Source of the DNA: Tricholoma matsutake | Taxonomy: Eukaryota; Basidiomycota; Agaricomycetes; Agaricales; Tricholomataceae | Assembly: GCA_026075535.2 (NCBI GenBank) | Contig: AP026542.1 | Location: 4,526,001 to 4,590,000, forward strand | DNA length: 64,000 nucleotides | Reading direction: 5' to 3' | Part shown: piece by piece, positions 1 to 64,000 of the stretch | How the letters are laid out: the number at the start of each line of letters is the position of its first letter | Position numbering within the stretch: the stretch's first letter is position 1 | Notes under the pieces: model-generated | What the model was told of the DNA's origin: nothing | What the model saw: the letters and a program-made list of their open reading frames with translations, nothing else | Database searches by the model: none | Translations under genes and position numbers: made by a program

Positions 1-1815
1 TTCAAATGGCAAGCGCAGTACGGACACGTTGCGAGGTTCAAAGCCCCTTCGCTGTATGTTGTTTGTCCGTGCCCTGTTCAAGCACCTTAACTATGTTTTA
101 GGAAGACCGCCTCTAGTCTCGGACCCCAAAGCGCTCCAGTACATTCATCAAACATCAGATTACAATTTCGTCAAACCCGAGCGTCGAGAGGTGTCTCGGA
201 TACTATCTGGCTGGGTCATCCTTTTTGTATGACGACTGCCCGCGTTTTCTCGCACTCATTGCATCTTCACCCTGACATCGAAAGGCCATGCTTCCCAGAT
301 TTTCAGGACCTGATGCGCCTCTTCTCTGCTTATGCCTCAAAGGGCGTTGGATAAAATGGCGATCTGATGCAGGTATCTGACTGGCAATCGTAAAGCTTGG
401 CGCAAAATGGGAGAGACATCATTACCTCTAGCTGTAACTCGTTGGCCGTGTTAGACATCCGTTCGTGGGCTTCTCGAATTGGAGCAGGCAAGCTTATTTT
501 TTACAATCTATTTAGTGTGTGATATTCTGCTAGCTGCTTTAACTGTGTTTAACCACGCCAACAACGACATTGGAGAAGCCTATTCAAATTTGTTGTATGC
601 TTGCCCTCTATCTTTTTTTGTGCCTTTTCACTGGATTGCTCTACAGGATGAATACATTTGGGACACCCAAATGTGGTGAAATATTTTCTCAGAGCATGCT
701 TGCCCATATTCCCACCTGCATACGTGAATTCCTAGGGGATCACGTCTAAAGTCATGACAGCCAAACTAGCTACTGGCGTTGCGAAATCCCTCGTGGACTC
801 CAGAGTTGATGCTCTCCTCCAAGGAAAGGGTAATCACTATATACTTGGTAAGTTCACATGCATCTCTTATGCACTTCTGTATCCCCGCCAGCTAAAGTGA
901 ACGCTTCAACGTACAGTTTAACGAAGAAGAGCTGCTAGCACAAATGCGGTAAGTCTTCAAGTCATACTCTGTCATTCATCTTGAGTCATTAAACACATGT
1001 ATTCACTAGCGTTATCATACTTACTTGCGGGGCATGAGACCACCGCCAGCACTCTCGGCTGGATGCTGCTTGAAATGCACGCAATAGAAAACACCATCCG
1101 ATCGCGTGGAAACTCGGAATTCAAGCATAGGCCATCAGACTTCGATGCGATCGTATCTGTAGACTGTCAGCAGTCATGTGTCTTCTGAGTGATCCCCGTG
1201 CTTTCGCACTTATGACATATGCAGGAAAAACTTCGATATCAACCCGTGGCAAACAACATCTTCAGGGAAGCCATTAAGGACGACCTTCTGTTCCTTTCAA
1301 AGCCCATCATCACGTCTTCTGGAAAAACTATCTACGAGATCCCGGTTCCCAAAGGGCTGAATCTATTGATGACTACGACAGATTCTCGTGGAGCTTTCAT
1401 TCATTGGCAATGGTGAAATCCTTATCACGAGCTGTATCAGAAACTAGGACCTATTCGGTGAGGGACACCCACACTTTTGATCCATAACGGTGGTTGCATT
1501 ATGGAATAAAGAGGCGACAACTGTTGGCGTGTTGGCGGCTTTAGTTGCCTTATCTTAAAATTCTCTCATGTTCTCGGCTGCGTTTTTTCTCGGTCTGTCA
1601 GCATGGGCTTTTCTAGTGAAATACGGTTAGTGATGATCCGAGTATAGAAGTATGTGCCATGTGTTCACTAAAAATGGAGCTTGCATCGGATGGAATTTCG
1701 CGGTTATAGAGATTCACAACCTTGGTCCTTCACCATTGAGTTAGTTCGGAATTTCGAGTTCTCCGTCACACCAGAATCTCAGAGAGGACCTGAAGGGAGG
1801 TTGCGCTTGACATAG
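1..1815 (+). pseudogene. Decayed cytochrome P450, 5' end outside window
   Basis: P450 pieces occur in the right order but in shifting frames. Near 70-210 there is DPKALQYIHQTSDYNF and KPERREVSRILSG. Around 280-330 a piece resembles RKxMLPxFSGPDA. At 997-1080 the I-helix motif AGHETTAST (oxygen activation, consensus AGxxT) is clear. At 1219-1380 there is the segment before the meander with IPVPKG. Around 1679-1720 a heme loop ACIGWNFAVIEI holds the cysteine ligand, and FTIELVRNFEF lies near 1735. Known family role: microsomal haem monooxygenase. Several stops and frame changes cannot all be introns, and I could not find a clean ExxR motif or an N-terminal membrane anchor. I infer a pseudogene. 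A gene with many small introns and sequence errors is a less likely alternative. Confidence 0.75.
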
Positions 1816-2190
1816 TCCTGATGATCGAGGGTGGAGTCGAGAATGGAGCGCAATTGCCCGAGGAAGCGGAATCGCCGAGGGGAGCGCAGTTGCCGTTGAG
1901 GGTCAAGGGGAGATTTATAATTTGACTGACTATTACTGTTGCTGTATAAGTAAATTGTCAACCGTCGGAGCCGTATTCAAAGTAACAGTTATTTAAGACA
2001 ACAAGTTGTAAGGAAGTATAAAAATGATGATATGGATACATTGAAATCAGAACAGAAAAAAACTACGGACAACAAGGCTAGTAAAACATACCTCGGCTAG
2101 AGGATGAAACACGTAATAACTCATACATACGTCGTAATCCATCTTGATCTGTCCATCCTAAAACTTGCGCCCAGCGTCGTGTCTGTATCA
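1816..2190. other. Intergenic, no gene seen
   Basis: This is the gap between the 3' end of the P450 remnant and the 3' end of the MOCOS-like gene, so the two genes converge here. I see no conserved protein segment and no repeat. It probably holds only 3' untranslated sequence. Confidence 0.5.
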
Positions 2191-4263
2191 TTAGAGTGCG
2201 TGAGAAGTAGCAGGGACACCCTTCGTTGCCATCCAGCGGTCCCACAATGTCTGCCGTGATTGCTCGTGGCCCATCAATGCCGCAAATCGTATTACCTTCC
2301 ATACATCCTGGAAGTTACTTGCCAGTCCGAGACTGATCCTAATCACGCCCAATTCCCTCCCGACAATATTCTCAAAATCTTTTTGAGTCACCCCGGGATA
2401 AAGTCGTTGCATATGGTCTTGGAACCCTAAGAGTGCCGCAGCCGCTCCAGGGTTGCACATACAACCCGTACGAAGGGAGATGAATTGTTTTGACGCAGAA
2501 TATTCGATAAAGGAGTTAGGAATCATGTCTCCATTAGGCTATGAGACGATAAGAAAGCGTCTCGATTTACTACGAAAGACTTACCTGAAGAAATATCAGA
2601 GATACCATCGAACCCGTGTCCGCTTGGGCTCCGATGTTCTTTACCCGCCGTGCTGGCAAACGTGAGAGAATACGAACGACAGGAGCTTCATTTGTGTCGT
2701 GACGTAGTCGTGATAATGAAGAAATAAGAAAATGTAGGAGGGAGGAAAGTCGCATCGGGAGGAAGGGAAGGTATGCGGACAAGAATTGTAGTCCATCCGT
2801 GACTGCTGGTAATGTCAGATAATTGATAGTACCGTCCTGTCAAAAGATAATTGATCTTGGGTGAGATCAGGTCATTTGCACTTTGATGAGAGAAGCACTG
2901 ACTTCGAATTGTTCGTGAAGATCGTGAGCACGAGTAACAAGAGTTCCCGGGACTTGAACTACGTCCACGTTGCCACCAGCGAACCATGGTCGTTTGAGCT
3001 TGGTCAGAAAACTTTTCTTGACCACCAGTGCTCCGACGCCTGTCGGAAAACCAAACATCTTGTAAAATGATACGCCCATCGCATCAACAGGGTATTCTGA
3101 CAATGAGAAGATGGATGTTGGCGCAAGAGCTGCTGCGTCCAGCAGGGTATGGTACCCGAGAGAGGAAGCGTATTCGATCATGGATAGCGGATTTTTGCTG
3201 TTGGATATGTTCGATTGAGCTGTTAGCGCGAACAAACTCGGGGCTTGTTCTGGTGATCTGGGACGATTGCGCAGTAGGATGTTCTAACAGGAAATCAATG
3301 GTGAGAATATGGTATTCTCTGATGAAGATACCTTCGCCGTAGACGGATCGAAGCCTCCAGTGGGCGTTGATTGAATATAGCAGACCTTTCCCCCACGGTA
3401 CGTAGCATACTCTCGGATGCCATGCACCTGCAAAGCATTTAACCGTCTGATGATCAAAAGATGCACGAAAATGTCAACGTACGCTATTGTGAGAGTCGCT
3501 ACCCAGAACATAGGAACTACCACCAGCAAAAGGATAAGACTCTCCCACAAGCTTGAACGCCCCGGAAGCATTTGCAGTGAAGATCACAGTGTACTCAGGA
3601 GGTGCATTGAAGAAGGCGAGGACAGCCGCCCGGGCGTCGTCAGCACATTTGAGAGATAGACTGGAACTAGAAGAGATATTACTCATACGCGTCAACATGA
3701 ACAACAGGCATGACAATTACCTGTTGCTGACAGAATGAGTGTTGCCCATGACACTACGATTGAGAAAGTCCGTGTGGACGCGAATGAGACTTTCGGGATA
3801 AAGCGCGCCACCCATGTAATCAACATAGGTTTCCCCAGTACGCTCCAATCTCACATAATCCGTTCGGCGTAGAGAATCAAGGATCCATGTTAAACGATAC
3901 TCTTTCAGTCATCACTTGATGAGTGAGCTGCGAGAGTGAAGAGAAAAAAGGTTCTTTACCAGGATATTCCATAAGAAAAGACGCGTACGCCTCGGCGGTC
4001 TCTTTCGTCGTATCCACGTCAGGAGAATAGGCAGTCTGTGACGATTGTCTGGAATGTTGTTGGCAGAAATGTTGATGGCCACGAAGAGGAGATTTTTCAT
4101 TGACTAGAATCGAGCTCTCCTGTGAAGAGCGAGCTGAATTAGGCGGGTCAGGCATGTCTGCAGAGACACATCCTAGGGTGATCCGAGACCAGATCTTAGA
4201 ACCGCGTCGTCGAAGGGAATGGTGGGAGGTGGCGGGATGTTTGATGGACTGTGAGTTACCCAT
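2191..4263 (-). CDS. MOCOS-like PLP-dependent aminotransferase class V (NifS-like) protein
   Basis: The gene reads from an ATG at 4263 (MGNSQSIKHPAT) through several short introns to a stop at 2191. Segments in order: YVDYMGGALYPESLI near 3800-3850, the nucleotide-binding region TANASGAFKLVGESYPF near 3560, GSDSHNSV near 3490, GIREYATYRGGKV near 3400, PLP aspartate in LLDAAALAP near 3130, the Schiff-base lysine in SFYKMFGFPTG near 3060, and the persulfide cysteine loop LRTGCMCNPGA near 2465. These match the N-terminal domain of molybdenum cofactor sulfurase (MOCOS/Hxb), which moves sulfur from cysteine to the molybdenum centre. The protein ends soon after FAALMGHEQSR; there is no MOSC domain, so it may be a free-standing desulfurase-like enzyme and not a full MOCOS. 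The first ~60 residues look disordered. All key residues seem present, so I call it intact. Confidence 0.8.
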
Positions 4264-5850
4264 GTCAATATCGTAACGTGTCGAGGTCGTAAGGTCGTAA
4301 AGGTATCCAAGGAGTACAGTAGTAGGACCTGAAGCCTGGAGCTTGAAGGCTTATAAAGGTTAAATGTTCCAAACCTAGAATAGTATAATAAATCCAACTA
4401 GTTGTTTTCCAAGAAAAGATTCATGGTTGTTGGTAATCGGCAAGAGCAAACAGCCTCAGGTATCCATAGGCCAAGATACACGTCCACTCCTGACTCGTCT
4501 TTGGAAAGAAGCACCCAATCTAACATACCCCATATGTCTGAAGAACTCAGGGCATTAATTACCCTCTGGGGTATGCATCGTGATTTGATTTATGCATTGA
4601 TCACATCTTCCCCTTTTACATATGTATCAACTTTTCATCCGACTGGTGGACTAGTTGGACTAGGTTGGACTATGTCCCAAGAATAGAAGATAAAACGATC
4701 CGCGATCCCGTTAGATCAAAATCATAGGACCTGAACTTGATCTCGAATATTAATTACATAGATTCTTGTGGACACATGGCTGAACACGTTGCCAATGGAT
4801 GCACACATGCGTAGACACAGGAAGTGCTGAGTATTGAAATATTGACTCCTGACGCATTGACAGACACTGGGGTTGATTGAAAAAAAATAATACTTATGGC
4901 GTACTTGAAGAACGGATTGCCGATCCATTTGAATCCAATCAATTGGCAGCGGTGGTGCACTACTATAGTTAGATGCTGGAAACATCCAGCGTGTCAAACG
5001 GAGCCTGGGCCAGTGGAGAACATCAGAAAGAGCAGTTATCGAGATTCGCCGAAATTAGTAATACATTATTGATTAATAAATTATAACCTGTTCGGGAGAT
5101 ATTCGGGCACTATTACGGCTTGATGTTTAATATACCTCTTGTTCCATAGAGTACGGACAGGACAGGACATAATGCAGCTGACAGGGCATAACCTCAAGTA
5201 AGAGGGCAGCAAAGAGGAACTTCATCACGAGCAGCTTCCATATATACGGGCAGAGAACGCCTGAGATGTTTGGGAACGACAATCCTTCTATGAGGCAAAT
5301 ACATCAAAGTTATGTGTCAGCTATCCAGAAAATCAGGAATAGGCGAATGAGGGAAAAGATTAGACGGCGTCTGCGATGTCAATTTGCAGTTTTTCCCACA
5401 TGACCAGGCCACAGAGATTAGTCGTTAGATTAGCCCTATGATAAGAAGGCACTCGAAATCGATTATCCATATTCCCCCTGCACTGGGTAGTGACGCCCAC
5501 GCCCACAGCGCTGAATGATACAGGAGCGTCCCGGTGTGCCATTCAGGACTGTAGTAATTCCATGAGCATAAATTGAATCGTGCTCGGTGGGCGTCGGATC
5601 TGTGGCAGACACTGGGCAATTAACTAGTGCGGAGAGAATCTCAGGCTGTATGTCACAGAAACCATTGTGATCGCACGGCGTTAGAGCTGACTCGCTATTT
5701 CTCATTCATCGGTATTCCGATTGACTCTTGAGTCTGAGTTGGCACTTCGGTACCAAACTCCAAGAGTAATCGTTCAAATAAGTTACCATTCCTGTCAGTG
5801 CCATTTTCAACTAAAGGATTTTTAGGTCTCTAGTCCAATAATTTGCGACC
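4264..5850. other. Long intergenic stretch, AT-rich
   Basis: No open reading frame here has recognisable protein character; the short frames at 4402-4686 and 5360-5705 lack conserved segments. The first part should hold the promoter of the divergent MOCOS-like gene. The rest looks like unconstrained DNA leading into the transposon island. Confidence 0.5.
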
Positions 5851-5852
5851 TA

Positions 5853-6210
5853 CTATATCGCCTAATTGGTCTGAAATCTCCCAGGGAGTCTGAAATTCAA
5901 TTTCTACATTTTATCTGCTTGCGCAATCCCCCCGGAGTTTTACGGGATCTAATTGACTAGTAGTAACGGATGTATGTATGATTTCACGAAGGAATACAAG
6001 CTGTGGAAGCAGTTGAGAAACAGTAGCCGGAGTGATCAAACAGTGATACAAATGAAAATGTCTTGTTCACCATGGCAAAAACCACTCCCAAAGCCCGAAA
6101 AAATTTGACAGGACACCTACACTATACCAGACTACGGTAGCACAATCTCTTCAAATCTCCAGGGGTGTTGTGCCCATGTTCGAGAGCAATGAAGGGACAC
6201 TGTCAATTTT
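5853..6210 (+). repeat. Left inverted arm of foldback element 1
   Basis: It pairs with 6710-7064 in reverse complement, with scattered mismatches and small indels. The outermost ~40 bases are the best conserved. The inner boundary is approximate, near the GTCACACTTTGTCACAG stretch. Confidence 0.75.
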
Positions 6211-6277
6211 GTCACACTTTGTCACAGTAAAATTGAATGTCCACTGGCCGGCTCAACAGCAAGTATAGAAATTCAAT

Positions 6278-6443
6278 CCTAGCGTAATCAGAGTTTAACT
6301 CAGTCTCTGTATAAGTGACTTTAGGTAATACAAATACTGTACCTAGCGTAATCAGAGTTTAACTATAGGTACAGTAAGTAATGATTCATAATTGAGTAAT
6401 AACAAACACGCTCACCTCAGTCTCTGTATAAGTGACTGAGGTG
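6278..6443. repeat. Two small palindromes with shared, duplicated cores
   Basis: Inside the loop of the foldback element, the core CTAGCGTAATCAGAGTTTAA appears at 6279 and again at 6343, and CAGTCTCTGTATAAGTGACT appears at 6301 and again at 6418. The second copies sit in perfect hairpins: arms TACTGTACCT/AGGTACAGTA (6335-6344 and 6367-6376) and arms CACCTCAGTC/GACTGAGGTG (6413-6422 and 6434-6443). The first copies lie back to back without these arms. The function is unknown. Confidence 0.8.
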
Positions 6444-6709
6444 AATGGTTGACTGTCTCCTCTATATATATGTGAGGCCAGCTACACAAAGAATGAAAGG
6501 AATAAACAGCACAAAGGGGCTTACGAAACGACACATCAAAGGGATAGGCTATAAATAGTACACACATCAAATGCGTGATCATGTACGCTCACGGTGTGAT
6601 AATGAGCATTCTCAAGTGGCTCGAGATGCTGAGGCACAAGAAATCACAAGCAAATGTAAAGCGCACACACTACATACTGTTTCTGGGCAGACCTTGAATT
6701 TTGATGGGT

Positions 6710-7064
6710 TTTGTCACACTGTCTCTCCTCACTCTTGAACATGGGCTCACCACCCTGGAGACTTGAAGAGAGTGTGTTACCATAGTTTGGTCTAGTGTAG
6801 GTGTCCTGTCAAATTTTTTTGGGCTTTGGGAGTGATTTTTGCCATGGTGAACAAGACATTTTCATTTGTATCACTGTTTGATCACTCCAGCTACTGTTTC
6901 TCAACTGCTTCCACAGCTTGTATTCCTTAGTGAAATCATACATACATCTGTTACTACTAGTCAATTAGATCCCATAAAACTCTGGGGGGATTGTGCAAGC
7001 AGATAAAATGTAGAAATTGAATTTCAGACTTCCTGGGAGATTTCAGACCAATTGGGCGATATAG
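6710..7064 (-). repeat. Right inverted arm of foldback element 1
   Basis: This is the reverse complement partner of 5853-6210. It differs by point changes and short indels, so the two arms have diverged since they were identical. Confidence 0.75.
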
Positions 7065-7066
7065 TA

Positions 7067-7704
7067 ATAGCTAAATGTAGCCTAGAATTATCAGCATCCC
7101 ATGCCAAGCAAGTGCAACTGTACTAACAAGGGTCAAGAGTTTCAATATATTTTGTAAACTGCCTCAGAATCTATGAGGAGGATATGGTTCTGCTTCAGAA
7201 TTGAAATACACATTGACTAACATATATTGAATCAATCTACAACATAAAATAAAGGTAAGATGAAGTGGTAGTGTTAGCAGAAAGAAGCCAAGTCGACAAG
7301 TGCCAAAAACAGGGAAATGTCACATTCTGTCACACATTTTGCATCATTCTTCCACCGAATGCCTCGAAGACATTATAAAACCCTAGTATTCTTGGGATAT
7401 AATCTAATTGATGCATACAAGAGGCCACAAACTTCCCAGGATTTTTCAGATACTTCTGCCCTTTAGAGAACTGAATAAAGTCACAGGTGATCATTTTGAT
7501 CTGTTAATTTGATGTCTCTCTTTGCTTCCACAACACCCATCCTTCAAATGAGTTCATATATGGATTCACATCCAGTGTACCCTATAGTCTGAAAAGACTC
7601 TGAGAGAAAAAGCTGGCGAGATCATTTGAGAAGTGTGATTTTGAAACTCTCTACCATTTTGAATGCTGCTACATGTCATAGTACTGTCGAACTTTCAATG
7701 TCAT
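7067..7704. other. AT-rich spacer between two foldback elements
   Basis: No protein-coding signal is seen. The sequence is AT-rich with many short stops in all frames. Confidence 0.5.
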
Positions 7705-8441
7705 AAGGTAGAGGACATCCACAACTCGCCAATGTCATGTGCCATTCCAAAACAGGTGAAGTAAGACAAAATTGCATTGTAAAAGCGACACAACACCTAT
7801 ATGGGTAATCTAGTCAATAAAAGTTGTGTTAATAGCGATAAAAAGGTCCCTGAGATAGGTAGTTTCATGTCAAATGTAGATTATCAAGTGCTATTTTGTG
7901 TCGATGTGTTCTGAGTGCGTTGCGTTGTGAAATTTGAAATTAGTCATTCAGTTCGTGTTGGCTTGCCTAAAGCTGTTGCACACGGCTAATTCAGATGTAT
8001 ATAAAGAGATTTTATAAAGCAAATGTTGAATATCTTCCACCAATCATCTACAACAACTCCCCCAGAATCTTTCATGACTCAAAGAACAAGCTGGGAGACA
8101 CAAAAACAAAAGATATTCAAAATTTGCTCTATAAAATCTCTTTATATACATCTGAATTGGTTGTGTGCAACAACTTTAGGCAAGCCGACACGAACTGAAT
8201 GACTAATTTCAAATTTCACGACACAACGCACTCAGAACACATCGACACAAAATAGCACTCGATAATCTACATTTGACATGAAACTACCTATCTCAGGCAC
8301 CTTTTTATCGCTATTAACACAACTTCTATTGACTAGATTACCCATATAGGTGTTGTGTCGCTTTTACAATGCAATTTTGTCTTACTTTGCCCATTTTGCA
8401 ATGGCACGTGACATTGGTGGGTTGTGGATGTCCTCTATCTT
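7705..8441. mobile_element. Giant hairpin: ~335 bp near-perfect inverted arms with ~70 base loop
   Basis: The left arm runs from AAGGTAGAGGACATCCACAA at 7705 to about 8040; the right arm runs from about 8110 to 8441 and ends GTTGTGGATGTCCTCTATCTT. The arms pair almost continuously, for example GAAATTAGTCATTCAGTTCG near 7937 against its complement near 8198, and CAGATGTATATAAAGAGATT near 7993 against its complement near 8140. Only a short loop around 8041-8109 is unpaired. No transposase is encoded, and I found no convincing target duplication. It could be a foldback transposon or an inverted duplication. If transcribed it would fold into a long double-stranded RNA. Confidence 0.8.
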
Positions 8442-9093
8442 AGCTGTGACTCAAGTCATATTAATATTTTTATTATGTAAGGCTCCAACTGTTCAGTTTA
8501 TGTATACTCCTTCAAAGGTCAAGTATACATAAACAGTTGCCTAAATGGTATAACCATCTATATACTGTTTAATAAACATATACACACTTGATATACACAG
8601 TTGAAGTATAACCACAGTAAATGTACATCTGTATTGATCAGAGAGGACAAAACTTGATGTTGCTTCAGGAGCCAGCAAGTGAGAGATTCTGAGATTGATA
8701 CACATCTCTGATTGATTTCTGGCAAATACTGGTCCATTTCCATGATCCATCTCACCATCTGACACCAGTGCATGTCCCATGTCCCTTTCTTCCTTCCCTT
8801 CTCTTACCCTCTGTGGCACATGTGAATGATGACCTCAATTATAGTCTCTCCTAGACAGACTTCAATATATGTGATGTGACTGATTGATCATGATATATGA
8901 AGTCTGTTGTTTACCACACCCCCAAACCCATGCTAGAAAATCTTTATGTAATCTTTGGACTTTAAAACCCTGGTTTGGCCTCATTGCGTCAATATTGTAG
9001 TTCTCTCAATGTGATATTTTATGCAATCCTGCCACATACCTCTCACTTTTTGATACTCTACTTTTTGAATTCCTATGAGTCCTTAAGAATGGC
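8442..9093. other. Spacer with a small palindrome
   Basis: No gene is seen. A palindrome lies at 8486-8540, with GTTTATGTATACT and AGTATACATAAAC as arms around TCCTTCAAAGGTCA. Just downstream, ACCATCTATATACT (near 8555) recurs near 24170 at the other side of the island. Confidence 0.55.
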
Positions 9094-11196
9094 TTGAGGA
9101 CTTCACTGGCAGGACCCTGTAGGCCTCGCAACTATCAATACCATTGTGAAGAAACTCATACCAAAATGGTGAATGGGCTGCATGTGGTCCAACTTGAGCT
9201 CATTTCTGCTATCCTTGATGGACAAGATGTACTTTGCTGTACTGCCACTGGTGATGGAAAATCAGCAGCATTCTCTATTCCTTCTCTCGTGCTCTTGGAA
9301 TACAACAAACTCCTGGAGGTGTATCCAGCTGGTCTTCCAATGTGGACAAGACCTGTTGGCATGGTAATCACTCCTACAAAAGGACTGGCTGATAATATTG
9401 TATGTTCACCTTGTGCTTCACAGATTTCTTTGCTCATGGCTTTCTAGGTTCATGAGCTTTCAAAACTAAATGTCTCTGCACGCTCCTAAAGAAACTCTGA
9501 GCAATGCGAGGAATGGGGTCCACTTGGCTGGGGAGATTAAGGACTGTATCAGATGGCAGGTGGTATGTGTGGATCCAGAGCACCTGCATGACAAGGAGCG
9601 GAGGGAGATTTCAGAGAGCCCCATCTTTCAGGCTAACCTGCTGTTTGCATGCATTGATGAAGTCCATCTGATCAATGAAAGGGGTCTTTCATTTCATCTG
9701 GCATTCGCAGGCAATGGGGCCTTTTTATGCAGACACTTTCCTGCTTTGATATCTATTGTTGGTCTCTCTGCAACACTGGGGCCTAGGTTACCAATGGTTT
9801 CTGTATGTAAAAGTCTTGGTTTCTTTGAAGGTCATTTCAAACTAATCTGGAGATCTAATGAGTGTCCAAATACACAATTTAACATCCAGTTTCTCACTCA
9901 CAGACTCAATGGCAACAAATTTCCTGATTTACTTCCATACCTGGCCAACAGAAGAAAGACCATCATATACTGCTGGACTGTTGACCAGGTCTCCCATGTA
10001 TATGCTTACATATGGCATTTTCAACCAGATAGGACTAATAAGCTTAGCTGAGCTCAAGTTTATCATAGCATATGTCCTCCCAATTACAACAAGGAGATGA
10101 TAGAACTGCTTGAGACTGATCCATGCTTGCAGATGGTGATATCTACTGTTGCTTGAATGGGCTTAACACAAAGTCTCTTCTTGATAGTCTCTCACTTGGG
10201 TTTGGTTCGACATTTAATGAGTCTTGGCAGGAGAAGGGGCATGTTGGAAGGAATCCAGATATGAGTGGAAGAGGTGTTATCTTTTTGCACCGCAGAGTAA
10301 TCAAGGACACTCAATTATACCTTGCATGTATGTTTTGATTTTTTTGTTTCTATTAAAGTATTAATTCATATTTAGCTCTTATCTCTCCTCCAATTCAACA
10401 TAAGAATTGTTCAAAGAAGAAGGCCAAGACCCCTCATGTTCTGGATAGATCCCAGGCTCTCATTATTACAGAAAAATCTTGCTACATCACCTGCATTAAT
10501 ACTTGCTATGGGAACCCCTCTTTGGATTTATCTTATCTAGATTTGCCTTGCTTAGATTGCCTTGCTGCTGGTTGTCAGTTATCATGCCCACTCTATCTAT
10601 TGTGGTGAGGGGACAGTAACTCTCTTGTTTTCCCACTATCTCCATTACCTGCAGGCTTGAGCACATTACCCATCTTGACAACACCTTGAGCTGTCCCAAA
10701 ATCATCTATGGCAAAAAAAGATCAGTTGAAGAAGAAGGAATGAGAAGAAGCAGAGAAACACTTACTCAAATTTGGTGAATTTATTCACCAGTTTGAATGA
10801 CACTCCAATAGCCACAAGTACTGACTGCAGTTGTCATACTTCCCACCTTGTATCATATCTTCAATCCTTGACACATTGCTCATTATTCATCTCCCATCTG
10901 AAATTGAAGACATTCTCAAGAACTCATGGGCCTACTACTCCAGTCATGGAACTGCCCTTTTTAATTCAATCATTGAAATCCAAACATCAATCAAGGTCCA
11001 ATGGAACAATGCAGGAGAACTTACCCTAGCCAAGAAATGTGAAAAGTGATGGGCCACGAGAGCTGTCAATGATGAAGATGCTAGTGATCCACTGGTATCT
11101 GATCTTGGACCCTCTGAACAATCTATCGATGGACCTGCCAAACCTCTCAGCAAATCCTCAAGTCACAAGTGCCAAGCTCTGGAGGAGATAACCAAC
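9094..11196 (+). pseudogene. RecQ-like DEAD/DEVH helicase remnant
   Basis: Helicase motifs are in the correct order. The Walker A-like CTATGDGKSAAFSIP is near 9240. Motif Ia is near 9370 (ITPTKGLADN). The DEVH box CIDEVHLINERG is near 9650, and motif III LSATLGP near 9765. The second RecA-like domain starts near 9950 (RKTIIYCWTVDQV). A motif VI relative, QEKGHVGRNPDMSGRG (RecQ consensus QExGRAGR), is near 10230. A poorly kept C-terminal part continues to about 11190 (SEIEDILKNSW, LFNSIIEIQ). Frame changes, stops and the change of the motif VI arginine (GRAGR to GHVGR) show it is dead. Known role of the family: ATP-driven 3'-5' DNA unwinding. Such helicases are multi-copy in mushroom genomes and often lie among transposons; here the remnant abuts a truncated Ty3 copy. 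Confidence 0.75.
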
Positions 11197-12375
11197 ACTA
11201 CAACAGACCCCTTTCCTCTTAGACACTGGATGACATCCACGCATGGGATTTGAACCTCGCCAAACTCCCTCACACATTGAGACAGTGAATGAGTTCACAG
11301 AATGCATGCAGGATAGCTTGGAGGAGGCAAAGGGAGCCTTAGCAAAGGTGAAGGATGACATGGCACACTTTTACAACCAACATCATTCTCTGACCCCTCA
11401 GTACAAGGTTGGTGATCGAGTTTATCTTGACTCCAGTGACATCTCCGCTATGCGTCCATCCAAGAAACTCACTCATTGCTTCCTGGGACCTTTCCCCATT
11501 GTCAAGTGTGTTGGAATGCATGCCTATTGTCTACACCTCTCAGCCTCCATGGCCAGACTCCACCCAGTCTTCCATGTCGTCAAACTCCTTCCAGCTCCCC
11601 CAGATCCATTCCTGGGACACCATTCACATCCACCACCACCACCTACAGTGATCGAAGGAGAACCCCAGTACAAAGTCGAGTCAATCTTGGACAGCTGGTT
11701 GCATTGAGGAAAACTCCAGTATTTGGTGCATTGGAAGGGTTATGAGTATGAGGAGAACTCATGGGTCAAAGAGTCCAATGTGAATGCCCCTTGGTTAGTC
11801 AAGGAATTCCACTGACAGCACACTACTGCACCAGATCGCATTTAAGTCACTGACTTTGGTTGTATGCAATTTCAAATGCATCGCAGTGATGCATCTTAGA
11901 GAGGGGGTGATGTAAGGGGACTAGGGGGGACTTGGGGGGGTGCCCTGTATTTTTCTCCTATTTTTTATGTTTGTCCTATATTTTTCCTCACTTCATTTCC
12001 TTCTATTCTTCATTTTCTATGATTTTTCCTTATTTTATTATTAATTTCCCTTTCTATCATGTTTGTGCATGTTGACAGTTTTATATTTAGAGGTGGAGCA
12101 CCCCTTCTGACATCTACCCCTTGGTATGATGTCATTCGGCATATTTGCCCTTTCTAGTCTCGCTTTATTGTTCTAATACACTTCTATTGTCTTTTGCCTT
12201 GAGTTTTCCACATGTTTGCCTCATGTTCTCTAGCCTTTTTAGGTACTTTCTTTATTTTATATAAAAAGAGGTACTAGATACAAAGAAAAACAAGAAAGTC
12301 ATCATCTTCCTCCCAGATTGCAGTGATTTGAGAGTTCAGTTTAGTCCTATTCAGTCCAAAGTTTGGTGTTTTACA
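11197..12375 (+). mobile_element. 5'-truncated Ty3/chromovirus copy: integrase tail, chromodomain, 3' LTR
   Basis: From about 11200 the sequence follows the complete element (its 18130-18840) closely: MGFEPRQTPSHIETVNEFTE, then YKVGDRVYLDSSD, then the chromodomain start. An LTR begins at 11911 (TGTAAGGGGACTAGGGGGG) after the same purine-rich tract. It matches the complete element's LTR to about GATGTCATTCGGC near 12145 and then differs completely. A possible LTR end is TTTTACA near 12375, because it mirrors TGTAA, but this is tentative. The TATA-like TTATATAAAAAG near 12257 would fit a promoter. No 5' LTR is present. The junction with the helicase remnant lies near 11197. Confidence 0.75.
11243..11707 (+). 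pseudogene. Ty3 integrase C-terminus fragment
   Basis: A 154-residue frame corresponds to the integrase tail of the complete element, with HPVFHVVKLLPAPPDPF and PPPPPTVIEGEPQYKVESIL. It stops at a TGA at 11705 where the complete copy reads LRQGKLQYLVHWKGY. The chromodomain continues past this stop (YLVHWKGYEYEENSWVKES). Compared with the complete copy, many CG dinucleotides here are TG or CA. Confidence 0.8.
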
Positions 12376-13133
12376 CTAAACTTCCTCAAAAATCCTCAAA
12401 AATCCTTGAAAATCCTTGCACTATGCTATTTTTGCTCTCATTTCCCTCAATTTGCCTTTGCTTTGCTTCTACTACTCGTCTAGTCCCCTGATCTTGCATC
12501 CAAACATATTTGTGCACTCCGAATTCATTGATCTAGCCACAAAATTCTCCGAAATTCCATGAAATACATTCTTTTAGCTTTGAACTGCTTTGACAAGCAG
12601 TCCTTTTATGACTATTTGATGGTCAGTGTGACAGGTGACATCTAGAGGGCCTCACATCCTTCCTCTAACCTGTGTTATACCATCTGAAGCCATTTAGTAG
12701 GTTTTGTTTGGGTTTCTGGGTCGAGCATCATCAGCAGGTTGACATGGAACCATGATGTGGTCTGGTGCCCTTAAAAAAACCCACACAGGTATGGAACGTG
12801 AAAGCTCATAAGCGAAGGCCACACCTTTCTGATTCGAAGATTCCTGAAAGCCAAATGACAGGAGCAGTTGTCTTTAACTCAAAAATTGCTGATGGCCCAT
12901 ATCATGCCCTCCTTTCAATGTGAAGAACCATTTCAAAACTTTGCACTCAGAAATGGCAATGGGCACAACACTTCTGTCAATGTTGGGTATTGTTTATCAA
13001 GGCCAAAGCCTGTCAAGCCATAGCATGGCAAGAAGGAATGCGAGGTAGCAGGCAATAAAGACACCACCCTCACACTAACCCCCTGTTCATTGCCACATCA
13101 ATAATGCATTTGTCACACCATGCTAAGTTCACC
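12376..13133. other. Spacer upstream of the F-box remnant
   Basis: No protein segment is recognised. It may include 5' flanking sequence of the interrupted F-box gene that starts near 13134. Confidence 0.45.
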
Positions 13134-13231
13134 ATGGACAATCTATCAATCACCAATGACCATTTCCAACCATTTGGAACCATAGCAGCTGAACTACTGC
13201 ACAAAATATTGAAGCTATGCCTTGGCGAGTG
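13134..13231 (+). pseudogene. F-box/LRR gene, first piece (F-box start)
   Basis: An ATG at 13134 opens MDNLSITNDHF, followed by the F-box core AAELLHKILKLCLGE, which matches the F-box pattern LPxELLxxIL. The piece is cut at 13231 by the Ty3 element, whose insertion duplicated GAGTG (13227-13231). The reading resumes at 19252 as ECPGAHEDLDSPLRQQWLAL then RSTCWMF, the second half of an F-box (LRSVCRxW). F-box proteins bind Skp1 and choose targets for SCF ubiquitin ligases. Confidence 0.8.
13227..13231. repeat. Target site duplication, left copy (GAGTG)
   Basis: This five-base direct repeat next to the 5' LTR is matched by 19252-19256. It lies within a Gly-Glu-Cys coding stretch of the F-box gene, which reads on in frame after the second copy. 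Confidence 0.9.
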
Positions 13232-13657
13232 TGTAAGGGGACTAGGGGGGTGCCCTGTGTGTTTTTCCTATTTTTTATGTTCGTCCTATATTTTTCCCCA
13301 CCTCATTTCCTTCTATTCTTCATTTTCTATGATTTTTCTGGATTTTATTACTAATTTTCCCTTGCTATCATGTTTGTACATGTTGACACTTTTATATTTA
13401 GAGGTGGAGTACCCCTTCCGACACATACCCCTTGGTATGATGTCATTCGGCGGCCTTGATCCGCCTATCTCTGCCTTTTTCTATTTTTAGGTTATATTTG
13501 ATTTTTGTTGTCTTCACATATACTGGGCATCAGCAAGGGGATCCTTAGAGTTTTCTCTTTGGATTTCCCTTTGCTAGGTGTGTCCCCAATGCCTGTATTA
13601 TGTAGTATAATTTTAACTTTGGATTTCCCTTTGCTGGAGGCTTAGGTTGCCCTTATA
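13232..13657 (+). repeat. 5' LTR
   Basis: 426 bases from TGTAAGGGGACTAGG to TTGCCCTTATA. It differs from the 3' LTR by a few bases and by 11 extra bases around TTAGGTTATATTTGATTTTTG near 13485-13508. Confidence 0.92.
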
Positions 13658-13694
13658 GTAGAAAACTCTCCCCTAAGGCCCGAAAATCGCAAAC

Positions 13695-14930
13695 ATGCTG
13701 CCCAAGATAGGCAGGTACGGACTGGATGATGCTTCCCAAAGCTCCACAGAGTCCCTACACACCGTTCCAGATAATCTCGCCTTTATTATGCCGCCATTTT
13801 TGCCAAACGCGCTCCCTAGCGACATGGACGCATCAGAACGCTTTGACGCGCTTGAAAGCGACGTTTCCGGAATGTGCGTGCAAATCAACTCGCTTAAATC
13901 TACGATTGAAAACTTTGTTAGGACCCTCCAGGCTAACCCTATGACCAATAGTTCCCCCTTTACGACTCCAAGCGCACCCAACAACGACATTTTGCCAAAC
14001 GCGTCCACTAAGGAATGTGCCCAGATCAAACTGTCCCCCCCCGCCGAATTTAATGGTGCATGTACATTCCTTAATTCCTGTGAGTTATACATTAGTCTCC
14101 AGTCGCATCAATTCGTCGATGAGGCTGCAAAAATTTATTGGGCCTTCACATACATGAAATCTGAACGCGCCTATCTCTATGTGGACCGTATCCTACGTCA
14201 AACTAAAAAACTCGGTTCTCTACCTTTCTCCACTTGGGGTGACTTTCGAGCTGAGTTCGTATGCCACTTCTGCCCCCTCAATGAACACCACTGAGCAGTG
14301 ACACGACTTGAGTCATCTGCTTACCACCAGGGACGTCGATCCGTGGATGACTATATCGATGAGTTCAAGGATTTGGTGGACATGGCAGGATATGGGAGTG
14401 GGTTACCAGTGGTGGTGAAGCTCTGATGGGGGCTCAACCGAGAAATTCAGGACCAGATTGCACAGATGTTGGAAGGGCGCCCAGTGGACAATGATATCCT
14501 TGCTTGGTATGAAGCTGCTTCACTCTGTGACAAGAACCGACTCACAAATGCGGCGTTTAATGCTGCATTCCGTGCTCCAACTACCACTCATACACCCTAC
14601 ACCTTCAATCGAAGCCTCCCCCGCCCTAACCCCATTCCTGTTTGTCAAACTCCCACACCAGCTGTCAATGTCCCAGTACCAATGGATGTTGATGCAGCCC
14701 GCAGCCGTGCACGTAAGTTGGATCTCTGCTACCATTGTGGGGAACCTGGACACAGGGCTGGAGCGTGTCCCCATCGTCAGGATATCCGCATGCTCACCCC
14801 CGAGGGATGAGATGAACTCCTGCAAGATTTGTTGGTGCTTGTAGATGTTGAGGAAGTGAAGGATCAAGTTGCAGAGGAGATTAAGTTGGAAGTTGTAGAG
14901 GAGCAGGATTTTCCTATTCGCAGCGAGTGA
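13695..14930 (+). pseudogene. gag: gag of the chromovirus, three in-frame TGA
   Basis: One frame runs from ATG 13695 (MLPKIGRYGLDD) to TGA 14928-14930. A capsid-like helical region with LQSHQFVDEAAKIYWAFTYM is near 14100 and DYIDEFKDLVDMAGY near 14350. The nucleic-acid-binding zinc knuckle CYHCGEPGHRAGAC (CX2CX4HX4C) is near 14730. Three internal TGA codons at 14292, 14424 and 14808 break it; each sits where an arginine is plausible (EHH-x-AVTRL, VVKL-x-WGLNRE, TPEG-x-DELL), so CGA to TGA is the simplest history. The terminal stop overlaps the start of pol in another frame, which suggests ribosomal frameshifting in the active ancestor. Confidence 0.85.
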
Positions 14931-17900
14931 ATTGTATGCCCTCACTGCCTGTCCATAACCGCTTTGAAGTCTTGTCAGTTGAATCCCCGGAGAATGAATC
15001 CATTTCTGTGACTGCTCCCCTCTCTGACCCTTTGAAGTTGGCTAAAGATGTACCTGCTCTCCCCATCTCTCCTTCTACTCCACGTCCCAAAATTAAATCA
15101 TGGGAGCGTAAACTACCATGCAAGTATATTGTGGCATCCACTCCCTCTGCACATTCCTTGAACCTAGCCATCAAACTGCAGACGACCGACACTGGACAGA
15201 TACTCGGTGTCTCTGCACTCCTGGACTCTGGTGCGACTGGTCTCTTCATTGATTCCCATCTGGTACAACAACATCACCCAAATACTCGCTCACTCTCACG
15301 TCTGATACCTGTATATAATGTGGATGGATCCCCAAATGAAGCTGGTGCCATCCGAGAGGTTGCAGACCTGGTTCTCCATTACAAAGATCATAGTGAGCGT
15401 GCCCTTTTTGCTGTCACTCAATTAGGAAAGCAAAAGGTGATTTTGGGATATCCATGGCTTCGAGACCATAACCCAGAGGTCGACTGGCATACTGGGGAGG
15501 TTACCATGAGCCGATGTCCATCCTGCTGTCGGACGTGTTTCACAGAAGCCAGGCAAGAACATTGTGGACAGAAGGCAGTGATACAACATACTCAGAAGTG
15601 TTGTGCTGGACCCCTGCCTATACCTGAAGTGGAATTGGAAGGGGTTCCTGATCTAATGCCGGACTCGGATGATGATGATGAGGACCCAGAGGAAGTGGAG
15701 GAGGGTGATCAGATCTTCTACACTGCGATTCGCTCATCGCATGAGGTGTGTGCCACATCGAACATATCCCAACGCCTCGCCGAGGCCTTCCACAAAAACA
15801 ACGCTGCTAAATCCTCTACTAACTCCTTACTCCCTCATCTCCATGAGTTTGAAGACGTGTTCTCCAAGGAGTCATTCGACTCTCTTCCTGCGCACAAGCC
15901 ATGGGATCACGTGATCAAACTCACCCCTGGTGCAACCCCTTCATCCTGCAAGGTCTATCCTCTCTCTCCAGAAGAACAATGGCAGCTTGACCAGTTCATC
16001 GACGAGCACCTGGCCTCTGGACATATTCGACCATCGAAGTCACCCATGGCCTCTCCCTTTTTCTTTGTCAAGAAGAAGGATGGCTCACTTCGACCGGTTC
16101 AAGACTACAGAAGGCTCAACAACATCACGGTCAAAAATTGCTACCCACTACCCCTCATCTCCGAACTCGTAAACCAGCTCTGTGGAGCCCGATACTTCAC
16201 CAAGCTCGATGTCTGTTGGGGCTATAATAATGTGAGGATAAAGGAGGGAGATGAGTGGAAGGCAGCCTTTCGTACCAACCGTGGTCTTTTTGAACTGCTT
16301 GTCATGTTCTTTGGCCTTACTAATAGCCCTGCCACCTTTCAGACCATGATGAACGACATCTTCCATGACCTCATCCTCGAAGGTGTTGTCTGCATCTATC
16401 TCAATGACATCCTCATCTTCACTCGCATGGTTGAAGAGCACTGTCGCATCACGCACCTCATCCTAGAGCGACTTCAACGGTACAAACTCTACCTTTGTCA
16501 GGACAAATGCGAGTTCGAAAAGACCAAGATCAAGTACCTTGGCCTGATTATCTCAGAGGGTCAAGTGGAGATGGATCCTATCAAGGTAAATGGGGTCACA
16601 GCTTGGCCGACGCCCACGAGAAGGAGGTGCAGTCTTTCCTGGGCTTCATCAATTTCTATCGGTGTTTTATCAAGGATTTCTCACATCATGCACGACCACT
16701 GTTTGACTTGACAGGAAAGGAGGCATGGAGGTGGGATAATGCACAACAGGAGGCATTCGAAAAGCTTAAGGAGATGGTCACTTCCACTCTGATCCTTACC
16801 TTTGCTGACGATTCGTGTCCTTTTCATGTAGAAGCCGACAGTTCTGACTTTGTGACGGGCACCGTGTTGTCTCAGCAGTCTCCAGAGGACCAGAAGTGGC
16901 ATCCTGTTGTGTTCTACTCCAAAAGCCTTAGTGCTGTAGAGTGAAACTATGAGATCCATGACAAGGAGATGTTAGCGATAATGCATGCGCTTGAGGAGTG
17001 GCAACACTTCCTTGAGGGTGCCCAACACAAGGTGGAAATTTGGATGGATCACAAGAATCTCGAGTACTTCATGATGGCCAAGAAATTGAACCATCGTCAA
17101 GCTCGTTGGTCCCTGTATCTATCTAGATTCGACTTCTCCTTGCACCACCATCCGGGTCGCAGCATGGGGAAGACCGATGCCCTATCCTGACGTGCAGACC
17201 ATGGGGATGGCAGCGGTGACAACCAAAACATTGTGCTGTTGCAGCCAGACCTGTTCACCATTTGGGCACTGGAAGGCATCGCACCCCAGGGCAAGGAGCA
17301 GGACATCCTATGTGACATTCGTCGCGCAAACCGTAGCGGTTTACATGAGGATGTTGTTGCCCGAGCTGTTAAAGAACTGAGGAAGGGATCGACCCTTTCC
17401 TTACATGCGGCAGAGTGGGCTGAAAAGAAGGACTTGTTGTATTTCAGGGATCACATCTATGTTCCCAATGACCCAGACCTTCGCCGGCGCATCATATCCC
17501 AACACCATGACTCACAGATTGCTGGCCACCCCAGACGCTGGAAGACCTTGGAGCTCACCTCACAGAACTATTGGTGGCCACAAATGTCACAGCTCATTGG
17601 TCAGTATTGTCACACTTGTGACCTTTGCTTATGCACCAAGGTTCCTCATCACAAGCCTATTGGTGAGCTACACCCTCTTCCTGTTCCAGAGAGTTGTTGG
17701 GATGTCATCAGCGTCGACTTTGTGGTGGAATTGCCAGAGTCAAATGGGTTTGATGCAGTGATGTGCACAGTTGACTCAGTGGGAAAATGCGCTCACTTCA
17801 TTCCCACTCACACCACTGTCAGTGCCCTAGGTGCCGCTCGACTCTACCTCCACCACGTGTGGAAATTACATGGACTTCCTGGTGCCTTCCTCTCGGATCG

Positions 17901-18825
17901 TGGCCCTCAGTTCATGGCAGAGTTCACTCGTGAGCTGTACCGACTCCTGGGGATCAAACTCCTCACTTCAACCGCTTATCATCCACAAACTGATGGCCAG
18001 ACGGAGCGAGTCAACCAGGAACTGGAGCAGTACATCCGCCTCTTTGTCAATGAACGCCAGGACAATTGGGATGATCTCCTTCCTTTGGCTGAGTTCGGAT
18101 ACAACAACCATGTCCATGCTTCCACTCAATGGACCTCTTTCCTCTTAGACACTGGACAACATCCACACATGGGATTTGAACCTCGCCAAACTCCCTCACA
18201 CATCGAGATGGTGAATGAGTTCACAGAACACATGAGGGATAGCTTGGATGAGGCAAGGGCAGCCTTAGCAAAGGCGAAGGACGACATGGTGCGATTTTAC
18301 AACCAACGCCACTCCCCAACCCCTCAGTACAAGGTTGGTGATCAAGTTTATCTTGACTCCAGTGACGTCTCCACTACACGTCCATCCAAGAAACTCGCTC
18401 ATCACTTCTTGGGACCTTTCCCCATTGTCAAGTGCATTGGAATGCATGCCTATCATCTATGCCTCCCAGCCTCCATGTCCAGACTCCATCCCGTCTTCCA
18501 TGTTGTCAAATTGCTTCCAGCTCCCCCAGATCCATTCCCAGGACGCCATTCACACCCACCACCACCACCTACAGTGATCGAGGGAGAACCCCAATACGAA
18601 GTCGAGTCAATCTTGGACAGCCGTTTGCGTCAAGGAAAACTCCAGTATTTGGTACATTGGAAGGGTTATGGGTATGAGGAGAACTCATGGGTTGAAGAGT
18701 CTGATGTAAATGCCCCTCGGTTAATCAAGGAATTCCACCAACGGCACACTGCTGCACCGCATCGCATTCAAGTCATGGACTTTGGTCGTATGCGATTTCA
18801 AATCCATCAGGGTGATGCATCTTAG
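14927..18825 (+). pseudogene. pol: pol of the chromovirus: protease, RT, RNase H, integrase, chromodomain
   Basis: Protease: ALLDSGATGLFID near 15220. Reverse transcriptase: PSKSPMASPFFFVKKKDGSL near 16035, then RPVQDYRRLN and FGLTNSPATFQ. The catalytic box reads YLNDIL (16397-16414) where active enzymes have YxDDxL. A frameshift lies near 16605-16625, just before KEVQSFLGFINFYR. RNase H continues through TGA 16942 ([14 protein letters not shown]) and ends near TGA 17188 (DALS-x-RADHG). The integrase part, 17233-18825, is unbroken. It has the zinc-binding region QHHDSQIAGHP with CHTCDLC, the catalytic residues in VISVDFVVELP, SDRGPQF and HPQTDGQTERVNQ, and a chromodomain (LQYLVHWKGYGYEENSWVEE) near 18640. 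Chromodomains bind modified histones and steer integration. Confidence 0.92.
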
Positions 18826-18836
18826 AGAGGGGGTGA
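18824..18836 (+). promoter_or_regulatory. Polypurine tract
   Basis: AGAGAGGGGGTGA lies directly before the 3' LTR, where plus-strand DNA priming takes place in LTR retrotransposons. The same tract precedes the LTR of the truncated copy at 11911. Confidence 0.75.
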
Positions 18837-19251
18837 TGTAAGGGGACTAGGGGGGTGCCCTGTGTGTTTTTCCTATTTTTTATGTTCATCCTATATTTTT
18901 CCCCACCTCATTTCCTTCTATTCTTCATTTTCTATGATTTTTCTGGATTTTATTACTAATTTTCCCTTGCTATCATGTTTGTACATGTTGACACTTTTAT
19001 ATTTAGAGGCGGAGTACCCCTTCCGACACATACCCCTTGGTATGATGTCATTCGGCAGCCTTGATCCGCCTATCTCTGCCTTTTTCTATTTTTAGGTTTT
19101 GTTGTCTTCACATATACTGGGCATCAGCAAGGGGATCCTTAGAGTTTTCTCTTTGGATTTCTCTTTGCTAGGTGTGTCCCCAATGCCTGTATTATGTAGT
19201 ATAATTTTAACTTCAGATTTCCCTTTGCTAGAGGCTTAGGTTGCCCTTATA
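18837..19251 (+). repeat. 3' LTR
   Basis: 415 bases, same ends as the 5' LTR, followed by the GAGTG duplication. It is shorter than the 5' LTR by 11 bases. Confidence 0.92.
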
Positions 19252-20356
19252 GAGTGCCCTGGGGCACATGAGGACTTAGACTCACCTCTTCGACAGCAGT
19301 GGCTGGCGCTTAGATCCACATGCTGGATGTTTTTGCACTCAAAGTGCAGCTGAACCCTTTTCAATGAGTCATCATCTATTTTGATGGTGAGCAACGTGCT
19401 CACAGCAAGACCTTCAACAATTCACTATGAACATTATTGAGGTGGTCACCCCATGTCGACAACATACTTTTCAGGACCCCATTTCCCATATTCATTATTC
19501 TCGACTTTAAACAGTCCTTCAATACCTCACTGGTGCAAATAACAACCATATTTAAAAAGCTTTTTGTTGATTGCATTGTCCTCAACCTGGACACCTTCAA
19601 ACTACAGCTCACTTCCCCCTACATCCATACATTCACCATACCACCACTGCCCAACCTTTGTTGATGCCACCTTACACTTGAACTTTTAGTCCAGTCAGTC
19701 TCTAGCAGAGTCCACCTCTGCACAAGATCAAACATGGAGATCGAGACACAGCTCATTTTCCATGCACCCAAGCTGCAGCATCTTAGCATAAAGTTGAACA
19801 ATACATGGGCAATTTGTCTATGTACCTCTGAGGCACTATCCAGCATCTCCCTCGACTTCACCCAAATTGGTTGTTTCCATAGCCAATTAAGAACAACCCT
19901 TCACAATGTTCTGTACAGCAGGACCCCACTCCTCCAAAAGCTCCCTGCAATGCTTCAAGAATTAACTCTCCTTCATCTTTGCATCTGATCTGCATGGCTT
20001 GAGAATGTAGGGCAACTGGAGATGCAGTACTTGTGACTTTCTACCTCACCACAATCAGGGACCATATGCCAGTTGACTCACGACAGCAGCTCAAGCTTCT
20101 CACTCCACATCTTGATACAGCTCGTCTACACATAACCAACACCCGCCTCATTTCTTTCAATGAATCTATTTTCCTGTCTACATTAAGGCATCTCTGTGTT
20201 TCTACCCCATGCATTACAGCCTTCTGGCCCTAAGTGTCAACCTATCAAGCTCATTGGAATTTTGTGATCAATTACCCCTGTCTGGAAGAAGCGATCATTG
20301 TGGTTCATGGACTAGACCCAAACCCATTCCAGTCAATTGGCCCTCATTAACACAAC
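19252..20356 (+). pseudogene. F-box/LRR gene, middle piece
   Basis: It begins with the second GAGTG copy and reads ECPGAHEDLDSPLRQQWLAL then RSTCWMF, completing the F-box. Leucine-rich segments follow in shifting frames: KLQHLSIKLNNTWAI near 19775, SSISLDFTQIGC near 19840, LLQKLPAMLQELTLLHLCI near 19935, and STLRHLCVSTP near 20180. The last segment, VNWPSLTQ, ends at the hAT-like insertion. Frame changes and stops (first at 19370) show decay. The LRR pattern fits the large family of mushroom F-box proteins that bind varied targets. Confidence 0.7.
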
Positions 20357-21912
20357 TAGTGTTTGAAAGTCCAGTGCATAGGACCAAAAAAGACCGTGGA
20401 CCCAACCGAACTGGACTGATGGCAACTGGACTTTTGGTTGCGGTTGCCCAAGGTCTGGTGATTACCCGGTTGCCAGTCTGGCACAATCAAATATATTAAT
20501 AGACTGCTCAAAAACCCACCGCAACCGACTGCAACCGGTCTTTTGTTGCTAAGGTAATTGATCAATCAATCACATGTAATGCATTACTGATCAACATGCA
20601 TGATGATGACAACACCAACAACAACAATGGCCACCACCTCCTTTACTCCTCACCACCACCACTCCTCTCTACAAACGGCTACATCGACAACCGCCATGCC
20701 CCTTCAACCACCCCAAACAGCAACACCATGGCTGCAAATGTGCCACATCATGCATGTTCTATGCATTTGTTTACTTTGGAGAAGGTGTTGTTTCATTTTT
20801 TCATTATTCTCTTTACTACTAACATCTTTGTTTGCTTCTTTTGTAGGTTTAAACTTAACTTATGTGAATGTAACGTCCCCACCATTCCAGCCTCATGAGC
20901 TGCTGCTCGTGGGGTGGATATTCAGTGACAATGGACAACTGGGCTGGCCAACAAACAGAGATGACAATGACATGGCACTAACATCCAGCCTAATGAGCCA
21001 CTGCTTGCGGGGTGGATTGTTGGTGCTATTCTTTAACGACAACAAGAGACACAATAGAAGCACCCATACCTTATGAACTGCCACATCACCACTACTGAGA
21101 ACAGGAAGCAGGTGCAAAGCGCTGATGATGATGACAATGAATGGACAATGCCAGCAACCCAGCACCATGAGAGGATGACCCCAGCACCACAACAAGAGGA
21201 CGACCCTAGCACCCACATCTGCCACTCCGAGCCACTGCTCGCAGGGTGGATGGGGGGTGCTAATGGTTTCCAACAGCCGCAGGGGGACAAATGATGACAA
21301 CAGGAGGATGAACATCGACATCACGGGGAACAATGACCATAGGGAGCAAACAATGCCGACAGGGGACGCTGAACAGCAACAACAGGAGGACGACAGACAA
21401 CACCACAACGGCGAGGCAACCACTAACCACCATGACAGTGGGGGACAACAAATGACAACTAAGGGGGAGGGGACGATGAACAACGATGGGCGGGGCAGGG
21501 ATGATGAACAATGATGAGCAGGGGATGATGAACAATGATGATGAACAATGATGGGCAGGGGATAATGAATGACGATGGGCAGGGGATGATCGATGATGAA
21601 CAAGGAGTTGCCAGCCCCAGCCTGCTCACAGCCTCTGCTTTGTGAGGGGCTTTCTTTTTTCTTGTTATTTTATTTGTAGAAATTATTACTACGTATTATG
21701 CATACTAGACCAGTTGCAAACTGGTTTGGAGTCGGTTCTGTGCAGAACTGACCTCAACCAGTCCAGCAACTGGTTACACAACCATGCCAGACTGGTTTAC
21801 ACCAGTCCAGTCCATGGTTGTGTGGAACTTGAGAATGAATGCAACCAGTCCGGTCCACAGTTGCCCCTGTTGGGGTCAAAAAAACCGGACCGGACCAGAC
21901 TTTTAAACACTA
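20357..21912. mobile_element. Non-autonomous hAT-like transposon, 1,556 bp, 8 bp duplication
   Basis: The ends read TAGTGTTTGAAAGTC and, inverted, TAGTGTTTAAAAGTC. The eight bases AACACAAC occur immediately before (20349-20356) and immediately after (21913-21920). An 8 bp duplication and TAGTG-type termini are hallmarks of hAT elements. The subterminal zones carry many copies of AACTGG/CCAGT in both directions, as expected for transposase-binding repeats. No transposase is encoded; the inside is low-complexity and partly ATGATG/GGGGATGATGAACAATG repeats near 21480-21600. Mobilisation would need a hAT transposase from elsewhere. Confidence 0.9.
21475..21605. repeat. Imperfect tandem repeat (GATGATGAACAATGATGGGC unit)
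   Basis: Units such as GATGAACAATGATG and GATGGGCAGGGGAT recur with small changes inside the hAT-like element. The reverse strand gives a long open frame of low complexity (20893-21603), which I regard as a by-product of this composition. Confidence 0.7.
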
Positions 21913-22366
21913 AACACAACTCACAATTTTTCCTGAACCAGGGATCACCAAACTTCTTTCCTGTATCAGGATGCCAGTGTTAGAGCAAATCTGTATTGTC
22001 TACCTGGGGTGGTGTACAAGAAAGATGCAGAAGAGGATCAAAGAGGAGGAACAGAAACAGGAGGGTGAGGAGGAAGAGACTAGTGGTGAAACTAGTGACC
22101 GCGAACCCCAGGGCTTCACCAGCACTCTTGACATGGCTGCCAATGTGTTTGCACTAGGTTTGCACCAGGTTGATGGGCATGCCACTACCAATGAAGATGA
22201 ATTGGGTTCGGAAGAGGTGGTCATAATAGGACAGGAGCTCACCAAATGCTATCATGTGGAAAGGTGGAAGATTATGCAACAGTTTGCTGGTGTGCTGGTG
22301 ACGTGTGCAAAGAGCTATGTATTACCAGACAGGAACTATTTTGATAGCACACCCAACTTTCTTTAG
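21913..22366 (+). pseudogene. F-box/LRR gene, last piece (C-terminus)
   Basis: Starting at the second AACACAAC copy, the frame continues the interrupted sentence: upstream VNWPSLTQ, then downstream LTIFPEPGITKLLSCIRM and PVLEQICIVYLG. It goes on through a charged stretch rich in Glu/Lys (EEEQKQEGEEEE) to TYHVERWK-like sequence (KCYHVERWKIMQQF) and a stop at 22366. That the two sides join in one frame once one duplication is discounted shows the hAT-like element came in after the coding sequence was established. No stop breaks this last piece. Confidence 0.75.
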
Positions 22367-22629
22367 AATCAGCAAACTATATATAGATATTTCCTGCTAA
22401 ACTGTAGATCCTTAAATATGTAGCTTTCTTGTTTGAATCGAATCATATATTCTCCAGCACACTTAATCTCTTAAGTTCATGAAATGAGCAAGGACTCAAG
22501 TCAATGGAAGAAGGATGAGGATGTGCATTCATTACATAAGTTACATAAGCAATTACCATATGCAGAACACATCACGGCACTTACCACAATTTATTCCCAT
22601 GCTACCTCAGTTCAACAGGGAATTATAAC
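22367..22629. other. Spacer, no gene seen
   Basis: This gap lies between the end of the F-box gene and the next Ty3 fragment. It is AT-rich with no coding signal and may include the F-box 3' untranslated region. Confidence 0.4.
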
Positions 22630-23741
22630 CTTGTTCTATAAATAGAACTTGGAACTGCAAAAATGGACTAATTGTTTCTGACCATGACAAACTCTTCATG
22701 TCCAAATTCTGGACTGCACTTCACAAACTGACTGGCATCAAATTAAAGATGTCCTCCATGTACCACCCACAAATGGATGGTGCAAGTGAAAGAACAAATA
22801 AGACCATAAATCAGGCTCTTCAATATCATGTGGCATAGAATCAGAGAGGCTGGGCATGGGTGCTCCCACATGTGTGTTTTGACCTGATGAATACTGTGAA
22901 CAAATCAACTGGTTTCTCCCCATTCCAACTCTGACTGGGTCAAAGTCCTCACCTGATTCCCCCCTTAATTGCACCAATTGTAACAACACCCCCAGAAGAA
23001 CAACATGTGAGGGAACTCATTGACAGATTGCAACAAGATGTCTTTGATGCACAGGATAGCCCTCTGAAGGCTAAGGTGACTCAAGCTGCTTATGCCAACC
23101 TCACCCATGGTGACAACCTTGAACTCAACATCAGGGATCACATCATGTTGTCCACCTAGAACAGGCGACAACAATATGCAGTTAAAGGTGAAAAGTGAGT
23201 TGCTAAATTTATACCCAGGTTCAATGGGCCTTATTTCATCACAGACATTAACCATGAGGTGTCCATGGTAACTCTTGACCTGCTGCCCTCCTCAAATGTA
23301 TATCCTACATTCCACACTGGAGAAGTGGTGCCCTTCAATGAAAATGACTGGTTGCTTTTCCCTTCCTGTGAACTGGCATGCCCAGCGCTATTGTCACTGA
23401 AGATGGTGTGCAAGAATACTATGTGGAGAAGATCATCAATGTGTGAAAACATGGACATGGCATGCAATTGCCAATACCTCATTCAATGGCTAGAGTATGG
23501 ACCCAAAGAAGATGAGTGGCTTCCTGGATCAGAACTTGCAGACAATAAAGTGTTGTATGACTGGTTGGCAGGAAGACAGTGAGGGCATCATGTCCAGTTT
23601 GCTTTCATCACATCTCTGCTGCTGGTAGCTTTTTCCTCAGGGGTTTTTGACACACTCAATGAGCAGTTTTTACATTACACTTACTTACATTCCTCTTTTC
23701 TCTGTTGTTTCACTGAGGTTGCAGAATTTTTCAGAGGGGGG
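22630..23741 (+). pseudogene. Ty3 integrase/chromodomain fragment, different subfamily
   Basis: The reading starts in the integrase core at [20 protein letters not shown] (active copies have SDRDxxF), then [20 protein letters not shown] (usual HPQTDG). It goes on through LIDRLQQDVFDAQDSPLKAK to PRFNGPYFITDINHE. A chromodomain follows in two frames: PIVTEDGVQEYYVEKIIN near 23380 and YLIQWLEYGPKEDEWLPGSE near 23475. Several stops and a frameshift make it inactive. It is clearly different in sequence from the complete element at 13-19 kb. The 5' part of the element is absent. Confidence 0.8.
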
Positions 23742-24060
23742 TGTAATCCTGGAGCTTACTCATCTGTTACTCATATTTTGACACCTATCATATTCCCCGA
23801 TATATGTATACCTACTAACTTGTCAATGTCATCATCCTTCCTTGAATCCTTCTTCTTTCTCTTTCCCTCTTACATTCACTACATTCACCACTGTAGCTTT
23901 CCTGTACCTTCTCACTTTGTTATATACTCTGGTCCTATTCTGTTCTGGCTGAGCCAGTGAAACTTAACTCCATTTGAGGTAAGCTTACACAAAGGAGATG
24001 ATCTAATTTCTTAGTGCTCACTCATGTTGTACATATGAAACTTTAAATAAATGAAACTTG
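23742..24060 (+). repeat. Probable LTR start of the third Ty3 element
   Basis: The sequence TGTAATCCTGGAGCTTAC follows the purine tract TCAGAGGGGGG (23731-23741), the expected place for a 3' LTR. The right boundary is not clear, and 24060 is a guess. No second LTR copy is in the window to confirm it. Confidence 0.45.
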
Positions 24061-26104
24061 TCTCTAGCACTTAAGGGTTCTTCAAGTTTGGCCTTGCTGG
24101 TTAATAGTCCTCTAATTAGATTTGAGATTGCTATCATGGATGTCTATCATAATAGGTAAACTGTGTAACCATCTATATACTATATAACTACTGTGTAACC
24201 TTGAGGCCCAGAAGTTCTCCGAGAAGTCTTGCAAATGAATTGCTTCGGTTCCCCTCAAGCCCTACTTATACATAAACAAATACATATACAGTATAAAGTG
24301 TATAAGATAGTTATTTGGAGCCTTAATTTTTATCTGATATCCTATCGCCAACCTAACTTATCGGATCGGCATCTTCCACTACCAGTTAGTATTATATTAC
24401 TTTCTGCTATCCGATTTGTCGGATCCTCGCATCTATATATATACCAAATGAAACGCTCAACAACCCTGCTCCAACTTGAACCGGTTTCATTACATATACT
24501 TGTGAGGTGCAGACTACGTCACACCGTACGGCCATCGTGATTCGGACCGCAGAAGGCTATGGCATTGACAAACAGCACGGCCATCGGCGCAAGTCAGCCG
24601 ATGTTAACATGCAAAATAAGTAAGTAGTGTCCGTGTGATACCATGACGGACTCACAAGCGCAGACGAGTCTGACTCAATACATTTGAAGTTTGTTCGATT
24701 TAACCGCGCCAACTCAATCATCCGTAGGACCTATGCGTAAAAAGTTAACTCACTGATACGAACTTGGCAATGCGCTTGCGACCGAAATCAACGAAATAGC
24801 TGCTAAGCCTTGGTCATCGACTGCGACTACTTCTGTCTCTGGTTTTGTTCCTCAGTCATCGCGGTGTTTGTCACGACTGGCACACAAGGATGTGAAATCA
24901 CTACTGGCGTCATTAAGAATGGGAAATGCCGCAGTCTCCAGGCTGTTCACCCCCTGGTTACTTCCGCCAGGAACGGCAGTGAGCGCGAGTCACCAGGAGT
25001 CACCAACTAGATGCCTCAGGGCAAGGTGACAAGAAGCGAATTCCTGATTTTTAAGCTCGACATCTGCCATTACGGTGACATCAGGCCAAGTCGATGATCC
25101 CTCACATGTGGTAAGGTGAGTAAAACAGGCTCTTCCGGACCCGTCCCTTGGTGAAGCGATGACGGTCCTGGTGTCGTGCTTCCGTTAGGGGACACAGAAC
25201 ATGTCGGAACGCCGTGTGTCGCTACCGTCTCCACGTGGACATCTTCGCCTGTCACCTCGGAGCAAAAGCGGCTTCCGGTATGCCAGGTAGAGAAGGGACG
25301 CGAGGCTCGGTGGAGTTGGAACAACGTTTAAGCGCAGTGATGCAAAGGTTAAGGGGAGCTCAGGAAAAGTATCGAGATAAAATGCCCTGATGCTCCTTGT
25401 CCAGGTAAGTAGGAAGTCTGCGAAGGACTCAAACTAGATGCTGATGGCTTTTCTCTACAGTGCTTTGACCAGTCAATGTTGACAGTACTTGCTTAGGCTA
25501 TCCAATATGGTGTGGTGCAGGACATGCCACGTGAAATTTACAGAGTCGCTATGTGGATCTTTCAAGTTGCATCAGTGCTAGAACGAGAAGTATGTCCTCT
25601 GTAATAGCAGTTGGCAGGGGCAATACAACGCCTGGTTCAATGGCACAACTGTGACCCAGGCACATCGAGACGTTTCTTCCAAGTCGAACGCTTGACTTAC
25701 TAAGGCAGTTCGGAGAATGGCTACTTGAACTTCAGGCCCTTCATAAGACTCACCCTCTGTTAATGAAACACTGGAGTCTATGTAGTGAAACATGCAAAGT
25801 CAAAGTCGAGCCAGAGTTTGGTCCATTGGTCGATATGATATTCACTATACCGTATATCACACTGATAGATGATCTGGGGGTTCGTTTCAACGTATGTCGG
25901 TAGAAGAATAGAAGGCCTGGCAGTCAAACCACAATGCGACGTTGAGGCAGAGCGGGAATGTGCCGAGAACGCCGCCCGTGACGAAGCCGCCCGCCGAAAG
26001 GGGTTCAGATTCCAACCACTCACTGCTGAAGCGCTGCTGGCTCTCACACTACCTCTTTCCTCGCTTAACTCACATCTTACCCGTTCTCCGTCGTATCTCG
26101 AGCA
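24061..26104. other. Island edge and MADS gene upstream region, no gene recognised
   Basis: Short open frames exist (24229-24540, 24810-25010, 25070-25324), but none shows conserved segments. ACCATCTATATACT near 24170 repeats a motif near 8555. The last ~250 bases hold an 84-codon upstream frame (25869-26123) that overlaps the MADS start codon in another frame. Confidence 0.45.
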
Positions 26105-28147
26105 ATGGGTAGGAGAAAAATAGAGATACAGCCTATAACTGTAAGTCTCGTTCATGTCATCCGTTATCCACATGATATTGCCGTCCTTTGTTTTCATTAC
26201 CCGCTTCATTTACCTTTTGTGCAAGAATCAGACTAACCTGACTCGTTTGATTCATATAGCATGAACGCAATCGTTCGGTTACCTTCCAAAAGGTACCATC
26301 TCCCTGTGCTATTTACATGTTATATGAGGCTATTTTTGACACTGTCTTGGCATTTTCGCTCTTTTTTTACCCGCCTGTCGTCTTCTAGCGCAAGAATGGT
26401 CTCTTCAAGAAAGCCTATGAGCTTGGTGTCCTCTGCTCGGTCGATGTGGCTGTCATCCTTTTCGGTTCGAGTTCATTTCGTCCCAGACCTCGTGCTCTCC
26501 CCAGCTAATATTGTTCTATTTTTATCGCCTTTCATCATCGTGCAGAACAACGTCCAGGACATTCGCCGAAGTTGTACCAGTATGGCTCATCCAACATCCA
26601 CGATATCGTCCAGCGCCAGTTGCGTGTACGTGCCATGTACTCATCCTCCCGTGTCTCATCCTGATTTCGTATAGCACGATGGTGAAGTCGACACTCGAGG
26701 CCCTGGAGAGTTTATGGGGGGCGCTGCGGGCGGGAAGAACGATGATGATGATGATGGAGATGAAGGAGAGGGCGATGGAGACGGTGAGGACGATGGGGAA
26801 GATGTAGGACCACCTCCGACTAAGGTTTCCACTCGTTCCAAGCGAAGAGGTGATGGACAACTCAAGCCCATTGCCAGTGGAATGATGCAGGCAGACGTAA
26901 GTCGCTGTCATATTTATGTTACCCTCAATCCTAATCATTTCTTTCAACCCTAGCTGGACTACCGAATGTCATCCGTCCCCTCGCACATGCCCCTTGGCCC
27001 ACCGCAACCCCATCTGCCTCCTGCACCACACTCAACGTTCGGTCTCTCTGCCTCCATGCACCACCACCACCAGCGGCAACAACATCCTATCTCAAGCGAC
27101 CGGCTTCGCCCTATGGACCAATATCAGGACAGTCAACAGCAGAGCAAGCGCCCGCGCCTTGATGTCTTGACCGTACCCCAGCAGCAACAACATCACCAGC
27201 ACTATGGCAATCGAGGAGGATCCCAGCCATCTCCATCTGTGTCTAGCCCTGTCAATCCGGGCAGAGGTGGGGAGTACGGTTACCACCCCTCACCTTCACA
27301 GTTCCAAGGACCGCCGTCCTCTCACCAATACCCGCCTCAATATGCTTTCTCACCTGGTGGTCCGCTCTCTTCCCATTCTCATCCATACCCTGTCAGTTCA
27401 CCTGGCCCGCCACCATCCTTTATATCCCTCAACCCTCAGCCTCAAGCAGAGTACTCATTCCCACCGCCCCCGCCTCCTGGTTCTGTTCTGCCGTCCTCTT
27501 CCTCTGCTGTAGGCAGATCCGGGTCAAGGAGGGATTCCAGTGCCTCGTACCCCACTACAAGGCCAGGTGGAGGGGCCTATGGGAACGAAAATGGAAACCA
27601 AAACGCTAACGGGATGTATGTTCCCACCCCGGGATCTGGATCAGGGCAAGGTGGAGGCGCAGATCCGAGCCAACAAAATACAGGTGAACTACTTGCCGAC
27701 ATTTTCAGTACTTCATCTGCTGTCCGCGGACGCGGAGCCGACCAAATGGATTGGCCTGTGCATGGACAATCTTCGTCGGGTGGCGGTAGGGTTGAGAGTG
27801 GAGAAGTTACTCCTGCATCCGCTCACGAAGAAGATCCACCTGTCGGGAATAACCCCAATACACCTGGAGTTTGGCTGGACTTCTTATCGACACCTGCCGC
27901 CGGAGTTTCGTCGCCTACGTCAGCGAATGACAACGGAAATGTTTCTCATCCAAACGTAATATCCTCGGCGTCGACACCTGCTGCACAAGCACAGACTCCA
28001 GTCGTAGAAGACAACGCTGGTGAAGCTAGTGCTTCGACTACTGGTCCGGGACTTAGGCTCTATGGGATGGAGCCTGGAGACCGTGAAAATGCAGCCCCCC
28101 CCGATGCAGAAGAAATAGAGGAGCAACAGGAATCAGGGGATGACTAA
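26105..28147 (+). CDS. MADS-box transcription factor, MEF2/Rlm1 type
   Basis: Six exons can be read: 26105-26140, 26260-26292, 26389-26464, 26546-26625, 26675-26896, 26954-28147, all with GT-AG introns. They give the MADS domain [47 protein letters not shown], followed by the MEF2-type extension with [19 protein letters not shown]. The [11 protein letters not shown] start and the second region place it in the SRF/MEF2 type II group, nearest yeast Rlm1/Smp1. In yeast, Rlm1 responds to cell-wall stress through the Slt2 MAP kinase. After the DNA-binding part come an acidic Asp/Glu/Gly run (near 26740-26810) and a ~390-residue Pro/Ser/Gln/His-rich tail, probably a transcription-activating region. 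There are several SP/TP sites, possible MAP kinase targets. Confidence 0.93.
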
Positions 28148-28451
28148 GGACATTGCCTTGTGACAAAGAAAACTTCACTCTCCACTTACCTTGCGGGCCT
28201 TTGACACTATACTTTCACTTCTTTATGTAATTTCGTGTTGTCTTTCGTTCTGTGGTATTCATGTTCAATTTGTAAGTATGTATATCTGAGCACGAACTCA
28301 GGATCATAGCGCCGTACGAGGTAATAGTGCTGCAGGTTGGCTGCAGGTGAAAAAACACGGTGATTCATGCCGCGGCATCGTGGCAGCTAACAGTTTAATA
28401 CTAACCTGGGTTCATGACAGTCCCACATCATGTACGGGTGTACATAGTAAC
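28148..28451. other. 3' flank of MADS gene
   Basis: No gene is seen. It likely contains the 3' untranslated region. Confidence 0.45.
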
Positions 28452-28794
28452 ATACTATCCCGGGTGTTGCAAAGTCACCTATTAGTGTTGCAAAATGGCC
28501 TCGTAAAGCAACAACACAACCTCAAGGCTTCTGGATCAGATGTATTTATGCATAATAGATAGACTTATCTTTTATTTTGGAAGATTGTGTTGAGTAGCAC
28601 GCTGTGATAAAATTTGCAATACTAGGTGAATTCGTTGTCTGCCATCTTTCTTTACATCAACACAATATAAGATAAGACAACAAAGACTTGAAGCTGACAT
28701 TGTAGGCTACCTTTGATCCTCTTACATCAAGAGATTTGAAGGAGCCATTGTGGAGATACAAAAAACTTTGCAACACCCGGCCCATGATAGTATT
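28452..28794. repeat. Small inverted-repeat (MITE-like) element
   Basis: CCGGGTGTTGCAAAGT (28460-28475) is mirrored by ACTTTGCAACACCCGG (28765-28780), and just outside these lie ATACTATC and GATAGTAT. The body is ~340 bases with no coding sequence. The ends pair imperfectly because of a few inserted bases, and no target duplication is certain. Confidence 0.6.
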
Positions 28795-30116
28795 GTAAGT
28801 AACAACTGAGTGATGGCAGATGCTCCGTTGACTGGCCTGATGCGTTCAACGCTGCGTTTGTTCCTATTTCATCATAACTCCATTCTTTGTTTGACACTTG
28901 ACCCGTCAAGTTTTCAAAATAGGAGTGCTCAACTTCGTGGCGATGGGGGGTTTTTCAGATCGCGTCGTGGTGAATGTTGCCGACGTCAGTGTTGTGCAGA
29001 AAGTAAGATTCCGAGTACCCCTTATTCATTCTTGTATATTCCTTGCCGTTGTCACCTTTTCCCCCACCAGAATCCATAATAGACTCCAGAGTCCACGCTT
29101 ACCTTGTGAATGGCGAGTCACCACGCTTTTACGACCGAGCGCGTTTCCACCGTGATTCTGTCACACGCACGGTTCCCTCTAACTTGAAGTTCTCGCGGAA
29201 TTCTCTACAGATCCGTGCGACACCACCATTGCTGAGTGTAGGTTAACTACATGCTCGAAAGATCATGAGGATCCTCGACATGCTTCTCTTCCCCATCCGC
29301 AGTTATTTATTTAGATAGAACTGACGCCCAAGGTCTGCTCCATCGCGTCTTTCCTTCACATGAAGACCCTATCTCTATGAGCAGTTTGACGAGCACCCAC
29401 TCAAAATTATCCATCCGTTTAGCGTACCCTCATCTCCTCTCTAGCCCACAACCCACAGAACAACTCGGATTCTGGATCATCACCTTTCGCTTCTTGACCG
29501 TGGCTCCTCTCTTGACCAGGAACGAAACCAAGACCCAACCCTGAAAGACTCGAGAAGCTCATATGCCTCAGTCCATCATACTGTATACAAACCCGCTTGA
29601 AAGCCTGCAGCACCAAAACATGGTTGACAGTATAAAGCACAGAAATGGGGAACGGTTATCACATAGAACAAGAAAAATGTAGAAGTCGAAAACAATACCA
29701 AAAAAAAAAAAAAAGAATGATCGACTTGCTATGACTATGCACGATCAGATGGAACTCTTAACGTATCCACATGACTTGCCACTCGGAAATAGCTCATGAT
29801 CATGCGGTGTCCTTAACAGCTTGTAGTCTTTCATTGTAGGTAATCTGTTGCTGAAGTGTCCTATCTGATCCCACATAGTCATATAGGCAAGTCCATTATG
29901 TTTCCTTTTCGACTTCTTGGTAACCGTTCACATTATTGTGCTTTGTATACAAATTTTCGGCTGTGAACAAGCCTGTTATTCTTCCGTCGGTATAGCCCTC
30001 CTTCCGTCACATGTTTCGGCGCTCCATACTTTCATGTTTGTACGCAATAATTCTACTCGCCCTCTCAATTATTCTAGGTTTCCACCTTGCGCCCGACAAT
30101 AACTGTACCTCTATAG
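28795..30116. other. Intergenic, no gene supported
   Basis: A run of A occurs at 29701-29714. An open frame at 28898-29246 starts with MGGFSDRVVVNV, but no consistent splicing extends it. The region must hold the 5' end of the next gene. Confidence 0.4.
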
Positions 30117-32848
30117 GAACTGTGCGATACCGAAGGAGCAACATTCAACCTACAAATAACCGACCAGCAAGTAGTCAACCTACAAGCAATCTATCGGTCA
30201 GCGATCTCTCAGCAAGCTTATGCCTCCCACATGTTAGTGCTTCGTTGTCAGCAATCTATGGCACATAGTGATACATTGAATATAAAGCCCTGTTCCATGC
30301 ATTTCCAGCTTACCAGCAGAGTTCCTCAAACCAATGGAGTACGAATCCAGATGGTACTGCGATGGACGAAGATATGCCCTTGTTTTCCGGGGACGACATG
30401 GAAACATCAACATTTAACATCTCTGGATATGCCGTAGCACGTCCTACGGCTCTGGTTTGTGACCCACAGATTGCGCTGCCTGTGACCTCGGTATCGACAC
30501 CGGATGCTCAGTCCTTCAGGACGTCTCCTTTTCAAGAGTCAGATGCAACTGCTATGCAAGAGGATACATGGCCACTGCAAATAGCTAACAATAACGTCGT
30601 TTTACCGGCAGCTGGATATGCATTGTCATCCATCGGACAAGTGTTATCCGCGGGATCTTGCGCTACAGGTCAAACCCTGACTAACCCTCCAGGTCAACTA
30701 TCTGCAAATGGTTTGGCCACCACACTACAAGTTTCGGTCCAGCCCCAAATAATAACTGCGGATGCTGGATCGGACATCGGAACACCAGGAGAAGAAGTAG
30801 CGAGTGATGATGGCGCACCGGCTTCGCCATCACGACCGACCGTCCTGAGGAAGTCTGTAAAAGCTCTGACTAGGCACTGTAGGTCTAGCCCAAATCGGAG
30901 ACCAACCTCATTGATGCCTCTACCTGCCGATTTGGAAGCTCTTAAACATACACTGGATGATGATCTAGGTCGGGACTATTGGATGGCGGAGCTTGGGCGC
31001 ATACCATTCGATGGTGTCTTGACACCGCTGCAAACCATACCTAGAGGATCTGTACCAGACGATTCAATCTTAATGCAAACATTGCCGAAAGTCCCACTGT
31101 CTGTGGTCTATTCCCCTGATCCAGCCAAATCTGATCAGTCAGTTGCTTTACCTGCCAGAGATTTCAATGTGCATGTCGATCGTGATGCTGCCAAGCAGAC
31201 GTCAACGCCTCCTGCAATAAGTTCGGTTCTCCCGTCCTGCTCTTTATATACCGAAGCAAAGATCGGTATCAAATCAAATCAATCAGTCAGAGGTGTGGCT
31301 TGTAACGGGAATCCAACGCCACATGAATCAGACTTGCCGAACCAGTGTCCTCCGACAACATTGCAGGCAAGCGCTGAGTTAACTTTTCCATCAGCGAATT
31401 CCACTGCTGTCCCTGTAAGTACTACTACCAGACCGACACGCAAGGAGAGCCCAGCCATCATACCACCGTACGGCCTGATGTCCCGAAACACGGTATCGTC
31501 GTCTAATCAGGCAGGTTATAATAATCCGCGTTCCCCAATAAATGGATCCTCTGGCGCAGGCGAAAGCAAGACCTTGACAAGTCCAATGCTGTCTACCATT
31601 GATCTAATTGATCTAACTTCAGAGACACAACTACCATCCAGGAGAGCATCTGAATCTCAGAAGTTGCGAAATAAATTTGAACCGGCCCCGTTACTCAAGC
31701 AAGTCACTGTCCTCCGCAGAGAAGCGACGAAAATGCCCTGGACGCCCTCCGAGTCCCTGAAGCAAGTAACTGCAAAAGAGAGCAGCCTAGTAGATGTCGA
31801 CCTCGATTCATGCCTAATATCTACACCCTGGTCGTCGCATGCCCTCCTGTCACCACTGGATGATTTAAATACGATACCTCGACCGTTGAGTCTGCCGAAA
31901 TTTGTCAAGGACATTTCCCTTTCCCCGATGCCTGCTAAGCAATACCCTGATCCGATTCCGAACGTGGCATCCACGGTTCCGAGTGACTCAAGACAAAAGA
32001 AGCGCTCTACGTCTCTTGGCGCTGGTCACGAACAGGAATCTACTGATAATCCTCCACCAAACGTGCTAGGGTTGTCTCCGCAATTGAAATGTGGGAAGCT
32101 TCGCTCAGCGTTGGACTTGACGGTGACTTGGGAAATACAAGGATCGACAGCTCCGTGGTACGTGCGGCGGACGGAGCAACTCACAAGGGAGGTCAGTAAG
32201 GGCATAGAGAATTGTTACCACGTCACGATGGAATTGATTCAGGTATGAGAATATCAAGTGTAGAACAGCAAGGCTGACTCATTACCTGTAGCGCTTCAAG
32301 CAGTCGTTGCTGAAATTAGACTTGCTTATTTTCCAGCACGATGCGCTGTGTGACGTCTTACGCGAACTGCACAGAACTGCGGAGGAGACACATAAATGTC
32401 GTGGCGGCTGTAGGGTTTGGCACAAGAACCATAATAAACAACTGAAAAAGCTTAAAGAGTACGTTTTCCTAAAAGAAAGATCTGCATTGCACTCATCTAA
32501 TTTTTCTAGTCGCGTCGACATGTATACTGTACTCATTACATCTCCAATCAGCCCGAGCAAACGTGTGCAGAAAACGTCTCATTTTCTGTACAAGCTCAGG
32601 CAATGGGTAGAAACACTCCAGGTACGCAAGTTTTCGCTCGTGTGGCACCTTTAACGATATTTTCTCAGACATCCTTGCGTACATCGGTAGAACCATCCGA
32701 AGCTGTGAAGCCCAAACCACGCGGAGAGAGTGATGAAAGCTGCGACTCTATGCGAAGGTCGAATCAGAAGCAATTCGACAGGCAACATCCAACATGCTTT
32801 CTGGTCGCAAAAGAGCCCGATACCTTGAAATCGTACTTTGTTGTATAA
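30117..32848 (+). CDS. Unknown disordered protein; 5' end unresolved
   Basis: An acceptor CTCTATAG before 30117 opens ELCDTEGATFNLQITDQQVV and AIYRSAISQQAYASHM. An intron at 30269-30309 joins this to TYQQSSSNQWSTNPDGTAMD and a long exon to about 32242. Further introns lie at about 32243-32291, 32459-32508 and 32622-32668, and the frame stops at 32848. The first exon and start codon are not identified. The long middle part is Ser/Pro/Thr-rich and looks disordered, with one acidic DDDLGRDYWMAEL patch. The C-terminal part (TWEIQGSTAPWYVRR, ELIQRFKQSLLKLDLLIFQ, CRGGCRVWHKNH) looks folded, helical and better conserved. I do not recognise the family. The starting Met at 30362 is only the first ATG of the long exon. 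Confidence 0.6.
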
Positions 32849-33185
32849 ATGTAATAGAACGCAGCACTAGCCACGAGTATAGGCCGCTGCCATGTAATGT
32901 AGTGATACTGACAGCAAATGGCTGAGTGTGAAAAATTCACCAAGTTCGTCGAGCCTTGAGTCTACTAGTGTTAATTTTTCATTTCGGTCTTCATCGATAT
33001 CTACAGCATTCCCATTCTTGAGACCCACTATTCGTGGCAACTTGGTTTCTTGCGGGGCCTTGCGGTCCATTTACATGTTCCAAAAGAGCGTGCAAACTCG
33101 TCCGTCGAAGAACCATCTGCCTCTCATCTCTATATCGGCAGAAGATCAGTTTCACCGTAACATAATCAGCCTCATTCGATCCACT

Positions 33186-35326
33186 ATGTCAGGTACTCCG
33201 TCGTACGCGCCGAAAGCTGCTCCCGGTTTGAAGAAGATCCTACCATATTGGTATCCCTACACGACCATGGCGAAAGAGCGATGGCTAGGACGTGAGCTCT
33301 TGGAAGTCGTGTCCACTGAATTCCGGGACCGTTCGATGGAATACTACGTGCGCGTCTTCTCATTTCGTTCACAGTCGCGAATAACATTTGTCGATCAGAG
33401 GTATGCATTGGAATCAGGTGTAACAACGATTAATGGGAAGATTGCGAAACCAGACACCATAATTAAAAATGGAGATCGTATAGAGTTCGTACGGTGGAAA
33501 TCGATCACCAGACAACCTTAGCTTATGGATATAATGTTCTTGCAGGAACGTGGTCCATAGGCATGAACCTCCTGTTACCTCGACCCCGGTCAAAGTTCTT
33601 CTCCATGACCTCGAGGGCGAATTCATAGTTGTAGACAAACCGGGTAGCATCGTTCGTTCGTTCACAGAATGCAACCCGTACCATACAGCTCTTAACACTC
33701 TTTTTCACTAGCCCGTTCACGCTTCTGGACGATACTTCCGCAACACGCTTGTTGGGATTCTAGAGAATGACTTTGGGTACAAGAAAGCATATAGTAAGTG
33801 CACATACCATCGATCAACGGCGGGTTTCTAATACATTTCAGCTGTCAATAGATTAGACCGATTAACATCAGGCTTAATGATTATTCCGTTGACCGTTGAG
33901 CGTGCCCGTCAACTTACGAGCGAATTTATGGCGGGGACGGTCCGGAAAGTATATGTCGCTCGTTGTAAGGGGCGATTTCCTGCGTGAGTTGGTTTCGAAA
34001 TGAATTTCTACCACCTCGTTTATGGCACCTGTCTGGCAGAGAAGAGACAGTTTGTGAAGAGCCATTGTTGACTGTCGACCGTCAAATGGGACTTAATATT
34101 GTACATCCAGAGGGCAAGGTACATTCAAAATCCGGCCAATATGCCAGTTGTGAAGCATCTGTTTTGTCCAGCCAGCGAAAACAATTTTCAATCTTATTCG
34201 GTATGACCCAAACACAGATAGCTCTGTTGTCAAATGTGGGCCCCATTGTTATCTCACTGATCTCCCCCTTACGCTTTTTAGGTGAACCCCTCACTGGTCG
34301 CTGTACGTTTGTGCAGATTCTTGACAAGACTAAAGTTAAACTCATCCTTCAGCACATCAAATTAGAGTTCATCTCCAGTACCTAGGATGCCCAATCGCTA
34401 ATGATCCTGTTTACTCAGAGACTAAGATCTGGGTTCGTTGCAAGTTCACTCTCTTACATCCGATCATTTGATCTGCTTTATCAGGGCGAAAAGTTGGGCA
34501 AAGGAGGGATCGACATCACTCCAAGCGAAGAACGCTCTGCACCGTCACCGCCTCCTCATCTTAAGTCGGACATGGAGGCATCAGGAAGTCCTGAGTCGTT
34601 GACCAAGACTACGACAAAACATGGCGAGCAGCCGCCTGCCACTCTAGCCACAAAACTCTTGCCCCGTGAGACGGGGCATGATATAGGGATGGGATCACCT
34701 GTTCCCTTGTCAACCGAAGCCGTAGGAGTAATCAGACGACTGCGGAATATGAAGGTACTATTGTACCTCCATCATTATCACTGTTCTCATCGGGATCGCA
34801 GGATGAAGACGAGGACTGGAGTCGCTGGCGGGATGTGGTTTTCCGTGCAAAAGGTGCTCTGACCCCGCATGGTTTGGAAATCAAGCCCCCGCCACCGTCA
34901 AATCAGAGGAAAAGAGGTGGTCACGCAAAGTTCGTGGATGAGACCTTAAACCGGCAGATCACGAATACGGTGAAAAATGTATCCGATACGCTGCCAGCAT
35001 CGTTTTCGTTAGCTCCGACTCCGTCAGAATCGTCAGAAACACCAACACCAGGACGAACATCAACCCCTCCATCACAGCCACCTCAGTTGTCAGACGATGA
35101 AGTCCTTAAAAAGATTGCCACCATGGAACCGCTGGTTGACACAAAAGCGATAGTCCACGAGGAGAACTTGTATTGTCCAGAATGTTACTTGCCTTTGCAT
35201 CCTGATCCCAAACCGGAGAGATTATATATATTCTTGCATGCACTGAGGTACACGACGAACTTGGGATCATTCGAGACAGGGCTGCCAGAGTGGGCTGCGG
35301 AGGGATGGACCTGGGATTCTTCATGA
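33186..35326 (+). CDS. PUS9: tRNA pseudouridine(32) synthase, Pus9/RluA type
   Basis: Read from ATG 33186 ([13 protein letters not shown]) through about nine introns to TGA 35324. Segments: an S4-like RNA-binding part ([20 protein letters not shown]), then VVDKPGSI before [12 protein letters not shown]. Next comes the catalytic motif [11 protein letters not shown] near 33855, whose Asp attacks the uridine, then [22 protein letters not shown], and [17 protein letters not shown] near 34290-34400, spliced across an intron. The C-terminal [20 protein letters not shown] then FLHALRYTT is typical of fungal Pus9-like enzymes. The family converts uridine 32 of tRNAs to pseudouridine. A charged, disordered linker (~34500-35100) separates the catalytic core from this tail. 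An earlier start (near 33075, MFQKSVQ) is possible and could give a mitochondrial form. Confidence 0.88.
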
Positions 35327-35497
35327 GGCCGACAGACATGGATGGCTTTGTATCATTAGCAATTCCGCAAAAAAAAAACTACAATATATGATCAAGGGGT
35401 TACTGGGTTGTGTACGTTAGTTCACAATACAGTCAACCAGTTAAAAATAATGACCTTGATAAACTTGGCCATGAATTTTCTGGACAGAAAAGAGTCA

Positions 35498-36426
35498 TCA
35501 GACGGAAGCAGAATGACTATGGGTGACATACTTGTGAAATTCTGTTCGTAGGAGATCATTAACAAAATGACCACCCTGCTTGTCTTTCACGTTCATCGCC
35601 TGATTCTTGAATATTAGATCTGTTACATAGAAAAAATCGGTTAGGGAAGAAATGGGATATTTAAAACGGACGAGACGCACCGTCATCCCACCGTCTTTTC
35701 ACTGAAAATGTCCCAGGTACAGTCGTGTTGACGCCATTAGGCGTCTGCTGTCCCAGCGCAGCTGCAAGGTTGAGAAGAGGGTTTCCTGTGGCGATCTCAA
35801 CCTCTCGAGCTGCAGCGTCAGTGGCAGACTGCTCCTGCTCCTGCCGTGCTTTGTCTTCTGCTCGTTCACGTTTGATTTTTTCAAGTTCACGGAGAAGTTC
35901 GGCCGTGTCATCATCATCATCATCATCAGAGTCTTCATCACTGCGCACGCATGAACTCTACATGTCTGCAGAGGGTCAACAAAAAATTCACACCTATCGC
36001 CTTCTTCTCCTTCATCTTTGTCCTGCCCGGCTGTCTTCTCATTCTTCTCGTCCTCGTCGTCATCCTTATCCAACTCAAGAGCTTCTTGTAGCAGCTTCCT
36101 CCGTTTATTAGCTTCCTCGTCCATTGAACCATTCTCAATAGGTAATGGTGGCTTTCCTTCCGCTTTCCGCTTCTTGTTCTTTGCTTCCTGTTCTGCAGCT
36201 AGCAGCTCTGCCCTGAGATCCCGCTTCTGCACCTCCGCCGTTGAAGTCTGACCTATTTGTCTGGAACCAGTCGATCAACAATCGAGTTCGTTATTCAATA
36301 ACGGCGTTCATACCGAAATTTGAGTTTTGTGTGTGCTGCCATGTCCCTCACAGAGAATTGGCGGGAGCCGCCTTTTACATCTTTCGCCTGAGCGGGATCC
36401 CATGTCGGTCTATGAGCCGTAGACAT
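35498..36426 (-). CDS. CWC15: Pre-mRNA splicing factor Cwc15/Cwf15
   Basis: Exon 1 (36426-36314) reads [20 protein letters not shown] and [17 protein letters not shown], the invariant Cwc15 N-terminus. Exon 2 starts near 36260 after an intron and reads [20 protein letters not shown], then a Lys/Glu-rich helix and an acidic stretch. Exon 3 begins [11 protein letters not shown] (near 35940), followed by [29 protein letters not shown] and FSVKRRWDD. The last exon gives [20 protein letters not shown] and stops at 35498. Cwc15 belongs to the Prp19-associated complex of the active spliceosome, in the nucleus. The family usually ends near EFHRKFM; here the end is THSHSASV, so the last few residues differ. 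The gene converges with the Pus9 gene, ends 172 bases apart. Confidence 0.95.
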
Positions 36427-37055
36427 TGCGCTGAATTGCTGTTGAAGTCAAAAGAACTTCCAGTGATCCAAAATTTGTTCGATATGGAATAAGTTTCCCA
36501 GCACGTGGCTGATATTAGTTCTAATTTTCGGGTCAATCACGCATATTGAAGTGGCCAGACTTGGTCACCTTTATGCAACTTGGCTGCATCTTGTCCCAGC
36601 TATACAAATCCTATCGCAATCTGTCTTTTCAGTCTAACAGTTGATCTCTTCGGATGAGCCAGATTCTGAGGTGATACGAGTCCCTACGCCTTCAAGTTCC
36701 GTTTGCGCTTAACTTCGAAGTTTAACACCATTTTCTAGCAACTCGTTTTTGCTATTCTATGTATGATGGTATTTAGTACTTACATTTTGCTCACGAATCC
36801 ATATTGCTGTTCTGATTTCACGTAGGATTTCCCTTGTGATGGTCAATCAACGAGTCGAGGGCTCTCGTGTTGCGCCGGATTACGCGATATCTAGTTGGCA
36901 ACAGTAATGTTCAAGTTGCTAGGCCATTACTAGGCTAATGCGATCTACATGATTGCGGATTTAAAAACGACAAGGGTTGGTCCTAATGTTACATAAATAC
37001 ACATAATAAAAAACAGCGACAGTGATACTATCAGTGATAGCAGCAAAGTCCAAAA
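36427..37055. other. Intergenic, promoter side of CWC15
   Basis: No coding signal is seen. It contains the upstream region of the Cwc15 gene and the 3' end of the next gene on the same strand. Confidence 0.5.
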
Positions 37056-38695
37056 TCACGTTACCAACGATAGACGGCCCGTGCGATACATGAGATAGTC
37101 CCGGCGTAGACGCGCGCGCTTCGCCTTCCCTTCCATCTGGATATTTTTGTAGGCCTCCCGGGTGGGAAAGTCAGATCTCCGCATTCGTTGCTCCTCAGAT
37201 ATGGATTCAGTCAGCATGTCATGCAGCTGTCGTATTCTCAGTCGGTCAAACAATTTCTAACATGAATTCATTAAGAGAGAGAGAAAGAGATTAGTATTCT
37301 GCTCACATTGAACCTTGTATTGAGATCCGACAGCTTAGTTTCAAATTGCCTGAGTTTCTCGAGAGCTCTGTTGATTGCCTTTAGCCCCGGTCGCGATCTC
37401 TTCATGCGCTCTTCAAGTGAAGATAACCGTTGCAGGGTTCTGAGCAAAGGGTGTCTCAACGGTACTCGGACATTTCAGACAAGTCACAAGATACCTTAGA
37501 AGTGAAAGTAACCGGTCACTGTACTTTTTCTGCCATGTTTGAGAGCGCAATCTCCAATGTTCTTTGGTAAACCGACTCCGTCGATTCAGGGTCGCAGTCA
37601 AACTAGACAGAATTATTTTAATGCGCCCACACATGTCTACAGCAAGCTGGGGACGAATGTCCGCAGTGTTACGAACATTCCAAAAAATCTACGCAATACC
37701 TTATTAGCGAGGGTCCTCAGCACTATACAGCTAAAACAGGAGTTACAGACCAGGTCCATGGTATCCAGGCTCCCAAGTGCAATTTCAACTAGGCGTAGGT
37801 TAGATTGCAGGACGGTAGATTCTTGAAAGTCATGAAATTCGCGGTTAGCATGTGAAGGGGACAAAGGAGGAGGATGAGTCGGACGTTCCCGCACAGGCGA
37901 GTGCGGGTTGGGTAGACTTGGGGTTGTGTTCTGCGGCGGAGGGACGTTACCCAACGGGGTAGAATGCTGTTCAGCATGCGGCATTCCTCCTTGACCTGAT
38001 TTCGGGCTCGAATAAAATAGAGGGTTTGTCTCTGGTAAACCTGGGTTTTGTTTCCGCAGTGGAGGCGTACTTGACATGGGAAAGACTTTTTCAACAGGCG
38101 GTGATCCCATTTGACTAGGATCCAAGCTAGAAAGCTTAGGATAAGGTGTGGCGCGCCAATTCAGGCTTCCAGCAGACGTGAGACGCCCCAGCTCGGTGAT
38201 ATCAATCCGCCTAGCTCTGAAATTGGGTGCGGGTGGAGGGGTGGCATTCGATGGGAGAGGTCGAGTTATTGTGATGGGTCCATCATACTCCCCAGGAATC
38301 ACTGTATTTCCCTCCGAGTCCGATTTATTTGTTTTGATGCGGGAAATCGAACCACTCAAGTCCTCCAATTTTCCATGCTCCTGGTAACGAATACCTCCAA
38401 ACCCGTCTGGCTGCCATCCGCCCTCGATGGTGTAATGCTCAACTCGAAGTCGGGGTGGGGGTGGAGCATCCTGGACTTCCATTTGTGGATCAGTAACCAT
38501 TGGCGGAGGGAAAGGAGTTCCATCCATGAATAGTCCTAGAGGACTTGGATGGTAATTCGGATGAGGGGGCTGTGAGGCCGAATCCACCTGTGGAGTGAAT
38601 ATTTCTGGTATACGTTCGTAGGTCGTCGTCGTTGCGTCATGAGTTTGTGGCGTTCTGGGTCGTGAGATGCCCCTCAATGATCTTTGGGAAAGCAT
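37056..38695 (-). CDS. Unknown protein: Pro-rich N-half, coiled-coil C-half
   Basis: The start is taken at ATG 38695 (MLSQRSLRGISRPRTPQTHD). The first exon, to about 37702, codes for ~330 mostly disordered residues with a few conserved-looking patches (EGGWQPDGFGGIRYQEHGKL, RIDITELGRL, SLNWRATPYPKLS). After introns the C-terminal half is basic and helical: LAVDMCGRIKIILSSLTATL, EEQRMRRSDFPTREAYKNIQ, MEGKAKRARLRRDYLMY, stop at 37056. I do not recognise the family. The helical half suggests a structural or adaptor role, an inference only. The reading extends beyond ATG 38695 to 38809, but no other ATG gives a more convincing start. Confidence 0.6.
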
Positions 38696-39106
38696 GGTGA
38701 TCGTGAATAAGCAATTGAATTGAGAATAAGAACTTGAATTAAAGGTGAGTCGAAGAAAGAGAATAGCGTTTCGTAGACCAGGCTGCACAGAAGTAACCAC
38801 TACAACCAATACATAAGTAGCATTGGCCTAGACCTGTTAATAGAATACTTTCCGTTGTCAAATGTTTATAAAACAAGATAAGAGGAAGACCATACCATGG
38901 CGAAAAGTAAAACACGTCGCCGTCAACGTCGTTGTTGAACGAACAAGGGTCAGGGGCAAACGCGATAAAAACTAAACACAATTATTTCCTTTTACGGACT
39001 GTAATAACCATTCAAGTTAACACAGAAGGAGTTGCACAAGTTAAGTAAGTAAATTATCTTGCGATCTAAAATCTATCACATATTCTACAGCGAGCAGAAA
39101 GCAACC

Positions 39107-40864
39107 TCAAAACAGCCTCACGAAATTACTCGGGAACACATGTCTCCCCTCTTCCCTCCTTTCCTCATCCAACAGCTCTCCACTCCACCATCCATCATCC
39201 GGTGTCGCTGTAACAGCAATAACATCTCCCGTTTGGAAATCAAACTCTTCGTCGATGGTCGCAGTATAATTATACAGTGCTTCCACTAAAAGGAAAAGTA
39301 AAATGACGATGTTTCAACGCAGGTCCAGTCCAAACTAAGGAGCACCCACCATAAAACAGAATCCTCTCACCCGTTTCCTGGTCTAGGGGAGGCAATGGAG
39401 GCATCGCAGGCGGAATTTCCTGGTCGCCTAACTGGTGTGCGCCTGGTATCGGTAGAGGCGTCGACTGTCTCACAGAACGACGCGTCGCCGTACGTGATAC
39501 CTCACGAGAAGAATCCGGTGCTGGCAATTGCGGTACATTATTATCAGAAGGTCGTTGGTAGGAATTGTTCGTGGAAGAACTATTGTCTCGAGAACGAGAA
39601 TTCTGTGATGGCGTTGAAGATTGCCTAGCGCTGCGTCTGTGGTTTTTGCCATTGACTTCTGGAGTCCGAGCGGCAGACTCGTCGGCTAGTGATGGTTGCT
39701 CTGTCTGTGGAACTTGCTGTGAGGGAGTGTAAACCTGTGTTGTTCTCTTCGTAACACGAACGAAGTTGGCAAAGCGTGCAGGAACAGTCGATGAGGATGA
39801 AGGAAGATCCTTGCCGTTGAAGGGGCGGGCTTCTGGTATGAAGTTTCCTGTCCCGCAACCATTGACAAAGTTCATGACATCCCGTTCGGTTCCAAAGTTT
39901 TCTAGAGTAGTCCGTATTCTTTCACATGCCTGTTGGGTTCGCAATTAGCGGCGACGCTCATCGAAGTCTTAACAAATCACCTCATCGTCAGAAACACATA
40001 TGGTCGAGACAAGATTCGCATACGACCAAAGAATATCTTTCATAAATTCCATGCGTTCCTCCTCCAGATCCTGGCACGTGTCACAAAAATTCTTCCAATC
40101 TGCCTCCCATCCGGGCATCATATCCACCAATGCATTCGTGAAATTTTCCAAGTCTTTCTCGTTGGCTTGAACTGTCTGTTGCGCCCTTACCAACTTGGAC
40201 TGGATCCGCTCAAGATCCTTCCCCTGAGCAAAAGTGCTCTGCTGTGTGAACGAAGTTATTCTTATATAATCTCTGTTATACTTCTCCCGAGCTTTCGACA
40301 CAAAAGCCTCTTGTGCTTGTTTTGCCTTGAACCCTTTCTCTACTGCTGCCTGATTTCGTTTATGATTGACGTGTTTTGCATGATGCATTGACGTTGGTAT
40401 CTCGAGATCCGACCGGATAGCAGAAGCGAGTTCGAGGTGGGCGGCCGCCTGGTTTTCGGTTTCGAGCCTTAGGGCATCGATAGAATTTCGTAGTTCACTT
40501 ATGTAGTGATCAGCTGTAGAATCTCAAACAAAGTGTACTATTTACCCAATTTCATGCCCACCTAATGCCGCCTTAGACAACGCTGCGAGTCGCGTTGCAT
40601 ATTGTTCTTCAATAGCTGCCCTATGTAAGACTATGTTGGCGAAGAAGCTCTCGCATGCGGTGTAGTTCAGACTAACCTTTCATTCCAGAAACTCTTCAGT
40701 TCTTCCGTTGTCTTTGCTGTGTCACGCATGCGAGCTAACAAAACATTGACACCATCGTCCCCTTGACCCCAGAAGGAGTTGCAGAAATCCGCCGAATTGC
40801 TCCCATGGAGGCCAGAGCTACGGGGTCCGTTCGCGACATACTGATACTGCTCTGGGACATGCAT
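39107..40864 (-). CDS. F-BAR and SH3 domain protein (Cdc15/Imp2/Hof1-like)
   Basis: Start at ATG 40864 (MHVPEQYQYV). An F-BAR (FCH) domain opens with DFCNSFWGQGDDGVNVLLAR and TAKTTEELKSFWNERL, then continues across introns through IEEQYATRLAALSKAALG, KHVNHKRNQAAVEKGFKAK and DLERIQSKLVRAQQTVQ. A disordered Ser/Pro/Arg-rich linker follows (~39380-39850). The last exon encodes an SH3 domain: VEALYNYTATIDEEFDFQTG, DGWWSGELLDEERREEG, HVFPSNFVRLF, stop at 39107. F-BAR domains bend and bind the plasma membrane; in yeasts Cdc15, Imp2 and Hof1 organise the contractile ring and septum. The order F-BAR, linker, single C-terminal SH3 fits that group. No Rho-GAP domain is seen. Confidence 0.88.
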
Positions 40865-43183
40865 CTCAAAGGAAGGGTGGTGAAAGAATGGAATGGACAC
40901 CGGGGAGTGTGAGTGGTATTTGATGTCATAATGCAGTGTTACAACCGGTTGGCAGGTCAAATCATCGGTGGTTTGATGAGATGAAGTGGAAGATCATCCA
41001 AAGCAAAATGTTTGATTGAAACTTGGTTCCTCGACATAAAACTATACACGTGACTCGAAACCAACTGGCCTAGATGCGCCTAACTGAAACGATATAATCA
41101 AGCAAATGTAATAATCATTGCATTAATGTTTCATGGCAGCCAGCCCAGCGATATCGGGTGCTAAGTGTGACTCCTTCGGTCAAGATGGACCGCCGGTCCT
41201 ACATATGTAATCATGGACTGAGTTTGATATCTCTTAGGCCTGATCATCGATCATCAAATACAACAGCACAAGGAATACTACGGTACACTCTGGTCGGCAT
41301 GTACACGACACACGATATCACCACACGAACAAAAGGCAGCTTGAATAATTTTTCATCCACCACCGACACAACAGCGATGAAAACGGACGCACGCCGGAAC
41401 GCGCTGCTGCAGGATCCGGTCCCTGACAGTGACATAGATGATGACAACCTGAACCGTTTCGTGTCATCTGCCCCACCAAACAATTCTATGAGTTTTACAC
41501 TGATATTTACAATGTTTACAATTTGATATCCGCCTACATTTACAAAGACCTAGGACGTTGTTAACAGAGTGTGGGACGAAAGGAGCTAACCCTTGAATAG
41601 CTCTACTACATATGTCACTTGTTGTCTGTTGAGGGTCCAGCGAAAAATGCAATTCGCCATCCTGGTTTGGCACATTTTATATGTCGACCGTTGAAAAGCA
41701 TGTGGCAGTGGGGACAAGTTCAGATCCCCGTCGTCCAGAAGAACAATATTGGACAATTTGAACTTGCTTTGAGCCCACGTCACTTTCGACGCGGAGACGG
41801 TCGGAAATGGAGGTACTATCTGCAACACCAGCTCGTTACACTCCGTCTAGGACGGGGAAATTGTTTGTCATAGAATTACTTGCACCGTACTTGTGCATCA
41901 TGGAGTAAGTACGGCGACAAATTGATTCTCCGTTCTTATTGGACCGCTTTCTCAGATATCGGTTATAATTAGAGCATGCAGTTTGAGTTCCAGTCAAGGC
42001 GTTTGAAGACAGTTATCCAACTTCGAATTACCTGGGTATAGATTCTTGGCCAGACTTGCCCCCTCGCTCCCATATACTTCGTTATAATAGTAGCGGTCAA
42101 ATTAACTTATGTCCACGATTTGGATGATTATCGAAGGCTATGTGCTTACATTTTGCCTACATCACGCAGAGGCCCATAAATCGTCCCGTATATAATCACC
42201 CTGAATTATAAGGTGACTCCATAAAGATGAATTTGTGAGTACCTCTGGGAAGCTTGCCTTATCGATATCCGTTTGGCTCAAAGTCGAAGTCAGTTAGCAA
42301 GCAGCTGTGCAGCTATTCTCACGGAGGCTTGGCTTCAAAAACAAGCATCGCTTAGTAATCATCTGCATTTTCGATCGGGAGCAAGCTCCCCAATAATCAC
42401 AATAAATCGTCCACTAAATCGCCTATGTACATTTGACCGCTACTCATTTAGTGGGTCAACTTTGTGGCTAGGCTGACAGACTTTTCTGGTTTTTATCGAA
42501 CCAGAGCGAACCCGGAATATTCGGCTTCATTGTCATGTATCAATCTCGTATGTTTTTACTTGCCATGGTTGTTCTTTCAATCCTTTTCTGGACAGGAACC
42601 ATTGTAGTGGGCATAGGTATCACAGGTCTGTTGGATTTCATCTACTTATCTTCTCACGCTTAACACTGAGCCAATTCGTGTATCCTACTGAGGCTGTGCG
42701 CCACACATATAGAAGATGAACGTGTTCACGATTGGTCCGGTAAGCCCTTTATGACCAAGACGAAAAAGTGTTGATGCGATAATTATAAGGGTAACTGAAA
42801 TGCCATGACGATAACGACATGTTGGATTTGCTGAACGAGGCCAGTGACTGAGTAAGTATTTATTGTGCTATGTAATTTGGCGGCTTCCTTTGAAGCAGTT
42901 CTTTCTGGGCTCAAGGATCGTCGAGGCCCCGTGGTGATCGTCGTTGTTGTGGTGCAGTGTCGGTGTTCATGGGAACATCCAATTATTCCTTGGGGTACTG
43001 CCACCCACACGTTGTCTTCCGATTTGCCTTCGGTTCAATGGTGTCGTGTTTAGTTATTCTAAATCCTGCGAGGCTATTCTATCTTATTCTCCATTCTGAA
43101 CAAAACCACAGTGGGCATGTTCAAATACGTTCGCCACTTTGGCCCCCAACCACTTACTACCCCCCTCAAAGCGCAATTGACTG
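40865..43183. other. Long intergenic stretch; may hide 5' exons of the F-box-like gene
   Basis: No convincing gene between 40960 and ~42500; frames at 41158-41526 and 41619-41873 lack conserved segments. From ~42540 on, short pieces such as WEHPIIPWGTATHTLSSDLP (near 42970) could be exon remnants of the following F-box-like gene, but I could not connect them. Confidence 0.4.
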
Positions 43184-44597
43184 ATGACGTCTCGTGTGAA
43201 TCTGCTGCCGGTCGCTCACATCAAGAGTTTCCAAGATTTCAGCCCGAGAGGACCTCTAGTCGACATCACTTCGAACTACTTGCTCTATGCTCCGACTTCA
43301 CGAGGACAGAAGCGTTCTAAGGATTTCCTTGCATATACCCCATTGTTTCCAACTTCTCGTGGCACCGGATTTGTCCAGAATCTACACCTGCTGCAATATC
43401 CGCTTAACTTGCAGGGTGACGAGAGAGTTGCGGCATTTCAGTTGGATGAAAGCCAGGAATTATTGGCTATGATCATCTTGTTCGTAGTGCTTTCCATATC
43501 TTTCGATCCTTGGTTGATTCTGTTTTAACTCATCCAGAAATACATCACAACACGTAGCAGTTCTGCAATTCTTGGGCTTTCCTCGGGCTGGCTTCCACCA
43601 TCTCACCACTGCACCACAAACGGGAATTTTTCTTCATTTCGAAGACATTGACACGTGTCAAGTTCAGATCCACAAGGATAACATTGGAGTCTTAATCTGT
43701 GGCGAGACAAATAGCCTGACGGTGTACGATTGGAAGACTGGTAGGACAAGAGCGGTTCGTATTTCTTGTTCATCTTTACTTTTGTATCCGCTAAGTCATC
43801 ATTATTTAAAGCAATACGCTCCGATTGGCAGGGAAAGTATCACGGCTTTTTCCTTCCTGACGCCCAACGCTATTGTGACCACGAATTTATCAACTCTGCA
43901 AATCGAACTGTGGATTCTTACAGATTCTAAAATGTTTCAAACTGGGTCCCTTGGACTTCCGGCAATCCGACCTGGAATCGCTGTTGAAGGGCTAGATTGC
44001 ACACCACTGAGCCCCGATCAACTCCTGGATCCACAATTCTCTCCTGTCATTACGTTCAATCTCCTCATGTGCAAAGACACGCCGCGCGGCTCGACTTCGT
44101 ATTGTCTGGTAAAATTTGTCGTGAATACGGCTACCTTGTTCGATCTCGGTTTCTCCGATGTAGGGCCTTCAAAGCGGGGTTTCAAACGTCATTTCCCTTG
44201 GGCAGTATGGGGACCTCAGGCAACCCGATGCTTCGATGGTTCTTGCGCCGTCGACGATTGTAATCGTGGTGGTCAGTATTTTGTCTCTTTGTCTGACGCA
44301 GAATGCACGGAACCGTACAAGCTGTCTATTTACGACTTTGGTCGGGCTGAATCTCTCCGGAATGTGCAGAAGCTTGAGCCGCGGTTCAATTGTCAGGAAC
44401 TACAACATATCTCTGTGTTCCAAGAGGATGTGTATACATTGATGCCTCGTTCGCTTCTGCTATATCAGGTCGTTGCGCCCAGTGACAGGATCCTAGTTGA
44501 TCGTGATCGTGTTTTTGCATTCAAGGTGTGTGCTCGTCCTTTCCGTGAGACGCAAGTTCATGTGAGCTATGCGCCGTTAGTATCGCCACGAAGATGA
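43184..44597 (+). CDS. F-box-family-like protein (beta-rich C-terminal part); 5' end unresolved
   Basis: Readable exons: from ATG 43184, GPLVDITSNYLLYAPTSRG (from ~43250), then TSRGTGFVQNLHLLQYPLNL and FQLDESQELLAM. After an intron come LGFPRAGFHHLTTAPQTGIF and NIGVLICGETNSLTVYDWKT. After another come YAPIGRESITAFSFLTPNAI and IELWILTDSK, and then a long exon to the stop at 44597 ending in FAFKVCARPFRETQVHVSYA. The shape (a stretch ending in QDLLxL-like sequence, an ...YDWKTG repeat, a C-terminal RPFRETxVHVSYAP) is that of a large mushroom family annotated as F-box proteins. The F-box itself should lie upstream and I could not identify it, so the gene may be 5'-eroded. Confidence 0.55.
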
Positions 44598-45600
44598 TCA
44601 TCCCTCAATCACGTTGTATTACTTTTGACTTGTGACTTATTTACTGGTGTTGGTAGTTGCGCACATATTTGTGGCAACTATCAGGCCAGTTAACTCATCC
44701 AGTATATTTACATAATCTTATTTCTTGCCTGCTATTTTAGTAGTTAGTCTAATTTTGGACCTTCCGAACATCACGATCTGATGCGCCCTGTAATTCACCG
44801 CTCTTCTTTCTGCGCCCACATTGAGTGGGAAATTAGAAAGTATTACAGAACAAATTCTATTTGGGAAAAAGTGGACAACAAGCAACTCTTTTCTAACTTA
44901 CCAAGTGACCTTCGTCTTAAAAGCGTGAAGCTTGGGTGGATAAACATGATCTGCCTCTTATCCATTGTAAAGATGCACTCTATACAAAGATTGGAGTAAG
45001 AAAGGTAAAACCAGGTTGAAACCAGGCTCAGATTATGCGCTCTATAAAGTACTCGTTCCGGAGGGATTGCAGCATGCGATGTTGGGGTCAATCGCACAAG
45101 AGCGAGGAAAAGGGCTGTGGTCCAGTAGACACGGGCCTCCTCGTGGACTGGACTTGGCATGTACCTAACGATAAAATTGCGGTCATCACTGTATGTTACC
45201 CTAAAACAAATTGTGTCAGAAATTGGGCCTTTGTAGGATGTCAACTAACCTCATCGACTTTCATTCCTCTTCTTTGTCAAGAAGGGTGTGTGCGGACTCC
45301 AGTTTTTCCAAATTAAATGAACATTGAAGGAGCAGATATGTACGCTTCTGCCGGAAGCACTGCAAGGTAAATATAGCTATAGTACGATCAGCTTACGAGC
45401 AGGCTTTGATCTTTAATTCACGACGTTTCTGCACGTAGTTTTTGAGGAGACGTGTAGAGTGCTCAGCCGTTCACAGGTGTGAATCATTAGCGCTTCAGCA
45501 GTTACGGTGCAGACACTACTTAAGCCAAACTTAAGCGTCAGTCACGTGCCGAGTAAATATGAATCTAAATTTAAAACAAGTAAAACTATCTTCTTCAAAA
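44598..45600. other. Intergenic, no gene supported
   Basis: A 133-codon reverse frame (44843-45244) lies here without recognisable features. The end contains the upstream region of the RS-rich gene. Confidence 0.4.
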
Positions 45601-46842
45601 ATGCCAGCAGATAGAGACCGAGGACGCTCTCATTCTCGTTCTCCCAGAGGGAAAAGAGACGAATATCTGAGACAATCTAGGGGTGATTCCCCGAGGCGAC
45701 ACCAGGATGATTCTCCAAGACTATCTAAGAAACACGACGATCATGAGCACCGGCATCGGATGAAAGACGATGGTAGACACCACGGGAGAGACGCTCGGTC
45801 AAGGTCGAGGAGGAGATATAGCAGGAGTCGTAGTCCGAGTGGCAAGCGGAGAAGCAGGAGTGGGAGCAGAAGCCAAAGCGTGGGGAGGAGGAAGCGGAGA
45901 AGGTCGAGGTCTGATTCCAGAGAGAAAGATAGAGACCGGAAGAAGGAGAGGAGGTCGCAGACCCGGTCTCGTTCTAGGGAGCGGAGAAGGCGGGAACGGG
46001 ACAGGTCGGTGACGAGTTCGTCTGATGAGGGTGGTTACAGGAGACGGAAGGATAAGCGTAAGGACAAGGATAGGAAGCGGAGTAGGAGTAGGGAAAGGAA
46101 GAAGGAAAAGAAGAGAGAGAAGAAGGAAAAGAAGGAAAAGGTGGGTCATATTGTGCTCATCATTCCATGAAGTTGTTGAGCTAGCTACGAAATCTGTAGA
46201 AGAAAGCTTCTGGGGCACCACAATGGGGGAAATATGGAATCATATCAGAAGTCGAGTAGGTTCTCATTGGCGCTCCTCTGCTCAACATTCTGACTTGCTT
46301 TTCAGCATCTTTTCCAAAGCACCGGAATTCTCTGCATGGCTGGTTGAAGAGCGCAAGATTAATCCTGAAACCATATCGAAAGAACAAAACAAGAAGGAGT
46401 TTGCAAAATATGTGGAAGACTACAACACAGGCGTGTTCCCATCCTCTCTGACATTATCTCCCACCTTACAGGATGGTTCTATATAGCAACTCTGTCGCAT
46501 GAGAAGTACTACCACATAGAGGCGTACGAACGACGTATGGCCGCACTGCGTCAGGGTGAATTCGTTCCACCTCCCGACGACTCTTATGATCCCCAAGCGG
46601 ACATGAAGGCCATCATGGGTGCACACAAAAGAAAACCTGTGGTACACGACAGCTACCTGAACAAAGAGCAACTGATGGAGCTACGAAAGGTGCAGAACGA
46701 AAGAATTGAGGTGGGTTTTATGATATTTCAGTTGCAATTGGAAGTTAACTGCTAGCACAAGGCGGGGAAGATGAAATTGCTTGGGATGGAGATCAAACAA
46801 AATATGGGTGTGCGCATGGATGGCACTATGTTCGACGACTAA
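45601..46842 (+). CDS. RS-rich nuclear protein, SCI1-like (splicing-associated)
   Basis: The start is ATG 45601 (MPADRDRGRSHSRSPRGKR); an in-frame ATG at 45559 is an alternative. The first ~180 residues are Arg/Ser dipeptides and charged repeats. After an intron come KKASGAPQWGKYGIISEVD, then FSKAPEFSAWLVEERKINPE and EFAKYVEDYNTA, and, after a probable GC-AG intron, TLSHEKYYHIEAYERRMAAL, YDPQADMKAIMGAHKRK, QLMELRKVQNERIE and, in the last exon, MKLLGMEIKQNMGVRMDGTM, stop at 46842. The WGKYGII...EF.AWL...DYNTATxxHxKYY core is that of the family around plant STYLE CELL-CYCLE INHIBITOR 1. RS domains point to nuclear speckles and pre-mRNA splicing. The exact function in fungi is not known to me. 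Confidence 0.8.
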
Positions 46843-46982
46843 CGGCTGTGTGTTATTGCAATTCACTTGTATACTATATATACGCTGGTAACTCAACTAC
46901 AAGTCGTGGGTAAAGTTATTTGTGGATGTTTAGTCGCGTCATTTAGACCGTAACGTGTCTTGTCGCCATAGCCATCGACGCA

Positions 46983-48812
46983 ATGAGCGGCACACAGGCT
47001 GATATTATTGTACTCGGAGCCACAGGTTGTACAGGCCGACTCATAACGCGCTATCTAGCTGCCCACCCACAGTTCACGCAGGGTCTCTTCTCTTTCTCAG
47101 TAGCAGCTCGCTCTCAGTCCAAATTGCACACCCTTGTTCAGCAGCTTTCTCTTCCTCCAACTATAAACGTTGTCCAGGTCGACATTACGGATGATACAGA
47201 CCTAGAGAAAGCTGTCCGAAGTGCAAAGGTTGTCATTAATGCTGTCGGTCCGTATTGGCCTTCGGGTTTGCCAGTCGTAAGGTGCGTTGCTGAAATATCA
47301 CCCAATTTACTTTTTTTTTTTACCACTGTACTCAGGGCATGTGCGATAAATGGCATTCATTATCTTGACTTGACTGGAGAAACCCATTGGATAAAAGAAA
47401 TCATTGACAGGTGTGTCAGTCGGTGCTCAATTTTGCTTTCAATTACTTATGCTTCCTGCTTTAGATATGACTATATTGCCACAAAAACAGGTGCCATTAT
47501 TGTTCCATCCTGTGGACTTGAATCCATCCCATCCGATCTCTCCGCTTTCTTGGGTAATAAGACCCTCAAATCGCATGGTACGTGTCTTTAGCTTTATATC
47601 TTGGTCTACTTGATTACAGAAGGATTGTTTATATCTTAGGTGCATACGACGTTGGATTGTCCACTACTGCAATTGCAGTATCGGGAGGCATTCCGGATGG
47701 GACATGGAACACCATCATGACCTTGTATGAGGACGTACCGAAGCACCAGCAAAGAGAGAGCATGGTTGATTATGCACTGAGTCCTGGTATGTTCATTCGT
47801 TCACCTCCTACCAATACTGTGAGAGCTGATAGTTCGTTATTTTGGACAGTTGTTGGCCGGATACGTCCCCGTTTTCAATTATTTTACCACTTCTCCATAC
47901 CTGGAGAACGCCCCACGGCAGGCTGGTTCTTGCCCATGCAACCTATTAACCGGGCATTGGTTCAAAGAACGTTTGGGTTGCTTGAATTGCAGGCACTAGA
48001 TGGTATGGCTCATTTGGGTGATTATGCTTCCGCTTACCTTTCCTCCTGCATTTTTCCTTGATGAAGAAAGTAACCGGTCAAACACCCCAATGAGGCTTGC
48101 CACAAAGGAGCGGTACGGTCCTACATTTGCCTATGATGAATTCCTTGCCATGCGTTCCAAGACTTGGGGTTTCTTTCTCATGATGTCGTGCGTCGTTGGA
48201 ATGGCGTTGATGACATATATCACCCCTGTAAGCCTCTCCTGCAATGCCCTGCTCTCTCAATGCTCAGTTCAGTGTATAGATCCGCTGGGTAGTGCAGAAA
48301 CTCATACCGAAACTTGCAAGCAGGCCTTCTGACGAGTTGAGTTGAACTAAGGCTCGTCTACTTTGCTGTTTGTCTCAATTAATTATGTACAGAGATCTGC
48401 AAAAGGGCTTTCTCACGGCGAAGAACCTGACAATTTCAACTTCAACACCGCCCATCCATGTCAAGACTGTTATTAAAGGCAATGGTGATCCAGGATTTCT
48501 ACTATCATCCAGTAAGGCTTCCTTCTTCAGCGGTTACAGTAAAAAAATGAGTCCTTTTCATCAGTTATGATTTCTGAATCTGCCCTCTCACTTCTCCTGC
48601 CTCCTCCATCGGAGACCGCCTCATACCTAGTGAAGTTTGTATCTACATCACTACCTGCAGGATTGCCTGCCCTTGTACGAAGGGGGGGCGTCCTGACACC
48701 TGCGACAGCGTTTGGAGATGTGCTGGTAACGCGGCTGGAAGAGACAGGTCGGTTTGTATTTGAAAGCCAGATCGTAGGGCCGGTGGATCAGCAGCAGAGG
48801 GAAAATGACTGA
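46983..48812 (+). CDS. Saccharopine dehydrogenase-like oxidoreductase (membrane-associated)
   Basis: ATG 46983 opens MSGTQADIIVLGATGCTGRL, with the Rossmann dinucleotide loop GATGCTG. Further segments: VVQVDITDDTDLEKAVRSAK, VVINAVGPYWPSGLPVVR, ACAINGIHYLDLTGETHWI, IIVPSCGLESIPSDLSAFL, GAYDVGLSTTAIAVSGGIPD, YGPTFAYDEFLAMRSKTWGF. A hydrophobic segment (FFLMMSCVVGMALMTYIT) is probably a membrane span. The end is ESALSLLLPP and ARRGGVLTPATAFGDVLVTR-like sequence, stop at 48812. These match SCCPDH-type proteins, not true lysine-pathway saccharopine reductase; substrate unknown, with a lipid-droplet or membrane location known for animal relatives. Several short introns interrupt it. The 3' exon after 48366 is inferred from conserved order. 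Confidence 0.85.
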
Positions 48813-49097
48813 CTTGATGCATGTTTTGTACACATTTGTCTACAGGACTTTGGGGCCATGACACGTCGAAGATCACGGAGACGTTAACAGCGAACGTGGG
48901 TGGAGATGGCTGTAGCATAGGCACTTATTAATACGTAGCATTATACGGGCCCCAGCTGTTCGCGCTGGTATTCATCTTCCTCCTTGATAATTTAAATATA
49001 GCCTCCCTCAAAAAGCACGTGATACCCATGGCTAGGACATTGAACTCGTTATAATATACCCTATAGGGCTGCCTGTATAAATTGAGAACCTAACATT
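48813..49097. other. Intergenic, promoter of BTB gene
   Basis: No gene is seen. A TATAATATA-like stretch lies near 49051. Confidence 0.4.
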
Positions 49098-49857
49098 ATG
49101 TCTCCAGATGGACTATCTGATGATAGCGACACGCTAACTTCTACAAACTTCTTTTTCCCGGACGGAACCCTTGTTATCTCGGTGTGTGGAACTCTACAGC
49201 GCTAGCGATACGTACTCATGCAGTCCCGCAGATTCAGGAGAGATTGTACAAAGTTCATCGCCATTTCTTCGAAACTTACTCAGCTGTTTTCAAAACCATG
49301 TTTTCTCTACCGACTGCTGCTGGCGAGCTGCCTGAAGGAGGTTCAGAACAGAATCCTATCATCCTTGAAGGTGTTAAACCAGAAGAGTTCGAATGTTTCT
49401 TGTCGGTCATATATCCTTCGTACGTCTACAAGCTTGGTAAAGGTCGTACTCAGACGGGTGATATGTTCAAATTTATTGCGACAGAGACTTTTCTAAGAGT
49501 GATAATAAAACAGTGGAGGATTGGACAGCCGTACTTTCTCTGGCATCGAGATGGGAATTTGTGTCCATGCGCCAACTCGCAATCAATCGACTCACAAGAA
49601 TCGCTTCTCCAGTTGAGAGGATAACTAGGGCTGTCAAATATGATGTGAAGGACTGGCTACTACCAGCATACACTGAACTGTGTGCTCGAGACGAACCCCT
49701 GAATCTGGAAGAGGGTTTGAAACTTGGAATTCGTGATGTTATATTTATTGGTCAGCTACGAAGTTCGGTACGGCGGGAAGGCGGTTTCAAGTACAAGTAC
49801 GAGCAGATTATCGCTGAAGAGCTTGAAGCACATTCCCCAACTCCTGAAAGCCCATGA
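49098..49857 (+). CDS. BTB/POZ domain protein
   Basis: ATG 49098 opens MSPDGLSDDSDTLTSTNFFF then PDGTLVIS, where a GT-AG intron follows. The next exon gives the BTB core VPQIQERLYKVHRHFFETYS and AVFKTMFSLP, then NPIILEGVKPEEFECFLSVI and YPS. After a second intron come WTAVLSLASRWEFVSMRQLA and DRLLPAYTELCARDEPLNLE-like sequence (DWLLPAYTELCARDEPL), ending at 49857. The pattern ('DGTLxI...Lf+VHr..fe..S.vF..mf..P', then a helical part with LASRWxFxxxRxLAI) is that of mushroom BTB proteins, expanded in Agaricomycetes. BTB domains mediate dimerisation and can recruit Cul3 ubiquitin ligase; no other domain is seen. Confidence 0.85.
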
Positions 49858-50074
49858 CACCAAGGATTTCGACGCTAACATAGAACGTATCAGATTCCAC
49901 CAGCAGGTTGTAAACTAGAGCTCTACGCTCACCACACGAGGGTCAACTGTACGAGATAATACTGAACATTGTAATCCGTACACACAACAATCAGAGGAGA
50001 GAACAACCAATGTAGTGAGGAAATGTAAAGCTATTCAACAGAAGAATGATATCGGATTCGGCGAGAGAAGCTGT

Positions 50075-52881
50075 TCAAACATAGGAAAGGGAGGACACAC
50101 TTGATGCAGCCTTTGAATGAGTCCTACTTCTGGGTGTAGGTGAAGCAACACTTTTTGGTCTTGCCACATTAGACGTACTGTCATTGGCCGCAGTACTAAT
50201 ATTGGTCGGTTTAAAAGCAATAGCAGGGTCTACATACTTCGACGCATCATACTTGCCGTATGATCCCGCAGAGCGTAACGAATTGGTCGACGACGCGTGG
50301 GTCAGCCTACCATTGCCGTTCGTAGGAGGAAGCGGGAGGTTTGTCACCGAACCGGGCGTCAATCTCACGTCAGAAGATGACATACGTGGGTTTGCCGCGC
50401 TTTGTTCCCCCGAGGGAACAGGCTGGTCTGGGGCTAATGGTTGTGACATGCGGGAAGGAGATCTCGGCAACCAATCATTGGAGGTAGAGTATGACGGAGG
50501 TAATTGATTATTCGGGCGTGAGTCACCCTGTGCGGTGCGAACGGACCTGATGCTAGAGGCATATCTATGTGTCTGAGGATGATTGGTGGGATCTCGCACA
50601 GTGGATGCATCAGCTGGTGGGTGGCCAATTGACGAAAATGAAGGGGCTGAGCGAATGGTCTGTGAAGGAAGTGATTCGTGGGCATGATGTGGACTGAGAT
50701 AACCATTCGCTTGACGGGACGAAGACGGAGTCACGACGGGATCGGTAGGGGTAGGCGTGACCGACTGCAAAGGAGAAAGATAGAAAGATTACCAAGAACA
50801 ATGTGATTGTAGGACGTGCTTACCGGCGACTGAACAGTTATCCCTATCCCAGGACTAATCTCGGGCTCGTCACCGTTGACTACGTGAAGACTGGACTTAG
50901 TCGTACGACGCGAACGAGCAGGACTGGGGGGTCCTGTATTGTCCCACATAGTATGTTGTCGAGAAGCCTCTGGCATCCTAGTATCCCGTGCGAGGGGTTC
51001 TGGCACAGTAAGCTTCGCAGGACGCCGGATGTAGGTAGGCGGCCGTCTCGGTGCAGAGGTTATACTCTTCAAAGGCAAACCCTAGTCAGCTGGAATCAAT
51101 CAACATACACTAGACGGGAACAAACCGTTGTCCTCGGGTTGCTGGTACTGGACTGCCTCCACCCATCCGGGTCTGAGTAGGAATTGCGTGCATCTGATGC
51201 ATCTACGCTCCTGTTCTGCCTGTGTTCAGGGTGTTCCCTAACGAGAGTAGCCCCTCGATTCATCGGGTCCTCGCTAATGACATGGAGGTCCTGCTTGAAC
51301 CTCCGTCCAGGTCCCCCATTCGATTTTCTGGCTCGTCCAGAGGTGCTTCCGTTAGGTGTGCTAAGAATGTCAAAGTTGGACACTCGGGTCGAGACCGACC
51401 CTGAATCGATGGACGAACGGCGCATCGCTTCAGTAGAATCACGGACGTTATACCATGATCGTGAGTTTTGTGAGACGTCCATAGGAGGCCTTGCTGATGC
51501 GCCGTTAGGTGCTTCCTGTTTGCTTTTACGTCCGAAGGTTTTGCGGCGCAGCATTGTGTACCATGATTCTTTCCGCTTCCTATTAGAACCTGCTCCTGGC
51601 CGTAGCACGTCTGGTGGAAGAGCGCCGGAGGCAGCATGGGGATCGGATATTCCGAGATGTTCATTAGCCGTCACCCAAGGTTGAGTTGACTGGCGCAGGG
51701 ATTCATTTCGCCCGAATTGCTGCTCGAGCTCGGCCGTTGGTGGTATGTGGACAGTAAAAACGTCAAATGGTGGGATGGATGGTGAGTATGTGCTTGGATT
51801 TTTCGGAGTTGACTGTACGACTGGTGCCACTGTCTCAGGAGGCTCAGGAGGGGGAGGGGATGGAGGGTGCATTTCCGGTGGGGGCTGTTGAGCCGGGGGG
51901 GCAGGGGCGGTGACAACAACACGGATAACTTCAGGGGAACCTGTTTCTGCTAGCCCACGGAGGGGTGGACGCAAAGGAGAGAATATGGGGTTAAACAGAT
52001 CACCATTGTCATGGACAGCTTCCCTTGTGCCATCCGCATCCGGTTGCTGGACTTCGTAAGCATGCTCAACTGGCGGATATGCCCGCTCATTTCTCTCTGT
52101 TCTCCTTCGTCCTGATTTAGGATTACGCCCCTGATTAGACTGCTCCATGGCGAAGTCGTGTTCTTCACGCGCGCGGCTGAATCCAGCATCAAAGCCATAT
52201 TTTCTACCTTCTTCCCTCGCAGCAGCAACTAGTCGTTCTTGATACAGTCGATGAGCCTTATCTCTTGCTCGTGCGGCAGACAATTCCGCATCATCTCTTT
52301 GAGTCTGAACCACCCTCAGCACTTCCTGAGCCCGTATGATCTCTGTTTGAGCCGTCTGCAGTTGGATTTGATATAGCCGAAGCTCTTGAGAGGCTTTTAG
52401 TGCATCACGTTGCGCTGCCAGCCTGTGGTCATTCAGAAGCTTGAAACGGGCGGCTACGTCGTCGTTTACGCGCTCCATTTCTGCTGCTCTTTGAGACTCT
52501 GCGGCTATTCTCTCTGCAGCAGTAAGAAGCGCTCTTCGCAGTCTCCGACTCTCACGCTCTTTGTCATGGAAGAGCGTTAAAAGTTCATCGGGGGAGGCCT
52601 CTGAGGGCGCTAGCTCACGATCTGACCTATGGCGTCTTCGGCGACTGACGTCGTGTCTCTCCGTGGTGGGGATCTTGTCTCGTCGATGAGAGGTCTGTGA
52701 AAGGAGTTCCGATCGTGGTGAATATGCTCTTCGCTCTTGAGCAATACTTTCGTCTACGAAGTCACGAAGAATTGACCTGCGGTGAGAAAATATGAGCGTC
52801 TAAGTCCACAAGGTTGAATAATAACGGTTAAGCGAACCCTTCTGTTTCATCAGAGTCCGGTGAATGTATTGGCGCTGGCAT
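50075..52881 (-). CDS. Unknown protein: coiled coil and long disordered tail
   Basis: ATG 52881 opens MPAPIHSPDSDETEG; a short intron leads to SILRDFVDESIAQERRAYSP. A helical region with many Arg/Glu/Gln follows: TLFHDKERESRRLRRALLTA, AAQRDALKASQELRLYQIQL, EIIRAQEVLRVVQTQRDDAE, likely a coiled coil over ~120 residues. After FGRKSKQEAPNG the sequence is Pro/Ser-rich and disordered, through introns near 51100 and 50770, to SVSSLSYV and a stop at 50075. I do not recognise the family. A coiled coil followed by a basic, Ser-rich tail is common in cytoskeletal or polarity proteins, which is only an inference. Confidence 0.65.
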
Positions 52882-53293
52882 TATCTCGGGGCAGATAAGT
52901 TGGATAGCAGTCCACGATGAGTCGAATTTGACGCTCGTGAAAGAATTGGAGGACGCATGTACCAAAACAGAAAAGGTCTTTGTTGTATAGCAATAGTACA
53001 GCCGACCTAGAACCGACTGTCATCCCAACTAACAAAAGCCACAGGTAACAAGCATCGTATACAAGCTAAGGGCCCGAATAGTCCCGTCTTGAGAGCCTGT
53101 GCACGTCGTGAGACCACAGGCGATGATGATCGCAAATGCGGAGATAACTTTTTAAGTTGAACTTAACATTGACAACACGTGGTGGCGTCTACTTACTGTT
53201 CATTTGTGTAACAACGCCTACAGTTGTGACTGCGATGAATGAGTACAATGAATGTGGCAAACGAGTATATTTAAGTTAAGTGATGCGACGCTC
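52882..53293. other. Intergenic, no gene seen
   Basis: This gap lies between two genes on the minus strand. It contains the upstream region of the coiled-coil gene, and no coding signal is visible. Confidence 0.5.
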
Positions 53294-54070
53294 TCACGTC
53301 CCGATTAAATAAAGAACCACGGCGATCACAGATACGGTCGTAGCTCCTGCAGATAAAGATGGGTAAGGGAATGAATTCAGTGACAACAAAGGGAGACACG
53401 TACATCATCATCGAAAACCATCGATGATCGTCTAGCATGTTCTGAAAATAAGTGTGTGTCCTTGGGTTTAGGCGAAGGCCAATTCAGGCGACATTGGGAG
53501 TGTGGCTCGGACTGTTCATTGTCCCGCACAAAGATCCCACTGTCAATATTGTCGCCAGAAGTAGATACAATGTGCTGCAGCTCTTCATCAAACCACGCCC
53601 CTGGTGTCCTCATAAACAACGGGTCTTCTTCTGCAAGTGCATCACATGCAAAAGGAAAACCAGTGAAAGAAGGGCATGTGGATGTGCGGGGAGTGGAAAG
53701 ACTTCGATGGAATGGGCTGTCGGCGGGGATGTAGACGTATTGCACATTATCACCTTCGTCGTCCTCGTCGTCAGCATCTGATGAATCTGAGTCACTGTCC
53801 GAGTCTGCGGATGGCTCCAGGTCAGGTGTATTTGTCAAGGAGTCGAACACAGATGATCTTCTGCGAATGACAGTACACTGAAAATAAATGGAATAAATTA
53901 GATCCCGCAAAATGCACTGTAGGCCAAGGTCGCCCTACCCTTACAGGATTAGAGCTGGCGGCAAGGTTCAAGTTGAGAGAAAGGCCTGGGTTCTTGGAAC
54001 TGAGCTTGGAATTGAGGTACCCTGTCGCTGGCAGGGCAGAGAAAGAACAAGATGCGACGGAGGAAGACAT
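53294..54070 (-). CDS. Small unknown protein with acidic patch and possible tail anchor
   Basis: ATG 54070 opens MSSSVASCSFSALPATGYLN and, after an intron, CTVIRRRSSVFDSLTNTPDL. An acidic run (SADSDSDSDSSDADDEDDEG) and then QYVYIPADSPFHRSL, CPSFTGFPFACDALA and FMRTPGAWFDEELQHIV follow. The exon could stop at 53377 (VRVSLCCH), but a short intron from about 53396 to 53341 would add ATTVSVIAVVLYLIGT and a stop at 53294. That is a ~17-residue hydrophobic end, the form of a tail anchor. I infer the spliced form but cannot prove it. The family is not recognised. Confidence 0.5.
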
Positions 54071-54548
54071 TACAAGGATGTTCAGTTAAAATGGTGCCGC
54101 GGGAAGAACGAAGGATGTGTAGGTCACAGACGAACGAAGGTCGAAGAAGAAGTGGAGATGGGCAAAATAAAAGAATTGAGGAACTCATGATAAACGTACC
54201 GAGTTTATATGTTGCAATAATTCGGCACGTGATTATGATAGTATCCTTGAAACCGCTGGTTAGAATCAATCAAACAATTTGGAGAGTAACGTCACTCAAA
54301 AGGTACCATGACCCTCAGATTGGGCGCTCTGACACTCGGAGATGATTGTATATCGACGATGATGCTCCTGGTGCGCACCGCCTAAGTGGGGATGAAACTA
54401 GGGAGGCGCTGCTAGAAGGGCGTCGCCATGTACGAGAACGGATAGCAACCAAACGTGCTTCAGATGAATATAAATTAGATATGTAAACAGAGGTATTCAC
54501 CTAACCGATAGAATTGATATCGATATAAAGATCAGGCCTGATAGTGTC

Positions 54549-55187
54549 TCAATTTCCCTTTTTCGTGCGCCAAACCTTTCTCTTCATGGCGATCTGCCCC
54601 AGTGAAATACCCTGACTTCCTTCAGCCATTCTAACGACCTGACTCAGGGCTGCCCACGCATTCCCGTCAAAGTCTGCCCATCTTTCAAACTTTTCTTCCT
54701 TGAGTCGTTTCCCAGCTGGCGCCGCTGCGGGTTTATAAAGAGGAGAAGTAGGGGGTAACTGAGGCGACCATGTTTGGAATCTGTGGCTACGCAACCGCTG
54801 ATGCTCGCTCAGAACCAGCAGGCTGATATTCCGCGTCAGCCGATGCGAAAGACCGCGGGATTTGCACGAGTTGTATAGTAGGGCGAGGGTGTTGTCCACT
54901 GACCGTATCTGTGAATAGGCTCGTGATTACTGGATGGTAGTCAACTCACTCCTTTTTTCCCATACTCCTAGCCAGTCTTCCTTGAGCTTGCGTGTGTTAG
55001 CATCTTGAGACCCAGTTTGGAGTTCTTGAATTACTTTAGCGGCTGCATAAAATGTAGGTCGCGAAAGCTGTCGAAGGTTTCTGGTAGCTAGCGTATGGTG
55101 GAGGACGGTCGCAGAACATGTTCGCAAAAATAGGCGATAGAGACTCGTAAATGTTGCCGGAAGCCTGGAATGAATGGGTATCGTCAT
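54549..55187 (-). CDS. LYR-motif small protein, probably mitochondrial
   Basis: ATG 55187 opens MTIPIHSRLPATFTSLYRLF, with SLYRLFLRTC near residue 15, followed by ATRNLRQLSRPTFYAAAKVI and LKEDWLGVWEKR. One intron (about 54948-54900, GTGAGT to GTCAG) joins to MDNTLALLYNSCKSRGLSHR, and the protein ends WRTKKGN at 54549. The LYR tripeptide followed by a conserved Phe is the mark of LYRM proteins, which bind the acyl-carrier/ISD11 machinery and help Fe-S cluster or respiratory-chain assembly. Its closest LYRM relative cannot be named from this sequence alone. Confidence 0.6.
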
Positions 55188-56324
55188 CTAGACTGAGAGT
55201 CGGAGTCACAAACACGGTTCAATCTTGCACGTTCACCTACCTACATCCCTCAGATTATAGAATGATCATCCAGCTGGAAACGACACTTGCGGTTCAGCTC
55301 TTGCTCTCTACCTGCCACTAAGCTTGTCGGTTTTGATGTTGTCACTGAGCCTGGAGGGCCGTGCTGTTGTATATGCCCCTTGTGAACTTGTAGATATTTC
55401 GACACCTGTTCTGGTTGCTCATACACTCACAGCGGAGATTGAGTGGTCCGTTCATATCAATAGCGGAAGGGTTGAAAATATGTGCACATTGGGGGATATG
55501 GGCTACAAATCAAGATGCACTTGTCGATCGAGCAGCGCTCGCCGCTCTCCCGTCTAAAAATTGCCAGTCGTCCCTGCCGGGAATCCAGACAAGGACAACT
55601 TACGCATCGGTCTGGGACGTACACAATCTTGCTTACTGCTCGAGTCATGGTCTCCCGTCACACTACGACATGCATCCACCTCTCTTGCATTGCTGTCGAG
55701 TCTGTTCTTCTTGCCGCTGCACGCTCCTTTAATTCTCGTGGAAACGCTACTTGTTGCCTGTCCTTATTAGGTATCATGGAAGGAGTTGACATCGCCTGCG
55801 GTCACGGACATTAGTCCGTAATGCTGCGGGAAAGTCAGCGCCACAAACCTTCGTAACAGAGGCAGTGTGCAGACTTCTGGAGTTGTCCCATGAGATCTGA
55901 TCAATGAATAGAAAGTGTTGGTACGAGAGTTTGAAGGTATGAAACGTTTTGGTTCACATTGGTTTGTATATATTACTTTTGCAGGGTTACTCCGCAAGTG
56001 GTTTGGACACGAGGCGAGTGGCCACGCCATTGTTGTGCTGCAATCTGGTGGTGTCCACCAACCCCCATGGGAACGCCCTTCGCTTTGACCTGCATCGGTG
56101 GCCTTTCCGTTCATAAGAGGTACCCAACACCAGTGGCACCAGCGCGTGCGCGTCGGTGGCCATCTGACTAAAGCAGAACAATGCGAGGCCCACCTTCTCG
56201 ATACATGCCGCTGCCACCACCTCCGGGGTTATAAACGGGTGCCCGAATAATCTGAATGAATAAGTAGCATTGCTCCCAATATTCATCCTTGCACTCTCAT
56301 CTACTTACTCCCCTTATAATTGTG
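55188..56324. other. Intergenic, no gene supported
   Basis: There are many overlapping small open frames on both strands (for example 55482-55814, 55767-56114 and 55987-56286), none with conserved segments. It contains the promoters of the divergent LYR and 56.3 kb genes. Confidence 0.45.
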
Positions 56325-57062
56325 ATGACATCCCGACATGCTATGGATGCTCAACGTTACGATCCTTCTAAACGTGCAGTATGCATCGATTCTCATTCTC
56401 CCTTCATCACGCAACTAACCTTCGGACAGTCTCGATCCTCTTCCAGCATTACTATAAGCTCGAGTGCTGGTCACAGTGAAAGCTTCCAGGGCATGACAGC
56501 CCCTGGTCCATGGACAGACTACGCTCTTACACCGTACAACTCTCCCATCTCCTCCTCCACCGATCTTTGCTTGAGCAACCCCGAATCGCTGCTGAATTCC
56601 TACACTACCACCCCGCCTTCCAGCGTGTCTACTATCTCACTCCACTTGGAGGGTGCCGCGTCGCCCGGTGGCAGGGAAGAAGAAATCATCACATCCATGT
56701 GCACCTTCATTCGTCCGATGCCGCGCTCGCCCATCAGAGAGTTTTTCTCCCGCCCATCTAGCCCCTTTTCACGCCCCTCCAGCCCCCTCTCACGGCCAAC
56801 CTCCCCAGTCATCTTCAGCACTCTTAATTGTTTCAGCAGTACCGATGCTTTTGAGGATGAAATAGATTACCTTCAGGAACAGAGGTTGAAAAACCTTGAG
56901 GGGCGTTCCACCATTCAGGTCCATGTAGAACAGGAGACAGAGATCCATGTGGAGGAACTCTGGAGAGATGCTGTGCAGGTGCTTCTCTACGGTAGCCATA
57001 TTCAGGTTGAAGGTGCGAAGGTATCTGTAGGCGATAAATTAGCGTATACCCGTCCTTTGTAA
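56325..57062 (+). CDS. Unknown protein with SRPSSP repeats
   Basis: A single-exon gene from ATG 56325 (MTSRHAMDAQRYDPSKRAVC) to a stop at 57062, ~245 residues. The first two thirds are Ser/Thr/Pro-rich with a tandem FSRPSSPFSRPSSPLSRPTS stretch near 56750-56810. The C-terminal third looks folded: FEDEIDYLQEQRLKNLEGRS then TEIHVEELWRDAVQVLLYGS. No family is recognised. The absence of introns is unusual in this window. Confidence 0.6.
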   Translation: MTSRHAMDAQRYDPSKRAVCIDSHSPFITQLTFGQSRSSSSITISSSAGHSESFQGMTAPGPWTDYALTPYNSPISSSTDLCLSNPESLLNSYTTTPPSSVSTISLHLEGAASPGGREEEIITSMCTFIRPMPRSPIREFFSRPSSPFSRPSSPLSRPTSPVIFSTLNCFSSTDAFEDEIDYLQEQRLKNLEGRSTIQVHVEQETEIHVEELWRDAVQVLLYGSHIQVEGAKVSVGDKLAYTRPL

Positions 57063-57337
57063 TCTGAAGTCTCGCGTTGTGCTTATCTTGTACATTTATG
57101 TCTTAATCGTAATATCGTTCCATCCACTTTTTTCTCTAAACCTGTAGGACCAGGATAATTACACCCATCCACTCAATGTTGTGCTTAACTTGCCATGACA
57201 GTTAGTAGCATGACAACTAGGGTCAGTTGCGTCGCAAGTGCCCATGGGTATTCAGGACCGGACTCCGACAAGTTGAACCCTACACGTCTCGCCAATTGAA
57301 ACAAGTTTCACAAAAGCGCTGCATTTGCCGAGGATCT

Positions 57338-58457
57338 ATGACCTCGGTCTACAATGTCAAGCCAACCTTTCTGCAATCTCTTCTAGCGAGTTCTTTTCCA
57401 TATCTCAAACCCGAAATTCTGAGCAACCACAATTCTAGGCTGGTGGCGCCGCAGGCACAGCCGTAGATCTTTTGTTCTTCCCTATCGACACTATCAAAAC
57501 GCGTCTACAGTCTGCCCAAGGCTTCACGCGGGCTGGCGGGTTCAGTGGGATATACAAGGGGCTCGGAAGTGTCGTTGGGAGTGCACCCGGAGGTAAGCAC
57601 ACACTATCCCTGTCTCTTGGACTCTCGTATCGAAATCGTAACTTCCACCAGCCGCAGCATTTTTTTCAACATATGAAATGATGAAAGCACATCTGCCTCT
57701 CCCAGAGCACCTCGCACCCCTCAACCATATGTTCAGCGCATCCATGGGTGAAGTTGTAGGGCCATTCACCCACATTTCCCTTTGTAAATAATAACTATAC
57801 CTGTTTTCACGGCTCTCTTGGAAGGCTGCGTGCTTGATACGTGTCCCTACCGAAGTCATCAAGACGCGTACGCAGACGTCAGCATACGGTGATCTGGGCC
57901 GATCATCTCTAGCCGCAGCGAGACAAGTCCTGTCGAACGATGGCTGGAAGGGATTTTATCGTGGGTTTGGCACGACTATCATGCGAGAGGTGTGTAATCA
58001 CTCATCGCTAAGTGTTTTCATTTTAATCTGGCCCTAGATACCGTTCACATCACTGCAATTCCCCCTATACGAACTCCTCAAACTCCAGCTTGCTCGCAGA
58101 CTCCACCGGAAGTCCCTCTACGCCCACGAAGCAGGCGTGTGCGGGAGCATAGCGGGCGGAACGGCCGCTGCCCTCACCACGCCTCTAGATGTACTAAAAA
58201 CCCGAGTGATGCTTGACCTGCGTGTACGTTTCATGTGCACATCTGTTGGCGAGGCACGTTGACATATACATTAACTATAGAACTCCTCCCGGGAAAAACT
58301 TCCATCCTTTGCTAATCGACTCAGAGATATCTATGTGTCAGAGGGCGTAGGCGCGCTATTCGCAGGTGTAGTACCACGGACGTTGTGGATCTCGGCAGGT
58401 GGCGCCGTATTTCTCGGGGTGTATGAGTGGGCCGTGCATGGGCTCATGGGGTGGTAA
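57338..58457 (+). CDS. PET8: Mitochondrial S-adenosylmethionine carrier (Pet8/SLC25A26 type)
   Basis: ATG 57338 reads [16 protein letters not shown]; a probable GC-AG intron (57386-57438) joins to [20 protein letters not shown]. The carrier signature [10 protein letters not shown] begins repeat 1, and [14 protein letters not shown] follows. Repeat 2 has [20 protein letters not shown] and [12 protein letters not shown]. Repeat 3 has [19 protein letters not shown] and [20 protein letters not shown], ending VHGLMGW at 58457. Three repeats with PxDxxKTR signatures define the SLC25 inner-membrane carriers; the [13 protein letters not shown] and [12 protein letters not shown] pair is typical of the SAM carrier, which brings methyl donor into the matrix. 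The signatures are complete, so it appears functional. Confidence 0.92.
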
Positions 58458-58566
58458 TATATTCATCGTGCGTATACCGTAGTAACGATTAAAGCGACAT
58501 AGAAATACAGGAATGAACACGGGTATTGGAAATAAGGGTATTGCTTGTGTGGGGAATGTCTCTAGT

Positions 58567-60999
58567 TCAAGAACTGGATGCGACACTCGGATGAGGTCCA
58601 AGACGCAATATAACGCGAGGAAGTTTCTTAGGGGCTTCTGCATCTGCGGCTCGGGACTCGGAACTCTCTGAGCTGGACGACACGCTCATAGGTGGGGATG
58701 TAGCGTCGAGTACCGGCCCAGGCTTCTCATTCCTGGCCTTCACAGCCTCGCTCGCTATACTTGTTATACTCGGCGAGGGGGAGGGTGCCATGCTTCCGCT
58801 CTTACTCTTCGACTTCCGGTCTCGGTTTCGGAGTATCATTGAAATAGGGGCAGGGGCGGGTGTTTTCCGCGAGGGTGGCGAAACCGTACCGAGAGAAGAC
58901 AGTATCTCGAGCGTACGTTCAAGCCAGGGTTCAACTGAATTGAAATTCGCCGTATTAAGCGACTGCCTCCCCCCACGGCGTTTCTTCGTCGCTTTCTCGA
59001 GCTAGAAAGTAGAAGATTCATTCATGCTCACTGAGATCTCAGTGCTACTGACCTTCTCAAGGCTCTCAACATTCCACCACTCCTCCTTCACATTCCCACC
59101 TGTGGGTTGCGCATCGTCTGCTAAACCAGAAAGATGGGCCATAGCGCCGCTGATCAACGCGCGATCGCTGTACCCGCCCTCAAGTACGCTGACAACCCTA
59201 CCTCTTGCGTACTTATCGCTGAAAGCACACACGTCCTGGGCGAAACGGTAGTAGAAGGACGTTGGGACTTTCCGGTTGTGACGTGACATGGATGCGTATT
59301 CGTGTTCGCATGCGTCCATTCCACAGCTGCACCAACGGGGATATGATTAGACGGAATATACCAACAAGAAAGTTGAATTGGGTACCTGATGAACACCATC
59401 ACATCTTCTCCTGGCCCGCCAGTTGCGTCTAGGAAGTCTTCAGCCTTCTGCAGTATCTTGCTGTAATGGTCTTTGTACAACACGTCCCAGAAGTGCTGTT
59501 CGGATGTGTATGTCTGGAGGTGAATGTTTTCTATGTATTGTCCATGGGATTTATGGATCGAAACGGAGGCAGCTTGTACAAGCTCAGGTTTGCCGTCCTG
59601 TGAAGAGATATATCGGTGAGCACCTTGAGAAGCCAAAAGTCGATGCCAACAGGCAAAGTAAGATAGACATACCTCACATGGGAAAGACAGGATGTCGTGA
59701 ATCGATCCATAGTAGACTTGAAGTCCTGGCTTGGTGAATGAAGCTGCTCCTTCACCGGCTTCAGCTTCAAGGGTTTGGCGATGCGTATCTTCGTTGATCT
59801 GCCACACTATTGATTGTGTTCCATTGCCTGATGTGAGATGATAAATTCAGGTCAGCTCCAGTTTCACTGGCAGATAATAGGGACGCAAGTACCATGGTGT
59901 AAATCGATATCGAGAATGACAATGCGATTGATACCGTGCTGCAAATGAGCTGCCAAATTATTTAGCCCAGTGTCATTATGTCAAGGCAGGCTATATCACC
60001 ATGGGCTGCTGCGATTGCGACGTTGTTGACGAAACAAAATCCGGACGGTGTGTCTTCTCCGCAATGGTGTCCCGGGGGTCGGATCGCCACGAACGCACGG
60101 TGCACAGGTAGTTCCGTTAGCGAGGAGGCCTGTGCTTCATTTCCCACGGAAGAGACAACTTTGTCGACGGCTTCACAAACTGCCCCGATGGCGCCTTGTA
60201 TCGCGTTGATAGAATCAGTGCAGACTGTAAATATAGAGCAAATTTGAATTGGGGTTAGCATACATAGATCAACGGGACCACGGACGGTATAGATCGCCTT
60301 GGGGAAGGTGTTCAGGGATCTCTGAGCCACCCTGATGGATCTTGTCCCAACTTTCCTTCGCCCAACTCGTAAGTGTATCAAGGTACGTGTCGCCGTCGAT
60401 GTCCCCATGGACGAACTTGACGGCAGGGTGCTTCAAAATGTCGACTGATGAGTGGCTTTGCACGATCGACACCTGCGACACTGAATGGCTCTGTTGGGGC
60501 GAAGGAGCGAGATTCATGCCACCCATGGCTGCTGTGAGATCGTCACATTCCCCATGTTGCTCCTCCCCTAGAGTGTCAGGCTTGATGTTAGCCTGTACAC
60601 GATCTACGGATTCGAGACGAGCTATCGCGGCAGCGAGCCCGATTTTGACAGCTCTTAAACGCTCGGGACGTTCGACGATGGTGGATAGGTCTTTGGATCG
60701 GATATATTGGTGTTGGAGGCATGTGTCTTGGAAGAAGACTGCTACGGGTCGTCTGGCAGCTTGCTGGTGGTGAATAGGGTTTCGTTCATGAATATAGGGA
60801 GACTTGAATGCATACCTTGCTCCGACATGACGGTAACAACTCCAGTTGAGGCTTTGGGTCTAGATTTGGACTCTACTTCAGTGCTAGAGTGCATTGGAAT
60901 CTGGTCGACGTCTCCTGCATCACGACTGCTTTTCGCCATCACAACCTCCATCACAGAATCCACGATGCATGGCCCGACGGTTCTTCCTGGGGCTAACAT
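58567..60999 (-). CDS. Histone deacetylase, Hos3-like (zinc-dependent)
   Basis: ATG 60999 (MLAPGRTVGPC) or a later Met (MEVVMAKSSRD) begins the gene. Conserved segments in order: QDTCLQHQYIRSKDLSTIVE and RPERLRAVKIGLAAA, KFVHGDIDGDTYLDTLTSWA, RAFVAIRPPGHHCGEDTPSG then FCFVNNVAIAAAH near 60050, and HGINRIVILDIDLHHGNGTQ across an intron near 59900. The two His of PGHH and the Asp/His of DIDLHHG are active-site and zinc residues. Then come VYYGSIHDILSFPCEDG, CGMDACEHEYASM, and VVSVLEGGYSDRALISGAMA. A disordered C-terminal tail (58567-58850) ends with ILRLGPHPSVASSS. Hos3 enzymes remove acetyl groups from histone tails. Confidence 0.93.
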
Positions 61000-61489
61000 G
61001 CTACTCCAGTTTCATTACAACAATTACTGCAAGCTCACGAGCAACAACGACGAACGCGAGCTGCCAACGACCTCGGCTACTCGGATCGTAATGGTGCAAC
61101 ACCTGTCCATTGGAGCGTGAAACGCCAGGAAAAGCCTGACATGGAACCCACCTCGGCGACAATCAGCCTTGTATTTTCCGCGGTGGAAAGCCTCTAGGCA
61201 ATTATATCGTACTAATGGCAACGACAGCCCCTATTTTCCATTGCCACCAAGAGCTTACCTGACGGATGCCTCACCGACCTACGCATGCTTTGCAAAACGA
61301 AGTGGTACATACAACTTTTACGGAACGGAGACCCACATGACAGCTACTTAGACACAAAGTCCATATCCTCTTCGGAGAATTTCAACTAGATGGCTGGCGG
61401 TCGGAATATGGCTCGACCAGCTGCAAACCTAATTCGGTACTAAGCATCGGTCCCGCTGCAGGGCGTGTCATGTCTCCATAAGCTTAACA
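61000..61489. other. Intergenic
   Basis: No gene is seen. It includes the upstream region of the deacetylase gene and the 3' end of the next minus-strand gene. Confidence 0.45.
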
Positions 61490-63058
61490 TCATGCTTGGT
61501 TGGGACGAGAAACAACTTCTGGAGTCTTATAAGTACCGCCCTGTCCTCCGACATACATAGCTACATGCATCTTCACGAGATGGTCAACAAGGGTAGCGTC
61601 AACGAGTTGGATCTTCATCTGGGCGCGCTGGATAAATAAATTAGTTGGTGTGCAAATGATAACCGAAGTCGCGCAAGGAAGAGGGGTCATTTAAAGGGAA
61701 GCATTACCTACCAAAGCAAAGCCAACCCCTCGATATACCCATCCAAACAGTTCCTTGAAGTCAGGATGGGATTTATCCATTGCAGCCACACTTGGATCTT
61801 TCGGATTGGAGAGCTGGTTGAGTGCACATTTCTTGATGGCCTGTATGATACCGGCGAGAAACTTGTGAAAAGGTCTGCCACAAAGATTGGATAGAGTGGA
61901 ATCATACATTCTTGTTCCTCCTCTCCATTTCCAATGCCTCCGCATTGTCTTCTACCTCATTATCTTGTGTGCCCCGCTTGCGCTTCCCCTTGTTCTCCAC
62001 CTTACGGTTGACAACACCCAAACCCATGTCCATTTCCCATCCACCAAATACATCCCCTTCCCCATCTATCTGCTTCATCTTTCCCTTTCCTTTCGCAATA
62101 AGCAATGGAAGTTCAGGTATCTTAAACACGGCATCCACCCCTTTCTTCCCTCTCTTCTCATCCCCAAGACGAACGCCACTTCCTAAATCAGATAGCATGC
62201 TCCCGCTGACAATAGTTGTTAACTTCTGTCTCTTTGCGCCCACATTCGACACACTCCTCTTCAACTCTCTTCCAGGTACAATCAGACCCGTACTCGGCAT
62301 CCGCTTCAATTCTCTTTTGGCTGCGCCTGTGGCATTTGAACCGAAGAATAATGGTGGTTGCCTTGGAGTGGGATCGTCTGGTCGTGGAAGACGAAGTGGC
62401 GGAGGAGGACGCGGAGCTACACGCGCAACCACTAAGTTTATATTGGTACTGGTGTCAGGTGTAGGGAGGCGGGCGAAAATGATGATTTCGGTGGTGTCAG
62501 GCCCATCTGGAGAAAGTTATATGAACACTAACAAGTCGTGGAGAATGGAGGGTCTCTACTCACCTGCGTCTCCCAAGGCGACTTTGATGCCAATGTCCGA
62601 CGCGTCTGGTATTACTGATGTCGACTTCGAAGTTGAGGCAAAAGGGGTCAAGCAAAATATATTTTCAAAGTAAATTCGTGTTAAAGTAGCGCGTGGATGG
62701 ATATCCCTTGTCGTAGTATTGCATCGTCAGCATTCACAATCACAAAGAAGGAAACCAACATCTCGATCCCGCCACTTTCGTCCAGCCATAGATTATCGTC
62801 GTCCAACTTCACTATACCCATGAGACGCAGGCTCGGTCTTCCCCGCATGCTCTCCAAGGCGAGCGCGAGCGGGTTCTGTATCAGCTGGGTGTGTTTCGAA
62901 GGTGAATCAAGACACGCAGCGAAGGTGAGTCCATCAAGGAGAATGTGTGAGTCGGGTAACGACAGGGCACCGCGATATAGGAGACGATATGGATTCGACT
63001 GGGTAGATTCTGCTGGGCATGAGGGGTTTACAGTTATTAGAGGAATGGTGCTCGCCAT
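61490..63058 (-). CDS. Unknown nuclear-type protein, conserved N and C ends (Sld7-like?)
   Basis: ATG 63058 opens MASTIPLITVNPSCPAESTQ. The N-terminal part has YRLLYRGALSLPDSHILLDG and NPLALALESMRGRPSLRLMG and FFVIVNADDAILRQG. After introns come TSVIPDASDIGIKVALGDA and then DTTEIIIFARLPTPDTSTNI, a Lys/Arg-rich middle (RELKRSVSNVGAKRQK) with candidate nuclear signals, and the C-terminal block HPDFKELFGWVYRGVGFALV, VDHLVKMHVAMYVGG, ending SRPNQA at 61490. I do not securely recognise it. The two-block layout reminds me of the replication regulator Sld7 (N- and C-terminal domains), but this is weak. Confidence 0.6.
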
Positions 63059-64000
63059 CCACGGGGAAACGCGCTGTTGATGGGTGTTGAATTCAGGTGA
63101 CTCTAGATCTTAATCATGCTTGGATTCAATATGTGTATACATCCCAATTTGGAACTTCACATCCAACTGATATTTATTGTCAAAATATAAATACTTACTT
63201 GGGAGACTTGAAAGTCACAACAGAAGATACATACAATGTATTATGTTTAGCGGTCCCCTTACACTACTGGTCAAGTTCCATAACGGTCAGCAGAAGAATG
63301 TGGCCATAATGCAAGCTCTGATCTATCCTGATACTCGCACAACATCCATTATCATTTCTGCTGTTGTCATCCACGGTGAACATGACCAGTGACTCCCATC
63401 ACAGCGTTCCCAATAATTGGGTACATTACACCTGACGCGGGATATAAAATTCGGAACTTACCGTTGTTCCCTCGTTGCTGTGAGTCGACACGTCGTGCTC
63501 GCCGACTTCGGATTAGCGAAAGTTTTTTCTGCTGCTTTTTCCGTTAAGACGTAAGTTCTCCGCACGGTCACCAAGGCTTCAAGCGCACCATCCAAATTGG
63601 TTTTCTGAAGGAAGTTAGTTTTGCAATTTTTGAAGTAATGGCGGCGTGGAATTGCGGTGGTCATGAGTTGTTGAATTGCTTTGCTGGTTATGACGGCATA
63701 CAAAACCACCGTTCTATCCTAGCCTCATACGAGGACCGCTCGGCACGTCTCCCGCTAGCCTCTCTCATACATCCTTTATCGATCTCATCCAGATGCTCCT
63801 CAGATCTACTCTACCTGTCACCTCTGGCTTCCCAGCCTTTGCCTGCATCCTTTTGCCACTGTTTCCAAAGATTGGTACCCGCAGGGATCAATTTCATGCC
63901 TGGAAAGACCATTGAACAGATGACGCTCTCGACGCTCGTGGGACCAGCTGCAGTGCCCAATCTGATTCATCGCTGGGCTAACGCTAGTTGATCGTGTTGA
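63059..64000. other. Window end, possible partial gene
   Basis: Two opposing open frames (63458-63709 reverse; 63638-63991 forward) exist with no recognised domain. On the reverse strand, pieces such as VFPGMKLIPAGTNLWKQWQK (near 63900) read plausibly, so a minus-strand gene may enter from beyond 64000. I cannot confirm it. Confidence 0.3.

What the first reader, a model, noticed from the sequence alone, without database searches (positions are those of the whole stretch)
13134..22366. One F-box/LRR gene split by two unrelated transposons, both with readable duplications
The F-box half at 13134-13231 continues in frame at 19252 after the Ty3 element (duplication GAGTG). Further on, the LRR part stops at 20356 and continues in frame at 21913 after the hAT-like element (duplication AACACAAC). 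This gives a dated layering of two insertion types in one gene, and suggests a second, intact homologue may exist in the genome.
Basis: partly seen in the sequence, partly recalled or inferred. Interest (0 to 1): 0.75.

Follow-up and report, generated by a model that had tools for sequence, protein, structure and literature searches.

The report
Mushroom pseudogene split by two transposons
In the matsutake mushroom, a dead copy of a large, poorly known gene family carries two different jumping-gene insertions, each with its target-site duplication still readable; this is ordinary genome decay, and the order of the two insertions cannot be told from the sequence.

Summary
The window is Tricholoma matsutake ch05:4,526,001-4,590,000. 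A 6,020-bp chromodomain Ty3/gypsy element (13232-19251; LTRs 426/415 bp; most probably the known marY1) sits between two GAGTG copies; a 1,556-bp non-autonomous hAT-type element (20357-21912) between two AACACAAC copies. Short joined flanks read through both sites and match uninterrupted relatives beyond 300 random joins per site (32.3 bits against at most 26.9; 66.6 against at most 28.9). So the pieces were one gene, of a dispersed family (62 middle-piece hits, own included). Join 2 is strong (24 of 29 paralogues); join 1 is thinner (2 of 29).

Corrections: the gene also carries three frame changes and five in-frame stops, so it is a decayed pseudogene. 'F-box' has no Pfam support; 'LRR' has weak support. 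'Dated layering' is not supported: the insertions are side by side and their estimated ages overlap. No near-identical or empty-site copy was found in this genome.

Side finding: stops in the family are mostly TGA, and five close copies differ mainly at CpG, fitting published CpG hypermutation in this genome.

The parts
13134..13231 (+). Gene piece 1: N-terminal start, motif AELLHKILKLCLGE, up to and including the left GAGTG
   Evidence: Alone it matches L006 (13 aa, 69%, E 8e-5) and L042 (14 aa, 57%, E 0.007) in the expected frame; the other references L061, L021, L020 give no such match with piece 1 alone, and L004_487 lacks this part
13227..13231 (.). Left copy of target-site duplication GAGTG
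13232..19251 (+). Ty3/gypsy chromodomain retrotransposon, 6020 bp, most probably marY1; coding region split into several ORFs
   Evidence: RVT_1, RNase H, Integrase_H2C2 and Chromo Pfam hits in separate ORFs; 426-bp LTR and about 6-kb length as published for marY1
13232..13657 (+). 5' LTR, 426 bp
   Evidence: 7 transitions, 0 transversions, one 11-bp gap against the 3' LTR; 41 genome matches listed: itself, 39 at 98-99% and one at 88%, with 40 of 2517 first-look candidates scored
18837..19251 (+). 3' LTR, 415 bp
19252..19256 (.). Right copy of GAGTG
19257..20356 (+). Gene piece 2: middle part, matching paralogues in successive frames (19270-19332, 19353-20018, 20078-20314) with five in-frame stops, then a further frame up to site 2
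   Evidence: L061 residues 44-64, 73-279 and 300-391 in order, E 1e-25; stops and frames
20349..20356 (.). Left copy of target-site duplication AACACAAC
20357..21912 (.). hAT-type DNA transposon, 1556 bp, non-autonomous (no transposase seen)
   Evidence: Inverted ends TAGTGTTT; three other copies of the family carry exact 8-bp duplications; no Pfam hit in its longest ORF, 258 aa
21913..21920 (.). Right copy of AACACAAC
21921..22366 (+). Gene piece 3: C-terminal part ending PDRNYFDSTPNFL and a stop
   Evidence: Matches L018 (40%, E 1e-22) and 34 further places besides its own; third codon positions differ most from L018 (62, 55, 98 differences by position in 149 codons)

Best explanation
A member of a large, dispersed Tricholoma gene family (LRR-like by weak evidence, F-box only by motif) was interrupted by two independent transposition events. 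A marY1-type Ty3 retrotransposon integrated with a 5-bp staggered cut, and a non-autonomous hAT-type element integrated with an 8-bp staggered cut, presumably moved by a transposase supplied from elsewhere. Shown: element ends, duplications, co-linearity of the three gene pieces with uninterrupted relatives, additional frame changes and stops. Inferred: loss of function, the transposase supplied in trans, and CpG-biased mutation as a contributor to decay. Not determined: whether the gene died before, between or after the insertions, and which insertion came first.
For: Exact duplications at exact element ends. Both joins match relatives above random-join controls. L061 matches in order over residues 18 to 521 of its 535. 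P0001, a 418-aa database protein of unnamed origin, matches join 1 ungapped over 39 aa (36%, single-comparison E 3e-7). Exact 8-bp duplications at three other hAT-family copies. marY1-size LTR and element, Pfam pol domains and chromodomain. Third-position excess against L018 points to a coding past.
Against: Join 1 rests on short, weakly conserved sequence: 2 of 29 paralogue genes match across it at E up to 0.5, and the real score (32.3 bits) is only moderately above the best of 300 controls (26.9). P0001 ends just after join 2 and supports it only weakly there (22 aa, E 0.19). No relative closer than 40% over piece 3 and no empty-site allele could be examined. Some frame changes in piece 2 could in principle be introns, although the L021, L042 and L061 genes read through the matching region in single ORFs.
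Confidence: 0.9

Rival explanations
1. The gene was already dead from stops and frame changes before either element landed; the insertions are later passengers in neutral sequence. (A variant of the best explanation: it concerns timing only.)
For: CpG observed/expected is 0.17-0.22 in the gene pieces, 0.40 in the hAT element and 0.57 in the Ty3 interior, against 0.82 and 0.99 in two stop-free paralogue ORFs of L042. The LTR pair is only 1.7% diverged.
Against: Stop-free paralogue ORFs can also be CpG-poor (L021 0.36; L061 0.53), and three other copies of the hAT family have similar CpG values (0.29, 0.45, 0.40), so CpG level is not a clean clock. Across 15 family segments CpG level and stop number were not correlated (rho -0.24, p 0.38).
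Confidence: 0.5
2. The insertions themselves killed a working gene, and the stops and frame changes followed. (Also a variant of the best explanation.)
For: Piece 3 is still open over 150 codons, with third-position excess against L018. The hAT terminal branch is short (about 0.017).
Against: The middle piece carries three frame changes and five stops while the LTR pair is young; this needs fast decay. Not resolvable here.
Confidence: 0.35
3. The three pieces are unrelated fragments brought together by chance and never formed one gene.
For: Pfam finds no named domain in any piece scanned.
Against: Order, spacing and frame match single ORFs elsewhere in the genome, and both joins outscore all 300 random joins each.
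Confidence: 0.02

Closest known systems
marY1 (Ty3/gypsy LTR retrotransposon of Tricholoma matsutake, AB028236)
   Same: LTR length 426 bp, element about 6 kb (published 6047 bp), dispersed high copy number, same species (PMC10211490 and PMC10627285, passages seen)
   Different: This copy is 6020 bp with a 415-bp 3' LTR and a split coding region; identity to AB028236 itself was not computed
hAT superfamily DNA transposons (non-autonomous)
   Same: 8-bp target duplication and TAGTG-type inverted ends in four copies, window included; hAT dimerisation domains are common in the genome (151 matches with 150 of 449 candidates scored)
   Different: No transposase seen in this copy; no transposase-bearing element with the same ends was identified
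F-box/LRR proteins
   Same: Short N-terminal motif followed by a leucine-rich region; the low-confidence model of homologue P0001 gives mostly LRR proteins among the 50 rows shown, including the F-box proteins MAX2 and TIR1, aligned from model residue 76 on
   Different: No Pfam F-box hit in any piece or relative scanned
Published CpG hypermutation in T. matsutake repeats (PMC6980582; abstract and passages seen)
   Same: C-to-T changes biased to CpG
   Different: Here seen in a gene family rather than in annotated repeat families

Membership tests
marY1 / Ty3-gypsy | LTRs of about 426 bp flanking a roughly 6-kb element | tested here: met
   426 and 415 bp; 6020 bp; published 426 and 6047 bp
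marY1 / Ty3-gypsy | Reverse transcriptase, RNase H, integrase, chromodomain in that order | tested here: met
   RVT_1, RT_RNaseH_2, Integrase_H2C2, Chromo in successive ORFs; the rve integrase-core hit (23 bits) is below its cut-off of 32.6
marY1 / Ty3-gypsy | 5-bp target duplication | tested here: met
   GAGTG on both sides; that 5 bp is typical is recalled, not from a call
marY1 / Ty3-gypsy | Sequence identity to the type element AB028236 | not tested
   The type sequence was not fetched; the original paper PMC92199 is not held
hAT | 8-bp target duplication | tested here: met
   Window copy and L044, L047, L050 exact; the other 13 of the 16 loci L044-L059 gave no such pair by this pattern search, which needs both ends inside the fetched stretch
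hAT | Terminal inverted repeats of hAT type | tested here: met
   TAGTGTTTGAAAGTCC / TAGTGTTTAAAAGTCT, like ends in three further copies; that such ends are hAT-type is recalled, not from a call
hAT | hAT transposase in the element or in an autonomous partner with the same ends | tested here: inconclusive
   No Pfam hit in this copy's longest ORF; hAT domains abound in the genome but those loci could not be cut out and read
F-box | F-box domain recognised by profile | tested here: inconclusive
   No Pfam F-box hit (E up to 1; up to 10); the N-terminal part of the P0001 model has low confidence
F-box | Skp1 binding | not testable with these tools
   Needs a binding assay
LRR | Leucine-rich repeats by profile or fold | tested here: inconclusive

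The most novel reading that the evidence does not exclude
A large lineage-restricted LRR-like gene family of matsutake, unrecognised by Pfam, is being eroded as collateral damage of a CpG-directed repeat defence: duplicated copies gain TGA stops at former CpG sites and then collect transposons, so the family records a continuing birth and death driven by the silencing of repeats.
Probability: 0.3. Interest if true: 0.45.

Novelty: new member of a known kind. Interest (0 to 1): 0.2.

Why it matters
As a locus it is one more transposon-broken pseudogene in a genome whose published repeat share is 71.6%. It could serve as an insertion marker, since haplotype-phased contigs of two samples are described, and as an entry point to an unnamed gene family, some of whose copies show CpG-biased decay.

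Tried and rejected
Dated layering: tested by LTR divergence and by a tree of 13 hAT copies over 186 bp (window plus 12 of 16 fetched loci; L044, L046, L049 and L059 dropped because their match did not cover the stretch); estimates overlap, so rejected as undecidable. CpG level as a clock: rejected, because other hAT copies and stop-free paralogues vary and it did not track stop number. TGA as a reassigned codon: considered and thought unlikely, since the stops in L008, L009 and L010 align with CGA codons of the stop-free copy (6 of 6, two per copy, in three copies of one close group) and stop-free relatives exist. Close intact sister copy: not found by DNA search of piece 2 (one match, itself; that search skips common words) nor by a site-2 flank pattern with two mismatches (one match, itself). 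Protein database: the first search gave nothing from 5310 candidates; a profile search gave five proteins from the 7995 candidates scored. PDB by sequence profile: three weak matches, best E 0.17, not informative. Pfam on relatives also gave a few unrelated weak hits, best E 0.13 and 0.21, set aside. Literature: no paper in the held library has 'Tricholoma matsutake', 'F-box' and 'gene family' together; some searches gave listings of no direct use; led to the papers cited, of which I saw abstracts or passages only; PMC6384867 (passages) added nothing.

Second paralogue L019: its right part is abutted by a marY1-like 3' LTR (85% to the window's), but no left gene part was found in the 13.1 kb read, so it is not claimed as a split gene.

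Full report
Source. The genome has 13 contigs and 161,040,721 bases. This total and the lengths of contigs C7 to C13 equal the table rows seen of the telomere-to-telomere Tricholoma matsutake assembly (PMC10211490, passages seen; contig lengths). The window is ch05:4,526,001-4,590,000. The fungus is an edible ectomycorrhizal mushroom.

First insertion. A 6,020-bp element lies at 13232-19251. Its LTRs are 426 and 415 bp and differ by 7 transitions, no transversion and one 11-bp gap over 415 aligned positions (K2P 0.017). Read by hand from that alignment, three of the seven differences have a CpG in one LTR and two more form one TG/CA pair, as expected if one CpG decayed differently in the two copies. 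Separate ORFs carry reverse transcriptase, RNase H, integrase zinc-binding and chromodomain hits. LTR length, element length and copy number fit marY1 (426 bp, 6047 bp; 683 elements and 3,240 LTRs published). The LTR search listed 41 matches: itself, 39 at 98-99% and one at 88%, with only 40 of 2,517 first-look candidates scored. GAGTG lies on both sides.

Second insertion. A 1,556-bp element at 20357-21912 has TAGTGTTT inverted ends and AACACAAC on both sides. Among 16 fetched loci with related sequence, three (L044, L047, L050) have the same ends and exact 8-bp duplications; 13 gave none by that pattern search. Its longest ORF has no Pfam hit. It is filed as hAT-type and non-autonomous; a transposase-bearing partner was not identified, though hAT domains are common in the genome.

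The gene. The flanks of both sites join without a stop. The joined peptide at site 1 matches L006 (41 aa, 41%, E 5e-5) and L004 (E 0.009), which is 2 of 29 paralogue genes at E up to 0.5; against a set of six references fetched or chosen later it also matches L061 (47 columns, 40%, E 2e-5) and L020 (E 0.009), L042 only in part (E 0.024) and L021 poorly (E 0.31). The peptide at site 2 matches 24 of the 29 genes across the point. In 300 random joins per site the best crossing score was 26.9 (site 1) and 28.9 bits (site 2), against 32.3 and 66.6. L061 matches in order: residues 18-64 at the joined site 1, 73-279 and 300-391 in piece 2, 405-521 in piece 3. An outside homologue, P0001 (source ENA, organism not named by the call), matches site 1 without a gap over 39 aa and ends just past site 2, where support is weak (E 0.19).

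State of the gene. The matches to relatives change frame three times (1 to 3, 3 to 2, 2 to 1) within piece 2, and the matched stretches hold four TGA stops and one TAA. Stop-free ORFs of 564, 567 and 554 codons exist in L021, L042 and L061, so introns are an unlikely cause of these frame changes. The locus is a pseudogene. Piece 3 keeps an open frame, and its differences from L018 by codon position (62, 55, 98 in 149 codons) point to a coding past.

Family. The middle piece hits 62 places and the C-terminal piece 36, own included, at E up to 0.01 (lower bounds by the tool's own note). Of the 61 other middle-piece hits, 33 have no stop in the matched stretch and 28 have at least one; the stops are 40 TGA, 5 TAG and 1 TAA (hand tally). 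Within one group of close copies, compared with the stop-free L004 gene, 55 of 64 base differences in L005 are CpG transitions, and 56 of 80, 61 of 86 and 58 of 84 in L008, L009 and L010; all six TGA stops in the latter three align with CGA. CpG-biased C-to-T hypermutation has been reported for this genome's repeats, with its mechanism left open (PMC6980582, abstract and passages). Against a simple reading, CpG level did not correlate with stop number in 15 segments.

Order of events. The elements lie about 1.1 kb apart and are not nested. The window hAT copy has a terminal branch of about 0.017 over 186 bp in a 13-copy tree, roughly three changes; each LTR carries about 0.009. These overlap, the hAT branch is an upper bound on insertion age, and CpG mutation distorts both. 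No order is claimed.

Verdict. The dating and the firm F-box label are not supported. The locus is ordinary; the CpG-eroded gene family is the part worth a further look. Confidence in the best explanation was lowered from 0.92 to 0.90 after the recount showed how few paralogues cross join 1.

Noticed in passing
61 paralogue places, e.g. L004, L005, L008, L009, L010: Stops in this gene family are mostly TGA (40 of 46, hand tally), and one group of close copies differs mainly by CpG transitions; a gene family seems subject to the CpG hypermutation reported for repeats.
   Followed up: partly
L019 / L041:6285: A second paralogue, 88% identical in DNA to L018, is abutted directly by a marY1-like 3' LTR (85% to the window's); its left gene part was not found within the 13.1 kb read.
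   Followed up: partly
window 11201-12187: Another, diverged Ty3 3' end and LTR (88% and 61% ungapped identity to the element studied) lies just upstream of gene piece 1.
   Followed up: no
window 22680-23400: Sequence that reads by eye like a degraded gypsy integrase fragment follows the gene's end.
   Followed up: no
G000:C7:1193, C5:2076 and 5754, C6:81185, C11:78029: Several family members lie within about 85 kb of contig ends, suggesting subtelomeric spread.
   Followed up: no
window 30362-32248, 26966-28147, 51096-52478: Long ORFs (628, 393, 460 aa) without any Pfam hit at E up to 0.01.
   Followed up: no
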